Notes under the pieces: generated by a model
What the model was told of the DNA's origin: nothing
The model's database searches: none
Seen by the model: the letters and a program-made list of their open reading frames with translations, nothing else
Assembly (NCBI GenBank): GCA_000227505.4
Contig: AGIF02000001.1
Coordinates: forward strand, 2,438,035-2,502,034
Origin: a gamma proteobacterium HIMB55
GTDB lineage: Bacteria; Pseudomonadota; Gammaproteobacteria; Pseudomonadales; Halieaceae
Direction of reading: 5' to 3'
DNA length: 64,000 nucleotides
Translations under genes and position numbers: made by a program
In this document: one piece after another, positions 1-64,000 of the stretch
Layout of the letters: each line of letters opens with the position of its first letter
Position numbering within the stretch: position 1 is the stretch's first letter

Positions 1-831
1 AATCAAGAGATGTGGGCGAAAGCGGCAACCCAAGAGAATATTGGCGTTCTTCGAGAGCGTGGAATAGGGATTCTAGGCCCAGATTCAGGCAGCCAAGCCT
101 GTGGTGATATTGGCGCTGGTCGCTTACTTGAACCAAGCGAGATTGTTGAATCACTCATCAGCAGCTTCTCAAACGGTCAGCTTGCAGGGCGTCACGTCGT
201 CATTACGGCAGGCCCCACGCGAGAGCCGCTATGTCCTGTCCGATACCTGAGCAACCGAAGCTCCGGCAAAATGGGGTATGCATTAGCTGAAGCCGCTTTA
301 AATGCAGGTGCTCGCACGACGCTCATTTCGGGACCGGTCCATTGTGAGGCCGCGCCAGGTGTTGAAGTCGTTCAGGTGGAAACCACAGAAGAAATGCTCG
401 AGGCGAGCATAGCCGCGGGAGATGGAGCAGATATCTTTATCGGTGCCGCCGCCGTTGTCGACTTCAAGCCTGAAACAGTAGCAACGCAAAAAATAAAGCG
501 CGCTGGATCCGAGAGCATGGAACTGAAATTGGTTTCTAATCCAGACATCATCGCCACGATAGCGACCTCAGATGCGAGACCTAAGCTTGTGGTCGGCTTT
601 GCCGCAGAAACGAACGATGTGACGGCCTATGCACGTGACAAGCTACAGCGAAAAAACCTGGATTTCATTTTTGCGAACGACGTAAGTGATGAAGCGATCG
701 GTTTTAATAGCGATAGTAATGCGGGGACGCTTATTAGTGCAGACAGTGAGATGGCGATGGCTATGTCGTCCAAACGTGTTCTTGCAGAAACGATTATCTC
801 CGAGCTCGCAATTCATCTGGCAGAAAAATGA
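1..831 (+). CDS. coaBC: CoaBC, C-terminal part (phosphopantothenoylcysteine synthetase half), 5'-truncated by window edge
   Basis: Bifunctional CoaBC (Dfp) makes 4'-phosphopantetheine in coenzyme A synthesis. Only the end of the decarboxylase half and the whole CoaB ligase half are in the window. The reading frame is open from base 1, so the gene starts upstream. The CoaB half begins near the motif GPTREPLCPVRYLSNRSSGK, matching the nucleotide-binding region of CoaB (E. coli has Asp where this has Cys before PVRY). KIKR and GFAAET are also family-typical. The stop overlaps the ATG of the next gene by 4 bp (ATGA), which suggests translational coupling. In Pseudomonas and E. coli dut follows this gene; here it does not. 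Confidence 0.95.
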   Translation, partial: NQEMWAKAATQENIGVLRERGIGILGPDSGSQACGDIGAGRLLEPSEIVESLISSFSNGQLAGRHVVITAGPTREPLCPVRYLSNRSSGKMGYALAEAALNAGARTTLISGPVHCEAAPGVEVVQVETTEEMLEASIAAGDGADIFIGAAAVVDFKPETVATQKIKRAGSESMELKLVSNPDIIATIATSDARPKLVVGFAAETNDVTAYARDKLQRKNLDFIFANDVSDEAIGFNSDSNAGTLISADSEMAMAMSSKRVLAETIISELAIHLAEK

Positions 832-3221
832 GCACCTCATCAGCCCCGCCAGAAGGTCATATTTCAGCCGCTGGTAAAGGTTTGGGGTTTACTTCTCTCG
901 TAGGCATCGCGCTTGCTTTTTTACCCCCAATCTTCGCACTGATTTATTTGAGTACTGGTCTGTCATCTTCGGAGGAGGACTCACTTTTCCAAGCCCAGGC
1001 GAATAATGCACTTGAGCAACGTACGACACTTATCGAATCCGAGGTTGCGGCCATAACCAATGGACTGGAGAAAGCGCTGGCCAAAGATTTGAACGCGAGA
1101 ACACCGGAATCAATCGTTCATCTCATCCCCGGCGGCACTGAATTACAGCTCATTCCGCTGAGCGATATGGGTGTTGCGAGCCTCGACCCAACAGACTACG
1201 GGCTTACCTCTCTAGTTTTGCTCGACCGCGTGCGCAAAACCTTTGAAAGCGGCAACACCGGGCTTGAGGTAGTCACGCAGGGAGAGACGCATAAGCTCGT
1301 AGCCGTTGCTCGTTTTACCCGTCCGAATAATCAAGGTGTTGCGATCGTCTCGCTGGATGAATCTATTTTAGAGCGGTGGGTCAGTAAGGCCCCTGTCGGC
1401 AAGTTCGCGTTGTGGCAGACCTTTGCCGACTCACCGAGCATCCAAATCAACCCGTCAGACAGCGACAACATTTCCAATTTAAGTGCCACAACCAGTCGGG
1501 ACGTCAAAGGAACACCCTATGTCTTGGGTCTTAGTGTCGACGCATCAAAAATGCCTAAGGCACCCGCACTCTCGTTTTTGTTTTGGCCCCTAATACTTGC
1601 TGGCCTTGGCGCCAGCTACTGGGTTTTGTTTGTGCAGAGACGCACCGACCTGGAGGGTGATGTGAAAAGCATCCTCGAAACCGCGGATTCTCGCGAGACC
1701 GTCATCCTAAAGCACGCCGAACTATCGCCGCTTGCTTTCACGTTAAGGCAGCTCGCGTCCAACAATAGAAGTCGAATGCGACGCTCAGAGGCAACCACCG
1801 TTGAAAGTCGGGCTAGCCAAACCCCAGTCGGATCGGAAGACGAAACAGAGCTCGCAGACCTAACAGCAACTGCACCCGTTGCGAGCGAGTGGTCGATTTG
1901 GAATGGGTCATGGATTGGGATTACAGATGCTGAGGGAGAGGCAGGAGAGCTCGATGCTCTCAAGAAAATGGCTTTGGGTATCGCGGGCCTCACAGCACGC
2001 TCTTCAGTAAGGTCCTTTGTGGTGTCCTTCCTTGGCGGGGAAGCAGAGGCGCGTGCAAAAACATCTTTCATTAAAGCACTGCTATCGGAAGGCGTTGACG
2101 TCATTGATATCGGGTTAGTACCGCAACCAGTGGCACACATGGCAACACACAATGGAACTTCATCAGGCGCAGCCCTAATAATCCAGCGAGATGAAGATGG
2201 AACGCTAACGGTTGGAGCTGTTTACAACCGCCAGTGGGCTGAAGAGAGTTTTTGGCAAAAAGTAACGGCCTTGTCGAACGAGCCCATTGCAACCTCATCT
2301 AACGGACGAAGCATCAAACTCGAACTGATCGACGATTATTGCGATCGCCTCTCCGCTGATATGGCAATGGCTGAAGAGCTCCGAGTAAACGTCTTATGCG
2401 ATAACCCGGTGACATTGGCCATCGCCCAGGAGAGCTTGGAAAAGACATCCTGCGAAGTTCGCACTATTCGGCTTGATCCTGGCTTTACTACCCAAGAAGC
2501 ACAATCACTCGTTACTGATCATGAGGCGAGCCTCAGCTTCATATTCAACAGTCAAGCTTCGCGGCTCACCGTCCTAGACGAGCACGCGAATCGCATGCGC
2601 GACGACCATATCTTTATGCTTCTGAGCCAAGACGCACTCGCACGACATCCAGGCAGTGATGTCATTGTGGGTAATAAGAGTTCACGCTCGCTGCCCTCGT
2701 TCATCACCTCTTGTGGCGGGGCCTCAAAGATGGTCAACGCCATACCCCATTCTCTTCAGCGCGAGATAGCTGATACTGGAGCGATCATCGGAGGGGATTG
2801 CGATGGTGCTTTTTATCTGCGCGACCGGTGGTTTGGGTCGGATGATGCAATCTACGCAGCCGCGAGGCTCACAGAGATCGTCAGCAACGAAGGCGCACTA
2901 ACAGACTTAATTGCCTCGCTGCCGGAGACATCGCTCAAGGTATTGCCACTTGGTGATAACAGTCCTTTGCACGCTGCTCTATGGGCACTTCTCGCGGAAG
3001 AGGCCAATTTTGCAGGTGCTCGCGTTTCACGAGAGAATGGCATACGCGTGGACTTTGCGGATAGCTGGGTGCACATCGATGATGCTGCATTAACTAATAA
3101 GCCAACATTGAGAATTGAGGGTGACGACGATGACTGTCTTGCCCGGCTCGAGGGCCTTATTACCGATCTTCTATTGCGCGGTTACCCTGAGCTTAAGATT
3201 TCATTTTCTTCACTTACGTGA
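828..3221 (+). CDS. Membrane-anchored AlgC-like protein with all catalytic motifs lost (pseudo-phosphomannomutase)
   Basis: 797 aa. Seen: a transmembrane helix near residues 22-45, a soluble segment to about 244, a second helix near 247-269, a linker, then an AlgC-like domain from about residue 355 to the end. This matches the long AlgC form of pseudomonads. The fold is recognisable from DIGLVPQPV, a HPGSDVI stretch, RDRWFGSDDAIYAAARL and a C-terminal LRIEG strand. The phosphoserine motif TGSHNP is replaced (IIQRDE, with Gln453 at the serine position). The metal loop DGDGDR is NSQASR (574-579). The sugar-binding GEMSGH is GDCDGA (656-661). The phosphate loop RASNTTP is DDAALTN (751-757). The N-terminal substrate loop is also gone. 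Phosphomutase activity is therefore unlikely; a structural or sensory role is inferred. It is coupled to coaBC and followed by argB, the position of algC in Pseudomonas. Confidence 0.85.
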   Translation: MSTSSAPPEGHISAAGKGLGFTSLVGIALAFLPPIFALIYLSTGLSSSEEDSLFQAQANNALEQRTTLIESEVAAITNGLEKALAKDLNARTPESIVHLIPGGTELQLIPLSDMGVASLDPTDYGLTSLVLLDRVRKTFESGNTGLEVVTQGETHKLVAVARFTRPNNQGVAIVSLDESILERWVSKAPVGKFALWQTFADSPSIQINPSDSDNISNLSATTSRDVKGTPYVLGLSVDASKMPKAPALSFLFWPLILAGLGASYWVLFVQRRTDLEGDVKSILETADSRETVILKHAELSPLAFTLRQLASNNRSRMRRSEATTVESRASQTPVGSEDETELADLTATAPVASEWSIWNGSWIGITDAEGEAGELDALKKMALGIAGLTARSSVRSFVVSFLGGEAEARAKTSFIKALLSEGVDVIDIGLVPQPVAHMATHNGTSSGAALIIQRDEDGTLTVGAVYNRQWAEESFWQKVTALSNEPIATSSNGRSIKLELIDDYCDRLSADMAMAEELRVNVLCDNPVTLAIAQESLEKTSCEVRTIRLDPGFTTQEAQSLVTDHEASLSFIFNSQASRLTVLDEHANRMRDDHIFMLLSQDALARHPGSDVIVGNKSSRSLPSFITSCGGASKMVNAIPHSLQREIADTGAIIGGDCDGAFYLRDRWFGSDDAIYAAARLTEIVSNEGALTDLIASLPETSLKVLPLGDNSPLHAALWALLAEEANFAGARVSRENGIRVDFADSWVHIDDAALTNKPTLRIEGDDDDCLARLEGLITDLLLRGYPELKISFSSLT

Positions 3222-3241
3222 TGACCTTTAGGAGCCCCTAG

Positions 3242-4150
<909 letters not shown>

Positions 4151-4181
4151 TCGCAATTCCACATACGCACTGGCGGACACA

Positions 4182-4787
4182 ATGCCCAAGAAACAAAGCG
4201 GTCGAAAAGAGCAAATCCTTCAAACACTGGCAGAGATGTTGGAGTCGAGCCCAGGAAGCAAGATCACTACCGCAAAATTGGCGAGCAACCTGGGTGTATC
4301 CGAGGCCGCTCTGTACCGCCACTTCCCGTCGAAAACGCGGATGTACGAATCGTTGATCGATTTCGTCGAAGACACGCTTTTTACACGTATCACTCAAATT
4401 CTCAGCGAAGAAACCAAGCAACTAGCGCGCTGTAAAAGCATCCTTACCCTGTATTTGATTTTTTGTGACCGTAACCCAGGCATCACCCGTATTCTTAGTG
4501 GGGATGCGCTGATGGGCGAACACGAGCGACTTCGTGACCGCGTTAGTCGGGTTTACGATCGCATTGAGACTCAATTGCGCCAGTGTTTGCGAATGGCTGA
4601 ACTGGAAGAAGGCTGGAGAACAGCGATACCGGTTAACACCGCGGCAAACATGTTGCTGGCGACCGCGGAAGGAAGAGTTGCCCAATTCGTGCGGTCAAAT
4701 TTTTCCCAATCACCCACAGATGGCTGGGAAGATCAGTGGTCAATTGCAACCGCCGCAATTGGTGTCGAGGTGCCCAAAGGTCAATAG
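4182..4787 (+). CDS. slmA: Nucleoid occlusion factor SlmA (TetR family)
   Basis: SlmA binds DNA over the nucleoid and blocks FtsZ ring assembly there. About 201 aa from the chosen ATG at 4182. An upstream in-frame TTG at 4137, overlapping argB, would add 15 residues absent from the family. A GGCGGA ribosome site precedes the ATG. The TetR helix-turn-helix is clear (KITTAKLASNLGVSEAALYR then HFPSKTRMYESLIDF), and RNPGITRILSGDALM is characteristic of SlmA. In E. coli slmA also sits beside pyrE. Confidence 0.95.
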   Translation: MPKKQSGRKEQILQTLAEMLESSPGSKITTAKLASNLGVSEAALYRHFPSKTRMYESLIDFVEDTLFTRITQILSEETKQLARCKSILTLYLIFCDRNPGITRILSGDALMGEHERLRDRVSRVYDRIETQLRQCLRMAELEEGWRTAIPVNTAANMLLATAEGRVAQFVRSNFSQSPTDGWEDQWSIATAAIGVEVPKGQ

Positions 4788-4818
4788 CCTAGCGCAATAG
4801 AACGCCCATTAAAGGCGA

Positions 4819-5475
4819 CTACTTCTCACGAACTGCCCGATCTCGGCTAAGCGATCTGCGTAATACAACCACGTCTTGCAACTGAGTAAATCGGTCTCGG
4901 TCGCGATTGTAATCCTCGGTCACAGCAGAAACTTGGCCCTCGCGCTCTTCAATAGAACGTCCTAAAGACGCGATCTCTGACCTCAGGGTATCAATCGCAG
5001 CTAAATCCTGCTCTGGTGCTGTCTCGCCACGACGTTCAACGTCGGCAAGTCGGCTAAGCGCAGTTTCTAGTCGACCTCTGGCTACCCGCTGATTGCTTGC
5101 CAAAATCGACAGCCGAATTTTAAGTTCACGCAATGCCCGATCACGGGCTGCATCAATATCCTCAACAGTGCTGTAGCGCAACAGCAAAAAACGATCCCAC
5201 TCGGCCAGTCGTGCGCGCTCCGCCTCTGCGCCTCGCTTTAGCCGCTCGACAAGATCTTTGTCATTTAACTCGGAGCTACTGAGCTGGCGTGGAACAACTT
5301 CGATAACTTCGCCTTGCGAATTTAATACCTCATAACCCCGACCGGCGAATTTGGCAGGCACATGCCAATCTACAACAGTACCGCCCTCGTTGTTCTTGTA
5401 ACGGTATAAGTTATCGGCAGTGGCAATCGAGCAACTGACTAGCGCCAATACCAAAGCAAGTCGCTTAGACACCAT
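4819..5475 (-). CDS. Exported coiled-coil protein with DUF4124-like N-terminus
   Basis: About 218 aa from MVSKRL (a start 6 codons upstream is also open). A signal peptide is visible (hydrophobic LALVLALVSCSIATA), then a short tyrosine-rich YRYKNNEGGTVVDWHVP segment like the DUF4124 domain of exported proteobacterial proteins. The rest, about residues 75-218, is rich in Arg, Glu and Leu and looks like a long coiled coil. The start lies inside the 3' end of pyrE, so it is probably translated with it. Function unknown; a periplasmic location is inferred. Confidence 0.75.
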   Translation of the reverse strand: MVSKRLALVLALVSCSIATADNLYRYKNNEGGTVVDWHVPAKFAGRGYEVLNSQGEVIEVVPRQLSSSELNDKDLVERLKRGAEAERARLAEWDRFLLLRYSTVEDIDAARDRALRELKIRLSILASNQRVARGRLETALSRLADVERRGETAPEQDLAAIDTLRSEIASLGRSIEEREGQVSAVTEDYNRDRDRFTQLQDVVVLRRSLSRDRAVREK

Positions 5476-6112
5476 ATTGCTCACGGTAAGCATTCATCTT
5501 CTCCAAACTAGCCTCCAGGCCGGATTGGGAGCCAAGCCAATCGATAATGTCGTGCATGTTAATGACCGACGTCACCGTCAAGCCGAGTGTGGCTTGAACC
5601 TCCTCGACAGCCGATTGCTCCCCCACACCGCGCTCGCAACGATCAAGGCCGATGACAACACCCACCGGATTTGCGCCATGTTCTCTGATGAGATCGACAG
5701 AATGACGAATCGCTGTCCCGGCTGTAATCACATCATCAACAATCAGAATATCGCCATCCAGCGGAGCGCCCAGCAAGATTCCTCCCTCGCCGTGTGTTTT
5801 TGGCTCTTTCCTATCAAAGGTGATCGCAAGGTCTTTGCCGTGGCCTCTTTGCAGTGCAATCCCGGCCGCAGTCGCCAATGGGATACCTTTATAGGCTGGA
5901 CCAAAAAGGCCATCTAGGTTGTCCAACATTGGCAATGCTGCTTGGGCGTAACATGCACCCAAAGTCGCCATCGCCTCACCTGTTGAAAAGACGCCTGCGT
6001 TGAAAAAGTAAGGACTGACGCGGCCAGATTTCAGCGTAAATTCACCAAACTTTAGCGCCCCAAAACGAATTGCCAGCTCGATAAACTGATGTTTGCTTTC
6101 TGATTCCTGCAT
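5465..6112 (-). CDS. pyrE: Orotate phosphoribosyltransferase
   Basis: Converts orotate and PRPP to orotidine monophosphate in pyrimidine synthesis. The ATG at 6112 gives 215 aa, close to the usual 213, and is preceded by GGAG about 8 nt upstream; an in-frame start at 6193 would add 27 non-homologous residues. Visible: LKSGRVSPYFFNAG near the N-terminus, GPAYKGIPLA, FDRKEPKTHGEGG, and the PRPP-binding ILIVDDVITAGTAIR. It is divergent from crc, as in Pseudomonas. Confidence 0.97.
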   Translation of the reverse strand: MQESESKHQFIELAIRFGALKFGEFTLKSGRVSPYFFNAGVFSTGEAMATLGACYAQAALPMLDNLDGLFGPAYKGIPLATAAGIALQRGHGKDLAITFDRKEPKTHGEGGILLGAPLDGDILIVDDVITAGTAIRHSVDLIREHGANPVGVVIGLDRCERGVGEQSAVEEVQATLGLTVTSVINMHDIIDWLGSQSGLEASLEKMNAYREQYGV

Positions 6113-6232
6113 CAAAACGCTCCACTCAAACGCAAATATAAAATGGTAAAGATTTAACCTAGCGGTGTCCGGAAGTTTTAAGTCACGAACCAACTGACGT
6201 AGTATACCTCTGTCGGTAATTGGGAAACAGAA

Positions 6233-6988
6233 ATGAAGGTGTTGTCACTTGTGGTAGATGGCCTCGAGCGCGCTCGTGAAGATGGGCTCGTGCCATGGGT
6301 ATTTCAACAAGGTGCCGACGTTGTCTGCTTACAAGACACCCGCTGCTCTGAATACTCGCTCACCTCGAATGATTTTTTTCCAAGCGATTATCACGCGTAT
6401 TTTGCTGATAACTACGATAATCACCGAATCAATGGCGTGGCTATTTACTGTCGCGAGATGCCAAAAGCGATTATGTTTGGCTTGGGTTTTATGGACTACG
6501 ATCCACTGGGCTTGTATATCCAAGCAGATTACGCTGAATGCAGTGTAGGCAGTATTTTGGTGCCTTCATCGAGGTCAGAAAACGCCGCACAAAAGATGCA
6601 TTTTCTTAACCAGTTGAGCGGCCACCTGCAGAAAGTGCGTAACAAAAAGCGTGAATTTATTCTCTGCGGTGGTTGGGAACTCGCCTGGCAACCCAGAGAC
6701 GCAGAAGAATCAGGCAACCGACTCGATATCCCCGGCTTCAGCAGCGAGGAACGAGACTGGCTAGGTTCGCTATACAGAGCTGGGTATACCGATGCCTTCC
6801 GACAAGTCGATCATGAGGAAGATGACTTCGCGTGGTGGCCTGAGGGCGATGACAAGCCAGGCCTGCGGACGGATACCCACATTATCTCGGATGGTTTAGC
6901 CGAGAGCGTTACAGCTGCTTATGTCGAGAGCGAGGAGGCCTTCTCCAGTCACGCTCCCGTGATTATCGACTACGATTTCACCCTATGA
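6233..6988 (+). CDS. crc: Crc-like protein (catabolite repression control, nuclease-fold without active site)
   Basis: 251 aa, similar to Pseudomonas Crc (about 259 aa) along its length: [48 protein letters not shown]. Crc works with Hfq to repress translation of catabolic mRNAs. It has the exonuclease III fold. The metal and catalytic residues of true nucleases are missing: the N-terminal Asn is Val7, the catalytic DxN segment is GGWE (146-149), and the Asp before the final His is Ser239, while His240 remains. It sits between pyrE and rph as in Pseudomonas. Its 3' end overlaps the rph 3' end by 6 bp. Confidence 0.88.
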
Positions 6989-7720
6989 AGAGGCAAGTGC
7001 AGCTACTTGAGCTGCATGCAGCTCAGTGCCTGCAGCCTCTGCAAGATCTAACAATGCGTTCAATTCGCTCCGACTGAACACCTGCTCTTCCGCTGTACCC
7101 TGCACCTCTATTAGACCTCCATCAGCTAACATAACAATATTCATATCGCTGTCAGCGGTTGAGTCCTCAGGGTAATCAAGATCTAAGACTGGCGTGCCTT
7201 GCCACATTCCCACCGACACCGCAGACACCATGCTCTTAAGTGGGTCGGTTTTTAACTCGCCTGCACGCTGCAGGGCATTGAGAGCAGAAACCACTGCAAC
7301 ACTCGCGCCAGTGATAGCAGTTGTCCGAGTGCCCCCGTCGGCCTGAAGCACATCACAGTCAATGGTGATCGTTCGCTCACCCAGTTTTTTTAAGTCAATG
7401 CTTGCGCGCAGCGATCGGCCGATTAGCCGCTGAATCTCAACAGTGCGTCCGCTTTGCTTTCCCCGGACAGCTTCTCTATCGACTCGGGAATTCGTGGAGC
7501 CGGGTAGCATGCCGTACTCGGCCGTCAACCAGCCCTGTCCTTTACCACGCAAAAACCCTGGAACCCCCTCGCTAATAGAGGCAGTGCACAAAACGCGCGT
7601 ATCACCGAAGGACGCGAGAACACTCCCCGCTGCCTGCTTAGTAAATCCCAGTTCAAATGATACTTCTCGCATTTGATCGGGTCGTCGGCCACTGGGTCTC
7701 TCACATGAAGTTGCTGTCAT
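6983..7720 (-). CDS. rph: Ribonuclease PH
   Basis: 245 aa phosphorolytic 3'-5' exoribonuclease that trims tRNA 3' ends. Typical N-terminus ([11 protein letters not shown]), [26 protein letters not shown], and the phosphate-site region [39 protein letters not shown] is also diagnostic. Full length, unlike the frameshifted rph of E. coli K-12. Divergent from yicC, convergent with crc. Confidence 0.97.
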
Positions 7721-7768
7721 TTCTTACCTTTTTCTTGAGGGGGTCTATCGCAATAGATGTTCCCGATC

Positions 7769-7785
7769 AGTCTACTTGATAGACT
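7769..7785. repeat. Inverted repeat AGTCTA-N5-TAGACT in the rph/yicC divergent promoter region
   Basis: AGTCTA and TAGACT are exact inverted copies separated by CTTGA, in the 94-bp gap between the divergent starts of rph (7720) and yicC (7815). It could be an operator for either gene or a small hairpin. The assignment is inference only. Confidence 0.4.
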
Positions 7786-7814
7786 TATCACTTTGTTAAA
7801 CGCTGGAGTATTAC

Positions 7815-8678
7815 ATGGCACAAAGCATGACAGGCTTCGCCAATCACACCACCACCTTGGGCGAGTGGAAGCTGTCATTTGAGTGCAAATCTGTCAACAG
7901 CCGCTTCCTGGACATAACACTGAAACTTCCCGAAGCGCTGAAGACAACTGAACCGCAAATCAGGCAGGCGATTAACAACGCTTTGTCGAGAGGTAAAGTC
8001 GAGCTGGCTATCCGACTTGAACGTGACGACAGTGCACCTGAAGCGCGAGTCAACGCGGAGAAGCTTTTAGAGCTTGAAAAAGCGCTAGAAACTGTTCGAA
8101 ACACATTGCCTTATGTAGAGGCACCGTCGGCACTCGATGTGTTGCAGATACCAGGCGTCTGGGTGAGCGAAAAAACCGATACTGAACGTCTTGTTGCCAG
8201 CTGTATGAACTGCGTGCCCGATTTGCTGAGCGCATTAGTTGCCCATCGCAAATCTGAAGGCGCGCGTCTCGAAACGATGCTGAGAGAGCGATGTGTCGCG
8301 ATCTCAAAAATAGTTGCCGCCTATCGTGGGGAGCTCCCAAAGCTCAATACCGCACACCAGACCAAACTCCGCGAGCGAATTATTGCGCTTAATGTTGACC
8401 ACGATGAGAAGCGACTCGAAGAAGAACTGGCCTATCTCGCTAATAAGTCCGATATCGCTGAGGAACTCGACCGACTTGAGGCACACATTGAGGCAATATA
8501 CGAATCTCTTCAGAGCAATGAACCCTGCGGTAGACGCCTCGATTTTCTAATGCAGGAGCTGAATCGAGAGGCAAATACGCTCGGCTCTAAAGCAGCTTCG
8601 CTAACCACGACCAACACCGCAGTAGAACTGAAAGTACTGATAGAACAGATGCGAGAGCAGGTACAAAATCTTGAGTGA
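7815..8678 (+). CDS. yicC: YicC family protein (putative endoribonuclease)
   Basis: 287 aa, the normal length of YicC/YloC proteins. Starts with MAQSMTGFA, the family hallmark, followed by SVNSRFLDI and, near the C-terminus, GRRLDFLMQELNREANTLGS, which defines the C-terminal DUF1732 domain. YicC proteins are linked to RNA cleavage and RyhB turnover in E. coli. The stop region overlaps the gmk start by 8 bp, matching the conserved yicC-gmk pairing. Confidence 0.94.
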   Translation: MAQSMTGFANHTTTLGEWKLSFECKSVNSRFLDITLKLPEALKTTEPQIRQAINNALSRGKVELAIRLERDDSAPEARVNAEKLLELEKALETVRNTLPYVEAPSALDVLQIPGVWVSEKTDTERLVASCMNCVPDLLSALVAHRKSEGARLETMLRERCVAISKIVAAYRGELPKLNTAHQTKLRERIIALNVDHDEKRLEEELAYLANKSDIAEELDRLEAHIEAIYESLQSNEPCGRRLDFLMQELNREANTLGSKAASLTTTNTAVELKVLIEQMREQVQNLE

Positions 8679-9300
8679 GACAGAAAAATTCAGCGGACAA
8701 CTCTACGTAGTCTCAGCCCCGAGTGGTGCGGGAAAGACATCGCTCGTCAAGGCACTTGTTGACGGTAACGACGACCTCGCAGTCTCAGTTTCCCACACGA
8801 CACGGGCTAAGCGTCCGGGCGAAATCAACGGCATTAACTACCACTTTGTATCAATCGCTGAATTCAATGATCTCAAAGAGCGAGGTGGCTTTTTCGAGTG
8901 GGCACAGGTATTCGATAACTTTTATGGCACCAGTAAGCAGGGTGTAATCGAGCAGCTGAATCAAGGCATGGATGTCATTTTGGAAATCGACTGGCAAGGC
9001 GCTGCTCAAGTGAAGCAACAAATGCCGAACGCTGTGGCTATATTTATTCTACCGCCCTCCACAGCCGCATTACGCCAGCGCCTAACCGGGCGGGGCCAGG
9101 ATGACGAGAGTATTATCGAGAGACGAATGCAGTCAGCGCGAGATGAGATCTCGCACTATGGTGACGCGGACTATGTTGTCTTAAACGACCAGTTTGAAAC
9201 CGCGCTCAACGAGCTGCAGACTATTATCAAAAGCCAAAGATTGACTCAGCACCACCAGTCATTGCGCTTGACCTCGGTCATTGATGATTTACTGGGGTAA
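8671..9300 (+). CDS. gmk: Guanylate kinase
   Basis: 209 aa; phosphorylates GMP to GDP. The P-loop is SAPSGAGKTSL. SHTTRAKRPGEINGINYHFV is the GMP-binding region, and ILEIDWQGAAQVK and GRGQDDESIIERRM are family-typical. The start is a TTG at 8671 inside the end of yicC; no in-frame ATG or GTG gives a full N-terminus, so the rare TTG start is well supported. Confidence 0.96.
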   Translation: MSETEKFSGQLYVVSAPSGAGKTSLVKALVDGNDDLAVSVSHTTRAKRPGEINGINYHFVSIAEFNDLKERGGFFEWAQVFDNFYGTSKQGVIEQLNQGMDVILEIDWQGAAQVKQQMPNAVAIFILPPSTAALRQRLTGRGQDDESIIERRMQSARDEISHYGDADYVVLNDQFETALNELQTIIKSQRLTQHHQSLRLTSVIDDLLG

Positions 9301-9317
9301 CAGCGCAAGACCAAGTA

Positions 9318-9347
9318 TCGACAACTACTGCGTGCAGCCGATATACT
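9318..9347 (+). promoter_or_regulatory. Sigma-70-type promoter for rpoZ-spoT
   Basis: TCGACA (one mismatch to the -35 consensus) at 9318-9323, an 18-bp spacer, then TATACT at 9342-9347. The start codon of rpoZ follows about 30 bp downstream, after the ribosome site AGGAAG. Confidence 0.6.
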
Positions 9348-9376
9348 GCGCGCCCATTTAATTTCAGGAAGTCCGC

Positions 9377-9634
9377 ATGGCACGCGTAACCGTTGAAGAT
9401 TGCCTAGACAACGTCGATAACCGATTTGAGCTCGTACTATTGGCCGCCAAGCGCGCTCGACAGCTGAGCACGGGCGGTAAAGATGCGCTCGTAGAAGTCG
9501 ATTCAGACAAGGCAACCGTTCTAGCACTTCGCGAAATAGCTGAGGGTTTGATCACACCCGACGTGATGGCGCGCGAGCACGAGCTCGAAGCGGAAGAAGA
9601 GTTCGCTGCGAGCTTCGAGACACCCGTACTCTAA
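9377..9634 (+). CDS. rpoZ: RNA polymerase omega subunit
   Basis: 85 aa; small subunit that assists assembly of beta-prime in RNA polymerase. N-terminus [20 protein letters not shown] and the following AAKRARQL are strongly conserved. The acidic C-terminal tail is variable in the family. It is directly followed by spoT, the widespread gamma-proteobacterial arrangement. Confidence 0.97.
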
Positions 9635-9666
9635 GCAGCCCGGCCAAGGCCTAAAAGCTAGGACTC

Positions 9667-11880
9667 GTGTCAACGCCGCTGCAAGCATTAGGAGCCTCAC
9701 TCACCGACGTATCTCGCCGGTTGCGGCTCCAAACAACCTCACGACCCCAACTCCTTCCAACGCACAATCAACGGCAGTCCTTGACTGGCTTTGAGGATGT
9801 GCTGAATACCTACTTGCCTTCAGAGCAGGTGAGCACCATCAAGCGCGCGTACTACTACGCTGAGCAGGCTCACTATGGTCAGGCGCGACGCACGGGTGAG
9901 CCCTATGTAACGCACCCTTTAGCGGTCGCCACCGTGTTGGCACGGATGCATATGGACCACGAAAGCATCATGGCGGCGCTGCTGCATGATGTCATTGAAG
10001 ACACAGGGGTTTCCAAGGAAGACATACGAACGCAGTTCGGTGAAGAAGTAGCCGATCTGGTCGATGGTGTGAGTAAGCTCACCCACGTCGAATTTGATAG
10101 TGCAGAGATAAAGCAGGCCGAGAACTTCCAAAAAATGGCGCTGGCCATGGCGCGAGATATTCGCGTCATCCTCGTGAAGCTCGCAGATCGACTGCACAAC
10201 ATGAGGACTTTGGGCGCACTCAAACCCGAGGCCAAAAAACGCATCGCCAACGAAACACTCGATATTTATGCGCCGATAGCAACCCGTCTCGGTATGAACG
10301 AAGTGCGCATGGAGTTTGAGGATCTCGGCCTTCGAACGCTGTATCCGATGCGAGCAAGACGAATCGAGGCGGCGCGCGAAGCCGCGCGCGGTCGTCGTAA
10401 GCAGCTCATTGAGGACATTACGGAGCAACTCGAGCAAGCGCTCACGCGCGACCACATCGAAGGCAAGGTCATTGGGCGCGAAAAACACTTGTATAGCATT
10501 TATTCAAAAATGCGAGAAAAGCGAAAGTCCTTTTCCGACATCATGGATATCTTCGCTTTTCGCGTCATTGTCGACGATGTAGATGCTTGCTACCGCGCAC
10601 TAGGTGTCGTTCATTCACTGTACAAGCCCGTACCGGGCGAATTTAAAGATTACATCGCCATCCCCAAGGCAAATGGCTATCAATCACTTCATACCGTGCT
10701 TAGAGGCATGCACGGTGTGCCGATTGAAATCCAGATTCGCACTCGCGACATGGAAGATATGGCCAACAACGGTATTGCTGCTCACTGGCTTTATAAAAGC
10801 AGTCAGGACACCGCCAATATTCCACAAATGCGCGCTCGCGAGTGGGTTAAAGGTCTGCTTGAGATGCAACAAACGGCGGGTAACTCACTCGAATTTATCG
10901 AGAGTGTCAAAGTCGACCTTTTCCCAGACGAGGTTTATGTCTTTACACCTCGTGGCGAAATTATGGAGCTTCCCAAAGGGGCCTGTGCCGTTGATTTCGC
11001 TTATGCAGTTCACACTGATGTCGGCAATCGGTGCGTCGCTTGCCGAATCAATAACCAATTGGCACCACTGTCAGAACCACTTGAAAGCGGCGTGAGTGTA
11101 GAGATCGTTACTTCACCGGCAGGCAGGCCAACGCCCTCATGGCTTAACTTCGTCGTGACTGCACGTGCGCGGTCTCAGATTCGACATTTCCTGAAACAAC
11201 AGCAGCATGAGGACTCGGTCGCGCTGGGGCAAAAACTATTAACCAAAGCTGTGGCCGCACTCTCGCCCGATGACGTTATCGACAACAGCGCCATCAAAGC
11301 TCGCGTTGAAGAGCATTACCCAGGATCCGACTATGAGACTATTCTCACTGACTTAGCGCTAGGTAATCAGTTGCCACAAGTTGTCGCAGCAGTGTTACTG
11401 GGCCAGTCGGGCGCATCTTTAGAAAACGACCAGAGCGCGATGGAGATCAAAGGCACCGAGGGCTATGTTCTGGTCTATGCTAAGTGCTGCTGTCCACTAC
11501 CGGGCGATCCCATTGAGGGTTTCCTTAGCCCCGACCGTGGTTTGGTTGTGCACCGTGAGAACTGTCGAAACCTCGACGATTTACGCGAGCAGCCAGAACG
11601 CCTAATGCCGTTGCGATGGGACGATCAGATCGAGGGCACCTACCCCGTTGCTTTGAGAATTGAAATGGCGAATCAGCGCGGCATGATCGCCACTCTAGCA
11701 ACAAAGCTTAGCGCCATTGGCCTAAATATTGAGCGGATCTCCGCGCAAGATGAGTCGGTGCACTTCTCAAATATCATTATCGAACTACAGCTCAACAGCC
11801 GGGTTCACCTGGCTCGCGTCATGAAACGGATTCGCGTTATGGAAGGTGTCCGCAAAGTCGTTCGTTGCAGTCGACGCTAA
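9667..11880 (+). CDS. spoT: Bifunctional (p)ppGpp synthetase/hydrolase SpoT
   Basis: 737 aa. Order of domains: HD hydrolase (about residues 70-200, with HPLAVA and the catalytic LLHDVIEDT, then DRLHNMRTL), synthetase (about 260-400, with FRVIVDDVDACYRALG and FKDYIAIPKANGYQSLHT), TGS (about 420-485, VFTPRGEIMELPKGACAVDF), a Cys-rich segment (CCCPLPGDPIEGF), and a C-terminal ACT domain. The HD motif is intact, so hydrolase activity is expected. The start is a GTG at 9667, giving an N-terminus about 25 residues longer than E. coli SpoT; a later start cannot be excluded. Confidence 0.95.
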   Translation: MSTPLQALGASLTDVSRRLRLQTTSRPQLLPTHNQRQSLTGFEDVLNTYLPSEQVSTIKRAYYYAEQAHYGQARRTGEPYVTHPLAVATVLARMHMDHESIMAALLHDVIEDTGVSKEDIRTQFGEEVADLVDGVSKLTHVEFDSAEIKQAENFQKMALAMARDIRVILVKLADRLHNMRTLGALKPEAKKRIANETLDIYAPIATRLGMNEVRMEFEDLGLRTLYPMRARRIEAAREAARGRRKQLIEDITEQLEQALTRDHIEGKVIGREKHLYSIYSKMREKRKSFSDIMDIFAFRVIVDDVDACYRALGVVHSLYKPVPGEFKDYIAIPKANGYQSLHTVLRGMHGVPIEIQIRTRDMEDMANNGIAAHWLYKSSQDTANIPQMRAREWVKGLLEMQQTAGNSLEFIESVKVDLFPDEVYVFTPRGEIMELPKGACAVDFAYAVHTDVGNRCVACRINNQLAPLSEPLESGVSVEIVTSPAGRPTPSWLNFVVTARARSQIRHFLKQQQHEDSVALGQKLLTKAVAALSPDDVIDNSAIKARVEEHYPGSDYETILTDLALGNQLPQVVAAVLLGQSGASLENDQSAMEIKGTEGYVLVYAKCCCPLPGDPIEGFLSPDRGLVVHRENCRNLDDLREQPERLMPLRWDDQIEGTYPVALRIEMANQRGMIATLATKLSAIGLNIERISAQDESVHFSNIIIELQLNSRVHLARVMKRIRVMEGVRKVVRCSRR

Positions 11881-11913
11881 TCACATCACAGCTTGATCAC
11901 CACAGGTAAAACC

Positions 11914-12297
11914 ATGAACAATCGCGCAGTTATCAGCACAGCAGCCGCCCCATCGGCCATTGGCCCTTACTCTCAAGCGGTAAAAGTGGGCAACACCGTC
12001 TGGATATCGGGTCAAATCCCTCTAGACCCCGAAACGATGGAAATTGTTGCTGGCGGCATCGAAGCAGAAACTCGACAAGTTTTTGCAAACTTACAGGCGA
12101 TTGCAGAAGCCGCTGGCGGTAGTCTGGATAACTCAGTAAAAATCAACATTTCACTCACCGACTTAGATAACTTCCAAGTCGTCAACGGTGTGATGGCCGA
12201 GGTCTTTAATGAGCCCTATCCGGCGCGCGCCTGTGTGCAAGTAGCCGCTCTCCCCAAAGGCGTGCAGGTTGAGATCGAAGCCATTCTCGCTATTTGA
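11914..12297 (+). CDS. ridA: RidA family enamine/imine deaminase
   Basis: 127 aa. RidA hydrolyses reactive 2-aminoacrylate and related imines formed by PLP enzymes. Visible: IGPYSQAVKVG, VWISGQIPLDP, and PARACVQVAALPKGVQVEIE with the conserved Arg and Glu. The ATG at 11914 fits the family and has AGGT upstream; an earlier in-frame TTG at 11893 is unlikely. It follows spoT as in Pseudomonas. Confidence 0.95.
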   Translation: MNNRAVISTAAAPSAIGPYSQAVKVGNTVWISGQIPLDPETMEIVAGGIEAETRQVFANLQAIAEAAGGSLDNSVKINISLTDLDNFQVVNGVMAEVFNEPYPARACVQVAALPKGVQVEIEAILAI

Positions 12298-12351
12298 TCA
12301 CTCGATTTTTCAACGCCCGTTTTTGCAAAAGAGCGCCGCTTTGATGAGCAA

Positions 12352-13209
12352 CTAAGCGCCAGGCTGCGTGAGTGCTTTGCTTAACGCTTCTCTGTAGCCC
12401 TCACGGAAGCTCGGGTATCGAAGCGAAAAACCTAATGCTTGTGGCTTGGCGTTACTGACTCGCCTGTTAGCGCGTGGCTGGTTATCTCGTTGCCCGACTG
12501 GCTCGCGACCAAGCTCGTGAAAACACCAAGCCTCCAGCTCCCCTGTCGTCACCGGAGTATTGTCGTTTAGGTTAAGCGTCGCGGGCAGCCGCTGACCCTG
12601 AAGATCACGTTTTATCAGCTCAGCAATGACACTCGCTGCGTCGTCTCTATGAATCCGGTTGGTAAAGCCGCTGCCGACCCGTGAGGACAGGCCCTCGAGT
12701 ATCGGGCGCAACATAATCGGATTCGCGCCGTCGTAAAGACCACTTGGCCGGACTACTGTGGTGATCGCGTGGCGTCGAAAGCACGCCTCTCCTGCAAGCA
12801 ACGCATCGACAAATGGATCTCCCGCCGCCAACGCCGAATCCTCATTCACCCAGCCGCCAGATCGCTCTGCATAGACCCGCGTTGAGGATACGAAGATGGC
12901 TCTTCGAGCATTGCTCAACAAGCTTGCTCCAGCAATATTCTCCGCAGCTCTTGCATAGCCCTGCTGATAACCTGCGATATCACGACTAGCGGGCACCGGC
13001 GTAAAAATTAGGTAGTCGGGTTTAATTTCAGCGGCTTTTGCCAGGCCGTCGAGCGGTCCATAGTCGCCATAAACGCCGTGGCTCAATGCGCCGGGTAAGT
13101 GCTCAGGACGACGCGACACACCGATCACGTCAGCGATTTCCAAAAGGTGAGGCAGGGCACGTTTAGCGAGATCGCCAAAACCTATGAACATTACTGTTGG
13201 AGTCTTCAC
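12352..13209 (-). CDS. YeeZ-like NAD(P)-binding epimerase/dehydratase family protein
   Basis: 285 aa. Rossmann start VMFIGFGDLAKRALPHLL, with the modified glycine motif of YeeZ-type proteins. Later SSTRVYAERSGGWVNED resembles the extended short-chain dehydrogenase region with Ser and Tyr, followed by VVRPSGLYDGANP. IHRDDAASVI and a C-terminal LRYPSFREGY are typical of the group. The substrate is unknown. It is divergent from recG across a 52-bp gap. Confidence 0.8.
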   Translation of the reverse strand: MKTPTVMFIGFGDLAKRALPHLLEIADVIGVSRRPEHLPGALSHGVYGDYGPLDGLAKAAEIKPDYLIFTPVPASRDIAGYQQGYARAAENIAGASLLSNARRAIFVSSTRVYAERSGGWVNEDSALAAGDPFVDALLAGEACFRRHAITTVVRPSGLYDGANPIMLRPILEGLSSRVGSGFTNRIHRDDAASVIAELIKRDLQGQRLPATLNLNDNTPVTTGELEAWCFHELGREPVGQRDNQPRANRRVSNAKPQALGFSLRYPSFREGYREALSKALTQPGA

Positions 13210-13261
13210 CTGTGTACCTTCGTCCCGCTATTATCAGAAGGCAAGGTAACCGAAGCTCACT

Positions 13262-15325
13262 GTGTCGAACAATATTCTTCAACTGCCACTCCGACAATTC
13301 AAAGGCGTTGGCCCAAAAGTTTTCAGCAAGCTTGAGTCCATGGGACTTAAGTCGGTTGAGGATTTACTGTTTCACTTTCCGCTCAGGTACCAAGACAAAA
13401 CTCGGCTTACATGCATAGGTGAACTGAGAGAGGGAATCGATGCAGTAGTCAGAGGCACAATACGCGCCTCAGGTATTGCCAAAGGCCGCAGACCCACCCT
13501 GATTGTAAAAGTAGATGACGGTACCGGATTAGTAACGTTACGTTTCTTCCATTTCCGTCGTGCCCAAGCACTTCAGCTGAAAGTCGGCGACACCATCACA
13601 CTCTTTGGGCAGCCGCGGCTCGTGGGAGGTGCCCCCGAATTTGCGCATCCTGAATACGCCGTTGGCGAACGCGAACCACAACTGGAAGAGGCGTTGACGC
13701 CAGTCTATCCGGTTACTGAGGGTATGGGTCAATCCACCATGCGCAACTTGACGCAGCAAGCCCTCACCTATCTGACCCAGAACCCACCCGAAGACCTCCT
13801 TACAGACCTTCCTAGTGACAGCCCATCGATTGCAGAGTCGATCAAGTTTCTGCACCGACCACCGCCCAAGGCTAATATCTCAGCCATTATTGCTGGCAAA
13901 CACCCCGCACAACTGCGTTTGGCACTGGAAGAGCTTGTTGCACATCAGATATCACTGCTGTCGCGACGTGCGCGAACACATCAAAAAATAGCCATATCTG
14001 TAAAGTCAAAGGGGACGCTTGCTTCGGCTATTACGGCTGATCTCCCCTTTGAGCTAACGGCGGCTCAGACGAGGGTCTGCTCAGAGATCTTGGCCGATCT
14101 TTGCAAATCGACGCCGATGCTGCGTCTACTACAAGGTGATGTTGGCTCCGGGAAAACGCTTGTCGCTGCTTTAACGGCGTCACATATGGTTGAGGCAGGA
14201 CATCAAGTTGCCTTGATGGCACCGACGGAGCTGCTTTCCGAACAGCATTTTTCTGGCTTTCAGAAGTGGTTCGAGCCTTTGGGAATAAAGGTTCTCTGGC
14301 TCACCGGACAAATAAAGGGCAAAGCGCGAAAAACAGCGCTTGAAAGTATCGAAGCGGGTGCGGTGGATATCGTTATTGGCACACATGCCTTATTTCAGGA
14401 AACGGTTGCCTTCAACTCCTTGGGGCTCGTACTTGTCGACGAGCAACACCGTTTTGGCGTCAATCAACGGCTCTCACTCACACAACGAGGGTTAAACGAA
14501 ATCACCCCGCACCAGCTCACGATGACCGCTACACCCATTCCCAGAACGCTCTCGATGGTGGCCTATGCTGATTTGGACTGTTCGACGATCGACGAGCTAC
14601 CTCCGGGTCGCAAGCCCATAACAACCGTGCTGATCGATAACGAGCGCCGGCAAAGCGTTATCGAGCGTGTTGGAAACGCCTGCCAACAAGGCCGACAAGC
14701 CTACTGGGTGTGCGCACTGATTGAAGAGAGCGAAGCGCTGGACGCCAACGCTGCAGAAGTTACGGCAGAACAACTAACCGAGGCGCTTCCCAATCTACGA
14801 ATTGGACTTCTTCATGGTCGTATTTCTAGTCAAGAGAAGGCGGCAATAATGGCCGCTTTTGCTAATGGCGACTTAGATATTTTGGTGGCCACAACAGTTA
14901 TCGAAGTGGGCGTCGACGTTCCCAACGCCAGCCTAATGATCATTGAGAACGCCGAGCGATTTGGGCTCGCCCAGCTTCATCAACTGCGAGGTCGAGTGGG
15001 GCGCGGAGCCGTGGAGAGCCATTGCTTGCTGATGTATCAATCACCGCTCAGTCAAACCGCTCGCGATAGGCTGACGGTTATGCGCGAGTCTCAGGATGGT
15101 TTTGTTTTAGCGGAAAAAGACCTTGAGATCAGAGGACCTGGCGAGGTATTGGGCACGCGACAAACCGGCGTTTCCTCGTTTCGCGTTGCTCAATTACCCG
15201 AGCACGACTATTTATTGGAGGAGGCGCAAGCCATGGCTTCGAATATCGTGAGTACAGACTCAGCTCGCGCAGATAAAATTGAGCAGCGCTGGACGCGCAC
15301 GCTCGAGGCTTTTGCACATGTTTAA
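13262..15325 (+). CDS. recG: ATP-dependent DNA helicase RecG
   Basis: 687 aa; branch-migrating helicase that remodels stalled forks and Holliday junctions. The N-terminal wedge/OB domain is at about residues 10-170 (LLFHFPLRYQDKT). Helicase motifs are Walker A GDVGSGKT, DEQH box (LVDEQHRFGV), TATPIPRTL, and the C-terminal HGRISSQEK, VATTVIEVGVDVPNA, QLRGRVGRG. GPGEVLGTRQTG near the end is RecG-specific. Starts with GTG. Confidence 0.97.
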   Translation: MSNNILQLPLRQFKGVGPKVFSKLESMGLKSVEDLLFHFPLRYQDKTRLTCIGELREGIDAVVRGTIRASGIAKGRRPTLIVKVDDGTGLVTLRFFHFRRAQALQLKVGDTITLFGQPRLVGGAPEFAHPEYAVGEREPQLEEALTPVYPVTEGMGQSTMRNLTQQALTYLTQNPPEDLLTDLPSDSPSIAESIKFLHRPPPKANISAIIAGKHPAQLRLALEELVAHQISLLSRRARTHQKIAISVKSKGTLASAITADLPFELTAAQTRVCSEILADLCKSTPMLRLLQGDVGSGKTLVAALTASHMVEAGHQVALMAPTELLSEQHFSGFQKWFEPLGIKVLWLTGQIKGKARKTALESIEAGAVDIVIGTHALFQETVAFNSLGLVLVDEQHRFGVNQRLSLTQRGLNEITPHQLTMTATPIPRTLSMVAYADLDCSTIDELPPGRKPITTVLIDNERRQSVIERVGNACQQGRQAYWVCALIEESEALDANAAEVTAEQLTEALPNLRIGLLHGRISSQEKAAIMAAFANGDLDILVATTVIEVGVDVPNASLMIIENAERFGLAQLHQLRGRVGRGAVESHCLLMYQSPLSQTARDRLTVMRESQDGFVLAEKDLEIRGPGEVLGTRQTGVSSFRVAQLPEHDYLLEEAQAMASNIVSTDSARADKIEQRWTRTLEAFAHV

Positions 15326-15415
15326 TGACGATCGTAGTTCTTAATCACTACCAACAGCTTCTTGCAGTCGCTTTTTACAGCTACCATTCGTCGCTATTGG
15401 TATAGGCTTTACATC

Positions 15416-16291
15416 ATGACTGCGCTCACATCCGGAAAGTTCGCTGCTTTGCTACGCGTTATGCGTTTTGACAAGCCGATCGGTACGTACTTGCTCTTAG
15501 CACCAGCGCTCTGGGGACTGATTATTGCCTCATCAGGCTTCCCAACTCTGTTTCTTTTTATCACTTTTGTCGTCGGCGCCTTTATTATGCGTTCAGCAGG
15601 CTGCACGACCAACGACTTAACCGACCGAAACCTAGACGGATTCGTTGAACGAACACGCGACAGACCGTTGGTCACAGGCGAGATATCGGTGTTTGAAGCG
15701 ATGAGTTTGCTGGTTTTACTCCTCGCCATTGCACTTTGGTTAGTCGTCCAGATTAATTGGCTGACAGTTCAGCTTTCAGTCATCGGTGCCATGCTGACAA
15801 TCATTTATCCCTTTATGAAGCGGATAACCCACTTGCCACAAGTTGTGCTGGGAGCGGCTTTCTCCTGGAGTATTCCGATGGCCTTTGCCGCAGCACAAAA
15901 CCAGTTGCCCATAGGCCTTTGGTGGTTATTTGCGGCAAATCTGTTGTGGGTGGTTGTCTACGATACACAGTACGCAATGGTGGATCGCGAGGATGACCTT
16001 GAAGTTGGCATCAAATCCACTGCCATCCTCTTCGGCGAGGCGGATACGCGAATCATCTTGTTACTGCAGCTATTTTGCTTGATTTGCTTTGTAGCGACGG
16101 GTATCAGCTTCGATCTTGGCGCCATTTATTACCTCTCCATAGCCCTGGTTGCCAGTCTATTTTTGCGCCACCAACAACTTATTGGAGATCGATCACGCGA
16201 AAGATGTTTCCAAGCATTTAACGAAAGCAAATGGATTGGCCTCATCGTGGCTGCAGGTTTGCTAGGACACTTTGCTGTACATCCCGTATAA
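15416..16291 (+). CDS. ubiA: 4-hydroxybenzoate octaprenyltransferase
   Basis: Prenylates 4-hydroxybenzoate in ubiquinone synthesis; an integral membrane enzyme. The ATG at 15416 gives 291 aa, the family length; an upstream TTG at 15362 adds 18 residues. Both Asp-rich motifs are present: NDLTDRNLDGFVERTRDRP and YDTQYAMVDREDDLEVGIKS. There are about eight hydrophobic helices. ubiC is not adjacent. Confidence 0.95.
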   Translation: MTALTSGKFAALLRVMRFDKPIGTYLLLAPALWGLIIASSGFPTLFLFITFVVGAFIMRSAGCTTNDLTDRNLDGFVERTRDRPLVTGEISVFEAMSLLVLLLAIALWLVVQINWLTVQLSVIGAMLTIIYPFMKRITHLPQVVLGAAFSWSIPMAFAAAQNQLPIGLWWLFAANLLWVVVYDTQYAMVDREDDLEVGIKSTAILFGEADTRIILLLQLFCLICFVATGISFDLGAIYYLSIALVASLFLRHQQLIGDRSRERCFQAFNESKWIGLIVAAGLLGHFAVHPV

Positions 16292-16319
16292 GCATTGATG
16301 CAAACAAACCGGTAGCCGC

Positions 16320-17456
16320 GTGGAACTTCAAATTTTTCCGAATGTAACAGACCTCCCCTCTGATGCATGGGCACAGGCATTTTCATCGGGCTATCCCTTT
16401 CTAAAGCACGGATTTTTGGAAGGACTGGAATCGTCGGGCAGCACTAGCGGTAACTCAGGCTGGCAAAACTGCCACCTCATGTTAAGCGAGGGTAATGCGC
16501 CGCTGGCAATGGCACCTGGATTCCTCAAGAGCCATAGCTACGGTGAATACGTGTTTGATTGGTCGTGGGCGGATGCTTGGCATCGAAGTGGTCTTGAGTA
16601 CTACCCCAAGCTTGTGACCGCTGTTCCTTTCACGCCGGCCAGCGGTCCAAGGATTTGGACCAAGGAAAACGCTAAGCACGCGCTACCCAGCTTTGTTGGC
16701 GCTGTCACCCACTGGTGTGAGTCAGAGAAAATATCGAGCTGGCATATCCTATTTCCGGAGGAAGAAGCGTCACGCGAATTAGCTGATCTCGGCTTGGTTC
16801 AACGAATGACCACACAGTTTCATTGGTTTAACCGTGGCTATTCCTGCTTCGATGATTTTTTGAGTGAATTTAATAGCCGAAAGCGCAAAGCACTCAAAAA
16901 AGAGCGGGCAGCCATGGCCGCACAGAACCTCCGGTTATATACCAAAACAGGGTCTGAGATCTCAGAGGATGACTGGGCGTTCTTCTACTACTGCTATCAA
17001 ACAACCTATTTGAAGCGCAGTGGCCACGAGGGCTACTTAACCGGTGGTTTCTTTACTGAGGTCTGTCCGTCACTGGGTGAAGACACCGTCATGGTCATCG
17101 CACATGAAGGCGAAAACCCTGTTGCCGCAGCCCTTTATTTTGTTGATAACAACACCCTTTACGGGCGGTATTGGGGCTGTTTAAAAGAATTCGATTTCCT
17201 GCATTTTGAGGCTTGCTACTACCGCGGTATCGAATATTGCATAGAAAAGGGACTCTCGCGTTTCGATCCTGGCGCTCAAGGCGAGCATAAGATTCAGCGG
17301 GGCTTTGAACCAACGCTGACTTATTCAAATCATTGGATTGGTGAGCCAAGACTCAAGGATGCTGTAGCTGATTTTTGCCGGCGAGACTGCGATCAGGTTC
17401 GCCGATATCGCGATGAGGCGGCGACACTACTCCCCTTTAAGCAGCAGAGCGCTTAA
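16320..17456 (+). CDS. COG3146 family protein (GNAT-like acyltransferase, peptidoglycan-precursor FemAB-like fold)
   Basis: 378 aa, the full family length. Family-specific features: [15 protein letters not shown] near the N-terminus, [39 protein letters not shown], and [19 protein letters not shown] near the C-terminus. COG3146 proteins are assigned to the N-acyltransferase superfamily; the substrate is not known to me. GTG start. The stop shares the palindromic TTAA with the convergent yaaA stop. Confidence 0.85.
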
Positions 17457-18232
17457 GACGGCGCTTCATCACGCAAGAAAACCCATTGATCACCCTTCGA
17501 CTCTGCTTCGCTGTAGTAGTAACCAGCCTCGGCAAATGATTTTAATGCTTCAGGTTCAGTAATGTGGTTATCGATGATGTACCTCGCCATTATGCCGCGT
17601 GCCTTCTTCGCAAAGAATGAGATCATCTTGTACTGACCGTTCTTTAAATCCTTGAACTGCGGCGTAATGACGTCTGCGTTGAGCAGTTTAGGCTTCACTG
17701 CTTTGAAGTACTCGTTCGAAGCAAGGTTGATCAAGACGTCTGTGTTCGCATTGGCTAAATCGTCATTCAATGTGTCCGTTAACTGCGCACCCCAAAATTC
17801 ATAAAGGTTTTTACCGCGTTGGTTTGCGAACTTTAACCCCATCTCAAGACGGTAGGGCTGCATGAGATCAAGCGGGCGCAAAAGACCGTACAGCCCCGAG
17901 AGAATACGCAGTCGATCCTGCGCAAAAGCGAGACCCTCTTCAGACAGCGTCTCTGCTTGCAAGCCAGTGTAAACATCGCCCTTAAAGGCAAGAACGGCTT
18001 GCTTAGCGTTGTCAGACGTAGACTCGGCTTGCCAGTTCATGAACCGCTCGTGATTTAAGTGGGCAATCTGCTCGCTTACGCCCATCAAGCTGCGAATGTC
18101 GTCAGGGTTAAGGCCCCTCGCGTCCTCGACAAGAAGCGCCGACTGATCCATGAACCTCGGCACGGTAGATGACTGAGTAATTGGTGCCGTTTCGTAATCA
18201 AGTGTTTTCGCGGGTGACAGTACAGTAAGCAC
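17453..18232 (-). CDS. yaaA: YaaA (DUF328) peroxide stress protein
   Basis: 259 aa. YaaA lowers free iron and limits DNA damage during peroxide stress in E. coli. The N-terminus [14 protein letters not shown] is the family hallmark. Others are [32 protein letters not shown], and [17 protein letters not shown]. Complete, single domain. Its 3' end overlaps the preceding convergent gene by 4 bp. Confidence 0.95.
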
Positions 18233-18304
18233 GATGATTCTCTCTGCAATTGCTGTTCACTCGATGATAACCTTCAACGTCGTCTTGAGAAACGGGTTAA
18301 CACA

Positions 18305-18823
18305 GTGAACTACTGGGCAACTTTTGCGCAGACCATCAACCACACTAATCGCGCAATTGGCAGTGGTGTTGCATATGCGAGTATCGCGATGGCGCTTGTC
18401 ACCACTTGTGTTGTGATTCTCCGGTATGGGTTTGAGCAAGGTGCCATTGCTGCTCAGGAATCAGTGCTTTACCTGCATGGCACTCTTTTCATGCTGGGTG
18501 CTGCGCCCACCTTGCTCTCAGACAAACACGTACGCGTTGACGTCTTTTATAGGAATTTTAGTCCACGCCAGCAAACCTGGGTGAATACGCTTGGGCACAC
18601 GTTATTCACGATACCTATTTGCCTCTTAATCATCTTTGGCTCTTGGGGCTATGTCGCTGAGAGCTGGTCAATCTTGGAGTCTTCACCCGAGCCTGGTGGT
18701 ATCCCTGCAGTGTTCCTTTTAAAAACTCTGATACCCGCTATGGCCGTACTTCTGTTGTTACAAGCGATCAGTGCAATCATCAGTGGTCTAGTTGAGTTGT
18801 GCGAGGTGCCCACAAGTGATTGA
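18305..18823 (+). CDS. TRAP transporter small permease (DctQ)
   Basis: 172 aa with about four hydrophobic helices, the layout of DctQ. LLSDKHVRVDVFY and the SSPEPGGIPAVFLLKTLIP stretch are typical of the DctQ partners of 2-oxoacid-type TRAP systems. GTG start. The stop overlaps the proposed start of the large permease, so the two are translationally coupled. The binding-protein gene is not in this operon but lies convergent at 20637-21794. Confidence 0.9.
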   Translation: MNYWATFAQTINHTNRAIGSGVAYASIAMALVTTCVVILRYGFEQGAIAAQESVLYLHGTLFMLGAAPTLLSDKHVRVDVFYRNFSPRQQTWVNTLGHTLFTIPICLLIIFGSWGYVAESWSILESSPEPGGIPAVFLLKTLIPAMAVLLLLQAISAIISGLVELCEVPTSD

Positions 18824-20186
18824 AGGTGAGTTAGCGCTTGCTCTCTTTGCAAGCGTCTGTGTTCTGCTGCTTTTTGGTTTTCCTGTAGCACTTACCTTGG
18901 GTGGCACAGCATTGCTTTTCGCCTCGCTCGGCGTTATTGCAGGTCATTTCGATGCCAGCTTCGTCGCCGCTTTGTCGGGCCGAATCTTCGGCACGATAAC
19001 TAACGAGACGCTGGTAGCTGTCCCCTTATTTATATTAATGGGTGTAACGCTCGAACGCGCAAAGATTGCTGAAGAACTACTCACGGCAATGGCGAATGCC
19101 TTGGGCAATCGGACCGGTGGATTAGGCATGGCGGTCATCATAGTGGGCGCGCTCTTGGCGGCTAGCACCGGGATTGTAGGCGCGACCGTCGTGACGATGG
19201 GTGTTCTTGCGCTGCCTTCTATGTTGCGCGCCGGATACGACCCAAAGCTTGCGACCGGACTCATTTGTGCGACCGGTACTCTTGGCCAAATCATCCCGCC
19301 ATCAATTGCGCTTGTTCTGCTTGGTGACATTATGTCGACGGCCTATCAGCAGGCGCAGCTTCAAAGCGGCATCATCAATACACAAACTGTCTCGGTTGGT
19401 GATCTCTTCGTAGGCTCTCTCGTGCCCGGTATCGTGCTGGTCAGCCTTTATCTCAGTTATTTGCTCTTTGTGGGCTGGCGCAATCCTGCAAGTTGTCCGC
19501 CACCAGAGGACACGGCTGGAGCTGCAGATACGAGTGTTATAGGCGCGATTATTCCTCCACTTGCCCTGATAACCATCGTGCTTGGTTCAATCATCTTAGG
19601 GGCAGCGACGCCAACCGAGGCCGCGGGTGTTGGTGCTGTAGGCGCAATGATCTTAGCGGCCTACAAATCTGCACTCAGTCCGACCGTCATCAAAGAAATC
19701 GCGCGCTCCACCATGGAGACCACAAGTATGGTCTTCTTGATTTTGATTGGAGCAGCACTCTTTTCTCTGGTCTTTAGAGGCTTTGGCGGTGATGAGATTA
19801 TCGAGGCTTTCTTTGAAAGCTTGGGTGGTGGACCGCACGTGGCGCTACTTATCGTAATGCTAGTCATGTTCCTGCTGGGTTTTATTCTCGATTTCATCGA
19901 AATCACCTTTGTCGTGGTTCCGATTGTTGCGCCCATTTTGCTATCTATGGGCTTTGACCCAGTTTGGTTGGGTGTGATGATCGCGGTGAACCTACAGACC
20001 TCATTCCTGACACCTCCTTTTGGTTTTGCACTTTTTTACTTACGTGGAGTTGCTGATGAATCGGTGGCAACGAGCGACATATACCGTGGCGTCGTTCCCT
20101 TCGTACTACTTCAGCTAGCGTTGCTCGCTGCGCTCTGGTTGGTTCCAGATATTGTCACTTGGCTGCCCAGCATGATGGGGCGTTGA
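18816..20186 (+). CDS. TRAP transporter large permease (DctM)
   Basis: About 456 aa, 12 or more hydrophobic helices. DctM is the ion-coupled channel subunit for solute uptake. Visible: PLFILMGVTLERAKIAEELL, GATVVTMGVLALPSML, GTLGQIIPPSIALVLLGDI, ATPTEAAGVGAVGA, and TSFLTPPFGFALFYLRGVA. The start is taken as GTG at 18816, overlapping the dctQ stop with GAGGTG about 7 nt upstream; a TTG 24 bp earlier is possible. Confidence 0.93.
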   Translation: MIEGELALALFASVCVLLLFGFPVALTLGGTALLFASLGVIAGHFDASFVAALSGRIFGTITNETLVAVPLFILMGVTLERAKIAEELLTAMANALGNRTGGLGMAVIIVGALLAASTGIVGATVVTMGVLALPSMLRAGYDPKLATGLICATGTLGQIIPPSIALVLLGDIMSTAYQQAQLQSGIINTQTVSVGDLFVGSLVPGIVLVSLYLSYLLFVGWRNPASCPPPEDTAGAADTSVIGAIIPPLALITIVLGSIILGAATPTEAAGVGAVGAMILAAYKSALSPTVIKEIARSTMETTSMVFLILIGAALFSLVFRGFGGDEIIEAFFESLGGGPHVALLIVMLVMFLLGFILDFIEITFVVVPIVAPILLSMGFDPVWLGVMIAVNLQTSFLTPPFGFALFYLRGVADESVATSDIYRGVVPFVLLQLALLAALWLVPDIVTWLPSMMGR

Positions 20187-20257
20187 TCTAAGGTGCTACA
20201 GCAACAGTAAATGTGACATGAGACCTTAAGTCACGAACGCCATTTCCGGAGACAGCG

Positions 20258-20650
20258 ATGAACCCCATTGATGAAAACCCAAGGCCCCAGGGTGAACTTG
20301 CACTGCAAACAGTTGCTATGCCTGCGGACACCAATGCCAATGGGGATATCTTCGGCGGCTGGTTGCTGTCTCAAATGGACATAGCGGGTGGCGTGGCGGC
20401 AGCGGAGGTTGCAAGAGGTCGGGTTGCGACCGTTGCCGTGCAAGGAATGTCTTTTCTAACCCCCGTTCACGTGGGTGCCGTCGTCAGCTGTTACTGCGAT
20501 ATTCTGGATATTGGTCGCAGCTCTGTCCGTGTCCTAATCGAGGTATGGATCAACTCCCAACATGACGGAGAACCCATCAAAGTGACTGAGGGTGAGTTTA
20601 TTTACGTCGCAATAGACAACGCGAAGCGAACCCGGACTATTGGTCAGTAA
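20258..20650 (+). CDS. YciA-type acyl-CoA thioesterase (hotdog fold)
   Basis: 130 aa. The hotdog motif NANGDIFGGWLLSQMDIAGG carries the catalytic Asp of the YciA/BACH group. VAVQGMSFLTPVHVGAVVSC follows. It hydrolyses acyl-CoA thioesters in the cytoplasm; chain preference cannot be read from sequence. It lies 71 bp downstream of dctM on the same strand, and its 3' end overlaps the convergent dctP gene by 14 bp. Confidence 0.9.
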   Translation: MNPIDENPRPQGELALQTVAMPADTNANGDIFGGWLLSQMDIAGGVAAAEVARGRVATVAVQGMSFLTPVHVGAVVSCYCDILDIGRSSVRVLIEVWINSQHDGEPIKVTEGEFIYVAIDNAKRTRTIGQ

Positions 20651-21794
20651 ACGAGATCGGCGGTAGCACTCGGTCTCTCGCGTTCAAGTACGCGCGCTCT
20701 GAGATTTCGTGATAGGTGCGCACACCATCGAGAAAGTCCTCATAAGACGCAGAAATCTTTGCCGCCATCGGGTCATCTTCCTTGAGCTTATCGAGCGCGA
20801 TAACCGCATTACTGTGCAAAATATCCATCACATCATCCGGCAACGGGCGAAGCTTCGTCTCGTACTCGTCTAATAGGCTAGTCGGCGACGAATTATTGCG
20901 CGCAGTAAATTCATCCAGCATATCTTGATTCGTCGCTCTCGCAGCGCCTTCAACGATGGCTTGTAAGTCCGCAGGTAAGCGGTCGAAGGCTTCTTGATTC
21001 ACGGTGAATTCGAGCATGGCGCCAGGCTCATGCCAACCTGGATAGTAGTAATACTCAGCAACTTCCATGAGACCTAAGGTACGATCGTTATAGGGCCCTA
21101 CCCATTCGACAGCGTCGATGACACCCGTCTGCATAGACGTGTAAATCTCGCCACCAGCCAATCGGACAGAGGTCCCGCCAGACGCTGTAAAAACCTCACC
21201 GGCGAGACCTGGAATACGCATTTTTAAGCCCTTGAGGTCTTCGGCCGACTTGAGCTCGCGGTTAAACCAGCCCGCCATCTGAACACCAGTAGACCCACCC
21301 GCAAACGGTCGCACACCAAAAGGTGCATACAGCTCACGCCAAAGTTCCAGGCCACCGCCGTAGTGCAACCAGCCATTCATTTCCTGCGCCGTCATACCAA
21401 AGGGAACTGCGGTGTAGAACACAGCGGAAGGAATCTTCCCCTTCCAGTAGTACGAAGCGCCGTGTCCCATTTCAGCTACACCCTGTGAAACAGCGTCAAA
21501 GACTTCGAAAGGGGGCACAACTTCGCCGGCTCCGTAGACTCGAACGCTCAGTCTCCCGTTGCTCATTTCCTCGACGCGACGCGCAAAATTTTCAGGGGCG
21601 GAACCTAAACCGGGCAATCCTTTGGGCCAGGTGGTCACCAATTTCCATTTGATTTGCTCGGTACTCAATACTTGGGAGCCGTCGACTGCCACAGGGTCTT
21701 TTTGCTGCGAATCAAGCACCCAAAGGCCCAAGGTGCCAACCCACAAGAGTAGTAGACCAACGACGGCTATCGGTAGAACAGTTCTCTCTTTCAT
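20637..21794 (-). CDS. TRAP transporter substrate-binding protein, TakP-like (2-oxoacid type)
   Basis: 385 aa. N-terminal hydrophobic segment (about residues 6-27) for export or anchoring, then WKLVTTWPKGLPGLGSAPE, the start of mature TakP-like proteins. STGVQMAGWFNREL, LKGLKMRIPGLAGEV, GEIYTSMQTGVIDAVEW and VGPYND give the Gln, Arg and Glu-Trp positions that bind the carboxylate ligand in Rhodobacter TakP. The predicted ligand is therefore a 2-oxoacid such as pyruvate; this is inference. It is on the opposite strand from dctQM and 8 bp downstream of uvrD, so it may be expressed from the uvrD transcript. Confidence 0.88.
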   Translation of the reverse strand: MKERTVLPIAVVGLLLLWVGTLGLWVLDSQQKDPVAVDGSQVLSTEQIKWKLVTTWPKGLPGLGSAPENFARRVEEMSNGRLSVRVYGAGEVVPPFEVFDAVSQGVAEMGHGASYYWKGKIPSAVFYTAVPFGMTAQEMNGWLHYGGGLELWRELYAPFGVRPFAGGSTGVQMAGWFNRELKSAEDLKGLKMRIPGLAGEVFTASGGTSVRLAGGEIYTSMQTGVIDAVEWVGPYNDRTLGLMEVAEYYYYPGWHEPGAMLEFTVNQEAFDRLPADLQAIVEGAARATNQDMLDEFTARNNSSPTSLLDEYETKLRPLPDDVMDILHSNAVIALDKLKEDDPMAAKISASYEDFLDGVRTYHEISERAYLNARDRVLPPISFTDQ

Positions 21795-21801
21795 GAACGC
21801 C

Positions 21802-23964
21802 TCACAGTGCTTGCAGGTTCGCGTATTGCAAAACCAGCCATTTACTTCCCTCGGCGAAGTTTACCTCGATGCGCGCATTCGCACCGCGACCTTCTATATT
21901 CAAAACCATACCTTCACCGAACATTGGATGAAGGACGTGCTGCCCCAGACGTAATCCCGAATCATTCGAGCTCGCCGCGGGCTGTTGGAGTCTGTCTACT
22001 AAGGGGCGGGTCAGACCGCCATGAAGTCTGACCTCTTCAATTAAATCAGCAGGTATTTCTCGAACAAACCTCGAAGGGGTGTTGTAGGTCTCACTGCCGT
22101 GTAAACGACGACTCTCAGCGTAAGTAATTAGGAGTTTTTGTTGCGCGCGCGTAATCCCGACGTAAGCCAGCCGGCGCTCCTCTTCTAAGCGACCAGGTTC
22201 TTCGACAGACATACGGTGCGGGAAAAGGTTTTCCTCCAGCCCGGCGAGAATCACGAGTGGGAATTCAAGACCCTTTGCGGAGTGCAATGTCATCATTTGC
22301 ACACTGTCCTCGTAAGGATCCGCTTGACTATCACCCGCGTCGAGGGCAGCACTGTCCAAAAATTGCTGTAAAGGAGAGAGGGTGTCGTCCTCGGCCCTGA
22401 AGGTTTTAGCCGCGGAAACCAATTCCTCGAGGTTCTCAACACGCGCCTGACCGCGCTCACCTTTCTCGGCTTTATGGAAATCAATAAGCCCCGTTCGATG
22501 AATAATGTGCTCCACCATTTCCTCGAGCGGAAGCTCTAGTGTCTCGCTATCAAGTTCGTTTATGAGCGCAGCGAAACCCGCCAATGACGAGCGAGCTCTG
22601 GCCGCAAGCAAGCCTCGCTCCTGCACCAAACCAATGGCTTGCCACATGGAGATACCGTTTTCACGCGCCACAGCGCGAAGCTCATCAATGGTTTTACTGC
22701 CAATGCCACGGGTTGGCGTGTTTATGACACGCTCGAGCGCTGGGTCGTCACCGCGACCGATCATCAATCTCAGATAGGCGAGCGCGTTTCGAATTTCGAG
22801 ACGCTCATAAAAGCGTTGACCACCGTAGATTCGATAGGGCAAACCCACACGGATCAACGCCTCTTCAATAACCCGCGACTGCGCATTCGAGCGATACAAA
22901 ATAGCGCTCGACCGGCGCGTATTTCCCTCATCGGTCCATGACTGAATTTGCTCAACAATAAAGCGAGCCTCGTCCTGCTCATTAAAGCCCGCGTAAAGCT
23001 TGATGGGCTCGCCGTCGTCGCCATCAGTCCACAGATCTTTACCAAGACGTCCCGAGTTATGGCCAATGACGCCGTTAGCTGCATCCAAAATCGTTTTGGT
23101 AGAGCGATAGTTCTGCTCAAGCCTGACGGTCTGCGTATCTTTGAAGTCATGGGTAAAACGCTGGATGTTCTCGATCTTCGCACCGCGCCAACCGTAGATC
23201 GACTGGTCATCATCGCCGACGGCAACAACCGGTATTGCCTCGCCGGCCAGTACGCGAAGCCAAGCGTATTGAATCGAGTTCGTATCCTGAAACTCGTCGA
23301 CTAACAAAATATTGAAGCGCTCTTGATAATGTTTGAGCGTTTCGGGAGATCGCAACCAGAGTTCGTGCGCTCGGAGTAAGAGCTCAGCAAAATCGACCAG
23401 ACCACCACGCTGACAGGCCTCCTCATAGGCTTCGTAGATGCGCACCATGGTTCGCGTGTAAAGATCGCCCATTGGCGGGTCGATGTGCTTCGCTCGCAGC
23501 CCCTCATCTTTTTGCCCGTTGATAAACCACTGTGCTTGCTTTGGTGGCCACTTTGCGTCGTCTAGGCCCAGTTCTCGACAAACGCGTTTCACCAATCGAA
23601 GCTGATCGTCACTATCAAGAATTTGGAAATTTTGCGGCAGGCCTGCTTCTGCCCAATGCGTTTGAAGTAACCGGTGAGCAAGGCCATGAAAGGTGCCAAT
23701 CCAAAGCCCATGAGTCGGTCTCCCCAGCATTTCCTCAATACGGCCTCGCATCTCCTTCGCGGCTTTATTGGTGAACGTCACGGCCATTACGGCGTAGGGC
23801 GAAACGCCCTCCGCGCGAATTAGCCAAGCAATCCGGTGAACCAGAACTCGAGTCTTACCCGAGCCTGCACCTGCAAGCACTAATTGATTGCCGCGCTCCG
23901 CAGCAACTGCCGATCGTTGAGCTTCGTTTAAGCCATCGAGAATGTCTGATACGTCCATTGTCAC
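21802..23964 (-). CDS. uvrD: DNA helicase II (UvrD)
   Basis: 720 aa superfamily 1 helicase acting in nucleotide excision and mismatch repair. Motifs in order: LAGAGSGKTRVLVHRIAWLI (Walker A), TFTNKAAKEMRGRI, WIGTFHGLAHRLL, LLVDEFQDTNSIQY (Walker B), GDDDQSIYGWRGA, LEQNYRST, MTLHSAKGLEFPLV, and LAYVGITRAQQKL. The C-terminal LGQHVLHPMFGEGMVLNIEG is the RNA polymerase-binding Tudor-like tail. Complete. Confidence 0.97.
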   Translation of the reverse strand: MTMDVSDILDGLNEAQRSAVAAERGNQLVLAGAGSGKTRVLVHRIAWLIRAEGVSPYAVMAVTFTNKAAKEMRGRIEEMLGRPTHGLWIGTFHGLAHRLLQTHWAEAGLPQNFQILDSDDQLRLVKRVCRELGLDDAKWPPKQAQWFINGQKDEGLRAKHIDPPMGDLYTRTMVRIYEAYEEACQRGGLVDFAELLLRAHELWLRSPETLKHYQERFNILLVDEFQDTNSIQYAWLRVLAGEAIPVVAVGDDDQSIYGWRGAKIENIQRFTHDFKDTQTVRLEQNYRSTKTILDAANGVIGHNSGRLGKDLWTDGDDGEPIKLYAGFNEQDEARFIVEQIQSWTDEGNTRRSSAILYRSNAQSRVIEEALIRVGLPYRIYGGQRFYERLEIRNALAYLRLMIGRGDDPALERVINTPTRGIGSKTIDELRAVARENGISMWQAIGLVQERGLLAARARSSLAGFAALINELDSETLELPLEEMVEHIIHRTGLIDFHKAEKGERGQARVENLEELVSAAKTFRAEDDTLSPLQQFLDSAALDAGDSQADPYEDSVQMMTLHSAKGLEFPLVILAGLEENLFPHRMSVEEPGRLEEERRLAYVGITRAQQKLLITYAESRRLHGSETYNTPSRFVREIPADLIEEVRLHGGLTRPLVDRLQQPAASSNDSGLRLGQHVLHPMFGEGMVLNIEGRGANARIEVNFAEGSKWLVLQYANLQAL

Positions 23965-24055
23965 AGTGTACTAGAAACCGGGATTTACAACGTCACTCTC
24001 AACGCCATCAGCCCACCTTTCTGCTACTCTTTAATGGGGTTTGGGAGGTCACAGC

Positions 24056-25372
24056 ATGGACGACAAAGACGACGACAAGAAACGCGTACTCACGCCACCC
24101 TCTGAGTGGGCTGACGGGATGAAACCAAAGTCATCATCCGAGGCTGAAGAAATTGACGAGAGCACGGACTGGCTTGAGGACGATGACTTCGAGGTTCCCC
24201 CTGAATCTGAACGCTCGAGTGATGCAGAGCCTTCTGCTGGTCAGGAGCCCGCAGCGGGTGAGGAGCCTTTAGCGGGTGAGGCACCCGAATCCGAGCCATC
24301 ATCGACTTCAGACGCTGACGCAATTCTCACCGACCACGGCGAAGCTCAAGCCGAAAAATCAAGCAGCTCGAAGTTGCCCTGGGCGGTTGCTATCGCTGGG
24401 TTCGTTATCGCGGGGGGCATGGGCGGACTGTGGCTCGACGCTCAGGAGACTGCAAAAGCGGAGATTGCTGAACTTAAAGACACCATTAGATCGATGAAGC
24501 GCGCAGAAAACCAACAAACCAACCAAGACAGCGGTTTAATGGCTGACAACAAAGCCCTTCAGCAACAAATCGCTGCACTGCAGCAGCAAAACAACCAGCT
24601 TTTTGACGAAAACGAGGCCCTCAAGAACCGCGAGGCGGAGCGAGCGGAACGCGCGATATCGGCCTCGACCAAAGCAGAATCAGCAACGCCTGCAGCATCA
24701 CCGAGCCCACAAATGGAGGTGGAAACCACTGCACCACCCAGCCAGACGGGCGGCATCTGGTTCGTCAACCTCGAGAGCCACAAGAGCCAAGCGGTTGCGA
24801 ATGAACGCTTAGCTTTGTTGCGCACAAAGTTTCGCAATATCAATCTCTCGATTGCGAGTGCCAACGTGAATGGGCAAACCTATTATCGGGTAAGAGCCAC
24901 TGGCTATGCCTCGAAAGCAAGCGCAACAGCCGCGTCGAAGTCGATGGCTCAAACACTCAAGGACGGACCTTTTTGGGTGGGCAAAGACGGCGAGAAAGTC
25001 TCTCAGATGCCCGCCAAGACGGCTGCACCCGCCAAAAAACAAGTTGCCAAGCAAGCACAGCCAACCGCCCCAAAACCAACTGCAAGACAGACCGTGCCTA
25101 AACAGCCCATTCGGCTGCGATCTTTACCCATGCGCGACAACTGGTTTGTTTTCGTTGATACCTACGACAGTGGTCAGCGCGCTGACGAGGTTATTTCAAC
25201 GCTCAATGACCAAGGGCTCGATGCAAAAGTAGCTGTTGAATCGCGCTCGGGCGAACTCTTTTACCGGGTGCAAATTGTAGGAATAGACAGCGAAGCAACC
25301 GGCAATACCATTGTCGCGCAGCTCAAGGCTGATGAATTCAAAAACGCGCGTTTACGAAAAACGGTCAACTAA
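24056..25372 (+). CDS. Membrane protein with two C-terminal SPOR-like domains
   Basis: 438 aa from the ATG at 24056, which has a strong GGGAGG site 9 nt upstream. Seen: an acidic cytoplasmic segment (1-105) with a short degenerate repeat of Ala-Gly-Glu-Pro units near 59-80; one transmembrane helix (about 107-127); a Gln/Asn-rich coiled coil (about 130-200); then SPOR-like repeat 1 (232-312, with YYRVRATGY) and repeat 2 (361-438, with FYRVQIVG), joined by an Ala/Lys/Pro-rich linker. SPOR domains bind denuded peptidoglycan at division sites, so a septal or envelope role is inferred. The two repeats are divergent from each other. Confidence 0.8.
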   Translation: MDDKDDDKKRVLTPPSEWADGMKPKSSSEAEEIDESTDWLEDDDFEVPPESERSSDAEPSAGQEPAAGEEPLAGEAPESEPSSTSDADAILTDHGEAQAEKSSSSKLPWAVAIAGFVIAGGMGGLWLDAQETAKAEIAELKDTIRSMKRAENQQTNQDSGLMADNKALQQQIAALQQQNNQLFDENEALKNREAERAERAISASTKAESATPAASPSPQMEVETTAPPSQTGGIWFVNLESHKSQAVANERLALLRTKFRNINLSIASANVNGQTYYRVRATGYASKASATAASKSMAQTLKDGPFWVGKDGEKVSQMPAKTAAPAKKQVAKQAQPTAPKPTARQTVPKQPIRLRSLPMRDNWFVFVDTYDSGQRADEVISTLNDQGLDAKVAVESRSGELFYRVQIVGIDSEATGNTIVAQLKADEFKNARLRKTVN

Positions 25373-25668
25373 ATCCCGGTAATCCAAGGTTCCGGAAACC
25401 GATCGAGCATCATCTCCGTCTTTTCCGGTAGCTCACCCACGCCAAGCGACACCCACATAATCAAGAAAAAAAGAAAAATCACGACGCCTTGCCGACGGCT
25501 TTTTGAAATCCCCAGTCGCTGTGCATAGTGAAAGATCGGATCGGCAATGATGCCGCCTGCGATTGCGGTGATTGCCCAACCCAAATAAGGGTCATTCCCC
25601 CAAAAGGACTGTACGAAACCCGCGTATAGGAGTGGCACAGCCAAAACGAGATTCAACCATCGCGGCAT
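25369..25668 (-). CDS. Small integral membrane protein, unknown
   Basis: 99 aa with two to three hydrophobic segments (LNLVLAVPLLYAGF, YLGWAITAIAGGIIADP, VVIFLFFLIMWVSLGVG). No family recognised. Its stop shares bases with the stop of the convergent SPOR-protein gene. It is followed 34 bp upstream by the cupin gene on the same strand. Confidence 0.65.
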   Translation of the reverse strand: MPRWLNLVLAVPLLYAGFVQSFWGNDPYLGWAITAIAGGIIADPIFHYAQRLGISKSRRQGVVIFLFFLIMWVSLGVGELPEKTEMMLDRFPEPWITGI

Positions 25669-25702
25669 TAGATAGGCCTCTTGCTCTGCATCACCCTAAG
25701 TT

Positions 25703-26074
25703 TTAAATCCAAACGTCTTGAGGTGCGGTGAGCTCAGACTTCGCATCGCCGGTGTTGACGACACCCGCAGGTTCCACTAACAGTACTTTCGCTTCGGAGG
25801 CAGCGTGTGGGCGGTGACGCATACCCTTGGGAATGACTAACATCTCTCCAGCACTTAGAACGACAGGGCCTGACTCCAGATCAATGGTTAACTGACCTTC
25901 AAGCACAATAAACGTCTCATCAGTGTCTTCGTGCTGGTGCCAGACAAACTCCCCTTGGAGTCGCACCAACTTAAATTGATAGTCATTCATTTCAGCAATG
26001 ACTTTAGGGCTCCATTGTTCCTCGAAAAGAGTTAGCTTTTGATTGAAGTTGATCTTTGTTGGAGATGGTTGCAA
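25703..26074 (-). CDS. Small cupin-domain protein
   Basis: 123 aa single-domain cupin. Metal-ligand pattern: His46 and His48 (WHQHED), Glu53, and His87 in GMRHRPH. The first motif, then FIVLEGQLTIDLESG and MLVIPKGMRH, is the classic two-motif barrel. Ligand and reaction are unknown; similar proteins are annotated as mannose-6-phosphate isomerase-like cupins. Confidence 0.82.
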   Translation of the reverse strand: MQPSPTKINFNQKLTLFEEQWSPKVIAEMNDYQFKLVRLQGEFVWHQHEDTDETFIVLEGQLTIDLESGPVVLSAGEMLVIPKGMRHRPHAASEAKVLLVEPAGVVNTGDAKSELTAPQDVWI

Positions 26075-26121
26075 AAGAGCTTCCCCCTACGACTAGTCAC
26101 AGAATGGCCGGCTTACTGCAT

Positions 26122-26646
26122 TCAGCCAACAGGCGCCCATTGGCTCGACTTTAAAACATAAACTGCCTTTGTCGGTGACTCAGTGTGACTGTAAACACCA
26201 CCGAGTTTCTCAACAGCAGTTATTGAGCGCCTATTTTCGGGGCCTATATCGAAGAGAACCGATTCACAGAGTTTAAAAGCCCGTTCCAACATTCCGTCTT
26301 TGATCTCTCTGTTCGCAGAGGTACCCCAATGTTTCCGGGCGAGAAACGTAAAACCAATGCGGACGCATCGATCCGTTTCGTCATATCCGTAATACCGGGT
26401 AGAACCGACAACCTCCTGTGTAAGGCGCTCACGAATAACAAAGCAGCCAAGATCGTTAGCCAGTCCGTTCGCGAAAAACACGCTGAAAACATCCCTCTGC
26501 CAACGGTTTGACTCTGGATGCTGCTCCCAAATCAGTGGGTCGGATGCGACTGCGTACAGCGATTCGAAGTCAGATTCAGCGACGCCTTCTAACGAAAAAC
26601 TCTGTGTATGAATGGGTTCTGGGAATAGATTAACGCTGGAAGGCAT
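26122..26646 (-). CDS. GNAT family N-acetyltransferase (RimJ/RimL-like)
   Basis: About 174 aa from the ATG at 26646, which is preceded by a strong GGAGG. FAN-type motifs are ALYAVASDPLIWEQHPESN-like at the N-terminus, then VVGSTRYYG, IGFTFLARKHWGTSANREIK (acetyl-CoA motif) and NRRSITAVEKLGGV. Substrate unknown. The start overlaps the preceding gene's 3' end by 17 bp. Confidence 0.85.
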   Translation of the reverse strand: MPSSVNLFPEPIHTQSFSLEGVAESDFESLYAVASDPLIWEQHPESNRWQRDVFSVFFANGLANDLGCFVIRERLTQEVVGSTRYYGYDETDRCVRIGFTFLARKHWGTSANREIKDGMLERAFKLCESVLFDIGPENRRSITAVEKLGGVYSHTESPTKAVYVLKSSQWAPVG

Positions 26647-26953
26647 ACGACCTCCATAGGAACCATACAAAAGGCAAACTTTGGATAATCGACCACAGGA
26701 TTATCGCTTCCTTCGACTCAAGAAACGCCGTCAGGGCTAGCAGTGACAAGGGCGGAAAGAGGGCGAGCTTTTTGAAAAAGGGTTTAAAGAAATTTGTTAG
26801 ATAGCCGTCAATGTCGAAGGCTCGCCGCTTCTCCTCACTCATGGTGTTATAGCCTGCGAGCAAATAACGCGCGTTCACCGGGGTGATGACGAAGGCGACG
26901 GCTAAGTACGAAAGCGACATGAAGCCAGTGGTGAGTAGTAACGTCGTATCCAT
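26630..26953 (-). CDS. Small membrane protein of SdpI/DUF3784 type
   Basis: 107 aa from the ATG at 26953 (a GTG 12 bp upstream is an alternative; an AGGGGA site lies just before that GTG). The segment AGYNTMSEEKRRAFD is the signature seen in SdpI/DUF3784-type membrane proteins, preceded by one helix and followed by two. Function in this organism unknown. Overlaps the downstream acetyltransferase gene. Confidence 0.72.
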   Translation of the reverse strand: MDTTLLLTTGFMSLSYLAVAFVITPVNARYLLAGYNTMSEEKRRAFDIDGYLTNFFKPFFKKLALFPPLSLLALTAFLESKEAIILWSIIQSLPFVWFLWRSYAFQR

Positions 26954-27004
26954 GTCTATAAACACGTCCCCTATGTGTCGCTGGAGGGCTTCAGCATACT
27001 GAGC

Positions 27005-28078
27005 TTAGGCGTCGTGAAGCTCTGAAATCAACAGCGCTGCCTCACGTCTAATCTCAGAGGCATCAGGCCCGATAAGAGTCATGTGCCCTAGCTTCCTGCC
27101 TTTGCGGATACCTTTTCCGTAGGTCTGTACCAACGTTCGAATAGGGCCCTGAGGCATTTTCGCTGGAAGCGCGTCATCGAGAAGATTCACCATTGAAGCG
27201 GCTTCGGTGAATACTGGCTCTCTGACAGATTCACCCATGACACAGGCAACGTGTTGTGTAAATTGGTCTGCGCCTACGGCACCAATCGTCCAATGGCCCG
27301 TGTTGTGAACCCGAGGCGCGATTTCATTAACGATCAGTTCACCCTCCGTGAGGAAAAACTCGATGGCTAAAACGCCCACGTAATTCATCGCTTTGACAAG
27401 TCGATTCGCGTATTCAATGGCAAGAGCGGCTTTATCATCGTCGATCCCCGACGGAACAAAGCTACCGATCAAAATGCCGTCACGCATGACATTCTCAGTC
27501 ATTGGATAGCAGGCTGTTTCACCCTGAGCGTCACGACCAATAATAATGGCGTACTCGAGATCGATCGCGATCTCTGATTCGGCGATAACGGGGTAAGCAT
27601 CTTCGGGGATCACATCGAGAGATTCACGATCAACTCGCCACTGCCCACCACCGTCGTAACCACCCAAGGTACGCTTGCAGCGAGCATACTGGCCGGGCAA
27701 TTTATCGATGGCGCTCGCCAGCTGATCCTTCGATGAAACCAATGACCAGGGCGAGGTTGGGATATCGAGCTTATCTAACATCGCCTTTTGCGTATCGCGC
27801 TCACGGAGCACCACGAGCGCATCGTAGTTCGGTGACAAGCCTACTTGCTCAGCCCGACGGAGCATGTCATCAGGCAAACTTTCGCGCTCAACGGTAATCG
27901 CATCACATTGATCTAGAAACTCATCGAGTTGATCGGGGTAATAAATGGGACCAAGGCCTGCGACAACAGGCGTCTCGTCTACACACATGTAGGCCACGCT
28001 AAAGCCAAGGCGATTAGCCGCCTCTCCAAGCATCTGGCTTAACTGACCACAGCCTATAATTCCGAGACGTTTTGACAT
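27005..28078 (-). CDS. purK: N5-carboxyaminoimidazole ribonucleotide synthase
   Basis: 357 aa ATP-grasp enzyme of purine synthesis that carboxylates AIR. Start motif LGIIGCGQLSQML (nucleotide loop), CKRTLGGYDGGGQW (ATP-grasp glycine loop), EIAPRVHNTGHWTIGA (metal and substrate site). It is 12 bp downstream of purE, forming the normal purEK operon. Confidence 0.97.
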   Translation of the reverse strand: MSKRLGIIGCGQLSQMLGEAANRLGFSVAYMCVDETPVVAGLGPIYYPDQLDEFLDQCDAITVERESLPDDMLRRAEQVGLSPNYDALVVLRERDTQKAMLDKLDIPTSPWSLVSSKDQLASAIDKLPGQYARCKRTLGGYDGGGQWRVDRESLDVIPEDAYPVIAESEIAIDLEYAIIIGRDAQGETACYPMTENVMRDGILIGSFVPSGIDDDKAALAIEYANRLVKAMNYVGVLAIEFFLTEGELIVNEIAPRVHNTGHWTIGAVGADQFTQHVACVMGESVREPVFTEAASMVNLLDDALPAKMPQGPIRTLVQTYGKGIRKGRKLGHMTLIGPDASEIRREAALLISELHDA

Positions 28079-28090
28079 GAACCTTCGCTC

Positions 28091-28573
28091 TTAGTCGAAC
28101 GGATTGATCGGCACACCCGCAGATTGCGCCTCGCGGTAACGATCTAGTGCCTCACGAATCGCCGCATCCTCATTAGCCAGCATCGCCGCAGCGAACAGCG
28201 CAGCATTGATCGCACCGGGAGTGCCTACGGCGAAGGTCGCTACTGGGACGCCCTTAGGCATTTGCACAATCGACATCAGCGCATCAACACCCTGCAAAAC
28301 GGTTGCATCAACAGGAACGCCCAAGACCGGAACCGGTGTCATTGCCGCAGCCATTCCAGGGAGATGAGCCGCACCACCAGCGCCCGCAATGATCGCTTTC
28401 AATCCTCGGTCTCTTGCAGATCGTGCGTATTCGTAGAGACGATCGGGTGTTCGGTGCGCAGAGACAACTTTTGCCTCATACGACACACCCAGCTCATCGA
28501 GCACCTTTGCTGCGTTCTCCATCACCCCCCAATCGGAGCGTGATCCCATGATGATTCCGACGGCGTTAGCCAT
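28091..28573 (-). CDS. purE: N5-carboxyaminoimidazole ribonucleotide mutase
   Basis: 160 aa. PurE moves the carboxyl group of N5-CAIR to carbon 4. MGSRSDW at the N-terminus binds phosphate; [12 protein letters not shown] holds the catalytic His; [15 protein letters not shown] is typical of class I PurE. The ATG at 28573 is chosen because GAGGA lies 7 nt upstream; a GTG at 28585 adds 4 residues. A TATACT hexamer at 28629-28634 (minus strand) is a candidate -10 element. Confidence 0.97.
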
Positions 28574-28740
28574 GAGCTTCCTCACTTAGCGCGCTTAGTA
28601 TGGTGCGCCAGAAAATGGAAACCGGCGAGTATACCTGAGAAAAAACGGCCTGTAGTGTCAAAACTTGCATCAAGAAAGACTGCTAGAAAGACGGCAACCA
28701 TCTGCACCACACCAGAAACTGTCCCATAGGCAAGTGCTGA

Positions 28741-29406
28741 CTAAAGCTTCTCGGCTAATTTAACATTTTGATGGGGGTCGGAAGGGTCGCCCAAACCACG
28801 TTTTACACCCTCAAAATCATTGGCGTTCTTGTTCTGGCTCATTTTCCACTTACCCTGAATATCAGTAACGACGACCTCTAAACCGACGATTCCTCGCAGT
28901 TGAGCGTCAACAAACAGCTCAGGCGCATCCGTTACTTGCCATGGCTGTATTCGGTCATTCTCGAGCGTATTGGTCGCGTGACTAACTTGTTTATACAGCC
29001 ACTCGGGAGACTCGTGCAGTACAGGCTTTCCTCGCATCTGCACGATCTCATAGTTCCAGGTAGGTACCACGCGGTGATGTTCTTCTTTTGAGGGATACCA
29101 TGATGGTGTGACGTAATTATTTTCGCCTTGAAAAACAACCAAGCACTCTTCGACCAACGCCAACTGCTTCCAGTGGGGATTGGCTTTGGCCATGTGCGAT
29201 CGCAGGATCACTCGATCGCCATCATTGCTAAAGAAGAAAGGGAGTGGCGACGCTATGGGAAAAGCATTCTTCGCCAGTAAGTCGGGAGGGACTGTTTCTT
29301 TAGAGGCATTTACCTCCGAGGAGATGACTAAGCCAAGCGGGTAGGCTCTGACTAAGTCGGCGATCTTTTGAAGATCGTCTTCCTTAAAAAGTGTGGGTGT
29401 ATACAC
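28741..29406 (-). CDS. PaiB family FMN-binding protein (putative negative transcriptional regulator)
   Basis: 221 aa, the usual PaiB size. MYTPTLFKEDDLQKIADLV at the start, PFFFSNDGDRVILRSHMAKANP, YVTPSWYPSKEEHHRVVPTW and the C-terminal KWKMSQNKNANDFEGVKRGL are all family signatures. In Bacillus, PaiB represses protease and sporulation genes; elsewhere it is an FMN-binding split barrel of unknown role. Confidence 0.88.
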   Translation of the reverse strand: MYTPTLFKEDDLQKIADLVRAYPLGLVISSEVNASKETVPPDLLAKNAFPIASPLPFFFSNDGDRVILRSHMAKANPHWKQLALVEECLVVFQGENNYVTPSWYPSKEEHHRVVPTWNYEIVQMRGKPVLHESPEWLYKQVSHATNTLENDRIQPWQVTDAPELFVDAQLRGIVGLEVVVTDIQGKWKMSQNKNANDFEGVKRGLGDPSDPHQNVKLAEKL

Positions 29407-29444
29407 GGCGCTTTTACTTTCGTACTCGCTTTTGAAAGAGCAGT

Positions 29445-29603
29445 CTAAGTTAACTTCTTATAAACGTTGTTAAGACTGCCCAAGGCAACGGTGGCCAATA
29501 CGGCCAAAATTGGCACGACATTTTGCAGGTCTTCGACGATGGCCACCACCAATATGGCTGCTGCCCAAAAGATCGACTGGCTAATCATTAATTTTTTCTT
29601 CAT
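29445..29603 (-). CDS. Small membrane protein, 52 aa, unknown
   Basis: The ATG at 29603 (MKKKLMISQS) has GGGGGA about 8 nt upstream and is preferred over an upstream in-frame start at 29660. Two hydrophobic stretches (IFWAAAILVVAIVEDL and VVPILAVLATVALG). No family recognised. It lies 53 bp downstream of the 39-codon gene below. Confidence 0.55.
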   Translation of the reverse strand: MKKKLMISQSIFWAAAILVVAIVEDLQNVVPILAVLATVALGSLNNVYKKLT

Positions 29604-29656
29604 GCCTAGTTCCCCCGCTTCAGATTTACTCGCGCCTTTTAGATCACAGCCCGTGA

Positions 29657-29776
29657 TCAATCGGCTTTGTAGTTCTCATCCAAAACACCCTGCTGTTTCA
29701 GATTCTTAATGAGCTTTTCTGTTCGCAGAAATGCTAAGAGTCCAAATACGAATCCAAGAATTCCAAATGTTTCCAT
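29657..29776 (-). CDS. Very small membrane protein, 39 aa
   Basis: ATG at 29774-29776, GGGGTG about 6 nt upstream, stop at 29657-29659. The peptide has one hydrophobic helix (FGILGFVFGLLAFL) followed by a charged tail (RTEKLIKNLKQQGVLDENY). This helix-plus-amphipathic-tail layout is common in small proteins of unknown function. Supported by a ribosome site and sensible composition only. Confidence 0.5.
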   Translation of the reverse strand: METFGILGFVFGLLAFLRTEKLIKNLKQQGVLDENYKAD

Positions 29777-29879
29777 CGAAACACCCCATAGTTGACCGCT
29801 GGTTCTGTGGATGAAGCCGCATGAATCCACGCGAATAACAATCTATCGCTTCGAACTATAACTAAGGCTTCGTAAAGGA

Positions 29880-31700
29880 TTACTCAACCGTGACTGACTT
29901 GGCGAGGTTACGAGGCTTATCAACATCCGTGCCTTTAGCAACGGCAACGTGGTACGACAACAGCTGTAAAACAACCGTGTAGACAATGGGGCCCGCGAGT
30001 TCGGATACCGACGGTACATCGATAACCGTAACACCAGGCCCGCTTTCATAAGCGACGGCTTGATCGGCAAACACGAACAGCTGACCGCCACGTGCTCTTA
30101 CTTCCTCAAGGTTTGATTTCAACTTGTCGAGCAAATCGTCCTTTGGTGCGACAGCGACGACAGGCATCTTGTCATCTACCAAAGCCAGCGGTCCGTGCTT
30201 CAATTCGCCCGCAGGGTAAGCCTCCGCATGGATATAGGAGATCTCTTTGAGTTTGAGGGCGCCTTCCTTGGCAATCGGATGATAGACACCCCGGCCGAGG
30301 AATAAAGCGTGGTCACGTTGAATAAAGTGCGCCGCGGGCGTTTTGATCTTGGCGTCCTGCGCAATCGTCGCTTCAACAGCAGACGGTATCTCGGCAATTG
30401 CTTGCCTCACTAAGGCTTCGTCGAGCATGTTCTTAGATTGGCGACGGGCGATACAGGCCATTAGCACCATGAGAGCTGCTAGCTGGGTGGTGAATGCTTT
30501 TGTCGAGGCAACACCAATCTCAGGCCCGGCCTTGGTTAAGAAAACAAGATCGCTCGCACGAACAATCGCACTGTGATCAACATTGCAGATCGCTAGTTTG
30601 GCGAGTGCGTAATCATCTGGCAGGTGCTTAATCGCCGCCAGGGTGTCGGCGGTTTCACCTGACTGCGAAATTGTTACCACTAGAGTCCCGGGTAGTGCCA
30701 CCGACCGCCGATACCTAAATTCTGACGCCACCTCTACCTGACAAGGCACACCTGCCAACGCCTCGAGCCAATGCCGCGCTACCAGCCCAGCATGGTAGCT
30801 CGTGCCGCAAGCAATAATTTGTACGGCTTGCACCTGATCAAATATCGCGGCTGCGTTGTCACCAAACAGACTGTCGTCGAGCGATTCAAAAGTAAGCGTT
30901 TCTCTCAGTCGATCAGGTTGCTCATAAATCTCCTTGAGCATGTAGTGCTCAAATTCGCCACGATCAGCTTGACCATCGCTGCCAGTGAGGCGCGTTTTTG
31001 ATCGCTCGATGGACTCGCCATGCGCATTGAAGATATCAAAACCCGATGGCCTAAGTACGGCTAGATCACCATCCTCTAAGTAAACAAAGGTGTCTGTTAC
31101 CTGACGGAGGGCGAGCGTGTCTGACCCAGCAAAGGTTTCACCAATGCCAACGCCTAATACGAGTGGACTGCCTTCTCGAGCAACAACAACTTCGTCCTCG
31201 TGCTCGGTATCCACTACAGCAATCGCGTAGGCCCCTTCCAATTGACCAATGGTCTGTCGAACAGCCTCAAAGAGTGAGGCGCCCGAATTAAGCGCTTTAT
31301 GAACGAGATGAACAATGACCTCAGTGTCGGTCTGTGACTGAAATTCTACGCCCTCTGACATCAACGCCTCGCGAAGCGCAGCGTGATTCTCGATGATGCC
31401 GTTGTGGACTAAAGCCACCCGATCACCCGCAAGGTGAGGGTGGGCGTTCGCAGAAGTGGGCTCGCCGTGGGTGGCCCATCGTGTATGCGCGACACCGCGA
31501 CAACCAACGATAGGATTCAGCGCGTTTGCGTCCTCTAGTGCTTGCACTTTACCCGAGTACTTATGGAGCTGAAGCGTCGAGTCGTTGTCGATAAGCGACA
31601 TACCAGCGGAATCATAACCGCGGTATTCGAGTCGTCTGAGACCCTCGAGCAAGATTTCTGAAACCTCTCGTCTGGCAGCAGCTGCCACTATGCCGCACAT
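29880..31700 (-). CDS. glmS: Glutamine-fructose-6-phosphate aminotransferase (isomerizing)
   Basis: 606 aa. Makes glucosamine-6-phosphate, the entry to UDP-GlcNAc, lipopolysaccharide and peptidoglycan. The N-terminus MCGIVAAA exposes the catalytic Cys2 of the glutaminase domain. RWATHGEPTSANAHPH follows. Two SIS domains are marked by ACGTSYHAGLV, VTISQSGETADTLAA, and GRGVYHPIAKEGALKLKE; the C-terminus PRNLAKSVTVE is invariant. It follows glmU by 20 bp. Confidence 0.98.
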   Translation of the reverse strand: MCGIVAAAARREVSEILLEGLRRLEYRGYDSAGMSLIDNDSTLQLHKYSGKVQALEDANALNPIVGCRGVAHTRWATHGEPTSANAHPHLAGDRVALVHNGIIENHAALREALMSEGVEFQSQTDTEVIVHLVHKALNSGASLFEAVRQTIGQLEGAYAIAVVDTEHEDEVVVAREGSPLVLGVGIGETFAGSDTLALRQVTDTFVYLEDGDLAVLRPSGFDIFNAHGESIERSKTRLTGSDGQADRGEFEHYMLKEIYEQPDRLRETLTFESLDDSLFGDNAAAIFDQVQAVQIIACGTSYHAGLVARHWLEALAGVPCQVEVASEFRYRRSVALPGTLVVTISQSGETADTLAAIKHLPDDYALAKLAICNVDHSAIVRASDLVFLTKAGPEIGVASTKAFTTQLAALMVLMACIARRQSKNMLDEALVRQAIAEIPSAVEATIAQDAKIKTPAAHFIQRDHALFLGRGVYHPIAKEGALKLKEISYIHAEAYPAGELKHGPLALVDDKMPVVAVAPKDDLLDKLKSNLEEVRARGGQLFVFADQAVAYESGPGVTVIDVPSVSELAGPIVYTVVLQLLSYHVAVAKGTDVDKPRNLAKSVTVE

Positions 31701-31720
31701 ATCAAACCTCTTTTCTTCAA

Positions 31721-33085
31721 TTAATCTTTGCTGTGCTTTGTCGGGCGTTTCCAGCCTTGAATATTGCGTTGCTTTGCGCGCCCTACTGCAAGCTCTGACT
31801 CCCCGACTTTTGAGGTCACAGTTGAGCCGGCAGCAACAAAGCCGTTGTCTTCAACATTAAGCGGCGCCACCAAGGTGCTGTTAGAGCCAATAAACACATT
31901 TTCACCTAACTCAGTCCGATGCTTGTTAACACCATCATAATTGCAGGTAATGGTACCGGCGCCGATATTTGAGCCTGCACCCACTTCAGCGTCGCCAACA
32001 TAAGCAAGATGGTTTGCCTTGGCGCCCTCACCAAAGTGACTGTTCTTAACTTCAACAAAATTGCCAACCTTGGCTTTGGCAGATAACTCGGCCCCGGGGC
32101 GTAATCGAGCGTAAGGACCGACTTGGCAATCAGCGCCAACGGACGCGCCCTCAATATGAGAGAACGAGCGAATGATTGCCCCTTCGCCAATCGCGCAATC
32201 CTTCAGCACACAGTTGGGTTCGATAACCGCACCGCGAGCGATTTGAACATCACCTTCAATAACCACATTAACGTCAATCGAGACATCTTCACCACAGTCA
32301 AGGCGACCGCGTAAATCAAAACGATGCTTGTCCGACAGTCTCACCCCACTTGCCATCAGTTCTTCAGCCTGTCGAAGCTGCAAAGACCGCTCGAGCGCTT
32401 CGAGCTGAACTCGGTCATTCACGCCTTGCGTTTCAATTTCGTCATCTGTCACGACTACCTCCACCGAATGGCCATCCTGCGCGGCTAAGCCCAGCACATC
32501 AGGCAAATAATACTCACCCTGCGCATTGTCATTGCTCACTCGGGACAACCAGTTGTTCAGATCTTGAGAATTAGCGGCAAGCACGCCTGTATTCACCTCG
32601 CACACTAGAAGCTCGTCTGAGCTCGCATCTTTTTGCTCGACTACCCGAGCGAATGCACCTGTGCCATCTCGAATAACTCGGCCATAGCCATGCGGGTTAT
32701 CCATCGACGCGGCGAGCAAGACGGGGCCCGACTCGGCGGCGGCAACCACTCGCGCAAGTGTACTTACTGACAGTAAGGGCACGTCACCAAAGAGAACAAG
32801 AACGGTACTGCCCGTTTGGCAATGGGGTGCGGCAGCTAGCGTTGCATGGCCGGTTCCCAACTGCTCAGATTGGACATACGAAGTAACGTCGTCGGCTGAA
32901 ATAACTTTGGACACTTGCTCGGCGCCATGCCCAACCACAACATGCAGTTTTTCGGCATCGATGCTGCGCGCAGTATCCAACACGTGATTGATTAAGGGCT
33001 TACCCGCGAGCGTGTGAAGCACCTTGGGTAATGAGGAACGCATGCGCGTACCGCGACCAGCGGCGAGCACGATTACTTCAAGCAT
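31721..33085 (-). CDS. glmU: Bifunctional GlmU (glucosamine-1-P acetyltransferase / UDP-GlcNAc pyrophosphorylase)
   Basis: 454 aa, two domains. The N-terminal uridyltransferase begins VIVLAAGRGTRMRSSLPKVL, with FGDVPLL downstream. The C-terminal left-handed beta helix (about residues 250-440) carries hexapeptide repeats and the acetyltransferase region VGNFVEVKNSHFGEGAKANH plus TITCNYDGVNKHRT. Located between the atp operon and glmS, as in E. coli. Confidence 0.98.
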   Translation of the reverse strand: MLEVIVLAAGRGTRMRSSLPKVLHTLAGKPLINHVLDTARSIDAEKLHVVVGHGAEQVSKVISADDVTSYVQSEQLGTGHATLAAAPHCQTGSTVLVLFGDVPLLSVSTLARVVAAAESGPVLLAASMDNPHGYGRVIRDGTGAFARVVEQKDASSDELLVCEVNTGVLAANSQDLNNWLSRVSNDNAQGEYYLPDVLGLAAQDGHSVEVVVTDDEIETQGVNDRVQLEALERSLQLRQAEELMASGVRLSDKHRFDLRGRLDCGEDVSIDVNVVIEGDVQIARGAVIEPNCVLKDCAIGEGAIIRSFSHIEGASVGADCQVGPYARLRPGAELSAKAKVGNFVEVKNSHFGEGAKANHLAYVGDAEVGAGSNIGAGTITCNYDGVNKHRTELGENVFIGSNSTLVAPLNVEDNGFVAAGSTVTSKVGESELAVGRAKQRNIQGWKRPTKHSKD

Positions 33086-33213
33086 AGTTAACTAGAGTCC
33101 AAAGCACGGGACTGAGAATGTCATAGCATTATGACAACTACTAGTTGTAATAGGTCTCAGAAAAGAACTGGCGACAAAGACGACGAAACCTTCGTTCAGC
33201 CGGAGAAGAAATG

Positions 33214-33235
33214 GCGCGGGCTTAGCGACCCGCGC
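33214..33235 (-). terminator. Possible rho-independent terminator overlapping the atpC stop
   Basis: GCGCGGG and CCCGCGC form a 7-bp GC-rich stem around the TAA stop codon of atpC. On the minus strand it is followed by a moderately T-rich CATTTCTTCTCC. The weak U-tract means termination could be partial. Position is accurate to about 1 base. Confidence 0.45.
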
Positions 33236-33647
33236 GGTTTTTGAGCTTTCTCAGCGTTGCAAGCTGAGCCGCTGCCTCGGCTAGCTGTGCCGATGCGCGA
33301 CCATAGTCCAGCTCACTGCTTTGATTGGCGAGTGCTTCTTCAGCTGCTTTTCGAGCTTCTTCAGCCGCCGCTTCATCGAGGTCATCACCTCGCACAGCAG
33401 TGTTCGCCAAGATCGTTACAACGTCGCCTTGAACTTCGAGATAGCCACCAGAAACGTAATAAACTTCTTCAGCACCACCTTGAGTGACTACACGGACCGA
33501 TCCCGGCGTCAGGTTCGTTAAAAGCGGTGTGTGGCCGTAGGTAATACCAAGCTCACCGTCCGAGCCGTTGGCAACCAACAGCTCGACGAGGCCTGAAAAG
33601 ATTTGAGCTTCTGCGCTAACGATATCGCAGTGAATGGTCAGTGCCAT
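33222..33647 (-). CDS. atpC: ATP synthase epsilon subunit
   Basis: 141 aa. Epsilon links the rotating stalk to catalytic control in F1. N-terminal beta domain ([31 protein letters not shown]) and C-terminal helical hairpin are both present. Last gene of the atp cluster; the stop lies inside a GC-rich inverted repeat. Confidence 0.96.
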
Positions 33648-33659
33648 TTACGCCTCCGA

Positions 33660-35108
<1,449 letters not shown>

Positions 35109-35136
35109 CTATAAATCTAAGTTTGCGCTCTCGCGC

Positions 35137-36000
35137 TTATCCAATAGCGGCCGCACCGCCCACAATTTCTGAAAGCTCTTGTGTGATCGCCGCCTGACGT
35201 GCCTTGTTGTAAACCAACTGAAGTTCGTCAATGAGCTCACCCGCGTTATCAGTCGCATTCTTCATCGCGATCATTCGCGCTGCTTGCTCACAAGCACCGT
35301 TTTCGACAACCGCCTGATAAACCAACGCTTCGATATAACGCGCCAAAAGCCCATCGAGCAGCTCACGAGCGTCGGGCTCGTAAATGTAATCCCAATGGTG
35401 CGCATACTGTTCTTGCGCATCAGCTTCCAAGGGCAGCAATTGCTCAACTGTAGGCGACTGGGTCATGGTGTTAACGAAATCGTTAGAAACCAAGTAGAGC
35501 TTATCGATCGTGCCACCCACGTAAGCGTCGAGCATGTGCTTAACGGCACCAATCAATTGCTCAACTGTAGGCTCTTCACCAATATCTCGAACACTGGCGA
35601 CAACGTTGCCACCAACAGAGCCAAAGAAAGCCTGAGCTTTCCCACCGATCAAGCACAAATCAACATCGTGCCCTGCGTCGGCATGCTCTTTCATCGATTG
35701 CAACGCGCGCTTGAACAGGTTGATGTTCAAACCGCCGCAAAGTCCACGATCTGAGGACACGATGACGTAACCTACGCGCTTTACATCACGCTGCTGCATG
35801 TACGCATGGCGGTATTCGGCCGACGCGTTTGCAATATGTCCGATGACAGCACGCATGCGACGGGCGTACGGCTTGCCCACCTCCATGCGGTCTTGCGCGC
35901 GGCGCATTTTACTCGCGGCGACCATTTCCATTGCACTGGTGATCTTCTGAGTACTTTGAATACTCGAGATCTTAGTGCGAATTTCCTTACCAGCTGCCAT
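35137..36000 (-). CDS. atpG: ATP synthase gamma subunit
   Basis: 287 aa central shaft of F1. The N-terminal helix ([20 protein letters not shown]) and the C-terminal helix ([20 protein letters not shown], then [13 protein letters not shown]) form the coiled coil that turns inside the hexamer. [12 protein letters not shown] is the conserved Rossmann-like start. Confidence 0.97.
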
Positions 36001-36006
36001 GGCGAA

Positions 36007-37551
36007 TTACCAAGTCTGTGTTGAAACGAAGGTATCTAAACCAGATTTAAACGCCGCCTCGCGATCGTCGTTCCAGTTACCGTCGTTTGCGATTTCCTGC
36101 ATCAGCGCACCGTGCTCGGCGTGCATGTAAGACAATAATGCAGCTTCAAAATCAGCAACTTTCTCGACTTCTACTGCTTTCAAGTAGCCTTCGTTCGCGG
36201 CGTAGAGCAAGAGGCCCATTTCAGCAACCGACTGCGGTGCATATTGCTTCTGCTTCATAAGCTCTGTGACACGCTCACCGTGCTCGAGCTGCGCCTTGGT
36301 AGCTTCATCAAGGTCAGAAGCAAACTGCGAGAACGCTGCAAGTTCGCGGTACTGTGCTAATGCTGTTCGAATACCGCCCGATAGCTTCTTGATGATCTTC
36401 GTCTGTGCGGCACCGCCTACTCGAGATACTGAGATACCCGCGTTCATCGCTGGGCGAATACCTGCGTTGAACATATCTGCTTCGAGGAAGATCTGACCGT
36501 CTGTGATCGAAATTACGTTTGTCGGTACGAACGCAGAAACGTCTCCAGCCTGAGTTTCAATAACTGGCAATGCAGTCAATGAGCCCGTTTGGCCTTTAAC
36601 TTCGCCGTTAGTGAATGCTTCAACGTAATCCGCATTCACACGAGCAGCACGCTCGAGGAGACGCGAGTGCAAGTAGAAAACATCACCAGGATAAGCTTCA
36701 CGGCCGGGCGGACGACGAAGAAGCAGTGAGATCTGGCGATAAGCAACGGCTTGCTTCGACAAATCATCGTAAATAATAAGCGCGTCTTCACCGCGATCAC
36801 GGTAGTACTCACCCATGGTGCAACCAGCAAACGGTGCAAGGAACTGCATCGCAGCAGGGTCGGAAGCGTTAGCCGCAACAACAATCGTGTGGTCCATTGC
36901 ACCGTGCTCTTCGAGCTTGCGCACAACCGACGCAACCGACGACGCCTTCTGTCCAACAGCAACGTAGATACACTTAATGCCTGTACCTTTTTGGTTGATG
37001 ATTGCATCAACCGCAATCGCTGTTTTACCAACCTGACGGTCACCAATGATTAACTCTCGCTGACCTCGACCAATTGGCACCATCGCATCAATTGCTTTCA
37101 AACCAATCTGCACTGGCTGATCAACCGACTGACGTGCGATAACACCGGGAGCGATTTTTTCGATCGCATCAGTCATGGTCGCTTCAATAGCGCCCTTACC
37201 ATCGATTGGATTACCCAAGGCATCGACAACGCGGCCCTGAAGCTCAGGACCAACGGGTACTTCGAGAATTCGTCCAGTACAACGACAGGTCTGACCCTCA
37301 GCGAGCCGCTTGTAATCACCGAGAACTACCGCGCCCACAGAGTCGCGCTCTAGGTTGAGTGCAAGACCAAATACATTGCCCTCGAACTCAATCATCTCGC
37401 CGTACTGAACTTCAGTAAGGCCGTGGATTCGGATAATACCGTCCGTTACCGAGACGATAGTACCTTCGTTTGTCGCCTGTGAAGCAACATCCAGCTGCGA
37501 AATACGCTGCTTGATGATGTCACTGATTTCTGACGGGTTCAGTTGTTGCAT
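36007..37551 (-). CDS. atpA: ATP synthase alpha subunit
   Basis: 514 aa from the ATG at 37551, which has AGAGGAA 7 nt upstream; a TTG at 37569 would overlap atp[18 protein letters not shown] is the typical N-terminus. Walker A is [37 protein letters not shown] and [14 protein letters not shown] are conserved. Confidence 0.98.
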
Positions 37552-37565
37552 GACCGGTTCCTCTG

Positions 37566-38102
37566 TCAAGATTTCAACGTAGTCGCAAGCTTGTGCAAGC
37601 GCCCACGAACTGAGCCGTCGATAACCATATCGCCAGCTCTAATAATGGCTCCCCCAATGAGAGAGGGATCTGTTTCCACAGTCATATCGACCGTTTTTCC
37701 GAGCTTCGTTGTCAGTGATGCTGACAGCTGATCTAACGTTGCGCCGGGAACGTCAAATGCGCTCGTTACGGTTACGTTAGCTGCGGCATCAAGCGCTGAT
37801 TTCAGTTCGGCAAAAATGACTGCAACCTCACCAGCTAGCATTAGTCGGTGGTTTTCAGCCATCACTGCGACGAATTGAGCAACACCCGCGGGGATGTCAT
37901 CGCCCAAAACTGCAGCCACGGTGTCCGCACGTTGCGCAGCAGTACTTGCTGGATCGTCCAAAACCTCGGCTACCGTCGGATCAGCCACAACGGCCGCTAG
38001 GGTTTCCAAGGCACCGTGCCATGAATCAACAGCACCATTGTCGACTGCGTACTGAAAGGCAGCGCGAGCGTAAGGTCTTGCCAATGTTGTTGGCTCGATC
38101 AC
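37566..38102 (-). CDS. atpH: ATP synthase delta subunit
   Basis: 178 aa. Delta (OSCP-like) joins the peripheral stalk to F1. [17 protein letters not shown] at the start and [20 protein letters not shown] near the C-terminus are family motifs. It lies 2 bp from atpF and 14 bp from atpA. Confidence 0.96.
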
Positions 38103-38104
38103 GT

Positions 38105-38575
38105 TTACTGCTCCTTAACCAGCTGCTCTAGAAGTGCAGCGTGCTTATCGGCGTCGATTTCTGCACCCAGCACTTTCTCTGCACCAGCAATCGCAAGTGT
38201 GCTCACCTGCGACAGCAACTGCTCTTTCGCTTGAGCCTTTTCACGCTCAACTTCAGCCGAAGCAAGCTCTTTGACGCGATCAGCCTCTGCAACGGCAGCT
38301 GCTTTTGCTTCATCAACAACGGTCGCTGCGCGCTTATTTGCCGCATCAACGATGGCCGCTGCTTCTTTCTTGGCTTCGGACAAGCGATCTACCGCTTCTT
38401 TCTGTGCCAACTCAAGATCGTGACTTGCACGATCTGCTGCAGCCAGGCCGTCGGCGATCTTTTGTTGACGCTCTTCCATAGCGGCTAAGATCGGTGGCCA
38501 CACGTATCGCATACAAAATGCAACGAACGCGATGAAGGCTACGATCTGTCCGATAATGGTCAGATTAATATTCAC
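38105..38575 (-). CDS. atpF: ATP synthase b subunit
   Basis: 156 aa. N-terminal membrane anchor ([20 protein letters not shown]) followed by [19 protein letters not shown] and a long Ala/Glu/Lys-rich helix that forms the peripheral stalk dimer. Normal length for gamma-proteobacteria. Confidence 0.97.
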
Positions 38576-38631
38576 AGTATACTCCTGTGGGTTTTACTCA
38601 CGCCGGCTAAGCCGGCGAGGAAAAAGGTTTC

Positions 38632-38868
<237 letters not shown>

Positions 38869-38898
38869 CTATTGAGTCTTAGTATGGAAGGTCAGAAA

Positions 38899-39798
<900 letters not shown>

Positions 39799-39831
39799 TC
39801 AAAAACACGCTTTATACACGTGTCTTATCAA

Positions 39832-40206
39832 TCAATTCTCTTCTCTTGCGGCCAGGTAATAAAAAACCGGACTGCACACCAAAACCGCGATCGCACCCAA
39901 GAATAGCGGCCCGGGCTGCGGATCTTGGGCTCTGGCAAACCAAACCCCAAACAACAATGCACTGAGACTGAATTTCGCTATTCCCAGTAGCGTCGGCGCT
40001 TGCGCACCAAAACGGCTGAACATACTCATTGCTAGCCAAACTTGGGGCCCCGCAATGATGGCCGCCCCTGCACACAGCGCAATCGCAGCGTTAACGCTCG
40101 ATAACATCCATGCACTTATTGCGAGAACCCCAATCACCACGCTCGTATAGGACAGCGCGCGTATTAGGTGATGAGCCAGCTTTTTCCGCGTGTACTCCAC
40201 CGCCAA
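39832..40206 (-). CDS. atpI: ATP synthase assembly protein AtpI
   Basis: 124 aa with about four hydrophobic helices in the position of atpI, just upstream of atpB. AtpI helps c-ring assembly. The family is poorly conserved, so the call leans on position and hydropathy (SYTSVVIGVLAISAWMLSS, LFLGAIAVLVCSPVFYYLA). Confidence 0.85.
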   Translation of the reverse strand: MAVEYTRKKLAHHLIRALSYTSVVIGVLAISAWMLSSVNAAIALCAGAAIIAGPQVWLAMSMFSRFGAQAPTLLGIAKFSLSALLFGVWFARAQDPQPGPLFLGAIAVLVCSPVFYYLAAREEN

Positions 40207-40241
40207 GCACTCCCAGAGCTAAGGGTTCTCAAGCGCGCGCA

Positions 40242-40270
40242 AGTCTATTCGAATTGGGAGGGGGCATCAA
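40242..40270 (-). promoter_or_regulatory. Sigma-70-type promoter upstream of atpI (atp operon)
   Basis: On the minus strand TTGATG (-35) is followed after exactly 17 bp by TAGACT (-10). The atpI start codon is about 36 bp downstream. It sits in the 83-bp gap between parB and atpI. Confidence 0.5.
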
Positions 40271-40289
40271 CAAAGCAAAATGCCAACTT

Positions 40290-41171
40290 TTATTGGATAC
40301 GGCCGAGGATTCCGTCTAGAACGTCAAGGTTGCTGTATTGAATGATGAGTCGTCCACGCCCATTTTTATTTTCAATACTGACTTTTGTACCAAACTGGTC
40401 CGAGAGCTTGCGCTCGAGTCGATCAATATCGGGGTCGGTTTTCACCTCAAGGTCAGAATCCCTCGGGTTTAACAGTGCTTTCACAAGCGCTTCTGTTTGT
40501 CTCACTGATAATTTTGCTTCAGCAACTTTTCGCGCTGCCATGACTTGCTGGCTACCTTCTAGTGCAAGAAGAACTTTTGCATGGCCTGCGTCTATTTGTC
40601 CCGATTCTAATAACTCTGCGGCACCCGACTCCAACGACAAAAGACGAAGAAGGTTGGCAATAACCGGGCGTGATTTACCGACAGCGTTTGCGACTTCCTG
40701 TTGGCTCAGATCAAATTCGCTCTGAAGACGCTTCAAGGCTCGAGCCTCTTCCATAGGGTTGAGGTTTTCGCGTTGTATATTCTCGATGAGCGCCATCGCG
40801 ATGGCTGTTTCATCACTGATGTCTCTCACCAAAGCAGGGATGCTATCCAAGCCTGCTATTTGACTCGCTCGCCAGCGACGCTCACCCGCCACGATTTCAA
40901 ATTGATCCGCTGATATCGATCGAACAACAATGGGCTGCATTACGCCTTGTGCTTTGATGCTTTCAGCCAACTCATTGAGCGCAGCCTCATCGAACTCGAT
41001 TCGGGGCTGATATTTACCGCGCTGTAATTTTTCGAGTCGGATTTGTCTTAACTCACCATCAACAGGCGTAGTCGTTGACGAGGTCGATGTTTCACCGGTT
41101 TTCTGCCTCGTAAGTTCCGTACCTAACAGAGCGTCGAGTCCACGATTGAGCTTTCTTTTCTTCGTCGTCAT
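40290..41171 (-). CDS. parB: Chromosome partitioning protein ParB
   Basis: 293 aa. ParB binds parS, spreads along DNA using CTP, and loads SMC. N-terminus KKRKLNRGLDALLG (ParA-contact region), then the CTP-binding motifs PIVVR and GERRWRASQIAGL, ENIQRENLNPMEEARAL, and a helix-turn-helix (SQQEVANAVGKSRPVIANLL). Two matching parS sites are at 52504 and 53128. Confidence 0.97.
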   Translation of the reverse strand: MTTKKRKLNRGLDALLGTELTRQKTGETSTSSTTTPVDGELRQIRLEKLQRGKYQPRIEFDEAALNELAESIKAQGVMQPIVVRSISADQFEIVAGERRWRASQIAGLDSIPALVRDISDETAIAMALIENIQRENLNPMEEARALKRLQSEFDLSQQEVANAVGKSRPVIANLLRLLSLESGAAELLESGQIDAGHAKVLLALEGSQQVMAARKVAEAKLSVRQTEALVKALLNPRDSDLEVKTDPDIDRLERKLSDQFGTKVSIENKNGRGRLIIQYSNLDVLDGILGRIQ

Positions 41172-41192
41172 ACGAAATACCTTAACAGCGAC

Positions 41193-41951
41193 TTATTGTC
41201 GGCGCGAAAATTCCTCTGCTAACGCCATGTAGGCGCGAGCACCTCGCGAGTACCGATCGTAGATTATGCCTGGTTCACCATGACTCGGAGCTTCGGCTAA
41301 GCGCACATTACGCGGAATGACCGTGCGATATACCAGATCACCAAAATGACCAAAGAGTTGCTCAGAAACTTCGGTTGTTAAAGAGTTTCTGGGGTCGTAC
41401 ATGGTTCGTAAAATACCTTCGATTTCGAGGTCAGGATTCACTGTTTCATTGATTCTACGAATGGTATTGAGAAGCGCAGATAAGCCCTCTAATGCAAAGT
41501 ATTCGCACTGCATTGTGATAAGGATGGAGTCACAAGCAACCATGGCGTTAACCGTCAGCATGTTAAGTGACGGGGGACAATCGATGAGCACAAAATCGTA
41601 GCGATGCTCACCCTTTGCCAAACCGCCTTTCAGACGTTTTTCTTTTCCATCAACATCAATCAACTCAACCTCGGCAGCCGTTAAGTCACCATTAGCAGGG
41701 ATGACGTCAAAGCCACCCGTTGGCGAGGGCGTCGCACAATTTTCTAGGTCACCTTCCTCGAGTAATAAATCGAGAATCGAGAACTCTACGCTGTTTTTTT
41801 CGATCCCCGAGGACATGGTCGCATTGCCCTGTGGGTCCATGTCGACTAGCAACACACGCTTGCCCATCTGTGCAAGTGACGCAGCTAAGTTGACGCTGGT
41901 TGTTGTTTTCCCCACGCCACCTTTTTGATTTGCTATCGCTATTATTTTCAT
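41193..41951 (-). CDS. parA: Chromosome partitioning ATPase ParA
   Basis: 252 aa. Deviant Walker A KGGVGKTTTSVNLAASLA near the N-terminus, VDMDPQGNATMSSG, and VLIDCPPSLNMLTVNAM (Walker B). Chromosomal (Soj-like) type without an N-terminal DNA-binding extension. It overlaps the rsmG stop by 4 bp (ATGA). Confidence 0.97.
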   Translation of the reverse strand: MKIIAIANQKGGVGKTTTSVNLAASLAQMGKRVLLVDMDPQGNATMSSGIEKNSVEFSILDLLLEEGDLENCATPSPTGGFDVIPANGDLTAAEVELIDVDGKEKRLKGGLAKGEHRYDFVLIDCPPSLNMLTVNAMVACDSILITMQCEYFALEGLSALLNTIRRINETVNPDLEIEGILRTMYDPRNSLTTEVSEQLFGHFGDLVYRTVIPRNVRLAEAPSHGEPGIIYDRYSRGARAYMALAEEFSRRQ

Positions 41952-42586
41952 TCTTTGCTCTCGCCCTTTTTAACGATGGCAAGCATTCTTGCATCGCTAA
42001 GAAATGGCACATTTAAATCGATCCGCTGTTGCAAAGTGAGCGTGGCGTCCAAGTCCGATATCTCACTCTCAGCTGTTTGCGACTTCATCGCAAACCAAAG
42101 GCCTCCGTCAGCTAACAGGTGATGTGTTACCCGACACATGCGGTTCAAATCAGCAAATGCGCGTGAAATCACTCCGTCAAAAAGCGCTTGTGGTTGAAAA
42201 CTCTCAACACGGGCTTGAACGATCTCGACGTTATTCAAGCCTAAGTGACTCTTCACTTGCTCCAAGAAACGCGTTTTTTTGCCGTTACTATCTAAGAGAA
42301 CAAACTGCGTGTCTGGAAAATAAATTGCAAGCGGTATTCCCGGCAAGCCAGCACCGGTGCCAACATCGCAAAGTCGTTTTACTGACGACAGGTAGGGCGC
42401 GACCGAGAGACTATCCAACAGATGTTTTACCACCATATCTCGGTCAGATCTTACGGCCGTTAGATTGAAAGGCTTATTCCACTTTTTGAGCAGTGTTACG
42501 TACTCTTTGAGCGCTTGCTCATTAACCCGCTCCACACCAAGCACAGAGATTCCCTCGGCCAACACATCTTTCTCAGCACTAGCCAT
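41948..42586 (-). CDS. rsmG: 16S rRNA (guanine527-N7)-methyltransferase
   Basis: About 212 aa from the ATG at 42586 (an upstream TTG at 42601 adds 5 residues). The SAM-binding motif is [31 protein letters not shown] and VISRAFADL are RsmG-typical. The start overlaps the mnmG stop by 8 bp, the usual mnmG-rsmG-parAB order. Confidence 0.96.
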
Positions 42587-44480
42587 TACTTGCGCTGGCA
42601 ACGTTGGGAAGTTGGGACTCCCGCTTTAAGTGGACAAGAAGTAAAGACAAGGCAGACGGAGTAACACCCTGAATTCTGCCTGCTCGTGCAAGGTTTTCAG
42701 GTTGATGATCCACGAGCTTTTGACAGATTTCATTCGATAAACCACTCACCTGCGTGAAATCAAAACCTTTGGGAATCGCCGTATTTTCATGGCGTTTTAA
42801 TCGATTGATTTCGTCTTGCTGCCGAGCAATGTAACCAGCGTATTTCACTCGCGTTTCAATGTGATCAGCTGTGGCCGAATCACAAACAGCCTCTCCTTTG
42901 AGACCAGCAACATCTCGATAACCAAGCTCAGGCCGACGAACTAAATCTGCCATTGAGTACTCTCGAGTAAGCGGTGAAGTTAGTTTGGGAGTTAGTGAAT
43001 CTGCCTGCTCTGTATTTGGGTGGATAAAGGTTGTATCGAGGCGATTTAATTCCTCGCTTATTAACGCACGCTTCGCTTCATACTGAGCCCAATGCTCATC
43101 AGTCACTAAGTCCAGATTACGACCTAACTCTGTCAGGCGCTCATCTGCATTGTCCTCTCGTAATTGCAGGCGATACTCTGCGCGCGATGTGAACATTCGG
43201 TAGGGTTCTAACGTCCCTAAGGTAACTAAGTCGTCAACCAAAACACCAATGTATGCCTCATCCCTTCGCGGCTCCCAAGACTCGAGCTCGCGCGTGAACC
43301 TAGAGGCGTTCAACCCGGCTAATAACCCCTGTGCTCCCGCTTCTTCATAACCCGTTGTTCCATTGATCTGACCTGCGAAAAACAAACCTGAAATCTGACG
43401 TGTTTGAAGATCGTGCTGCAAATCCCTGGGATCGAAATAATCATATTCGATCGCATAACCGGGACGCGTTATGTGAGCATTTTCAAGACCCGGAATGGTT
43501 CGCACCATAGCGTCTTGAATGTCATAGGGAAGTGACGTTGATATGCCATTGGGGTACAACTCAGTTGTTGTCAGCCCCTCTGGTTCTAAAAAAATCTGAT
43601 GTGAGTTTTTATCAGCAAAACGGTGAATTTTGTCCTCGATGCTAGGACAGTACCTTGGACCCGTACCCTCGATTACCCCGCTGAACATCGGAGAGCGGTC
43701 AAGACCACTGCGAATGATGTCATGAGTGGCTTCATTGGTTTTCGTAATCCAGCAACACACTTGCTCTGGGTGCTCATCCATCGAGCCAAGTTGCGACATC
43801 ACCGGCCGTGGCTCGTCACCCCATTGCTCTTGTAATCCAGAATAATCGACACTGTTACCGTCGATTCTCGGCGGTGTTCCTGTTTTTAATCGTCCTGTTC
43901 TTGGACAGAGCTCGCGCAAACGATCAGCCAACGTAGTAACAGCCGGATCACCCATGCGGCCGCCCGTCTGATTCTCAAGACCGATATGAATTTTACCGTT
44001 CAGAAACGTTCCCGCTGTCAGAACACAAGCTTTCGTTTGGAAGCGAATACCTGTCGCTGTACGAACCCCCGATACAGAAGTTCCATCAAGTTCAATGTCG
44101 TCTACTGCATCCTGAAAAATCGTTAGATTTTTCTCGGCAAACAAGATTTGCCGAATGGCGTTTCTATAAAGAACTCGATCAGCCTGTGCTCGAGTTGCCC
44201 GAACGGCTGGACCTTTCCGAGCGTTAAGAACACGAAACTGAATACCAGCGTGATCTGTTGCTCGTGCCATTGCGCCGCCTAGAGCGTCAATTTCTCGAAC
44301 AAGGTGCGATTTGCCAATCCCGCCGATAGCCGGATTGCATGACATTTGGCCCAGGGTATCTATGGAGTGAGTGATAAGCAGGGTGCGCGATCCTGCACGC
44401 GCAGAAGCCAATGCCGCTTCAGTACCGGCATGTCCGCCGCCGACAATAACGACGTCATATATTCGAGTAGCGGTAGTCAC
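42579..44480 (-). CDS. mnmG: tRNA uridine-5-carboxymethylaminomethyl enzyme MnmG (GidA)
   Basis: 633 aa. With MnmE it adds the cmnm group to wobble uridine 34. FAD motif [62 protein letters not shown] and [17 protein letters not shown] are diagnostic. The start is GTG at 44480, with GGAGG 9 nt upstream placed in the loop of a small hairpin. Confidence 0.97.
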
Positions 44481-45130
44481 TTTTCATCGCCTCCGATGGG
44501 GCGCAGGATTATACGGACATTTTCGCCATAACTTAAGTTCAGTGTCATTGGTCAAAGTTGGCTTTGACCAATGAAAAAAGTCGAACAACGAAAAGTTGTT
44601 GTTCTTTAGCACTTAGCTTTCATCAAGCGGCTTGATACGCGCAAAATATAAACCACTTAGGCCGAGCACTAGCCTCACCAAAAAGAAGTCGTACTTAGAT
44701 TTGTACTGTTATTTAAACGTACGTGGTTGTTTGCTCAATATTGGGTTGTAGGATTGCTGCTTTCTAACGCGTCAAATGTGATTATGCTTATAAGAGTATT
44801 TAAGAAATATATGTTTAAAAGAAGATGTTTTGTTGTTGTAGTTATTAGAGCCCGAGATATCTGTGTATAACCGTCGTAAACGCTTAGTTGACGGGCTTAT
44901 AACGATTGCACAAGTAGACTGATAAGCGACGTATTTCTCACTAAAAAGCCGTTAATGATTTTTGGATAAATCTGATCTTCTTGCCCATGTGTTGCTTCGC
45001 AAGAATTACACACAGATTCATTCACAGACTTGTGGGCAAGGTTCTGCACAGCTTTATCAACAAGAGTCAGCTAGGGCAGCGAATCGATGTCACGCAGTTG
45101 AAAACTTGGGGGGAAAATGTGGGTAGCTTC
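44481..45130. other. 650-bp non-coding region between mnmG and mnmE; possible origin-like or regulatory region
   Basis: No convincing gene. It contains three hairpin-forming repeats near its left end, an AT-rich middle (about 44700-44860), and near-consensus DnaA boxes: TTATACACA (minus strand, 44872-44880), TTATCCAAA (minus, 44961-44969) and TTATCAACA (plus, 45054-45062). The first two match sequences used as weaker boxes in E. coli oriC, which also adjoins mnmG. Origin function is inference and competes with the rpmH-dnaA region. Confidence 0.45.
44545..44574. repeat. Perfect inverted repeat, 13-bp stem, 4-nt loop
   Basis: TCATTGGTCAAAG and CTTTGACCAATGA are exact reverse complements separated by TTGG. 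It lies 65 bp upstream of the mnmG start. Neither strand shows a clean T-run after the stem, so it is not a textbook terminator. Two weaker hairpins follow at 44583-44604 (GAACAAC/GTTGTTC) and 44622-44636 (ATCAAG/CTTGAT). Confidence 0.85.
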
Positions 45131-46483
45131 TTATTTACCGATACAAAAGGAACTGAAAATCTTCCCCAGAATGTCGTCACTCGATACTTTTCCGGTGAGG
45201 GAGTCTATCGAGCTTTGTACTAACTTGAGGTCTTCAGACAGTAATTCGGCAGCGTTGTGAAGATTGAATGCAGCCAAGGCATCTTTGAGTTTCTTATTTG
45301 CGTCAGCGAGTGCCTCGACGTGTCGTTGCCGTGCACTGAACTGGCTGTTTTGGTGGCCATCACCGAGCAATAATGTCTCAATCGTCTCCGTCAGGGTTGA
45401 TAAGCCTTCGCCGGTTTTTGCGCTAACCCCAACTTCCGTGATGTTTCCGCTCGAGACACTATGACCAGCTGATCTGCCAGATTGATCTATTTTGTTGCGG
45501 ACTCTGAGGACTAAGTTGCCCTCTGTCTGATACTCAATCTGACTGGCATCAGCAGTCTTGGCCGCATCATCGATGACATGAATGACTAGGTCAGCGAGGG
45601 AGGCACTGTCCTTAGCGCGTTTTACGCCTTCTTGTTCGATGACGTCCTGAGTTTCGCGGATACCTGCGGTATCGATGATTTCTAGCGTTAGCTCTCCGAT
45701 ATTGATGTTTTGCTTCAATGTATCGCGAGTTGTTCCCGCTAGATGAGTAACAATCGCTACATCATCGTGCGCGAGGGCGTTCAATAGGCTGCTTTTTCCC
45801 GCATTAGGAGCGCCATACAGCACCGCTGTATATGTCTGCGTTTTGCGTTGGGATTGAGACACCTCATCCAATAGTGCTGACAGCGTTTCTTTGCATTCTT
45901 CGAGTCGCTGTATGACGGAATGACGCTCGAGAATATCGATATCTTCTTCTGGGAAATCGATTGATGCTTCGGTAAGTGCACGTAACTCGTTAAGTCGCTC
46001 AGAGAGGGTGTTGACGTAATTCGAAAAGGAACCGCTGAGCGATGTGCTCGCAAGTTTTGCTGCGGTCTCGCTTTCAGCAGAAATGAGGTCAGCGATGGCT
46101 TCTGCTTGCAGTAAATCGATTTTTCCGTTGAGAAATGCGCGCTCAGAGAACTCGCCCGGTCGTGCACTTCTAGCGCCTAGGTTAAGGCAACGATTCAAAA
46201 TCGTTTGTAAAACGATATGACCGCCATGGCCTTGGAGTTCGACAACATCTTCGCCTGTGAAAGAGTTTGGTCCTGGAAAGTAGAGAGCGATGCCGGTGTC
46301 TAGCGTCGAGCCTGTTGAATCAGTAAATGACGCGTAGTGCGCAAACCTCGCTTTCAACTCAGAACCTGTGATGGCTTGAGCAATGGTTAGAGCTCCTGGG
46401 CCACTCAAGCGAATGATACCCACCGGGCCGTTGCCCCTTGCGGTGGCAACAGCGGCAATGGTGTCGGTGTCTAATCCTGCCAA
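45131..46483 (-). CDS. mnmE: tRNA modification GTPase MnmE (TrmE)
   Basis: 450 aa. Partner of MnmG. N-terminal folate-binding domain (TIAAVATARGNGPVGIIRLSG), central helices, inserted G domain (LYGAPNAGKSSLLNAL; DTAGIRETQDVIEQEG; NKID), and the invariant C-terminal FCIGK with the essential Cys. It is separated from mnmG by 650 bp, although both act in one complex. Confidence 0.97.
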   Translation of the reverse strand: MAGLDTDTIAAVATARGNGPVGIIRLSGPGALTIAQAITGSELKARFAHYASFTDSTGSTLDTGIALYFPGPNSFTGEDVVELQGHGGHIVLQTILNRCLNLGARSARPGEFSERAFLNGKIDLLQAEAIADLISAESETAAKLASTSLSGSFSNYVNTLSERLNELRALTEASIDFPEEDIDILERHSVIQRLEECKETLSALLDEVSQSQRKTQTYTAVLYGAPNAGKSSLLNALAHDDVAIVTHLAGTTRDTLKQNINIGELTLEIIDTAGIRETQDVIEQEGVKRAKDSASLADLVIHVIDDAAKTADASQIEYQTEGNLVLRVRNKIDQSGRSAGHSVSSGNITEVGVSAKTGEGLSTLTETIETLLLGDGHQNSQFSARQRHVEALADANKKLKDALAAFNLHNAAELLSEDLKLVQSSIDSLTGKVSSDDILGKIFSSFCIGK

Positions 46484-46519
46484 GCTAGAGAGACTCTAAG
46501 GGGGAACATAAGGGCAACC

Positions 46520-48202
46520 CTAGCGGGCTGCTTGTTCGATCTGTCGAGTCACAACGTACTGTTGAGCGAAGGACAGTAAGTTATTGCAGAGCCAGTAGAG
46601 AACCAGTCCTGCGGGGAACCACATCATGAGGAAAGTAAATGCAATCGGCATGTACTGCATGATTTTCGCCTGCATAGGATCAGGTGGAGCAGGGTTCAGA
46701 CGCTGCATCAGATACATGCTGATTCCCATAAGAATGGGCAATACAAAATAGGGATCCATGGCCGATAGATCATCGATCCAGAGGATAAAGGGGGCGTGTC
46801 TTAATTCCACTGACTCGAGTAGCACCCAATATAAAGCGATGAACACGGGCATCTGAATGAGCATAGGCAAACATCCACCCATAGGATTAATTTTCTCTTT
46901 CTTCCAGAGCTCCATCATCGCTTGCTGTTGTTTGTTTTTATCGTCCGCGTACTGATCTCGAATGCTCTGAATCTTTGGCTGAACAGTGCGCATTTTCGCC
47001 ATTGATTTGTAGCTCGCAGCAGACAATCTGAAGAAGGCAACTTTCACCACGATTGTGAGGATGATGATGGCAACACCCCAGTTCACGACAAAGGTTTGGA
47101 TGAACGTAAGTAGCCAAAACAAGGGCTGCGCTAACCACCATAGCCAGCCGTAGTCGATAACAAGGTCAAGGTTCTCAGCAATGTCCGCGAGTGCAACCTG
47201 GTCTTTTGGGCCAACATACAACCGTTGTGAAATGGTTGTGGTTTCCCCAGGCTGGACGGTAACGGACGGATTCTTGAAGCCGATGACGTTGTCACCACTG
47301 GATAATTTGCTCGCAAAAAAGTCATGCGATTGATTCTGTGCAGGTATCCAAGCCGACACGAAGTAGTGTTGCAGAATAGCGACCCATCCCGCTGGCAACT
47401 TCTTCGCAAATGGCTCGTCAGCAAGGTCCGAGAAGGAGAGCTTTGTGTAGCGCTCCTCTGGTTGCGTGAGAGCTGCCCCCAAATAGGGGCTTACGCCGAA
47501 GCCCACATTGGCATCGGGCGCTTCCGTGTTGTCTCTTTTTAGTTGAGCGAATGAAGTCATTGACGCAGGAGATGACCCAGAATTAGTGATGGTGTAATCC
47601 ACGTCAATGAAATAGCGGTCATCTGCGGCGGTGAAACTTTTTATTACCTGTAGGTTGTCGTCGCGATTTCCTGTCCAAGCTAGCGAGAGTGTTCGACTAT
47701 TATCATCATTCACGATGGTGCCGAGAGAGAGGTATTGCGCGCGCTTTCCACTCGCATCAATTCCATCAGGACCAATTAGCCCGCTTTGTGCCACATAGGT
47801 TCGGAAAGCACTCGATTCAAGCAAAAGGAAGGGTTGATCCGGTGTATCGAGTCTTACTGGAAATCTGGGTAAAGAGGCATCCACAACATCACCACCGTCG
47901 GTGCTAATTGCGATATTGAGGGTGTTAGTTTCTAGATAGGCGAGACCCGTCTTATCAATGCTCGAGGGAACGGGTGTCGCAGCAGACACGACAGAGGGAA
48001 TATCCGAAAGACCTTGAGCAGCAGGCGTATCAACGTTGCTGCTGTCGTAGGTTGGCGATGTTGATGGCGCCTTTAATACCTCAGCCGCGTAACGCTCAGC
48101 TTGATTCTTGTGGTAGTCGTCTGAATATTGATTCCATTCGATCAGCAGCATCAGCGAGAGAACAGCAGTCGAACTGATGAGTAATAAGCGTACGGGGTCC
48201 AT
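46520..48202 (-). CDS. yidC: Membrane protein insertase YidC
   Basis: 560 aa, long proteobacterial form. N-terminal helix (LLLISSTAVLSLMLLIEWNQY), large periplasmic beta domain (about 100-330), then five conserved helices with KVAFFRLSAASYKSMAKM, INPMGGCLPMLIQMPVFIALY and FPAGLVLYWLCNNLLS. It inserts membrane proteins including ATP synthase c subunit. Normal rpmH-rnpA-yidD-yidC-mnmE order. Confidence 0.98.
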   Translation of the reverse strand: MDPVRLLLISSTAVLSLMLLIEWNQYSDDYHKNQAERYAAEVLKAPSTSPTYDSSNVDTPAAQGLSDIPSVVSAATPVPSSIDKTGLAYLETNTLNIAISTDGGDVVDASLPRFPVRLDTPDQPFLLLESSAFRTYVAQSGLIGPDGIDASGKRAQYLSLGTIVNDDNSRTLSLAWTGNRDDNLQVIKSFTAADDRYFIDVDYTITNSGSSPASMTSFAQLKRDNTEAPDANVGFGVSPYLGAALTQPEERYTKLSFSDLADEPFAKKLPAGWVAILQHYFVSAWIPAQNQSHDFFASKLSSGDNVIGFKNPSVTVQPGETTTISQRLYVGPKDQVALADIAENLDLVIDYGWLWWLAQPLFWLLTFIQTFVVNWGVAIIILTIVVKVAFFRLSAASYKSMAKMRTVQPKIQSIRDQYADDKNKQQQAMMELWKKEKINPMGGCLPMLIQMPVFIALYWVLLESVELRHAPFILWIDDLSAMDPYFVLPILMGISMYLMQRLNPAPPDPMQAKIMQYMPIAFTFLMMWFPAGLVLYWLCNNLLSFAQQYVVTRQIEQAAR

Positions 48203-48217
48203 TGAATCCTCGGTGTA

Positions 48218-48481
48218 TTAGTCGTTTCTACTTGGCTGGCCAGCAGTGTCCGGAACAGGATCATAACCGCCGTCGCTCCATGGATGACAGCGTGAAATAC
48301 GTTTTATGCCAAGAATGCTGCCTTTAACAGGCCCATGCGAGCGGATCGCATCGACTGCATATGACGAACAGCTTGGGTAAAAGCGGCATCGACTCCCAAT
48401 AAAAGGACTGATGCAAAGTTGATAAAGCTTAATTGGCACAACAATTAGCGACGCTAATAGGCGGTTGATAAGGGATATCAT
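48218..48481 (-). CDS. yidD: Membrane protein insertion efficiency factor YidD
   Basis: 87 aa from the ATG at 48481, which overlaps the rnpA stop by 4 bp (ATGA). PIKLYQLCISPFIGSRCRFY, PSCSSYAVDAI and the Cys/His-containing SRCHPWSDGGYDPVP define YidD. An amphipathic N-terminal helix is present. Confidence 0.96.
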   Translation of the reverse strand: MISLINRLLASLIVVPIKLYQLCISPFIGSRCRFYPSCSSYAVDAIRSHGPVKGSILGIKRISRCHPWSDGGYDPVPDTAGQPSRND

Positions 48482-48852
48482 TTTGCCAACGTTATCTTCT
48501 TCGATAGTTTCTTCCAAATGACCGCAAGATCAGCCCGCAACTCAGCATTAGATTTGTCTGCAACGCCGTGCCGAGCAAGGAATATTAGATCTGTAGGTTC
48601 GGGAAGAGGATTAAGCCGGAAGTATTCTCGAACCACGCGTTTCACCCGATTTCTCTGATTGGCGCGTCGAACGTTTTTTTTGGCAACAATGACACCGAGC
48701 CGCGACTCAGCGTGTGGGGATGGAACAGTAAGCGCTGTTCCTGAAGAGACTCCGGCCTTCACGGGTTGACCATCAAAAACGGTCTTGAAAGCGTGTTTGT
48801 CGAGGAGTCTCTTGTTTTTCTGGAACGAAAAGTTCTGGGGCGAGGTGCCCAT
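48478..48852 (-). CDS. rnpA: Ribonuclease P protein component
   Basis: About 124 aa. Protein subunit of RNase P for tRNA 5' maturation. The RNA-binding signature is VRRANQRNRVKRVVREYFR, followed by DLIFLARHGVAD. The ATG at 48852 lies 6 bp past the rpmH stop; a GTG one codon earlier is an alternative. Confidence 0.95.
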   Translation of the reverse strand: MGTSPQNFSFQKNKRLLDKHAFKTVFDGQPVKAGVSSGTALTVPSPHAESRLGVIVAKKNVRRANQRNRVKRVVREYFRLNPLPEPTDLIFLARHGVADKSNAELRADLAVIWKKLSKKITLAK

Positions 48853-48858
48853 CACGAA

Positions 48859-48993
48859 TTACGCAGACAGACGGAGACGTCCGCGCGCGCGGCGACGCGC
48901 CAAAACCTTGCGACCATTTTTTGTGGCCATGCGTGCACGGAAACCGTGGCTGCGCTTGCGCTTCAGAACGCTGGGTTGAAATGTACGCTTCAT
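48859..48993 (-). CDS. rpmH: 50S ribosomal protein L34
   Basis: 44 aa, the standard bacterial L34: [19 protein letters not shown] at the start, then [18 protein letters not shown]. Start codon at 48991-48993, stop TAA at 48859-48861. First gene of the leftward cluster running away from dnaA. Confidence 0.98.
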
Positions 48994-49232
48994 ACTAGGC
49001 GCCTTAAATAGACAGTCGTGAAATTAGGGGGGCGGAGTATAGGTAGGTCAGCCCTCACTAGCAATAGGCAATTCGCCACAAATCACTGGATAAGCGGTTC
49101 AGTCCTTTACTCAAAAATTATTTTTCTGTGAGCAGGCACTAACATCCCAGATCTTATAAAACCGTAATCGCTACACAGTTCGATGTGTTTCAACCTGACT
49201 TTGCAACAAATAACCCATAAGTTATTCATAAG

Positions 49233-49241
49233 TTATCCACA
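49233..49241 (+). promoter_or_regulatory. DnaA box (perfect TTATCCACA)
   Basis: Exact match to the high-affinity E. coli DnaA box in the rpmH-dnaA gap, 3 bp after a two-mismatch copy (TTATTCATA). Confidence 0.8.
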
Positions 49242-49349
49242 ACAAGATAATTTTAGAGGGTTGATTTTTTTTAATTTCGAAGTTTTCCAAAAAAAATTAT
49301 AAGTTGTTGAAAAGCTTATAATTAATTGTTCTTGATCTGGAGATAAATT

Positions 49350-49358
49350 TGTGGATAA
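49350..49358 (-). promoter_or_regulatory. DnaA box (perfect, reverse orientation)
   Basis: TGTGGATAA on the plus strand equals TTATCCACA on the minus strand. It is 130 bp upstream of the dnaA start and may serve both initiation and dnaA autoregulation. Confidence 0.8.
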
Positions 49359-49428
49359 CTAGCATTCGGTTACGCGTCAGCTCAAGCAGCCGCATCTTTT
49401 CGCGATGATTGTGTAGGTGACATGTAAT

Positions 49429-49450
49429 TTGGGCGGCTTTTACTGCCCAG
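49429..49450 (+). promoter_or_regulatory. Hairpin in the dnaA leader region
   Basis: TTGGGCGG and CTGCCCAG pair over 8 positions (two of them G-T/U) around a 6-nt loop, ending 37 bp before the dnaA ATG. It may be an RNA structure in the dnaA leader or a protein site; no function is assigned. Confidence 0.4.
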
Positions 49451-49487
49451 GATCTATAGAAGCCACAGAAAAAGACAACATAATAAA

Positions 49488-50930
49488 ATGCAGCAACCAT
49501 CTACAAACCAGACTTTTGCAAATAATCAGAGTCTCTGGAACGAGTGCCTTGCTCAGCTGAAACACGAGGTGCCAGAGGTTCAATTCAACACTTGGGTGAG
49601 GCCGCTGACACTTGTCGAAGATCAAACCGCTTTTGTGCTGAGTGCGCCGAATCGATTTATCCGGGATTTTGTCGAGGATAAATACAGTCATCTTATAAGC
49701 GAATGCTTAGCTTTGCTTAGCGGAGACGCCCAAAATATAAGTGTAAGCGTGGTAACCGGCGAGCGGAGTAGCGGTGACAAAAGCGTTGGTTTACCCGCGA
49801 CAGCATCGCAACGTATAAAAGTTGAAACACAGCATCGCGAAGCAGCCGTGCAAACCAATACGCCCATGGCTGCTTCATCATCACGCCCGAAGGCAGTTGT
49901 TCCTTCGCACCAACATAATCTCGTTGAAAATTATACATTTAGCAGTTTTGTTGAAGGCAAGAGTAACCAGCTCGCGTTAGCGGCAGCACAGCAAGTTGTG
50001 GAGAGCCCTGGTGATGCTTACAACCCGCTATTCTTATACGGCGGTGTAGGTTTGGGTAAGACGCACTTGATGCACGCAGTGGGCAACGCGCTCAGACAAC
50101 GCAAGCCCGACGCTAAGATTGTGTACTTACACAGCGAGCGGTTTGTGGCCGACATGGTGAAGGCGCTTCAGCTGAACGCGATAAATGACTTTAAGCGATT
50201 CTACCGGTCAGTTGATGCCTTGCTAATCGACGACATTCAGTTTTTCGCCAACAAGGATCGCAGTCAGGAAGAGTTCTTCCATACATTCAATGCGCTACTC
50301 GAAGGTGGCCAGCAGATGATTTTGACCTGTGACCGTTATCCCAAAGAGATTGATGGCGTTGAAGAGCGATTAAAGAGCCGGTTCGGCTGGGGCCTTACCG
50401 TCGCAGTTGAACCGCCCGAGCTCGAGACGCGTGTCGCTATTCTTATGAAGAAGGCCGAGCAGTCAGGGATTACCATTTCCCATGAAGCGGCGTTTTTCAT
50501 TGCACAGCGGATACGATCAAACGTTCGTGAGCTTGAAGGCGCCCTGAAGCGTGTTATTGCGAGCGCAAACTTTACGGGCCGTCCTTTTGATATTGAGCTT
50601 ATAAAGGAAAGCCTGAAAGATTTACTAGCGCTTCAAGACAAGCAGGTTTCGCTTGATAACATCAAGCGAACCGCGGCGGATTACTACAAGGTAAAAGTGG
50701 CAGACCTTCTCTCAAAACGAAGAAACAGGTCGGTTGCGAGACCTAGACAAGTGGCAATGGCGTTATCCAAAGAACTGACAAATCACAGTCTTCCTGAAAT
50801 AGGTGATGCATTTGGTGGTCGTGACCACACGACAGTGTTGCACGCATGTCGTAAGATAGCGGAGCTGAGAAAAACCACGTCCGATATTGGGGAAGATTAC
50901 AAAAACCTGCTACGTTTGCTCACTACGTGA
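49488..50930 (+). CDS. dnaA: Chromosomal replication initiator DnaA
   Basis: 480 aa. Domain I about 1-90 ([20 protein letters not shown]), a variable linker to about 145, AAA+ domain from [19 protein letters not shown] with Walker [11 protein letters not shown] near residue 185 and Walker [10 protein letters not shown], and the domain IV DNA-binding signature [15 protein letters not shown]. Complete. Candidate DnaA boxes lie directly upstream. Confidence 0.98.
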
Positions 50931-50967
50931 TTTCGCAGCAGGTTGCTGAAAAAGAGAGAACAAAAGA

Positions 50968-52077
50968 ATGAAATTTTCGGTATCTAGGGATGCGCTTATC
51001 AAGCCACTTAATTTGGTTGCGGGTGTTGTAGAGCGTAGGCAGACGCTTCCAATCCTATCCAACGTGTTGTTGAGCCTTGAAGGTAATAGGTTGTCCTTGA
51101 CAGGAACAGATCTCGAAGTGGAGCTCGTTGGCCGTATTGAAGTTGTTAACTCGGGGCCAGACGGTGATATCACCGTTCCAGCGCGCAAGCTGGTAGACAT
51201 CTGCAAAAGCCTTCCTGACGGCGTTGATATCAGTTTTAGCGTTGAAGATGGCCGCGTAACCGTCAAAGCGGGACGAAGCCGTTTCACACTGTCAACGCTA
51301 CCTGCAGCTGAGTTCCCAACGGTTGAAGCGGGTGAGGGTGAGGTAGACCTTGAGCTTTCGCAGTCGCTGGTTCGTCAAATGATTGAACGCACAGGCTTTG
51401 CTATGGCACAGCAAGATGTTCGCTATTATTTGAACGGCATGTACCTTGAGATTAAGGCGGGTCGTTTGCGTTTCGTAGCAACTGATGGTCACCGATTAGC
51501 TTTGTGTACAGCGCCTGGCGAGCTTTCTGCAGACGATAAGTCTGTGATTGTGCCAAGAAAAGGTATCTTAGAGTTGGCGCGGCTACTCGATGGTGATGGC
51601 TCGGTGACGCTCACAGTTGGCTCGAATCATATCCGCGCTGCTACGGATCAATTCACTTTTACATCTAAGCTTGTTGATGGAAAGTTTCCAGAATACGAGA
51701 GAGTCTTACCTAAGTCGCCAGACAAAGCCGTCTCCGGCGATCGTTCGGAATTGCGGCAAGCGTTTACCCGGACTGCCATCCTTTCTAACGAGAAATACCG
51801 TGGGGTGCGTCTGTCGCTCTCCGATGGCTCATTAGAGATCACAGCAAACAACCCTGAACAAGAACAAGCGGAAGAATCTGTGCCTGTTGATTACTCGGGC
51901 GATACGCTCGAGGTGGGATTCAACGTCAGTTATTTGCTCGATGTTATGGGTGTGCTGTCAGGGTCGACAGTCCGCATGTCTTTGTCCGACTCAGCAAGCT
52001 CTGCACTCATTGAAGAGGGTGAGGCGGTAAGCGGCGAGGCAGAAGCACTCTATGTTGTAATGCCTATGCGCCTTTAA
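50968..52077 (+). CDS. dnaN: DNA polymerase III sliding clamp (beta)
   Basis: 369 aa. MKFSVSRDALIKPLNLVAGV at the start; three similar clamp domains; FVATDGHRLALC and the C-terminal MPMRL, which contacts the clamp loader and polymerase. It is 37 bp downstream of dnaA. Confidence 0.98.
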   Translation: MKFSVSRDALIKPLNLVAGVVERRQTLPILSNVLLSLEGNRLSLTGTDLEVELVGRIEVVNSGPDGDITVPARKLVDICKSLPDGVDISFSVEDGRVTVKAGRSRFTLSTLPAAEFPTVEAGEGEVDLELSQSLVRQMIERTGFAMAQQDVRYYLNGMYLEIKAGRLRFVATDGHRLALCTAPGELSADDKSVIVPRKGILELARLLDGDGSVTLTVGSNHIRAATDQFTFTSKLVDGKFPEYERVLPKSPDKAVSGDRSELRQAFTRTAILSNEKYRGVRLSLSDGSLEITANNPEQEQAEESVPVDYSGDTLEVGFNVSYLLDVMGVLSGSTVRMSLSDSASSALIEEGEAVSGEAEALYVVMPMRL

Positions 52078-52091
52078 GGCGTTCTACAGCG

Positions 52092-53168
52092 TTGCTTAAT
52101 CAGCTATCGATTGAGAATTTTCGAAACATCGCCTCAATGTCGTTGCCCCTATCGAAAGGGGTGACCGCGTTTACAGGCGATAACGGTGCTGGTAAGACCA
52201 GCATTCTGGATGCTATTCATCTTCTTGGGACGGGAAAACCGTTCTCCACACACCGCATTGACAATGTCATCAAGCGCGACGCTGCGGCTGTCCAGGTGGT
52301 AGGTCATACCACCAATCCAGCTAAGATTGTCTTAGGGGTGCGCCGAAACCGTGGTGGGAGTGGTGAGGCCCGGATCGGTGGCGCGCCCGTCAAAGCGCTG
52401 TCAGAGCTTGCAAAGGCGATGCCTTTGGTTGTTATTAACGCCGATACACTCAATGTTGTTCGTGAAGGCCCTGAAGGTCGAAGAAGGTTTATAGATTCCT
52501 TTGTGTTCCACGTGGAACAAAGCTTCGCGCAGACCTCTCGTCGTTACATGCACGCACTCAAGCAGCGGAACGCCCTTTTGCGTGAGCGGCGTGGCGTTGA
52601 TGATTCGGTGTGGGTTCGTGATTTAGCGGAGGCGGGGGAGTTCCTGGTTTCTTCTCGAGCGCGCGCAGTGGCGGCGCTATCCAACGCGCTTAAGGATGTT
52701 TTGGTTGATATGCAGGTATCCCTCCCGGGGTGGCAACTAGTTCAGCGGTGTGGGTGGGCTGAGGGTCGGTCGTTGGCGGATGCCTTAGCAGGCGCCGCGA
52801 TTAGCGATCGGCAAAGAGGCTTTACGCAGGTAGGGCCGCATAGGGGCGATGTTATCTTTTTGGTAGAGGGGTCGCCCGCTCATGAGGTTTTATCGCGAGG
52901 TCAAATGAAAGTCCTGATGGCCGCAACCAGGCTTGCACAGGCGCGGGTAATGCAGCAAGAGACGGGGGTTTCTCCTGTGTTGCTTGTTGATGATGTTGCG
53001 GCAGAGCTGGATGTTGAAAATGCGGCGGGCCTGTTCAAAAACATGGTGTCAGATGGGTTTCAGGTGTTGGCAACCATGGTTGACGCATCCGGCCCGTCCG
53101 CTTGGACCGAAAACACACTGTCAAATGTGTTCCACGTGGAACACGGGGCGATCACAGACGCGAATTAA
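52092..53168 (+). CDS. recF: DNA replication and repair protein RecF
   Basis: 358 aa SMC-like ATPase that loads RecA at gaps with RecO and RecR. LSIENFRNIASMSLPLS at the start, Walker A TGDNGAGKTSILDAIHLLG, ABC-type signature LSRGQMKVLMAA and Walker B LLVDDVAAELD. The start is a TTG at 52092; no better in-frame start fits. Two parS palindromes lie inside the coding sequence and encode the peptide VFHVE twice (residues 138-142 and 346-350). Confidence 0.97.
   Translation: MLNQLSIENFRNIASMSLPLSKGVTAFTGDNGAGKTSILDAIHLLGTGKPFSTHRIDNVIKRDAAAVQVVGHTTNPAKIVLGVRRNRGGSGEARIGGAPVKALSELAKAMPLVVINADTLNVVREGPEGRRRFIDSFVFHVEQSFAQTSRRYMHALKQRNALLRERRGVDDSVWVRDLAEAGEFLVSSRARAVAALSNALKDVLVDMQVSLPGWQLVQRCGWAEGRSLADALAGAAISDRQRGFTQVGPHRGDVIFLVEGSPAHEVLSRGQMKVLMAATRLAQARVMQQETGVSPVLLVDDVAAELDVENAAGLFKNMVSDGFQVLATMVDASGPSAWTENTLSNVFHVEHGAITDAN
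52504..52519. promoter_or_regulatory. parS site 1 (ParB-binding palindrome)
   Basis: TGTTCCACGTGGAACA, a perfect 16-bp palindrome matching the bacterial parS consensus (pseudomonad variant), inside recF. ParB is encoded 11 kb away at 40290-41171. Confidence 0.92.
53128..53143. promoter_or_regulatory. parS site 2 (ParB-binding palindrome)
   Basis: The same 16-bp perfect palindrome, 624 bp from site 1, near the 3' end of recF and in the same reading frame as site 1. Confidence 0.92.
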
Positions 53169-53186
53169 GTGGCATAATAGGGGTGA

Positions 53187-55634
<2,448 letters not shown>

Positions 55635-55854
55635 GTCATCGCGGCAGCATGGAAATTCAAGGGGCTGTAACAATAGAGCTCTTTGCAACGCTTTATCCCC
55701 CGAAGACATTGCACTTCAACGGAGCGAGTGCGTCCAAGAAACGCTTTACTAGGTGAGTACTGCTAAATCCAATTTGGTTAGCCAGCCAGTGATCACGCCT
55801 CAGCGCAAGGTATCGTCCAGCTAGTCTGGTGCTTGGCTTACTAGCCTGTGAGAT

Positions 55855-57210
55855 TCACTCTGAGCTACCCGAGTCAGTAGTGCTGGTTTTATCAGTAGCT
55901 AAGGAGAGTTGGTTAGCATCTGTTTGTTCGGGAAGAACATCCAGGTTGTCAGGAAAGGACTTAGATACGCGTGTTGACAGCGTTTGAAACCGATCAACCT
56001 TGCCGTGGAGCCCCTGTCTACCCACCAAACTCTTTACTGCATCGTTATAACGCCGTGTGGTTTGAGACAGCGAGCTGCCCACGCTTTCCATGCGCTCTGC
56101 AACAAGGCAAACCGCATTAAATATATCGCCAGCACGATCGCTGATTTCGCGTGCTTCCTCGTTGCTCCTTTCCACCATCCAAAGGTTGGCAACGGTTCTT
56201 AGAATGGGCATCAACGTCGTATGTGAGACCAAAATCACGTTCTTTTTATAGCCGTAGTTAAAGAGGTCGCGATTTGCACGCATTATCTCAATGTAGGCGG
56301 GCTCTACGGGCATAAACATCAGAACGAAGTCTGGACTCTGTAGCCCCGCCAAGTTTGCGTAGTCTTTATCAGAGAGCTGGTCGATGTGTCGTTTAACTGC
56401 ATTGGCGTGTGCCGCTAATGACTGTGTACGCACGGCTTCATCATCTGTTGTGATGGCGCGCTCGTAGTCCACCAGCGACACCTTACTGTCGATGACGATA
56501 TGTTTGTCCTGCGGAAGGAAAATCACGAAATCCGGAAGTAACCGCTGTCCGTCCTCCCCCTTGAAGGCCTGCTGAGCTTCGTAGTGCTCTCCCCTTCGTA
56601 GCCCGGCTAACTCAAGCGTTCGCTCCAACTGCGCCTCTCCCCAGTTTCCGACGAGCTTTTTATCGCCCTTAAGCGCTTGCGTAAGGTTGCTCGCCTCCGA
56701 GGACATCACTTGACCCATATCGTGCAACTGTTTGATCTGGGTTTTGAGCACCGCGTTTTGACCGGTCAAATCTGTATGAACCTGATTAACTCGCGATTGG
56801 AAGCCATCTATTTTTTCGGAGAGTGGTTTGAGTAGCTGATCTAGCGATTCTTGATTGCGCGACGCCAAGGTTTTTTCACCTTGGCTAACTAGGGTTTGTG
56901 CCGCTTTCTCGAACTCTAGCTTAAGAACTTTTTTGGCATCCTCGAGAAGCGCAATTTTTGCCGCGTGCTCGGTCTCTTTGACGTTAAGCGTTGCCTTGAG
57001 TCCTTCCTCTCGTGCGAGCGACGCCGAAAGCTTTTCATTCAAGGCCGCTATCTCGCCTTTTAGGCCTTCCAGCGCTTCTTTGGCAATTTCGCCACGGGTC
57101 AGCGCTTCGCTAACGCTTTCCTTATAGCGGTGGTGCTTTCGGTTGTTATGCGCTGTTAAGCCGATGAGAGCAACGACCAAAAGTAAACTAACAACCGCCT
57201 CAAAACCCAT
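55855..57210 (-). CDS. rmuC: DNA recombination protein RmuC
   Basis: 451 aa. N-terminal membrane helix (VVSLLLVVALIGLTAH), a long coiled coil (about 30-170), then the RmuC nuclease-fold domain with VGNWGEAQLERTLELAGLRRG, LPDFVIFLPQDKHIVIDSKV, DFVLMFMPVEPAYIE and LVSHTTLMPILRTVANLW. RmuC limits recombination between short repeats. It faces gyrB; the 220-bp gap between them shows no clear gene or terminator. Confidence 0.94.
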   Translation of the reverse strand: MGFEAVVSLLLVVALIGLTAHNNRKHHRYKESVSEALTRGEIAKEALEGLKGEIAALNEKLSASLAREEGLKATLNVKETEHAAKIALLEDAKKVLKLEFEKAAQTLVSQGEKTLASRNQESLDQLLKPLSEKIDGFQSRVNQVHTDLTGQNAVLKTQIKQLHDMGQVMSSEASNLTQALKGDKKLVGNWGEAQLERTLELAGLRRGEHYEAQQAFKGEDGQRLLPDFVIFLPQDKHIVIDSKVSLVDYERAITTDDEAVRTQSLAAHANAVKRHIDQLSDKDYANLAGLQSPDFVLMFMPVEPAYIEIMRANRDLFNYGYKKNVILVSHTTLMPILRTVANLWMVERSNEEAREISDRAGDIFNAVCLVAERMESVGSSLSQTTRRYNDAVKSLVGRQGLHGKVDRFQTLSTRVSKSFPDNLDVLPEQTDANQLSLATDKTSTTDSGSSE

Positions 57211-57239
57211 CGCAAAAACCCATAAGAGAGTGACCTAAG

Positions 57240-59303
57240 TTATCTTGCCAACACTGCCAGATCAGCCACGCGCAGGAACTGCCCACGTAGCTTCTTCAGT
57301 AACGCTAAGCGATTGAGACGAATTGCGTCGTCCTCTGCATTGACAAGCACTTGATCAAAAAAGTTATCGACCACGCCCCGCAGTCCTGCCAAGCCGTTAA
57401 GTGCGGCCGCGAAATCTGATACGGCTAACGCTTCATCAAGCGTTTGTTGCGTCTGCTGTAATGATTCGAAAAGCGTTGACTCGGCGGCATCGTCAAAGCG
57501 TGATGGATCGATATCCCCAAGTGATTCTTCCGTTTTCGCTAGGATGTTAGCCACGCGTTTGTTAGCCGCGGCAAGCGATATTGCTTCATCAGAACCGGCA
57601 AAACCCTGTAGCGCTAGGCTTCGGCCATCAATATCTCCAAGGGTTTGAGTCCCTACTGCAGTAACCGCTCGCAGTATCTCAACAGATACCCCAAGATCCT
57701 CGTAATGGGCAGGTAAACGCTCTAATAAGTAGCCAAATACCGTGTCGACGGTCTCAGATGCCAACGTACCTGATTCAAAACCGGCGACAGCATCCGAAAT
57801 CACTGCCTTGATATCTGCATGAGGTGCAAAGGCAAGCAATAGACGGATAATTGCCACCGACGCACGTCGCAAAGCAAATGGATCTTTTGAGCCTGTAGGG
57901 CTCTGTCCTATACCAAAGATGCCAACCAGTGTGTCGAGCCTGTCGGCCAATGCAACAGCGGCTGATTCGGGTGACGAAGGTAGCTGGTCGCCCGAGAACT
58001 TAGGCCAGTAATGCTGTTCGATAGCGTCTGCGACCGCGTCTGAAAGACCATCGTTAAGCGCGTAATGTCTTCCTGCAATACCCTGAAGCTCAGGAAATTC
58101 CCCCACCATGTCGGATACAAGGTCCGCCTTGAGCACCGCACCTGCAGTACTGACCGTGGCCTCGTTGGCGCCGAGCTCCTCACACAATGCAGTGGCGAGG
58201 CGCGAAATTCGGCGCTGTTTCGACGCAAGGGTTCCCAAGTCACGCTGGAACAAAACGCTTTCAAGTCGTTCCGACTTAGCAGCGAGACTGGTTGTCTTGT
58301 CAGTCTCGAAGAAAAACGCAGCGTCAGCCAAGCGGGGACGGATTACTTTTTCGTTCCCGTAAATAACCGCCTGTGGGTTCGAGCTTTCGATATTGGAGAT
58401 AGTAATGAAGGCCGGTACTAGCGAGCCATTACGGGCTTCGATGTGGAAATATTTTTGATGCTCTCGCATCGAAGAGATAAGCGCTTGTCGAGGCACTGAT
58501 AAAAAGGCTTCATCGAAAGCACCGCGAAGTGCGACAGGCCATTCCACCAAACCAGTAACCTCATCAAGTAGGCTATCGTCGATGACTGCCGTCTCGTCGC
58601 CAGAAACCAAGGCTTCGACCTGCTGACGAATCATGGCCTTACGCTCTTGATGATCGGTAATCACATATTCGTCGCGCAGCATCGCTTGGTAGCGTTCGGG
58701 GCTTGGTATAGTGATCTCGTTTTTCCCATGAAAGCGATGTCCACGTGTTACTCGACCTGATTTGAGCCCGAAAAGTGAGATATCCAGTGACTCATTGCCC
58801 AATAGCAACATCAGCCATTGAACGGGCCGCAGGAACTCATACCGCTCTCTACCCCAGCGCATCCGCTTTGATACGGGAATCTGCGCTACTGCGTGGCTAA
58901 CAATGTCTGGGAGTACCTCGGCACATACTGCACCCGTTACGCGCTTTACAAGGCCGAGCCGGTCGCCTTTATCCGTCGCGATTGTATCAAGCGCGTCTAC
59001 CGCAACGTCTTGTTTCTTAGCGAAGCCGATCGCCGCGGGAGACCACTCCCCTTCTTTCGTTTTTGCCGCCGCAATGGGTGGTCCCAATATTTCTTGCTCT
59101 GTGTCAGCAGCATTCATGGTAACGTCATAAACGATAACGGTTAAACGCCTCGGTGTGGCCAATACCTTCGCTTCGCCGTGGCTCAGGCTATGGCTTTGTA
59201 GGCCATCACAAATCCCAGTACAAAGCGCTTCTGCCATGCCCACGTATTCACCTGCAGGGAGCTCTTCTGTGCCCAGCTCAAATAAAACCGTGTCTGTACT
59301 CAC
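57240..59303 (-). CDS. glyS: Glycyl-tRNA synthetase beta subunit
   Basis: 687 aa, standard length. [15 protein letters not shown] at the start, [33 protein letters not shown] and [17 protein letters not shown], with the C-terminal DALR-type anticodon-binding region. It overlaps glyQ by 4 bp; the two subunits form the alpha2beta2 enzyme. Confidence 0.97.
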
Positions 59304-60259
59304 GCTGCAGCCTCCTTCGCCAGTGTCGCTAATGCGGCTTCGGCAAGGTCTGCGTCAGCTAGGGGGAAACCAAGCTTTGCTCGTGCTGCGACGTAGCCTT
59401 TTGCGGCTGCTCGAGCAATCGTTCGCACCCTGAGGATATAACGCTGTCTTTCAGTGACGCTGATCGCGTGACGTGCATCAAGCAAGTTGAAGGTATGGGA
59501 GGCTTTCATGACGAACTCATAGGCGGGCAGCGGTAGTTCAAGCCCCACAAGTCGCTCCGCTTCGCTTTCACAAAAGTCAAAATGCGCAAAGAGATGATCG
59601 ACATCTGCTTCTTGAAAATTAAACGTCGACATCTCCACTTCGTTTTGATGGAACACATCGCCGTATTTGATGACGCCTGTGGGCGTCTCCGACCAGACTA
59701 AGTCATAGACGGACTTTACGTCCTGAATGTACATCGCCAGTCGTTCAATACCGTAGGTAATTTCACCCGTGACAGGTAAGCACTCGAGCCCACCTGCCTG
59801 CTGAAAATAGGTGAACTGAGACACCTCCATTCCGTTTAACCAAACTTCCCAACCGAGTCCCCAGGCGCCAAGTGTCGGTGACTCCCAGTTATCCTCAACA
59901 AACCGAATATCGTGCTCGAGAGGGTCCAAGCCCAGGCGTTTTAAACTACCGAGATAAAGCTCTTGAAAGTCAGCGGGTGATGGCTTCATCACGACCTGGA
60001 ACTGGTAATAATGTTGCAGGCGATTTGGGTTTTCGCCGTAGCGACCGTCTTGGGGCCGTCGGCTAGGCTGGACGTAGGCAGAGTTCCAGTTCTCAGGACC
60101 TAATGCTTTGAGAAACGTCGCAGGATGAAAGGTACCCGCGCCAACCTCTAGGTCCAGTGGCTGAAGAATGACACAGCCATTTTCTCCCCAGAACGCTTGT
60201 AGCTCGAGAATTAGCTGCTGGAATGTTAGTGGTGAACTCACGTAAATACCCCGGTACAT
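59300..60259 (-). CDS. glyQ: Glycyl-tRNA synthetase alpha subunit
   Basis: About 319 aa. [57 protein letters not shown], and [20 protein letters not shown] are diagnostic. The start is uncertain: ATG at 60259 is used here, while a GTG at 60241 has GGGG 8 nt upstream and fits homologue lengths as well. Divergent from the acyltransferase at 60330. Confidence 0.96.
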
Positions 60260-60329
60260 CGAAGACGCGAGTATACAGTGGCCAGCACTGGCATAATATG
60301 AACAATCAACGGCAATTAAGCGCATCCAG

Positions 60330-61277
60330 GTGTCAAAGAGTCACAATTCAGCGAAGTTTTTAGTTAAGGACCGTCTTGGCGCAGGTGTGCTCAAGGTGAG
60401 TTTAGGTCTGTCAGCCTTGATGCCACTTGAGCTTGCTCGCAGTTGTGGTCGTTTTCTGGGCCGTCTTTTGTATGCCGTTAACTCGACAACAGTTCGTGTC
60501 ATTCGATGCAATATTGAATTGGCGTATCAAGATCGGGACTCCCTTGAACAGGAGGCACTTGTAAAAGCCTCGATCTGTGAGCAAGGCGCACTGATCAGCG
60601 AAATGGGACATGTTTGGCGGCGTTCTCCAGCCTACGTGATGTCCAAGATTAGTGTGGTTGGTCAGGCGTATTTTGACGCCGCACTGGCCGATCAACGAGG
60701 GGTTCTGGTGTTAGCCCCCCATATAGGAAATTGGGAGGTGCTACCGCATCACCTTGTAACGCAGGGCGACCTATTTGGTCTCTTTGAACCGCCTAAGTTG
60801 CCGAGTGTCGGTAACGAGGTGCTGGCTAACCGGCGACGCCCCGGTGGCGAATATGTTCCGACGACACCGAAAGGCTTGGTGCAGCTCATCCGCCATTTTA
60901 AGCGCGGCGGCTTGACGGGTATTTTGCCCGACCAAGTGCCGAACCATGAGTCTGCAGGCTTGAATGTGCCCTTCATGGGTGTCGATTGCTTCACGGCAAG
61001 TTTGTGCGCCAATTTACTTTCTAAATCGGGCGCCAAGGCCCTTGTTGCAGGTGTTTTTCGGGTAAAAGGGGGCTGGGAGGTGGTCTATCAGCCTGTCTCT
61101 GACGCAATTTACAGTGATGACTTAGAGGTGGCGTTACGCGCAATGAATCGCGATATAGAGACTCTACTCACTGGGCGTGATGAACAGTACCAGTGGTCGT
61201 ACAAGCGATTTCGAACACTGCCGCGCTCGCTGGCCGATCACTACGCCGGTGTAAAACGCCGAGGAGGCAAAAAATGA
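60330..61277 (+). CDS. Lauroyl acyltransferase-like enzyme (LpxL/HtrB family)
   Basis: 315 aa. One N-terminal hydrophobic segment, then the acyltransferase motif HIGNWE (His131, Glu136), [21 protein letters not shown] (the substrate loop) and a C-terminal [12 protein letters not shown], which is strongly conserved in LpxL/LpxM/LpxP enzymes. It adds a secondary acyl chain to lipid A; which position cannot be told. GTG start. Its stop overlaps djlA by 4 bp. Confidence 0.92.
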
Positions 61278-62083
61278 ATGTTTTCCTTGGGAAAATTCTA
61301 GGGACACTCATCGGGTTTTCGGCCCTCGGGGTTATCGGAGGCTTTGTTGGGTTCTTAGTTGGCCACCTCTTCGACTCAGGCCTGTTGCGAGCCATCAAAA
61401 TGACGGGCCCTGACGGGCTGCATGAGCTGCAGCAGGAGTTCTTTGATACGACCTTTGTGATGATGGGTTATATCGCGAAGGCAGATGGTCGTGTATCGGA
61501 AACAGAGATAGCTCAGGCGGAGGCTTTGTTCACGCAGTTCAGACTCACGCCCTCTCAGCGCGAAAATGCCATTAAACGATTTAAACGTGGTGCCGAGACG
61601 AGTTTTGACCCTGCGCCCGAGTTGACGCGTTTCAGGCGTATTGTTGCGCTACGGCCCAACACCTCCCAAACCTTGATGCTGTTTTTGGTGAGCATGGCAT
61701 TAGCAGACGGACGACTCGATACGGCAGAGCAGCAAGCGCTGTCTCGTGTTGCGCGTGCCTTGGGAATTTCTGACGCCGCACTGCAGCGAATCGTGAGCAT
61801 GGTGGCAGCGCAGGCTAATTTTGGCGGCCACCGCCAGCAACAACGCCAGCAATATCAGCCGCAGCGGAGCCAATTGGCAGAGGCCTATCAAGCCCTAGGT
61901 GTGAAACCCGATGTCGACGATCGTGAGCTCAAAAAAGCCTATCGTCGACTGATGAGTGAGAACCACCCGGACAAACTCAGTGCTAATGGTGTTCCCAAAG
62001 AAATGGTCGATTTGGCAACAGAACGCTCTCAGAACATAACGACAGCTTATGACCTCATCAAACAGTCACGCGGCTTAAAATAA
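61274..62083 (+). CDS. djlA: Membrane-anchored J-domain co-chaperone DjlA
   Basis: 269 aa from the ATG at 61274, which overlaps the upstream stop (ATGA) and has GGAGG about 8 nt before it. N-terminal helix (LGTLIGFSALGVIGGFVGF), TerB-like helical domain (about 55-180, GYIAKADGRVSETEIAQAE), a Gln/Arg-rich linker, and a C-terminal J domain with HPD at 231-233 (NHPDKL). DjlA stimulates DnaK and is linked to capsule and envelope stress control. Confidence 0.95.
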   Translation: MNVFLGKILGTLIGFSALGVIGGFVGFLVGHLFDSGLLRAIKMTGPDGLHELQQEFFDTTFVMMGYIAKADGRVSETEIAQAEALFTQFRLTPSQRENAIKRFKRGAETSFDPAPELTRFRRIVALRPNTSQTLMLFLVSMALADGRLDTAEQQALSRVARALGISDAALQRIVSMVAAQANFGGHRQQQRQQYQPQRSQLAEAYQALGVKPDVDDRELKKAYRRLMSENHPDKLSANGVPKEMVDLATERSQNITTAYDLIKQSRGLK

Positions 62084-62101
62084 AGCCCATAGTTGCGTCG
62101 T

Positions 62102-63550
62102 TTAGGGCCGCCAAAACGTTGGGGTGAACAGAATTAGAAGCGTAAAGATCTCTAGTCGTCCCAAGAGCATTGCGACACACAGAATGACCTTACCTGCATC
62201 GGACACCGCACCGTAATTCGCAGCGACCGAGCCCAAACCAGGACCTAGGTTATTGATTGATGCCATCACTGCGCTCACCGCTGATAAAAAGTCGAGCCCG
62301 GTACCTAGCATGGCGAGTACTAGGATGAACGAAGAAAACATATACACCGCGAAGAAACTCCAGACGGCACTGACGACCTCTGGTCTTACACGTCGATGAT
62401 CGAGCTTGAGTGGAATGACCGCATTTGGGTGCAGGAGTTGTCGAAGCTCCCGAAGGCCCTGTCGGAATATCAGTAATATTCTCATCGCCTTCATACCGCC
62501 GCCTGTTGAGCCAGCACAAGCGCCCATGACGCTCAGCATCAGCAAGAAAATAGGCAAAAACGAGGGCCAAGCGGAAAAGTTGTCACTGGCGTACCCTGTG
62601 GTTGTCGCAATAGACACTGTTTGGAACAGGCCGTGAATCAATGCCTCTTCCAAGGCCAGCGTGTCCATAGCTATCAGGGTTCCGCAGGTAACGACGGCTG
62701 CGATCAGTACCATGCCGGAAAAGAACTTCGTTTCTGAGTCGTATCCGTAAATCGTTGGGCTGCGCTTGGAGAAAGCAACAAAGTGCAGCCCAAAATTAAC
62801 GGCGCTAATCAGCATAAAGAGACTGCTAATGAGCAAAATAATATTGCTGTTGAAGTAGCCCATGCTCGCATCGTGGGTTGAAAAACCACCAATGGCGATG
62901 GTTGAAAACGCGTGGCTAATCGCGTCAAAGACAGTCATTCCCGCGAGGAAATACGCCAGCGCGCAGCTCACAGTGAGTCCTAAGTAAATACTGAAAAGCG
63001 CTTTTGCGGTCGACGTAATGCGAGGCGTTAGTTTGCTGTCTTTGGCGGGGCCGGTGCTTTCCGCACGATAGAGCTGTACCCCGCCAATCCCCAGCATCGG
63101 CAAAACAGCTACGGCTAAAACAATGATACCGATGCCGCCAAGCCACTGAAGAAGTTGGCGGTAGAGCAAGATTGATTGCGGAATATGATCGAGTCCCACA
63201 AGCACGGTCGCCCCCGTTGTTGTCAGACCTGAAACCGACTCAAAAATGGCATCAAACACGGAAATGTCTACGGCGTCGCTCAACAAAAATGGCAGCGCAC
63301 CATAGATACCCAGAACGATCCAAAATGCCGCAGTGACCATGAAGCCATCACGAATTTGTAATTCTGATTTAACGCGTTGTGTTGCAAGCCAAAGGAAAAC
63401 CCCAGAGGTTGCGGTTGCCGCAAAGGCCTGACCGAATATCGTTGCCGTACCGTCTTCCTGCAGCCATCCCAATGTCATCGACGGCAGTGTCCCAAGACTG
63501 AATAGCATCAGGAGCAAGCCAACGATACGAACACACAGGCCGATATTCAT
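62102..63550 (-). CDS. trkH: Trk-type potassium uptake membrane subunit TrkH
   Basis: 482 aa, about ten membrane helices in four pore repeats. Filter-region sequences include SVSGLTTTGATVL, STIAIGGFSTHDASMG, SIATTTGYASDNF and a fourth with INNLGPGLGSVAANY. The glycine at each repeat matches the TrkH K+ filter. It overlaps the trkA stop by 1 bp and works with the TrkA ring. Confidence 0.96.
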   Translation of the reverse strand: MNIGLCVRIVGLLLMLFSLGTLPSMTLGWLQEDGTATIFGQAFAATATSGVFLWLATQRVKSELQIRDGFMVTAAFWIVLGIYGALPFLLSDAVDISVFDAIFESVSGLTTTGATVLVGLDHIPQSILLYRQLLQWLGGIGIIVLAVAVLPMLGIGGVQLYRAESTGPAKDSKLTPRITSTAKALFSIYLGLTVSCALAYFLAGMTVFDAISHAFSTIAIGGFSTHDASMGYFNSNIILLISSLFMLISAVNFGLHFVAFSKRSPTIYGYDSETKFFSGMVLIAAVVTCGTLIAMDTLALEEALIHGLFQTVSIATTTGYASDNFSAWPSFLPIFLLMLSVMGACAGSTGGGMKAMRILLIFRQGLRELRQLLHPNAVIPLKLDHRRVRPEVVSAVWSFFAVYMFSSFILVLAMLGTGLDFLSAVSAVMASINNLGPGLGSVAANYGAVSDAGKVILCVAMLLGRLEIFTLLILFTPTFWRP

Positions 63551-64000
63551 TAGATGAAGCTGCCACCTACAACGAACAGTTTTTCAACCAGGCTTATTTT
63601 CGAAGGATCAGTTAGGAACAAAATGACATGGTCATCTTCTTCGACCACCACGTGTCGGTGCGCAATGATGACTTCGTCGCCCCTGAGGATCGCACCCACG
63701 GTTGCTCCGGGTGGGAGATCGAGCTCATCGAGTCGGCGTCCTACGACTTTTGATGTTTTGGGGTCACCATGTGCGGTCATTTCCAGCGCCTCGGCAGCAC
63801 CCCTGCGAAGCGAGTGCACAGCGCTGATATCACCTTTCCTTACGTGAGTGAGCAGACTACTAATGGTGATCTGTTGGGGAGAAATCGCGATGTCGATTTC
63901 TTGGCCTACTAGTTCGGCGTAAGCTGAGTTAGTGATCAATGTGATCACTTTTTTCGCACCGAGTCGTTTGGCTAACATCGACATCATGATGTTGGACTCA
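63550..64000 (-). CDS. trkA: TrkA C-terminal part (K+ transport NAD-binding regulator), truncated by window edge
   Basis: About 150 codons of the C-terminus are inside the window; the frame stays open to base 64000. SMLAKRLGAKKVITLITN belongs to the second RCK domain and the following LDLPPGATVGAILRGDEVIIAH and EEDDHVILFLTD are the RCK_C region. TrkA gates TrkH in response to nucleotide. Confidence 0.94.
   Translation of the reverse strand, partial: ESNIMMSMLAKRLGAKKVITLITNSAYAELVGQEIDIAISPQQITISSLLTHVRKGDISAVHSLRRGAAEALEMTAHGDPKTSKVVGRRLDELDLPPGATVGAILRGDEVIIAHRHVVVEEDDHVILFLTDPSKISLVEKLFVVGGSFI

Follow-up and report, generated by a model that had tools for sequence, protein, structure and literature searches.

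Introduction

The closest described systems to the protein studied here are Pseudomonas aeruginosa AlgC (PMM/PGM; PDB 1k35, 2fkm and 4il8) and the long-form AlgC proteins of Gammaproteobacteria, from which the copy encoded in the 64,000-nucleotide stretch of HIMB55 DNA that we analysed (the window) differs in lacking the catalytic serine and the metal, sugar and phosphate loops. The available part of one study of AlgC (PMC3369874) gives Ser108 as the phosphoryl-transfer residue, residues 242-246 as the binding site of the Mg required for activity, and R410 as part of a coevolving domain-interface network.

The exported fold predicted between two membrane helices of the window's protein resembles the Cache domains of chemoreceptors and sensor kinases such as PctA, Mlp24 and DvhD; these feed signalling outputs, whereas that of the window is fused to a mutase fold. 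GlmM, an active and soluble enzyme, regulates CdaA, and the GlmM-CdaA complex is non-covalent. GalF, which belongs to a different protein family and is not known to have a membrane module, is a regulator of GalU. PGM5 (aciculin) is soluble and is not known to have a Cache module. In the structures of the GlmM-CdaA complex (7olh, 7ojs and 9g69), a phosphohexomutase fold is bound to the cytoplasmic domain of the cyclase CdaA, and the NCBIfam name of GalF, 'GalU regulator', designates a sugar-nucleotide-enzyme paralogue as the regulator of that enzyme. PGM5, herring structures of which were among our matches, is an inactive member of the AlgC superfamily. According to the available parts of two reports (PMC5570346, PMC7761743), this vertebrate protein is enzymatically inactive and has a structural role, while keeping the active-site residues of the family and binding substrate, whereas in the window's copy, as read from its sequence, all four loops are replaced, those for ligand included.

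Cache domains have been stated to be confined to proteins that carry a signalling output, with one exception, SMP_2 members, and the part of this survey available to us (PMC4822843) makes no mention of a Cache domain paired with a metabolic enzyme. A paper on the PAS and Cache domains of P. aeruginosa does not use the terms 'PA5322', 'AlgC' or 'mutase' in its main text. Among the papers listed in searches of the open-access literature (PMC), none concerned a Cache-AlgC fusion, the architecture seen here or a dead bacterial AlgC, and none offered a bacterial inactive phosphohexomutase to set against vertebrate PGM5.

Results

An intact gene between coaBC and argB

An earlier note, written from the letters of the window, had described the gene as an intact frame of 797 codons, and the open reading frame indeed runs from an ATG with zero internal stops (Table 1). 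A frameshift or sequencing error was ruled out, since the frame is intact and relatives agree. The gene start overlaps the stop codon of coaBC (ATGA), the full product of which is 416 aa when read at the locus in the genome, and the gene ends 23 bases ahead of argB. The coaBC-algC-argB synteny of algC orthologues is found in the window and also at eight active outgroup loci of the family. A scan of positions 1-4500 returned no sigma-70-like promoter, against a mean of 3.7 in shuffles, and four terminator-like sites, against 4.4 in shuffles, which is no excess.

Table 1. Features of the locus, with window positions and the basis of each assignment.
Feature	Residues	Position	Strand	Basis or remark
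coaBC, 3' part, one flank of the syntenic frame		1..831	+	window begins inside the gene
Whole gene (797 aa): predicted Cache-type membrane receptor module and, by sequence, catalytically dead AlgC (PMM/PGM) domain		828..3221	+	
First transmembrane helix	19-44	882..959	+	hydropathy; helix in models
Exported domain, predicted Cache fold	45-246	960..1565	+	
Second transmembrane helix	251-269	1578..1634	+	hydropathy; models
HAMP-like helix, short strand and helix after second transmembrane helix	271-324	1638..1799	+	model secondary structure; likeness in layout only
Low-confidence, probably flexible linker	325-352	1800..1883	+	pLDDT <50 at 322-352
Putatively dead mutase domain, predicted PMM/PGM fold	353-793	1884..3206	+	
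Lost serine motif, QRDE for SHNP	453-456	2184..2195	+	alignment
Lost metal loop, NSQASR for DGDGDR	574-579	2547..2564	+	alignment; no Asp left
Lost sugar loop, GDCDGA for GEMSGH	656-661	2793..2810	+	alignment
Lost phosphate loop, DDAALTN for RASNTTP	751-757	3078..3098	+	alignment
argB, other flank of the syntenic frame		3245..4150	+	

Replacement of the active-site motifs in the AlgC domain

The kinship of the C-terminal domain with AlgC was evident from a phmmer match of residues 413-780 to a P. aeruginosa PMM/PGM chain (E 2.2e-33) and from Pfam, in which PGM_PMM_III scored 23.7 bits, above its cut-off of 20.7, and PGM_PMM_I 20.1 bits, just below its cut-off of 22.5. Identity to the solved AlgC chains was about 22%. 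Four motif replacements had been proposed by eye, and a multiple alignment confirmed their positions. The protein keeps one of 17 catalytic or ligand columns (R579, the Arg of DGDGDR), as compared to 61 of 141 other conserved columns of the mutase domain (Fisher p 0.003). A misalignment hiding an intact site was ruled out, as there is no SHN anywhere in the protein and separate alignments agree for the window. Thus, with the catalytic Ser and the metal, sugar and phosphate loops all replaced, the domain appears from its sequence to be catalytically dead as a PMM/PGM, as had been supposed.

Predicted architecture of the protein

A sensor-type exported domain between two helices had also been proposed. 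Hydropathy placed hydrophobic helices at residues 23-41 and 251-269, on either side of the exported part, both helices are present in 18 of 18 genus copies, and predicted structure identified the domain between them as Cache. Within it, G115, D133, R136, E147, G191 and Q197 are conserved in active copies of the family and dead copies alike. The window's protein was also predicted to have the four-domain PMM/PGM (alpha-D-phosphohexomutase) fold, so that the mutase fold would be kept despite the dead active site; these predictions were built from alignments that include active relatives, and the full-model pTM was only 0.60.

Two results count against reading the N-terminal module as a receptor: Foldseek overlays of the Cache domain were loose (target TM-score mostly 0.4-0.6, rmsd 5-10), and no Cache model in Pfam matched any of 10 Luminiphilus N-modules, that of the window included. 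Among 60 homologues scanned, dCache_1 matched in 16 at E <= 1 (best 2.5e-7); since the window's N-module has no useful Pfam match, the Cache assignment is drawn from predicted structure and from homologues. Searching PDB sequences with a profile of the N-module returned weak matches only (best E 0.0076), mostly to membrane helices and coiled coils. No HAMP profile was among the matches listed in the Pfam scans of homologues (25 of 83 families) and of N-modules, and Pfam found no signalling output domain in the window's protein and four homologues, only PGM_PMM domains.

Active-site columns across the genus and family

The 17 catalytic or ligand columns were scored in 112 copies, of which 18 came from the marine genus Luminiphilus, 78 from the rest of the family and 16 from other families of the order. 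Ser108 and the Mg residues 242-246 are numbered as in PMC3369874, and the other columns in AlgC numbering. The notion that the four losses are shared by orthologues at the coaBC-argB locus held for the serine motif, SHN being lost in all 18 genus copies, but not for the metal, sugar and phosphate loops, the loss of which is graded within the genus. A lone Ser stands in the Ser108 column of G063, within SRDQ, and a second alignment moves it off that column. Six copies of the G015 group keep 10-12 of the 17 columns, including all three metal Asp, Lys118 and His329, and a seventh (G008), cut by a contig end, keeps 8 of its 13 readable columns. G002, G009 and G005 keep 8, 7 and 6 columns, respectively, and the remaining genus copies three at most.

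Outside the genus, Ser108 and the three metal Asp are kept in 94 of 94 copies. Seven of these fall short of 17 columns, through substitutions (G039, G049, G087, G044), a contig edge (G115, G108) or both (G079). In a set of named organisms, which partly repeats genomes of the 112-copy set, the Ser was kept at 70 of 70 loci outside the genus, with one SSN and two cases of the third metal Asp changed to Asn.

Active-site columns are lost preferentially. After exclusion of G008 (706 aa, cut by the contig end) from identity and conservation counts, 12 of the 17 active-site columns were kept in fewer than half of the 17 dead copies, as compared to 51 of the 141 conserved columns elsewhere in the domain (Fisher p 0.008). 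Taken one copy at a time, the difference was clear in the window, G030, G077, G060 and G005 (p 0.0001-0.005), borderline in G063, G027, G007, G018 and G009 (p 0.056-0.12), and not seen in the remaining seven dead copies (p >= 0.27).

Selection on the dead domain

We estimated dN/dS of the mutase domain by the Nei-Gojobori method with a codon bootstrap. The pair G027-G007, with 2 of 17 sites kept, gave 0.119 (0.073-0.186), and three G015-group pairs gave 0.031, 0.033 and 0.030, the four pairs representing two sub-clades only. Active AlgC pairs of the family (same genus, dS 0.15-1.4, at least 350 codons) spanned 0.023-0.208 among those listed, a range that covers the four dead values. The nearest relative of the window with a full-length gene, G030, is saturated at synonymous sites when paired with it (G000-G030; pS 0.755, pN 0.228), so there is no dN/dS value for the window's lineage; of the remaining dead pairs tried, those from outside the G015 group either had dS of at least 3 or were saturated. 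The loss of catalytic residues is accompanied by purifying selection, the combination that marks a pseudoenzyme, with the selection measured in two relative sub-clades. The low values in these relatives (0.03-0.12) agree with the previous view that this is not a simple decaying pseudogene.

Among pairs with an N-domain identity of 0.2-0.3, mean mutase-domain identity was 0.57 for 542 active pairs and 0.29 for 57 dead pairs (mean N-domain identities 0.26 and 0.23), which indicates that over the long term the dead domain is less constrained than the enzyme. Nevertheless, 33 of the 141 other conserved mutase columns are kept in at least 94% of the 17 dead copies. In the 15 dead copies aligned, 44 columns are invariant, including D602, R606, P608, G609, R667, W668, D673, Y676, R680, E683, R740, D742 and W747, and many of the 44 are also nearly invariant in the active family. 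Retained residues are concentrated in domain III and where it joins domain IV, and dN/dS was lowest in domain III in pairs where it could be computed. By count on the phmmer alignment, R740 is AlgC R410. The kept joint would suit a hinge that still moves; fold stability alone would explain it as well.

Other mutases in the genome and family

An active mutase was expected elsewhere in the genome, which was found to encode a 451-aa CpsG-type protein with intact motifs (SHNP, DGDFDR and GGEMSAHH). This protein scores 647 bits to the NCBIfam CpsG model, below the cut-off of 801, and its gene adjoins galU. GlmM, with SHNP and DGDGDR, is encoded as well. All 17 genus genomes with a completeness of 90% or more encode a close CpsG-type protein (E 1e-200 or better). 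So do 16 of the 18 that carry a dead AlgC, the exceptions being G018 and G031 (75% and 78% complete). Elsewhere in the family, the protein was found in the majority of genera, usually alongside an intact AlgC. In the sister genus g23, the AlgC Ser and metal Asp are kept in the four genomes read, and none of five genomes has a close CpsG-type protein (best E 5e-60, which is what AlgC itself gives). This pattern fits the idea that a spare CpsG-type mutase allowed the loss of AlgC; the spare may have been lost in g23 or regained in Luminiphilus.

Loss and gutting of the gene in Luminiphilus

The coaBC-argB locus was readable in 50 of 57 genus genomes; six genomes in which no argB locus was seen (G001, G006, G025, G066, G069, G075) were not counted, nor was G028, which has argB alone on a contig and is labelled ABSENT on the tree. 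Eighteen loci hold a dead copy (one cut by a contig end), one holds a remnant of 122 aa (G058), and 31 have coaBC beside argB, so that the gene is absent or gutted at 32. G058 and G030 are 96-97% identical on either side of a clean internal deletion of 2018 bases in G058. The spacers of G016, G013 and G072, and more weakly G019, align to the 3' end of the gene. The G007 assembly carries full and deleted alleles on different contigs, which may represent two strains in one MAG.

A tree of coaBC plus argB, in which g23 with its intact gene is the sister, requires five or more losses or guttings (G003; G058; G072; the G013-G016 clade; and a large clade adjacent to that of the window); re-rooting may have shifted the support values near its root. 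All four genomes looked at in the family genera g24 and g35 lack the gene too. Such repeated loss indicates that the function is dispensable, which counts against a receptor. Among the 18 genus copies, no interrupted frame was found.

Discussion

A putative receptor built on a dead mutase

The window's copy has lost its catalytic residues, relatives show purifying selection on the domain, and an intact mutase is encoded elsewhere in the genome. Together, these observations suggest that the dead AlgC domain is now a signal receptor or scaffold and not an enzyme. With a probability of roughly 0.6, we favor a transmembrane receptor in which a Cache sensor is joined to a dead-AlgC output that would act by binding a partner involved in making sugar nucleotides or the envelope; the Cache fold and the kept mutase fold are here taken from predicted structures. 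The exported domain would sense a small molecule or the state of the envelope, and the two membrane helices and the HAMP-like helical pair would carry the signal, via the flexible linker, to the cytoplasmic module. In this former AlgC, the serine motif would have disappeared by the time of the genus ancestor or earlier, and in the window's lineage the metal, sugar and phosphate loops would have gone too. The module may work by binding and conformational change, most likely gating or scaffolding an enzyme for sugar nucleotides or envelope polysaccharide, for which the intact CpsG-type mutase encoded beside GalU would be the first candidate. The suggestion in the earlier note that the protein may read sugar phosphates found no support for the window's copy; because the sugar and phosphate loops are gone too, input via the exported domain is likelier.

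It is also possible, though unlikely, that the gene is a relic: a CpsG-type mutase at hand would have freed AlgC, the active site would have drifted away, and the gene would be undergoing deletion lineage by lineage, its frame just not yet broken. The five or more losses, the remnants in some spacers, the clean deletion in G058, the drop in mutase-domain identity at similar N-domain identity and the close CpsG-type protein in most genera of the family are all what a relic predicts. However, dN/dS in two sub-clades is low, neither a broken frame nor a missing helix occurs among the 18 copies, and the near-universal retention of 33 conserved columns is not what drift would leave. That the gene is kept merely for its place in the operon, by translational coupling from coaBC to argB with a protein of no role, is hardly credible: the ATGA overlap and the short distance to argB would allow it, but 31 relatives have coaBC and argB with nothing between, and coupling alone would leave the amino acids without purifying selection.

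Conversion of the dead mutase to a different enzyme or to a protein that only binds sugar phosphates, either of which would work through the old cleft, seems rather improbable. It would account for the low dN/dS of domain III, the invariance of R667, W668 and R740, and the metal Asp, Lys118 and His329 of the G015 group; yet all four loops are changed in the window, and instead of one new conserved form across the genus there is QRDE in the window and SRDQ, LRHP and ADQF in relatives, unlike what a new active site would show. The same G015-group residues, in six copies, would be the basis for residual mutase activity without the usual serine, at least in that less changed group. We consider this very improbable, as the window has lost the equivalents of both Ser108 and residues 242-246, which serve phosphoryl transfer and Mg binding in the available part of PMC3369874.

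In or beside this one genus there is a natural series of an active sister, copies that have lost the serine and still have the metal loop, copies that are fully dead, gutted copies and deletions, which lets the change from enzyme to non-enzyme be traced stepwise.

Membrane-anchored AlgC beyond the window

The earlier note had also presented the protein as a membrane-anchored pseudoenzyme. The two helices are there, but anchoring is not special to the dead protein, since active AlgC proteins of Halieaceae, Pseudomonas and other Gammaproteobacteria are commonly of the long form, with a homologous N-module. We tentatively suggest, at somewhat less than even odds, that long AlgC is an unrecognised class of receptor-enzymes, in which a Cache sensor across the membrane would let an outside signal gate the mutase's supply of envelope-polysaccharide precursors; Luminiphilus would then have lost the chemistry and kept the receptor, and five g44 genomes (Halieaceae) would have lost the receptor and kept the enzyme. 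A predicted Cache domain on long AlgC bears on the control of alginate and LPS precursor supply in Pseudomonas and its relatives.

Internal deletion of the gene in Luminiphilus

In the Luminiphilus genome G058, the position between coaBC and argB is occupied by an ORF of only 122 aa (loci L064/L277), in which residues 1-46 are joined to the last ~76 residues by an in-frame internal deletion of 2018 bases. The sequences flanking this deletion are 96-97% identical to those of G030, the nearest relative of the window's lineage that carries the full-length gene. The assembly of a further Luminiphilus genome, G007, contains both a full copy with the dead AlgC domain and a deleted allele of the same locus (L274 and L275; contigs 170 and 252), and the near flanks of these two alleles are 90-91% identical.

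Variation of algC in other genomes

Elsewhere in the Halieaceae, five genomes of genus g44 (L250, L251, L253, L254 and L256) encode an intact AlgC enzyme of 478-479 aa without the Cache/membrane module. This is the reverse of the dead-AlgC case, as the enzyme has been kept and the module is gone. In four genomes of genera g35 and g24, algC was absent from the locus, with coaBC and argB adjacent (L269, L271-L273). The active AlgC of the sister genus g23 is 994-1022 aa long (L246-L248, L262 and L263), exceeding the length found in the rest of the family.

In g23, no close CpsG-type mutase was found (genomes G078-G082), and AlgC retains the catalytic Ser and the metal Asp residues in the four genomes covered. 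The CpsG-type mutase of the HIMB55 genome directly adjoins galU (L002; C1:208957-212343).

Among other Gammaproteobacteria, three otherwise nearly intact AlgC proteins carry a change in one motif: SHN to SSN in L138, and the third metal Asp to Asn in L154 and L172. These changes may represent early steps of the same AlgC loss outside Luminiphilus.
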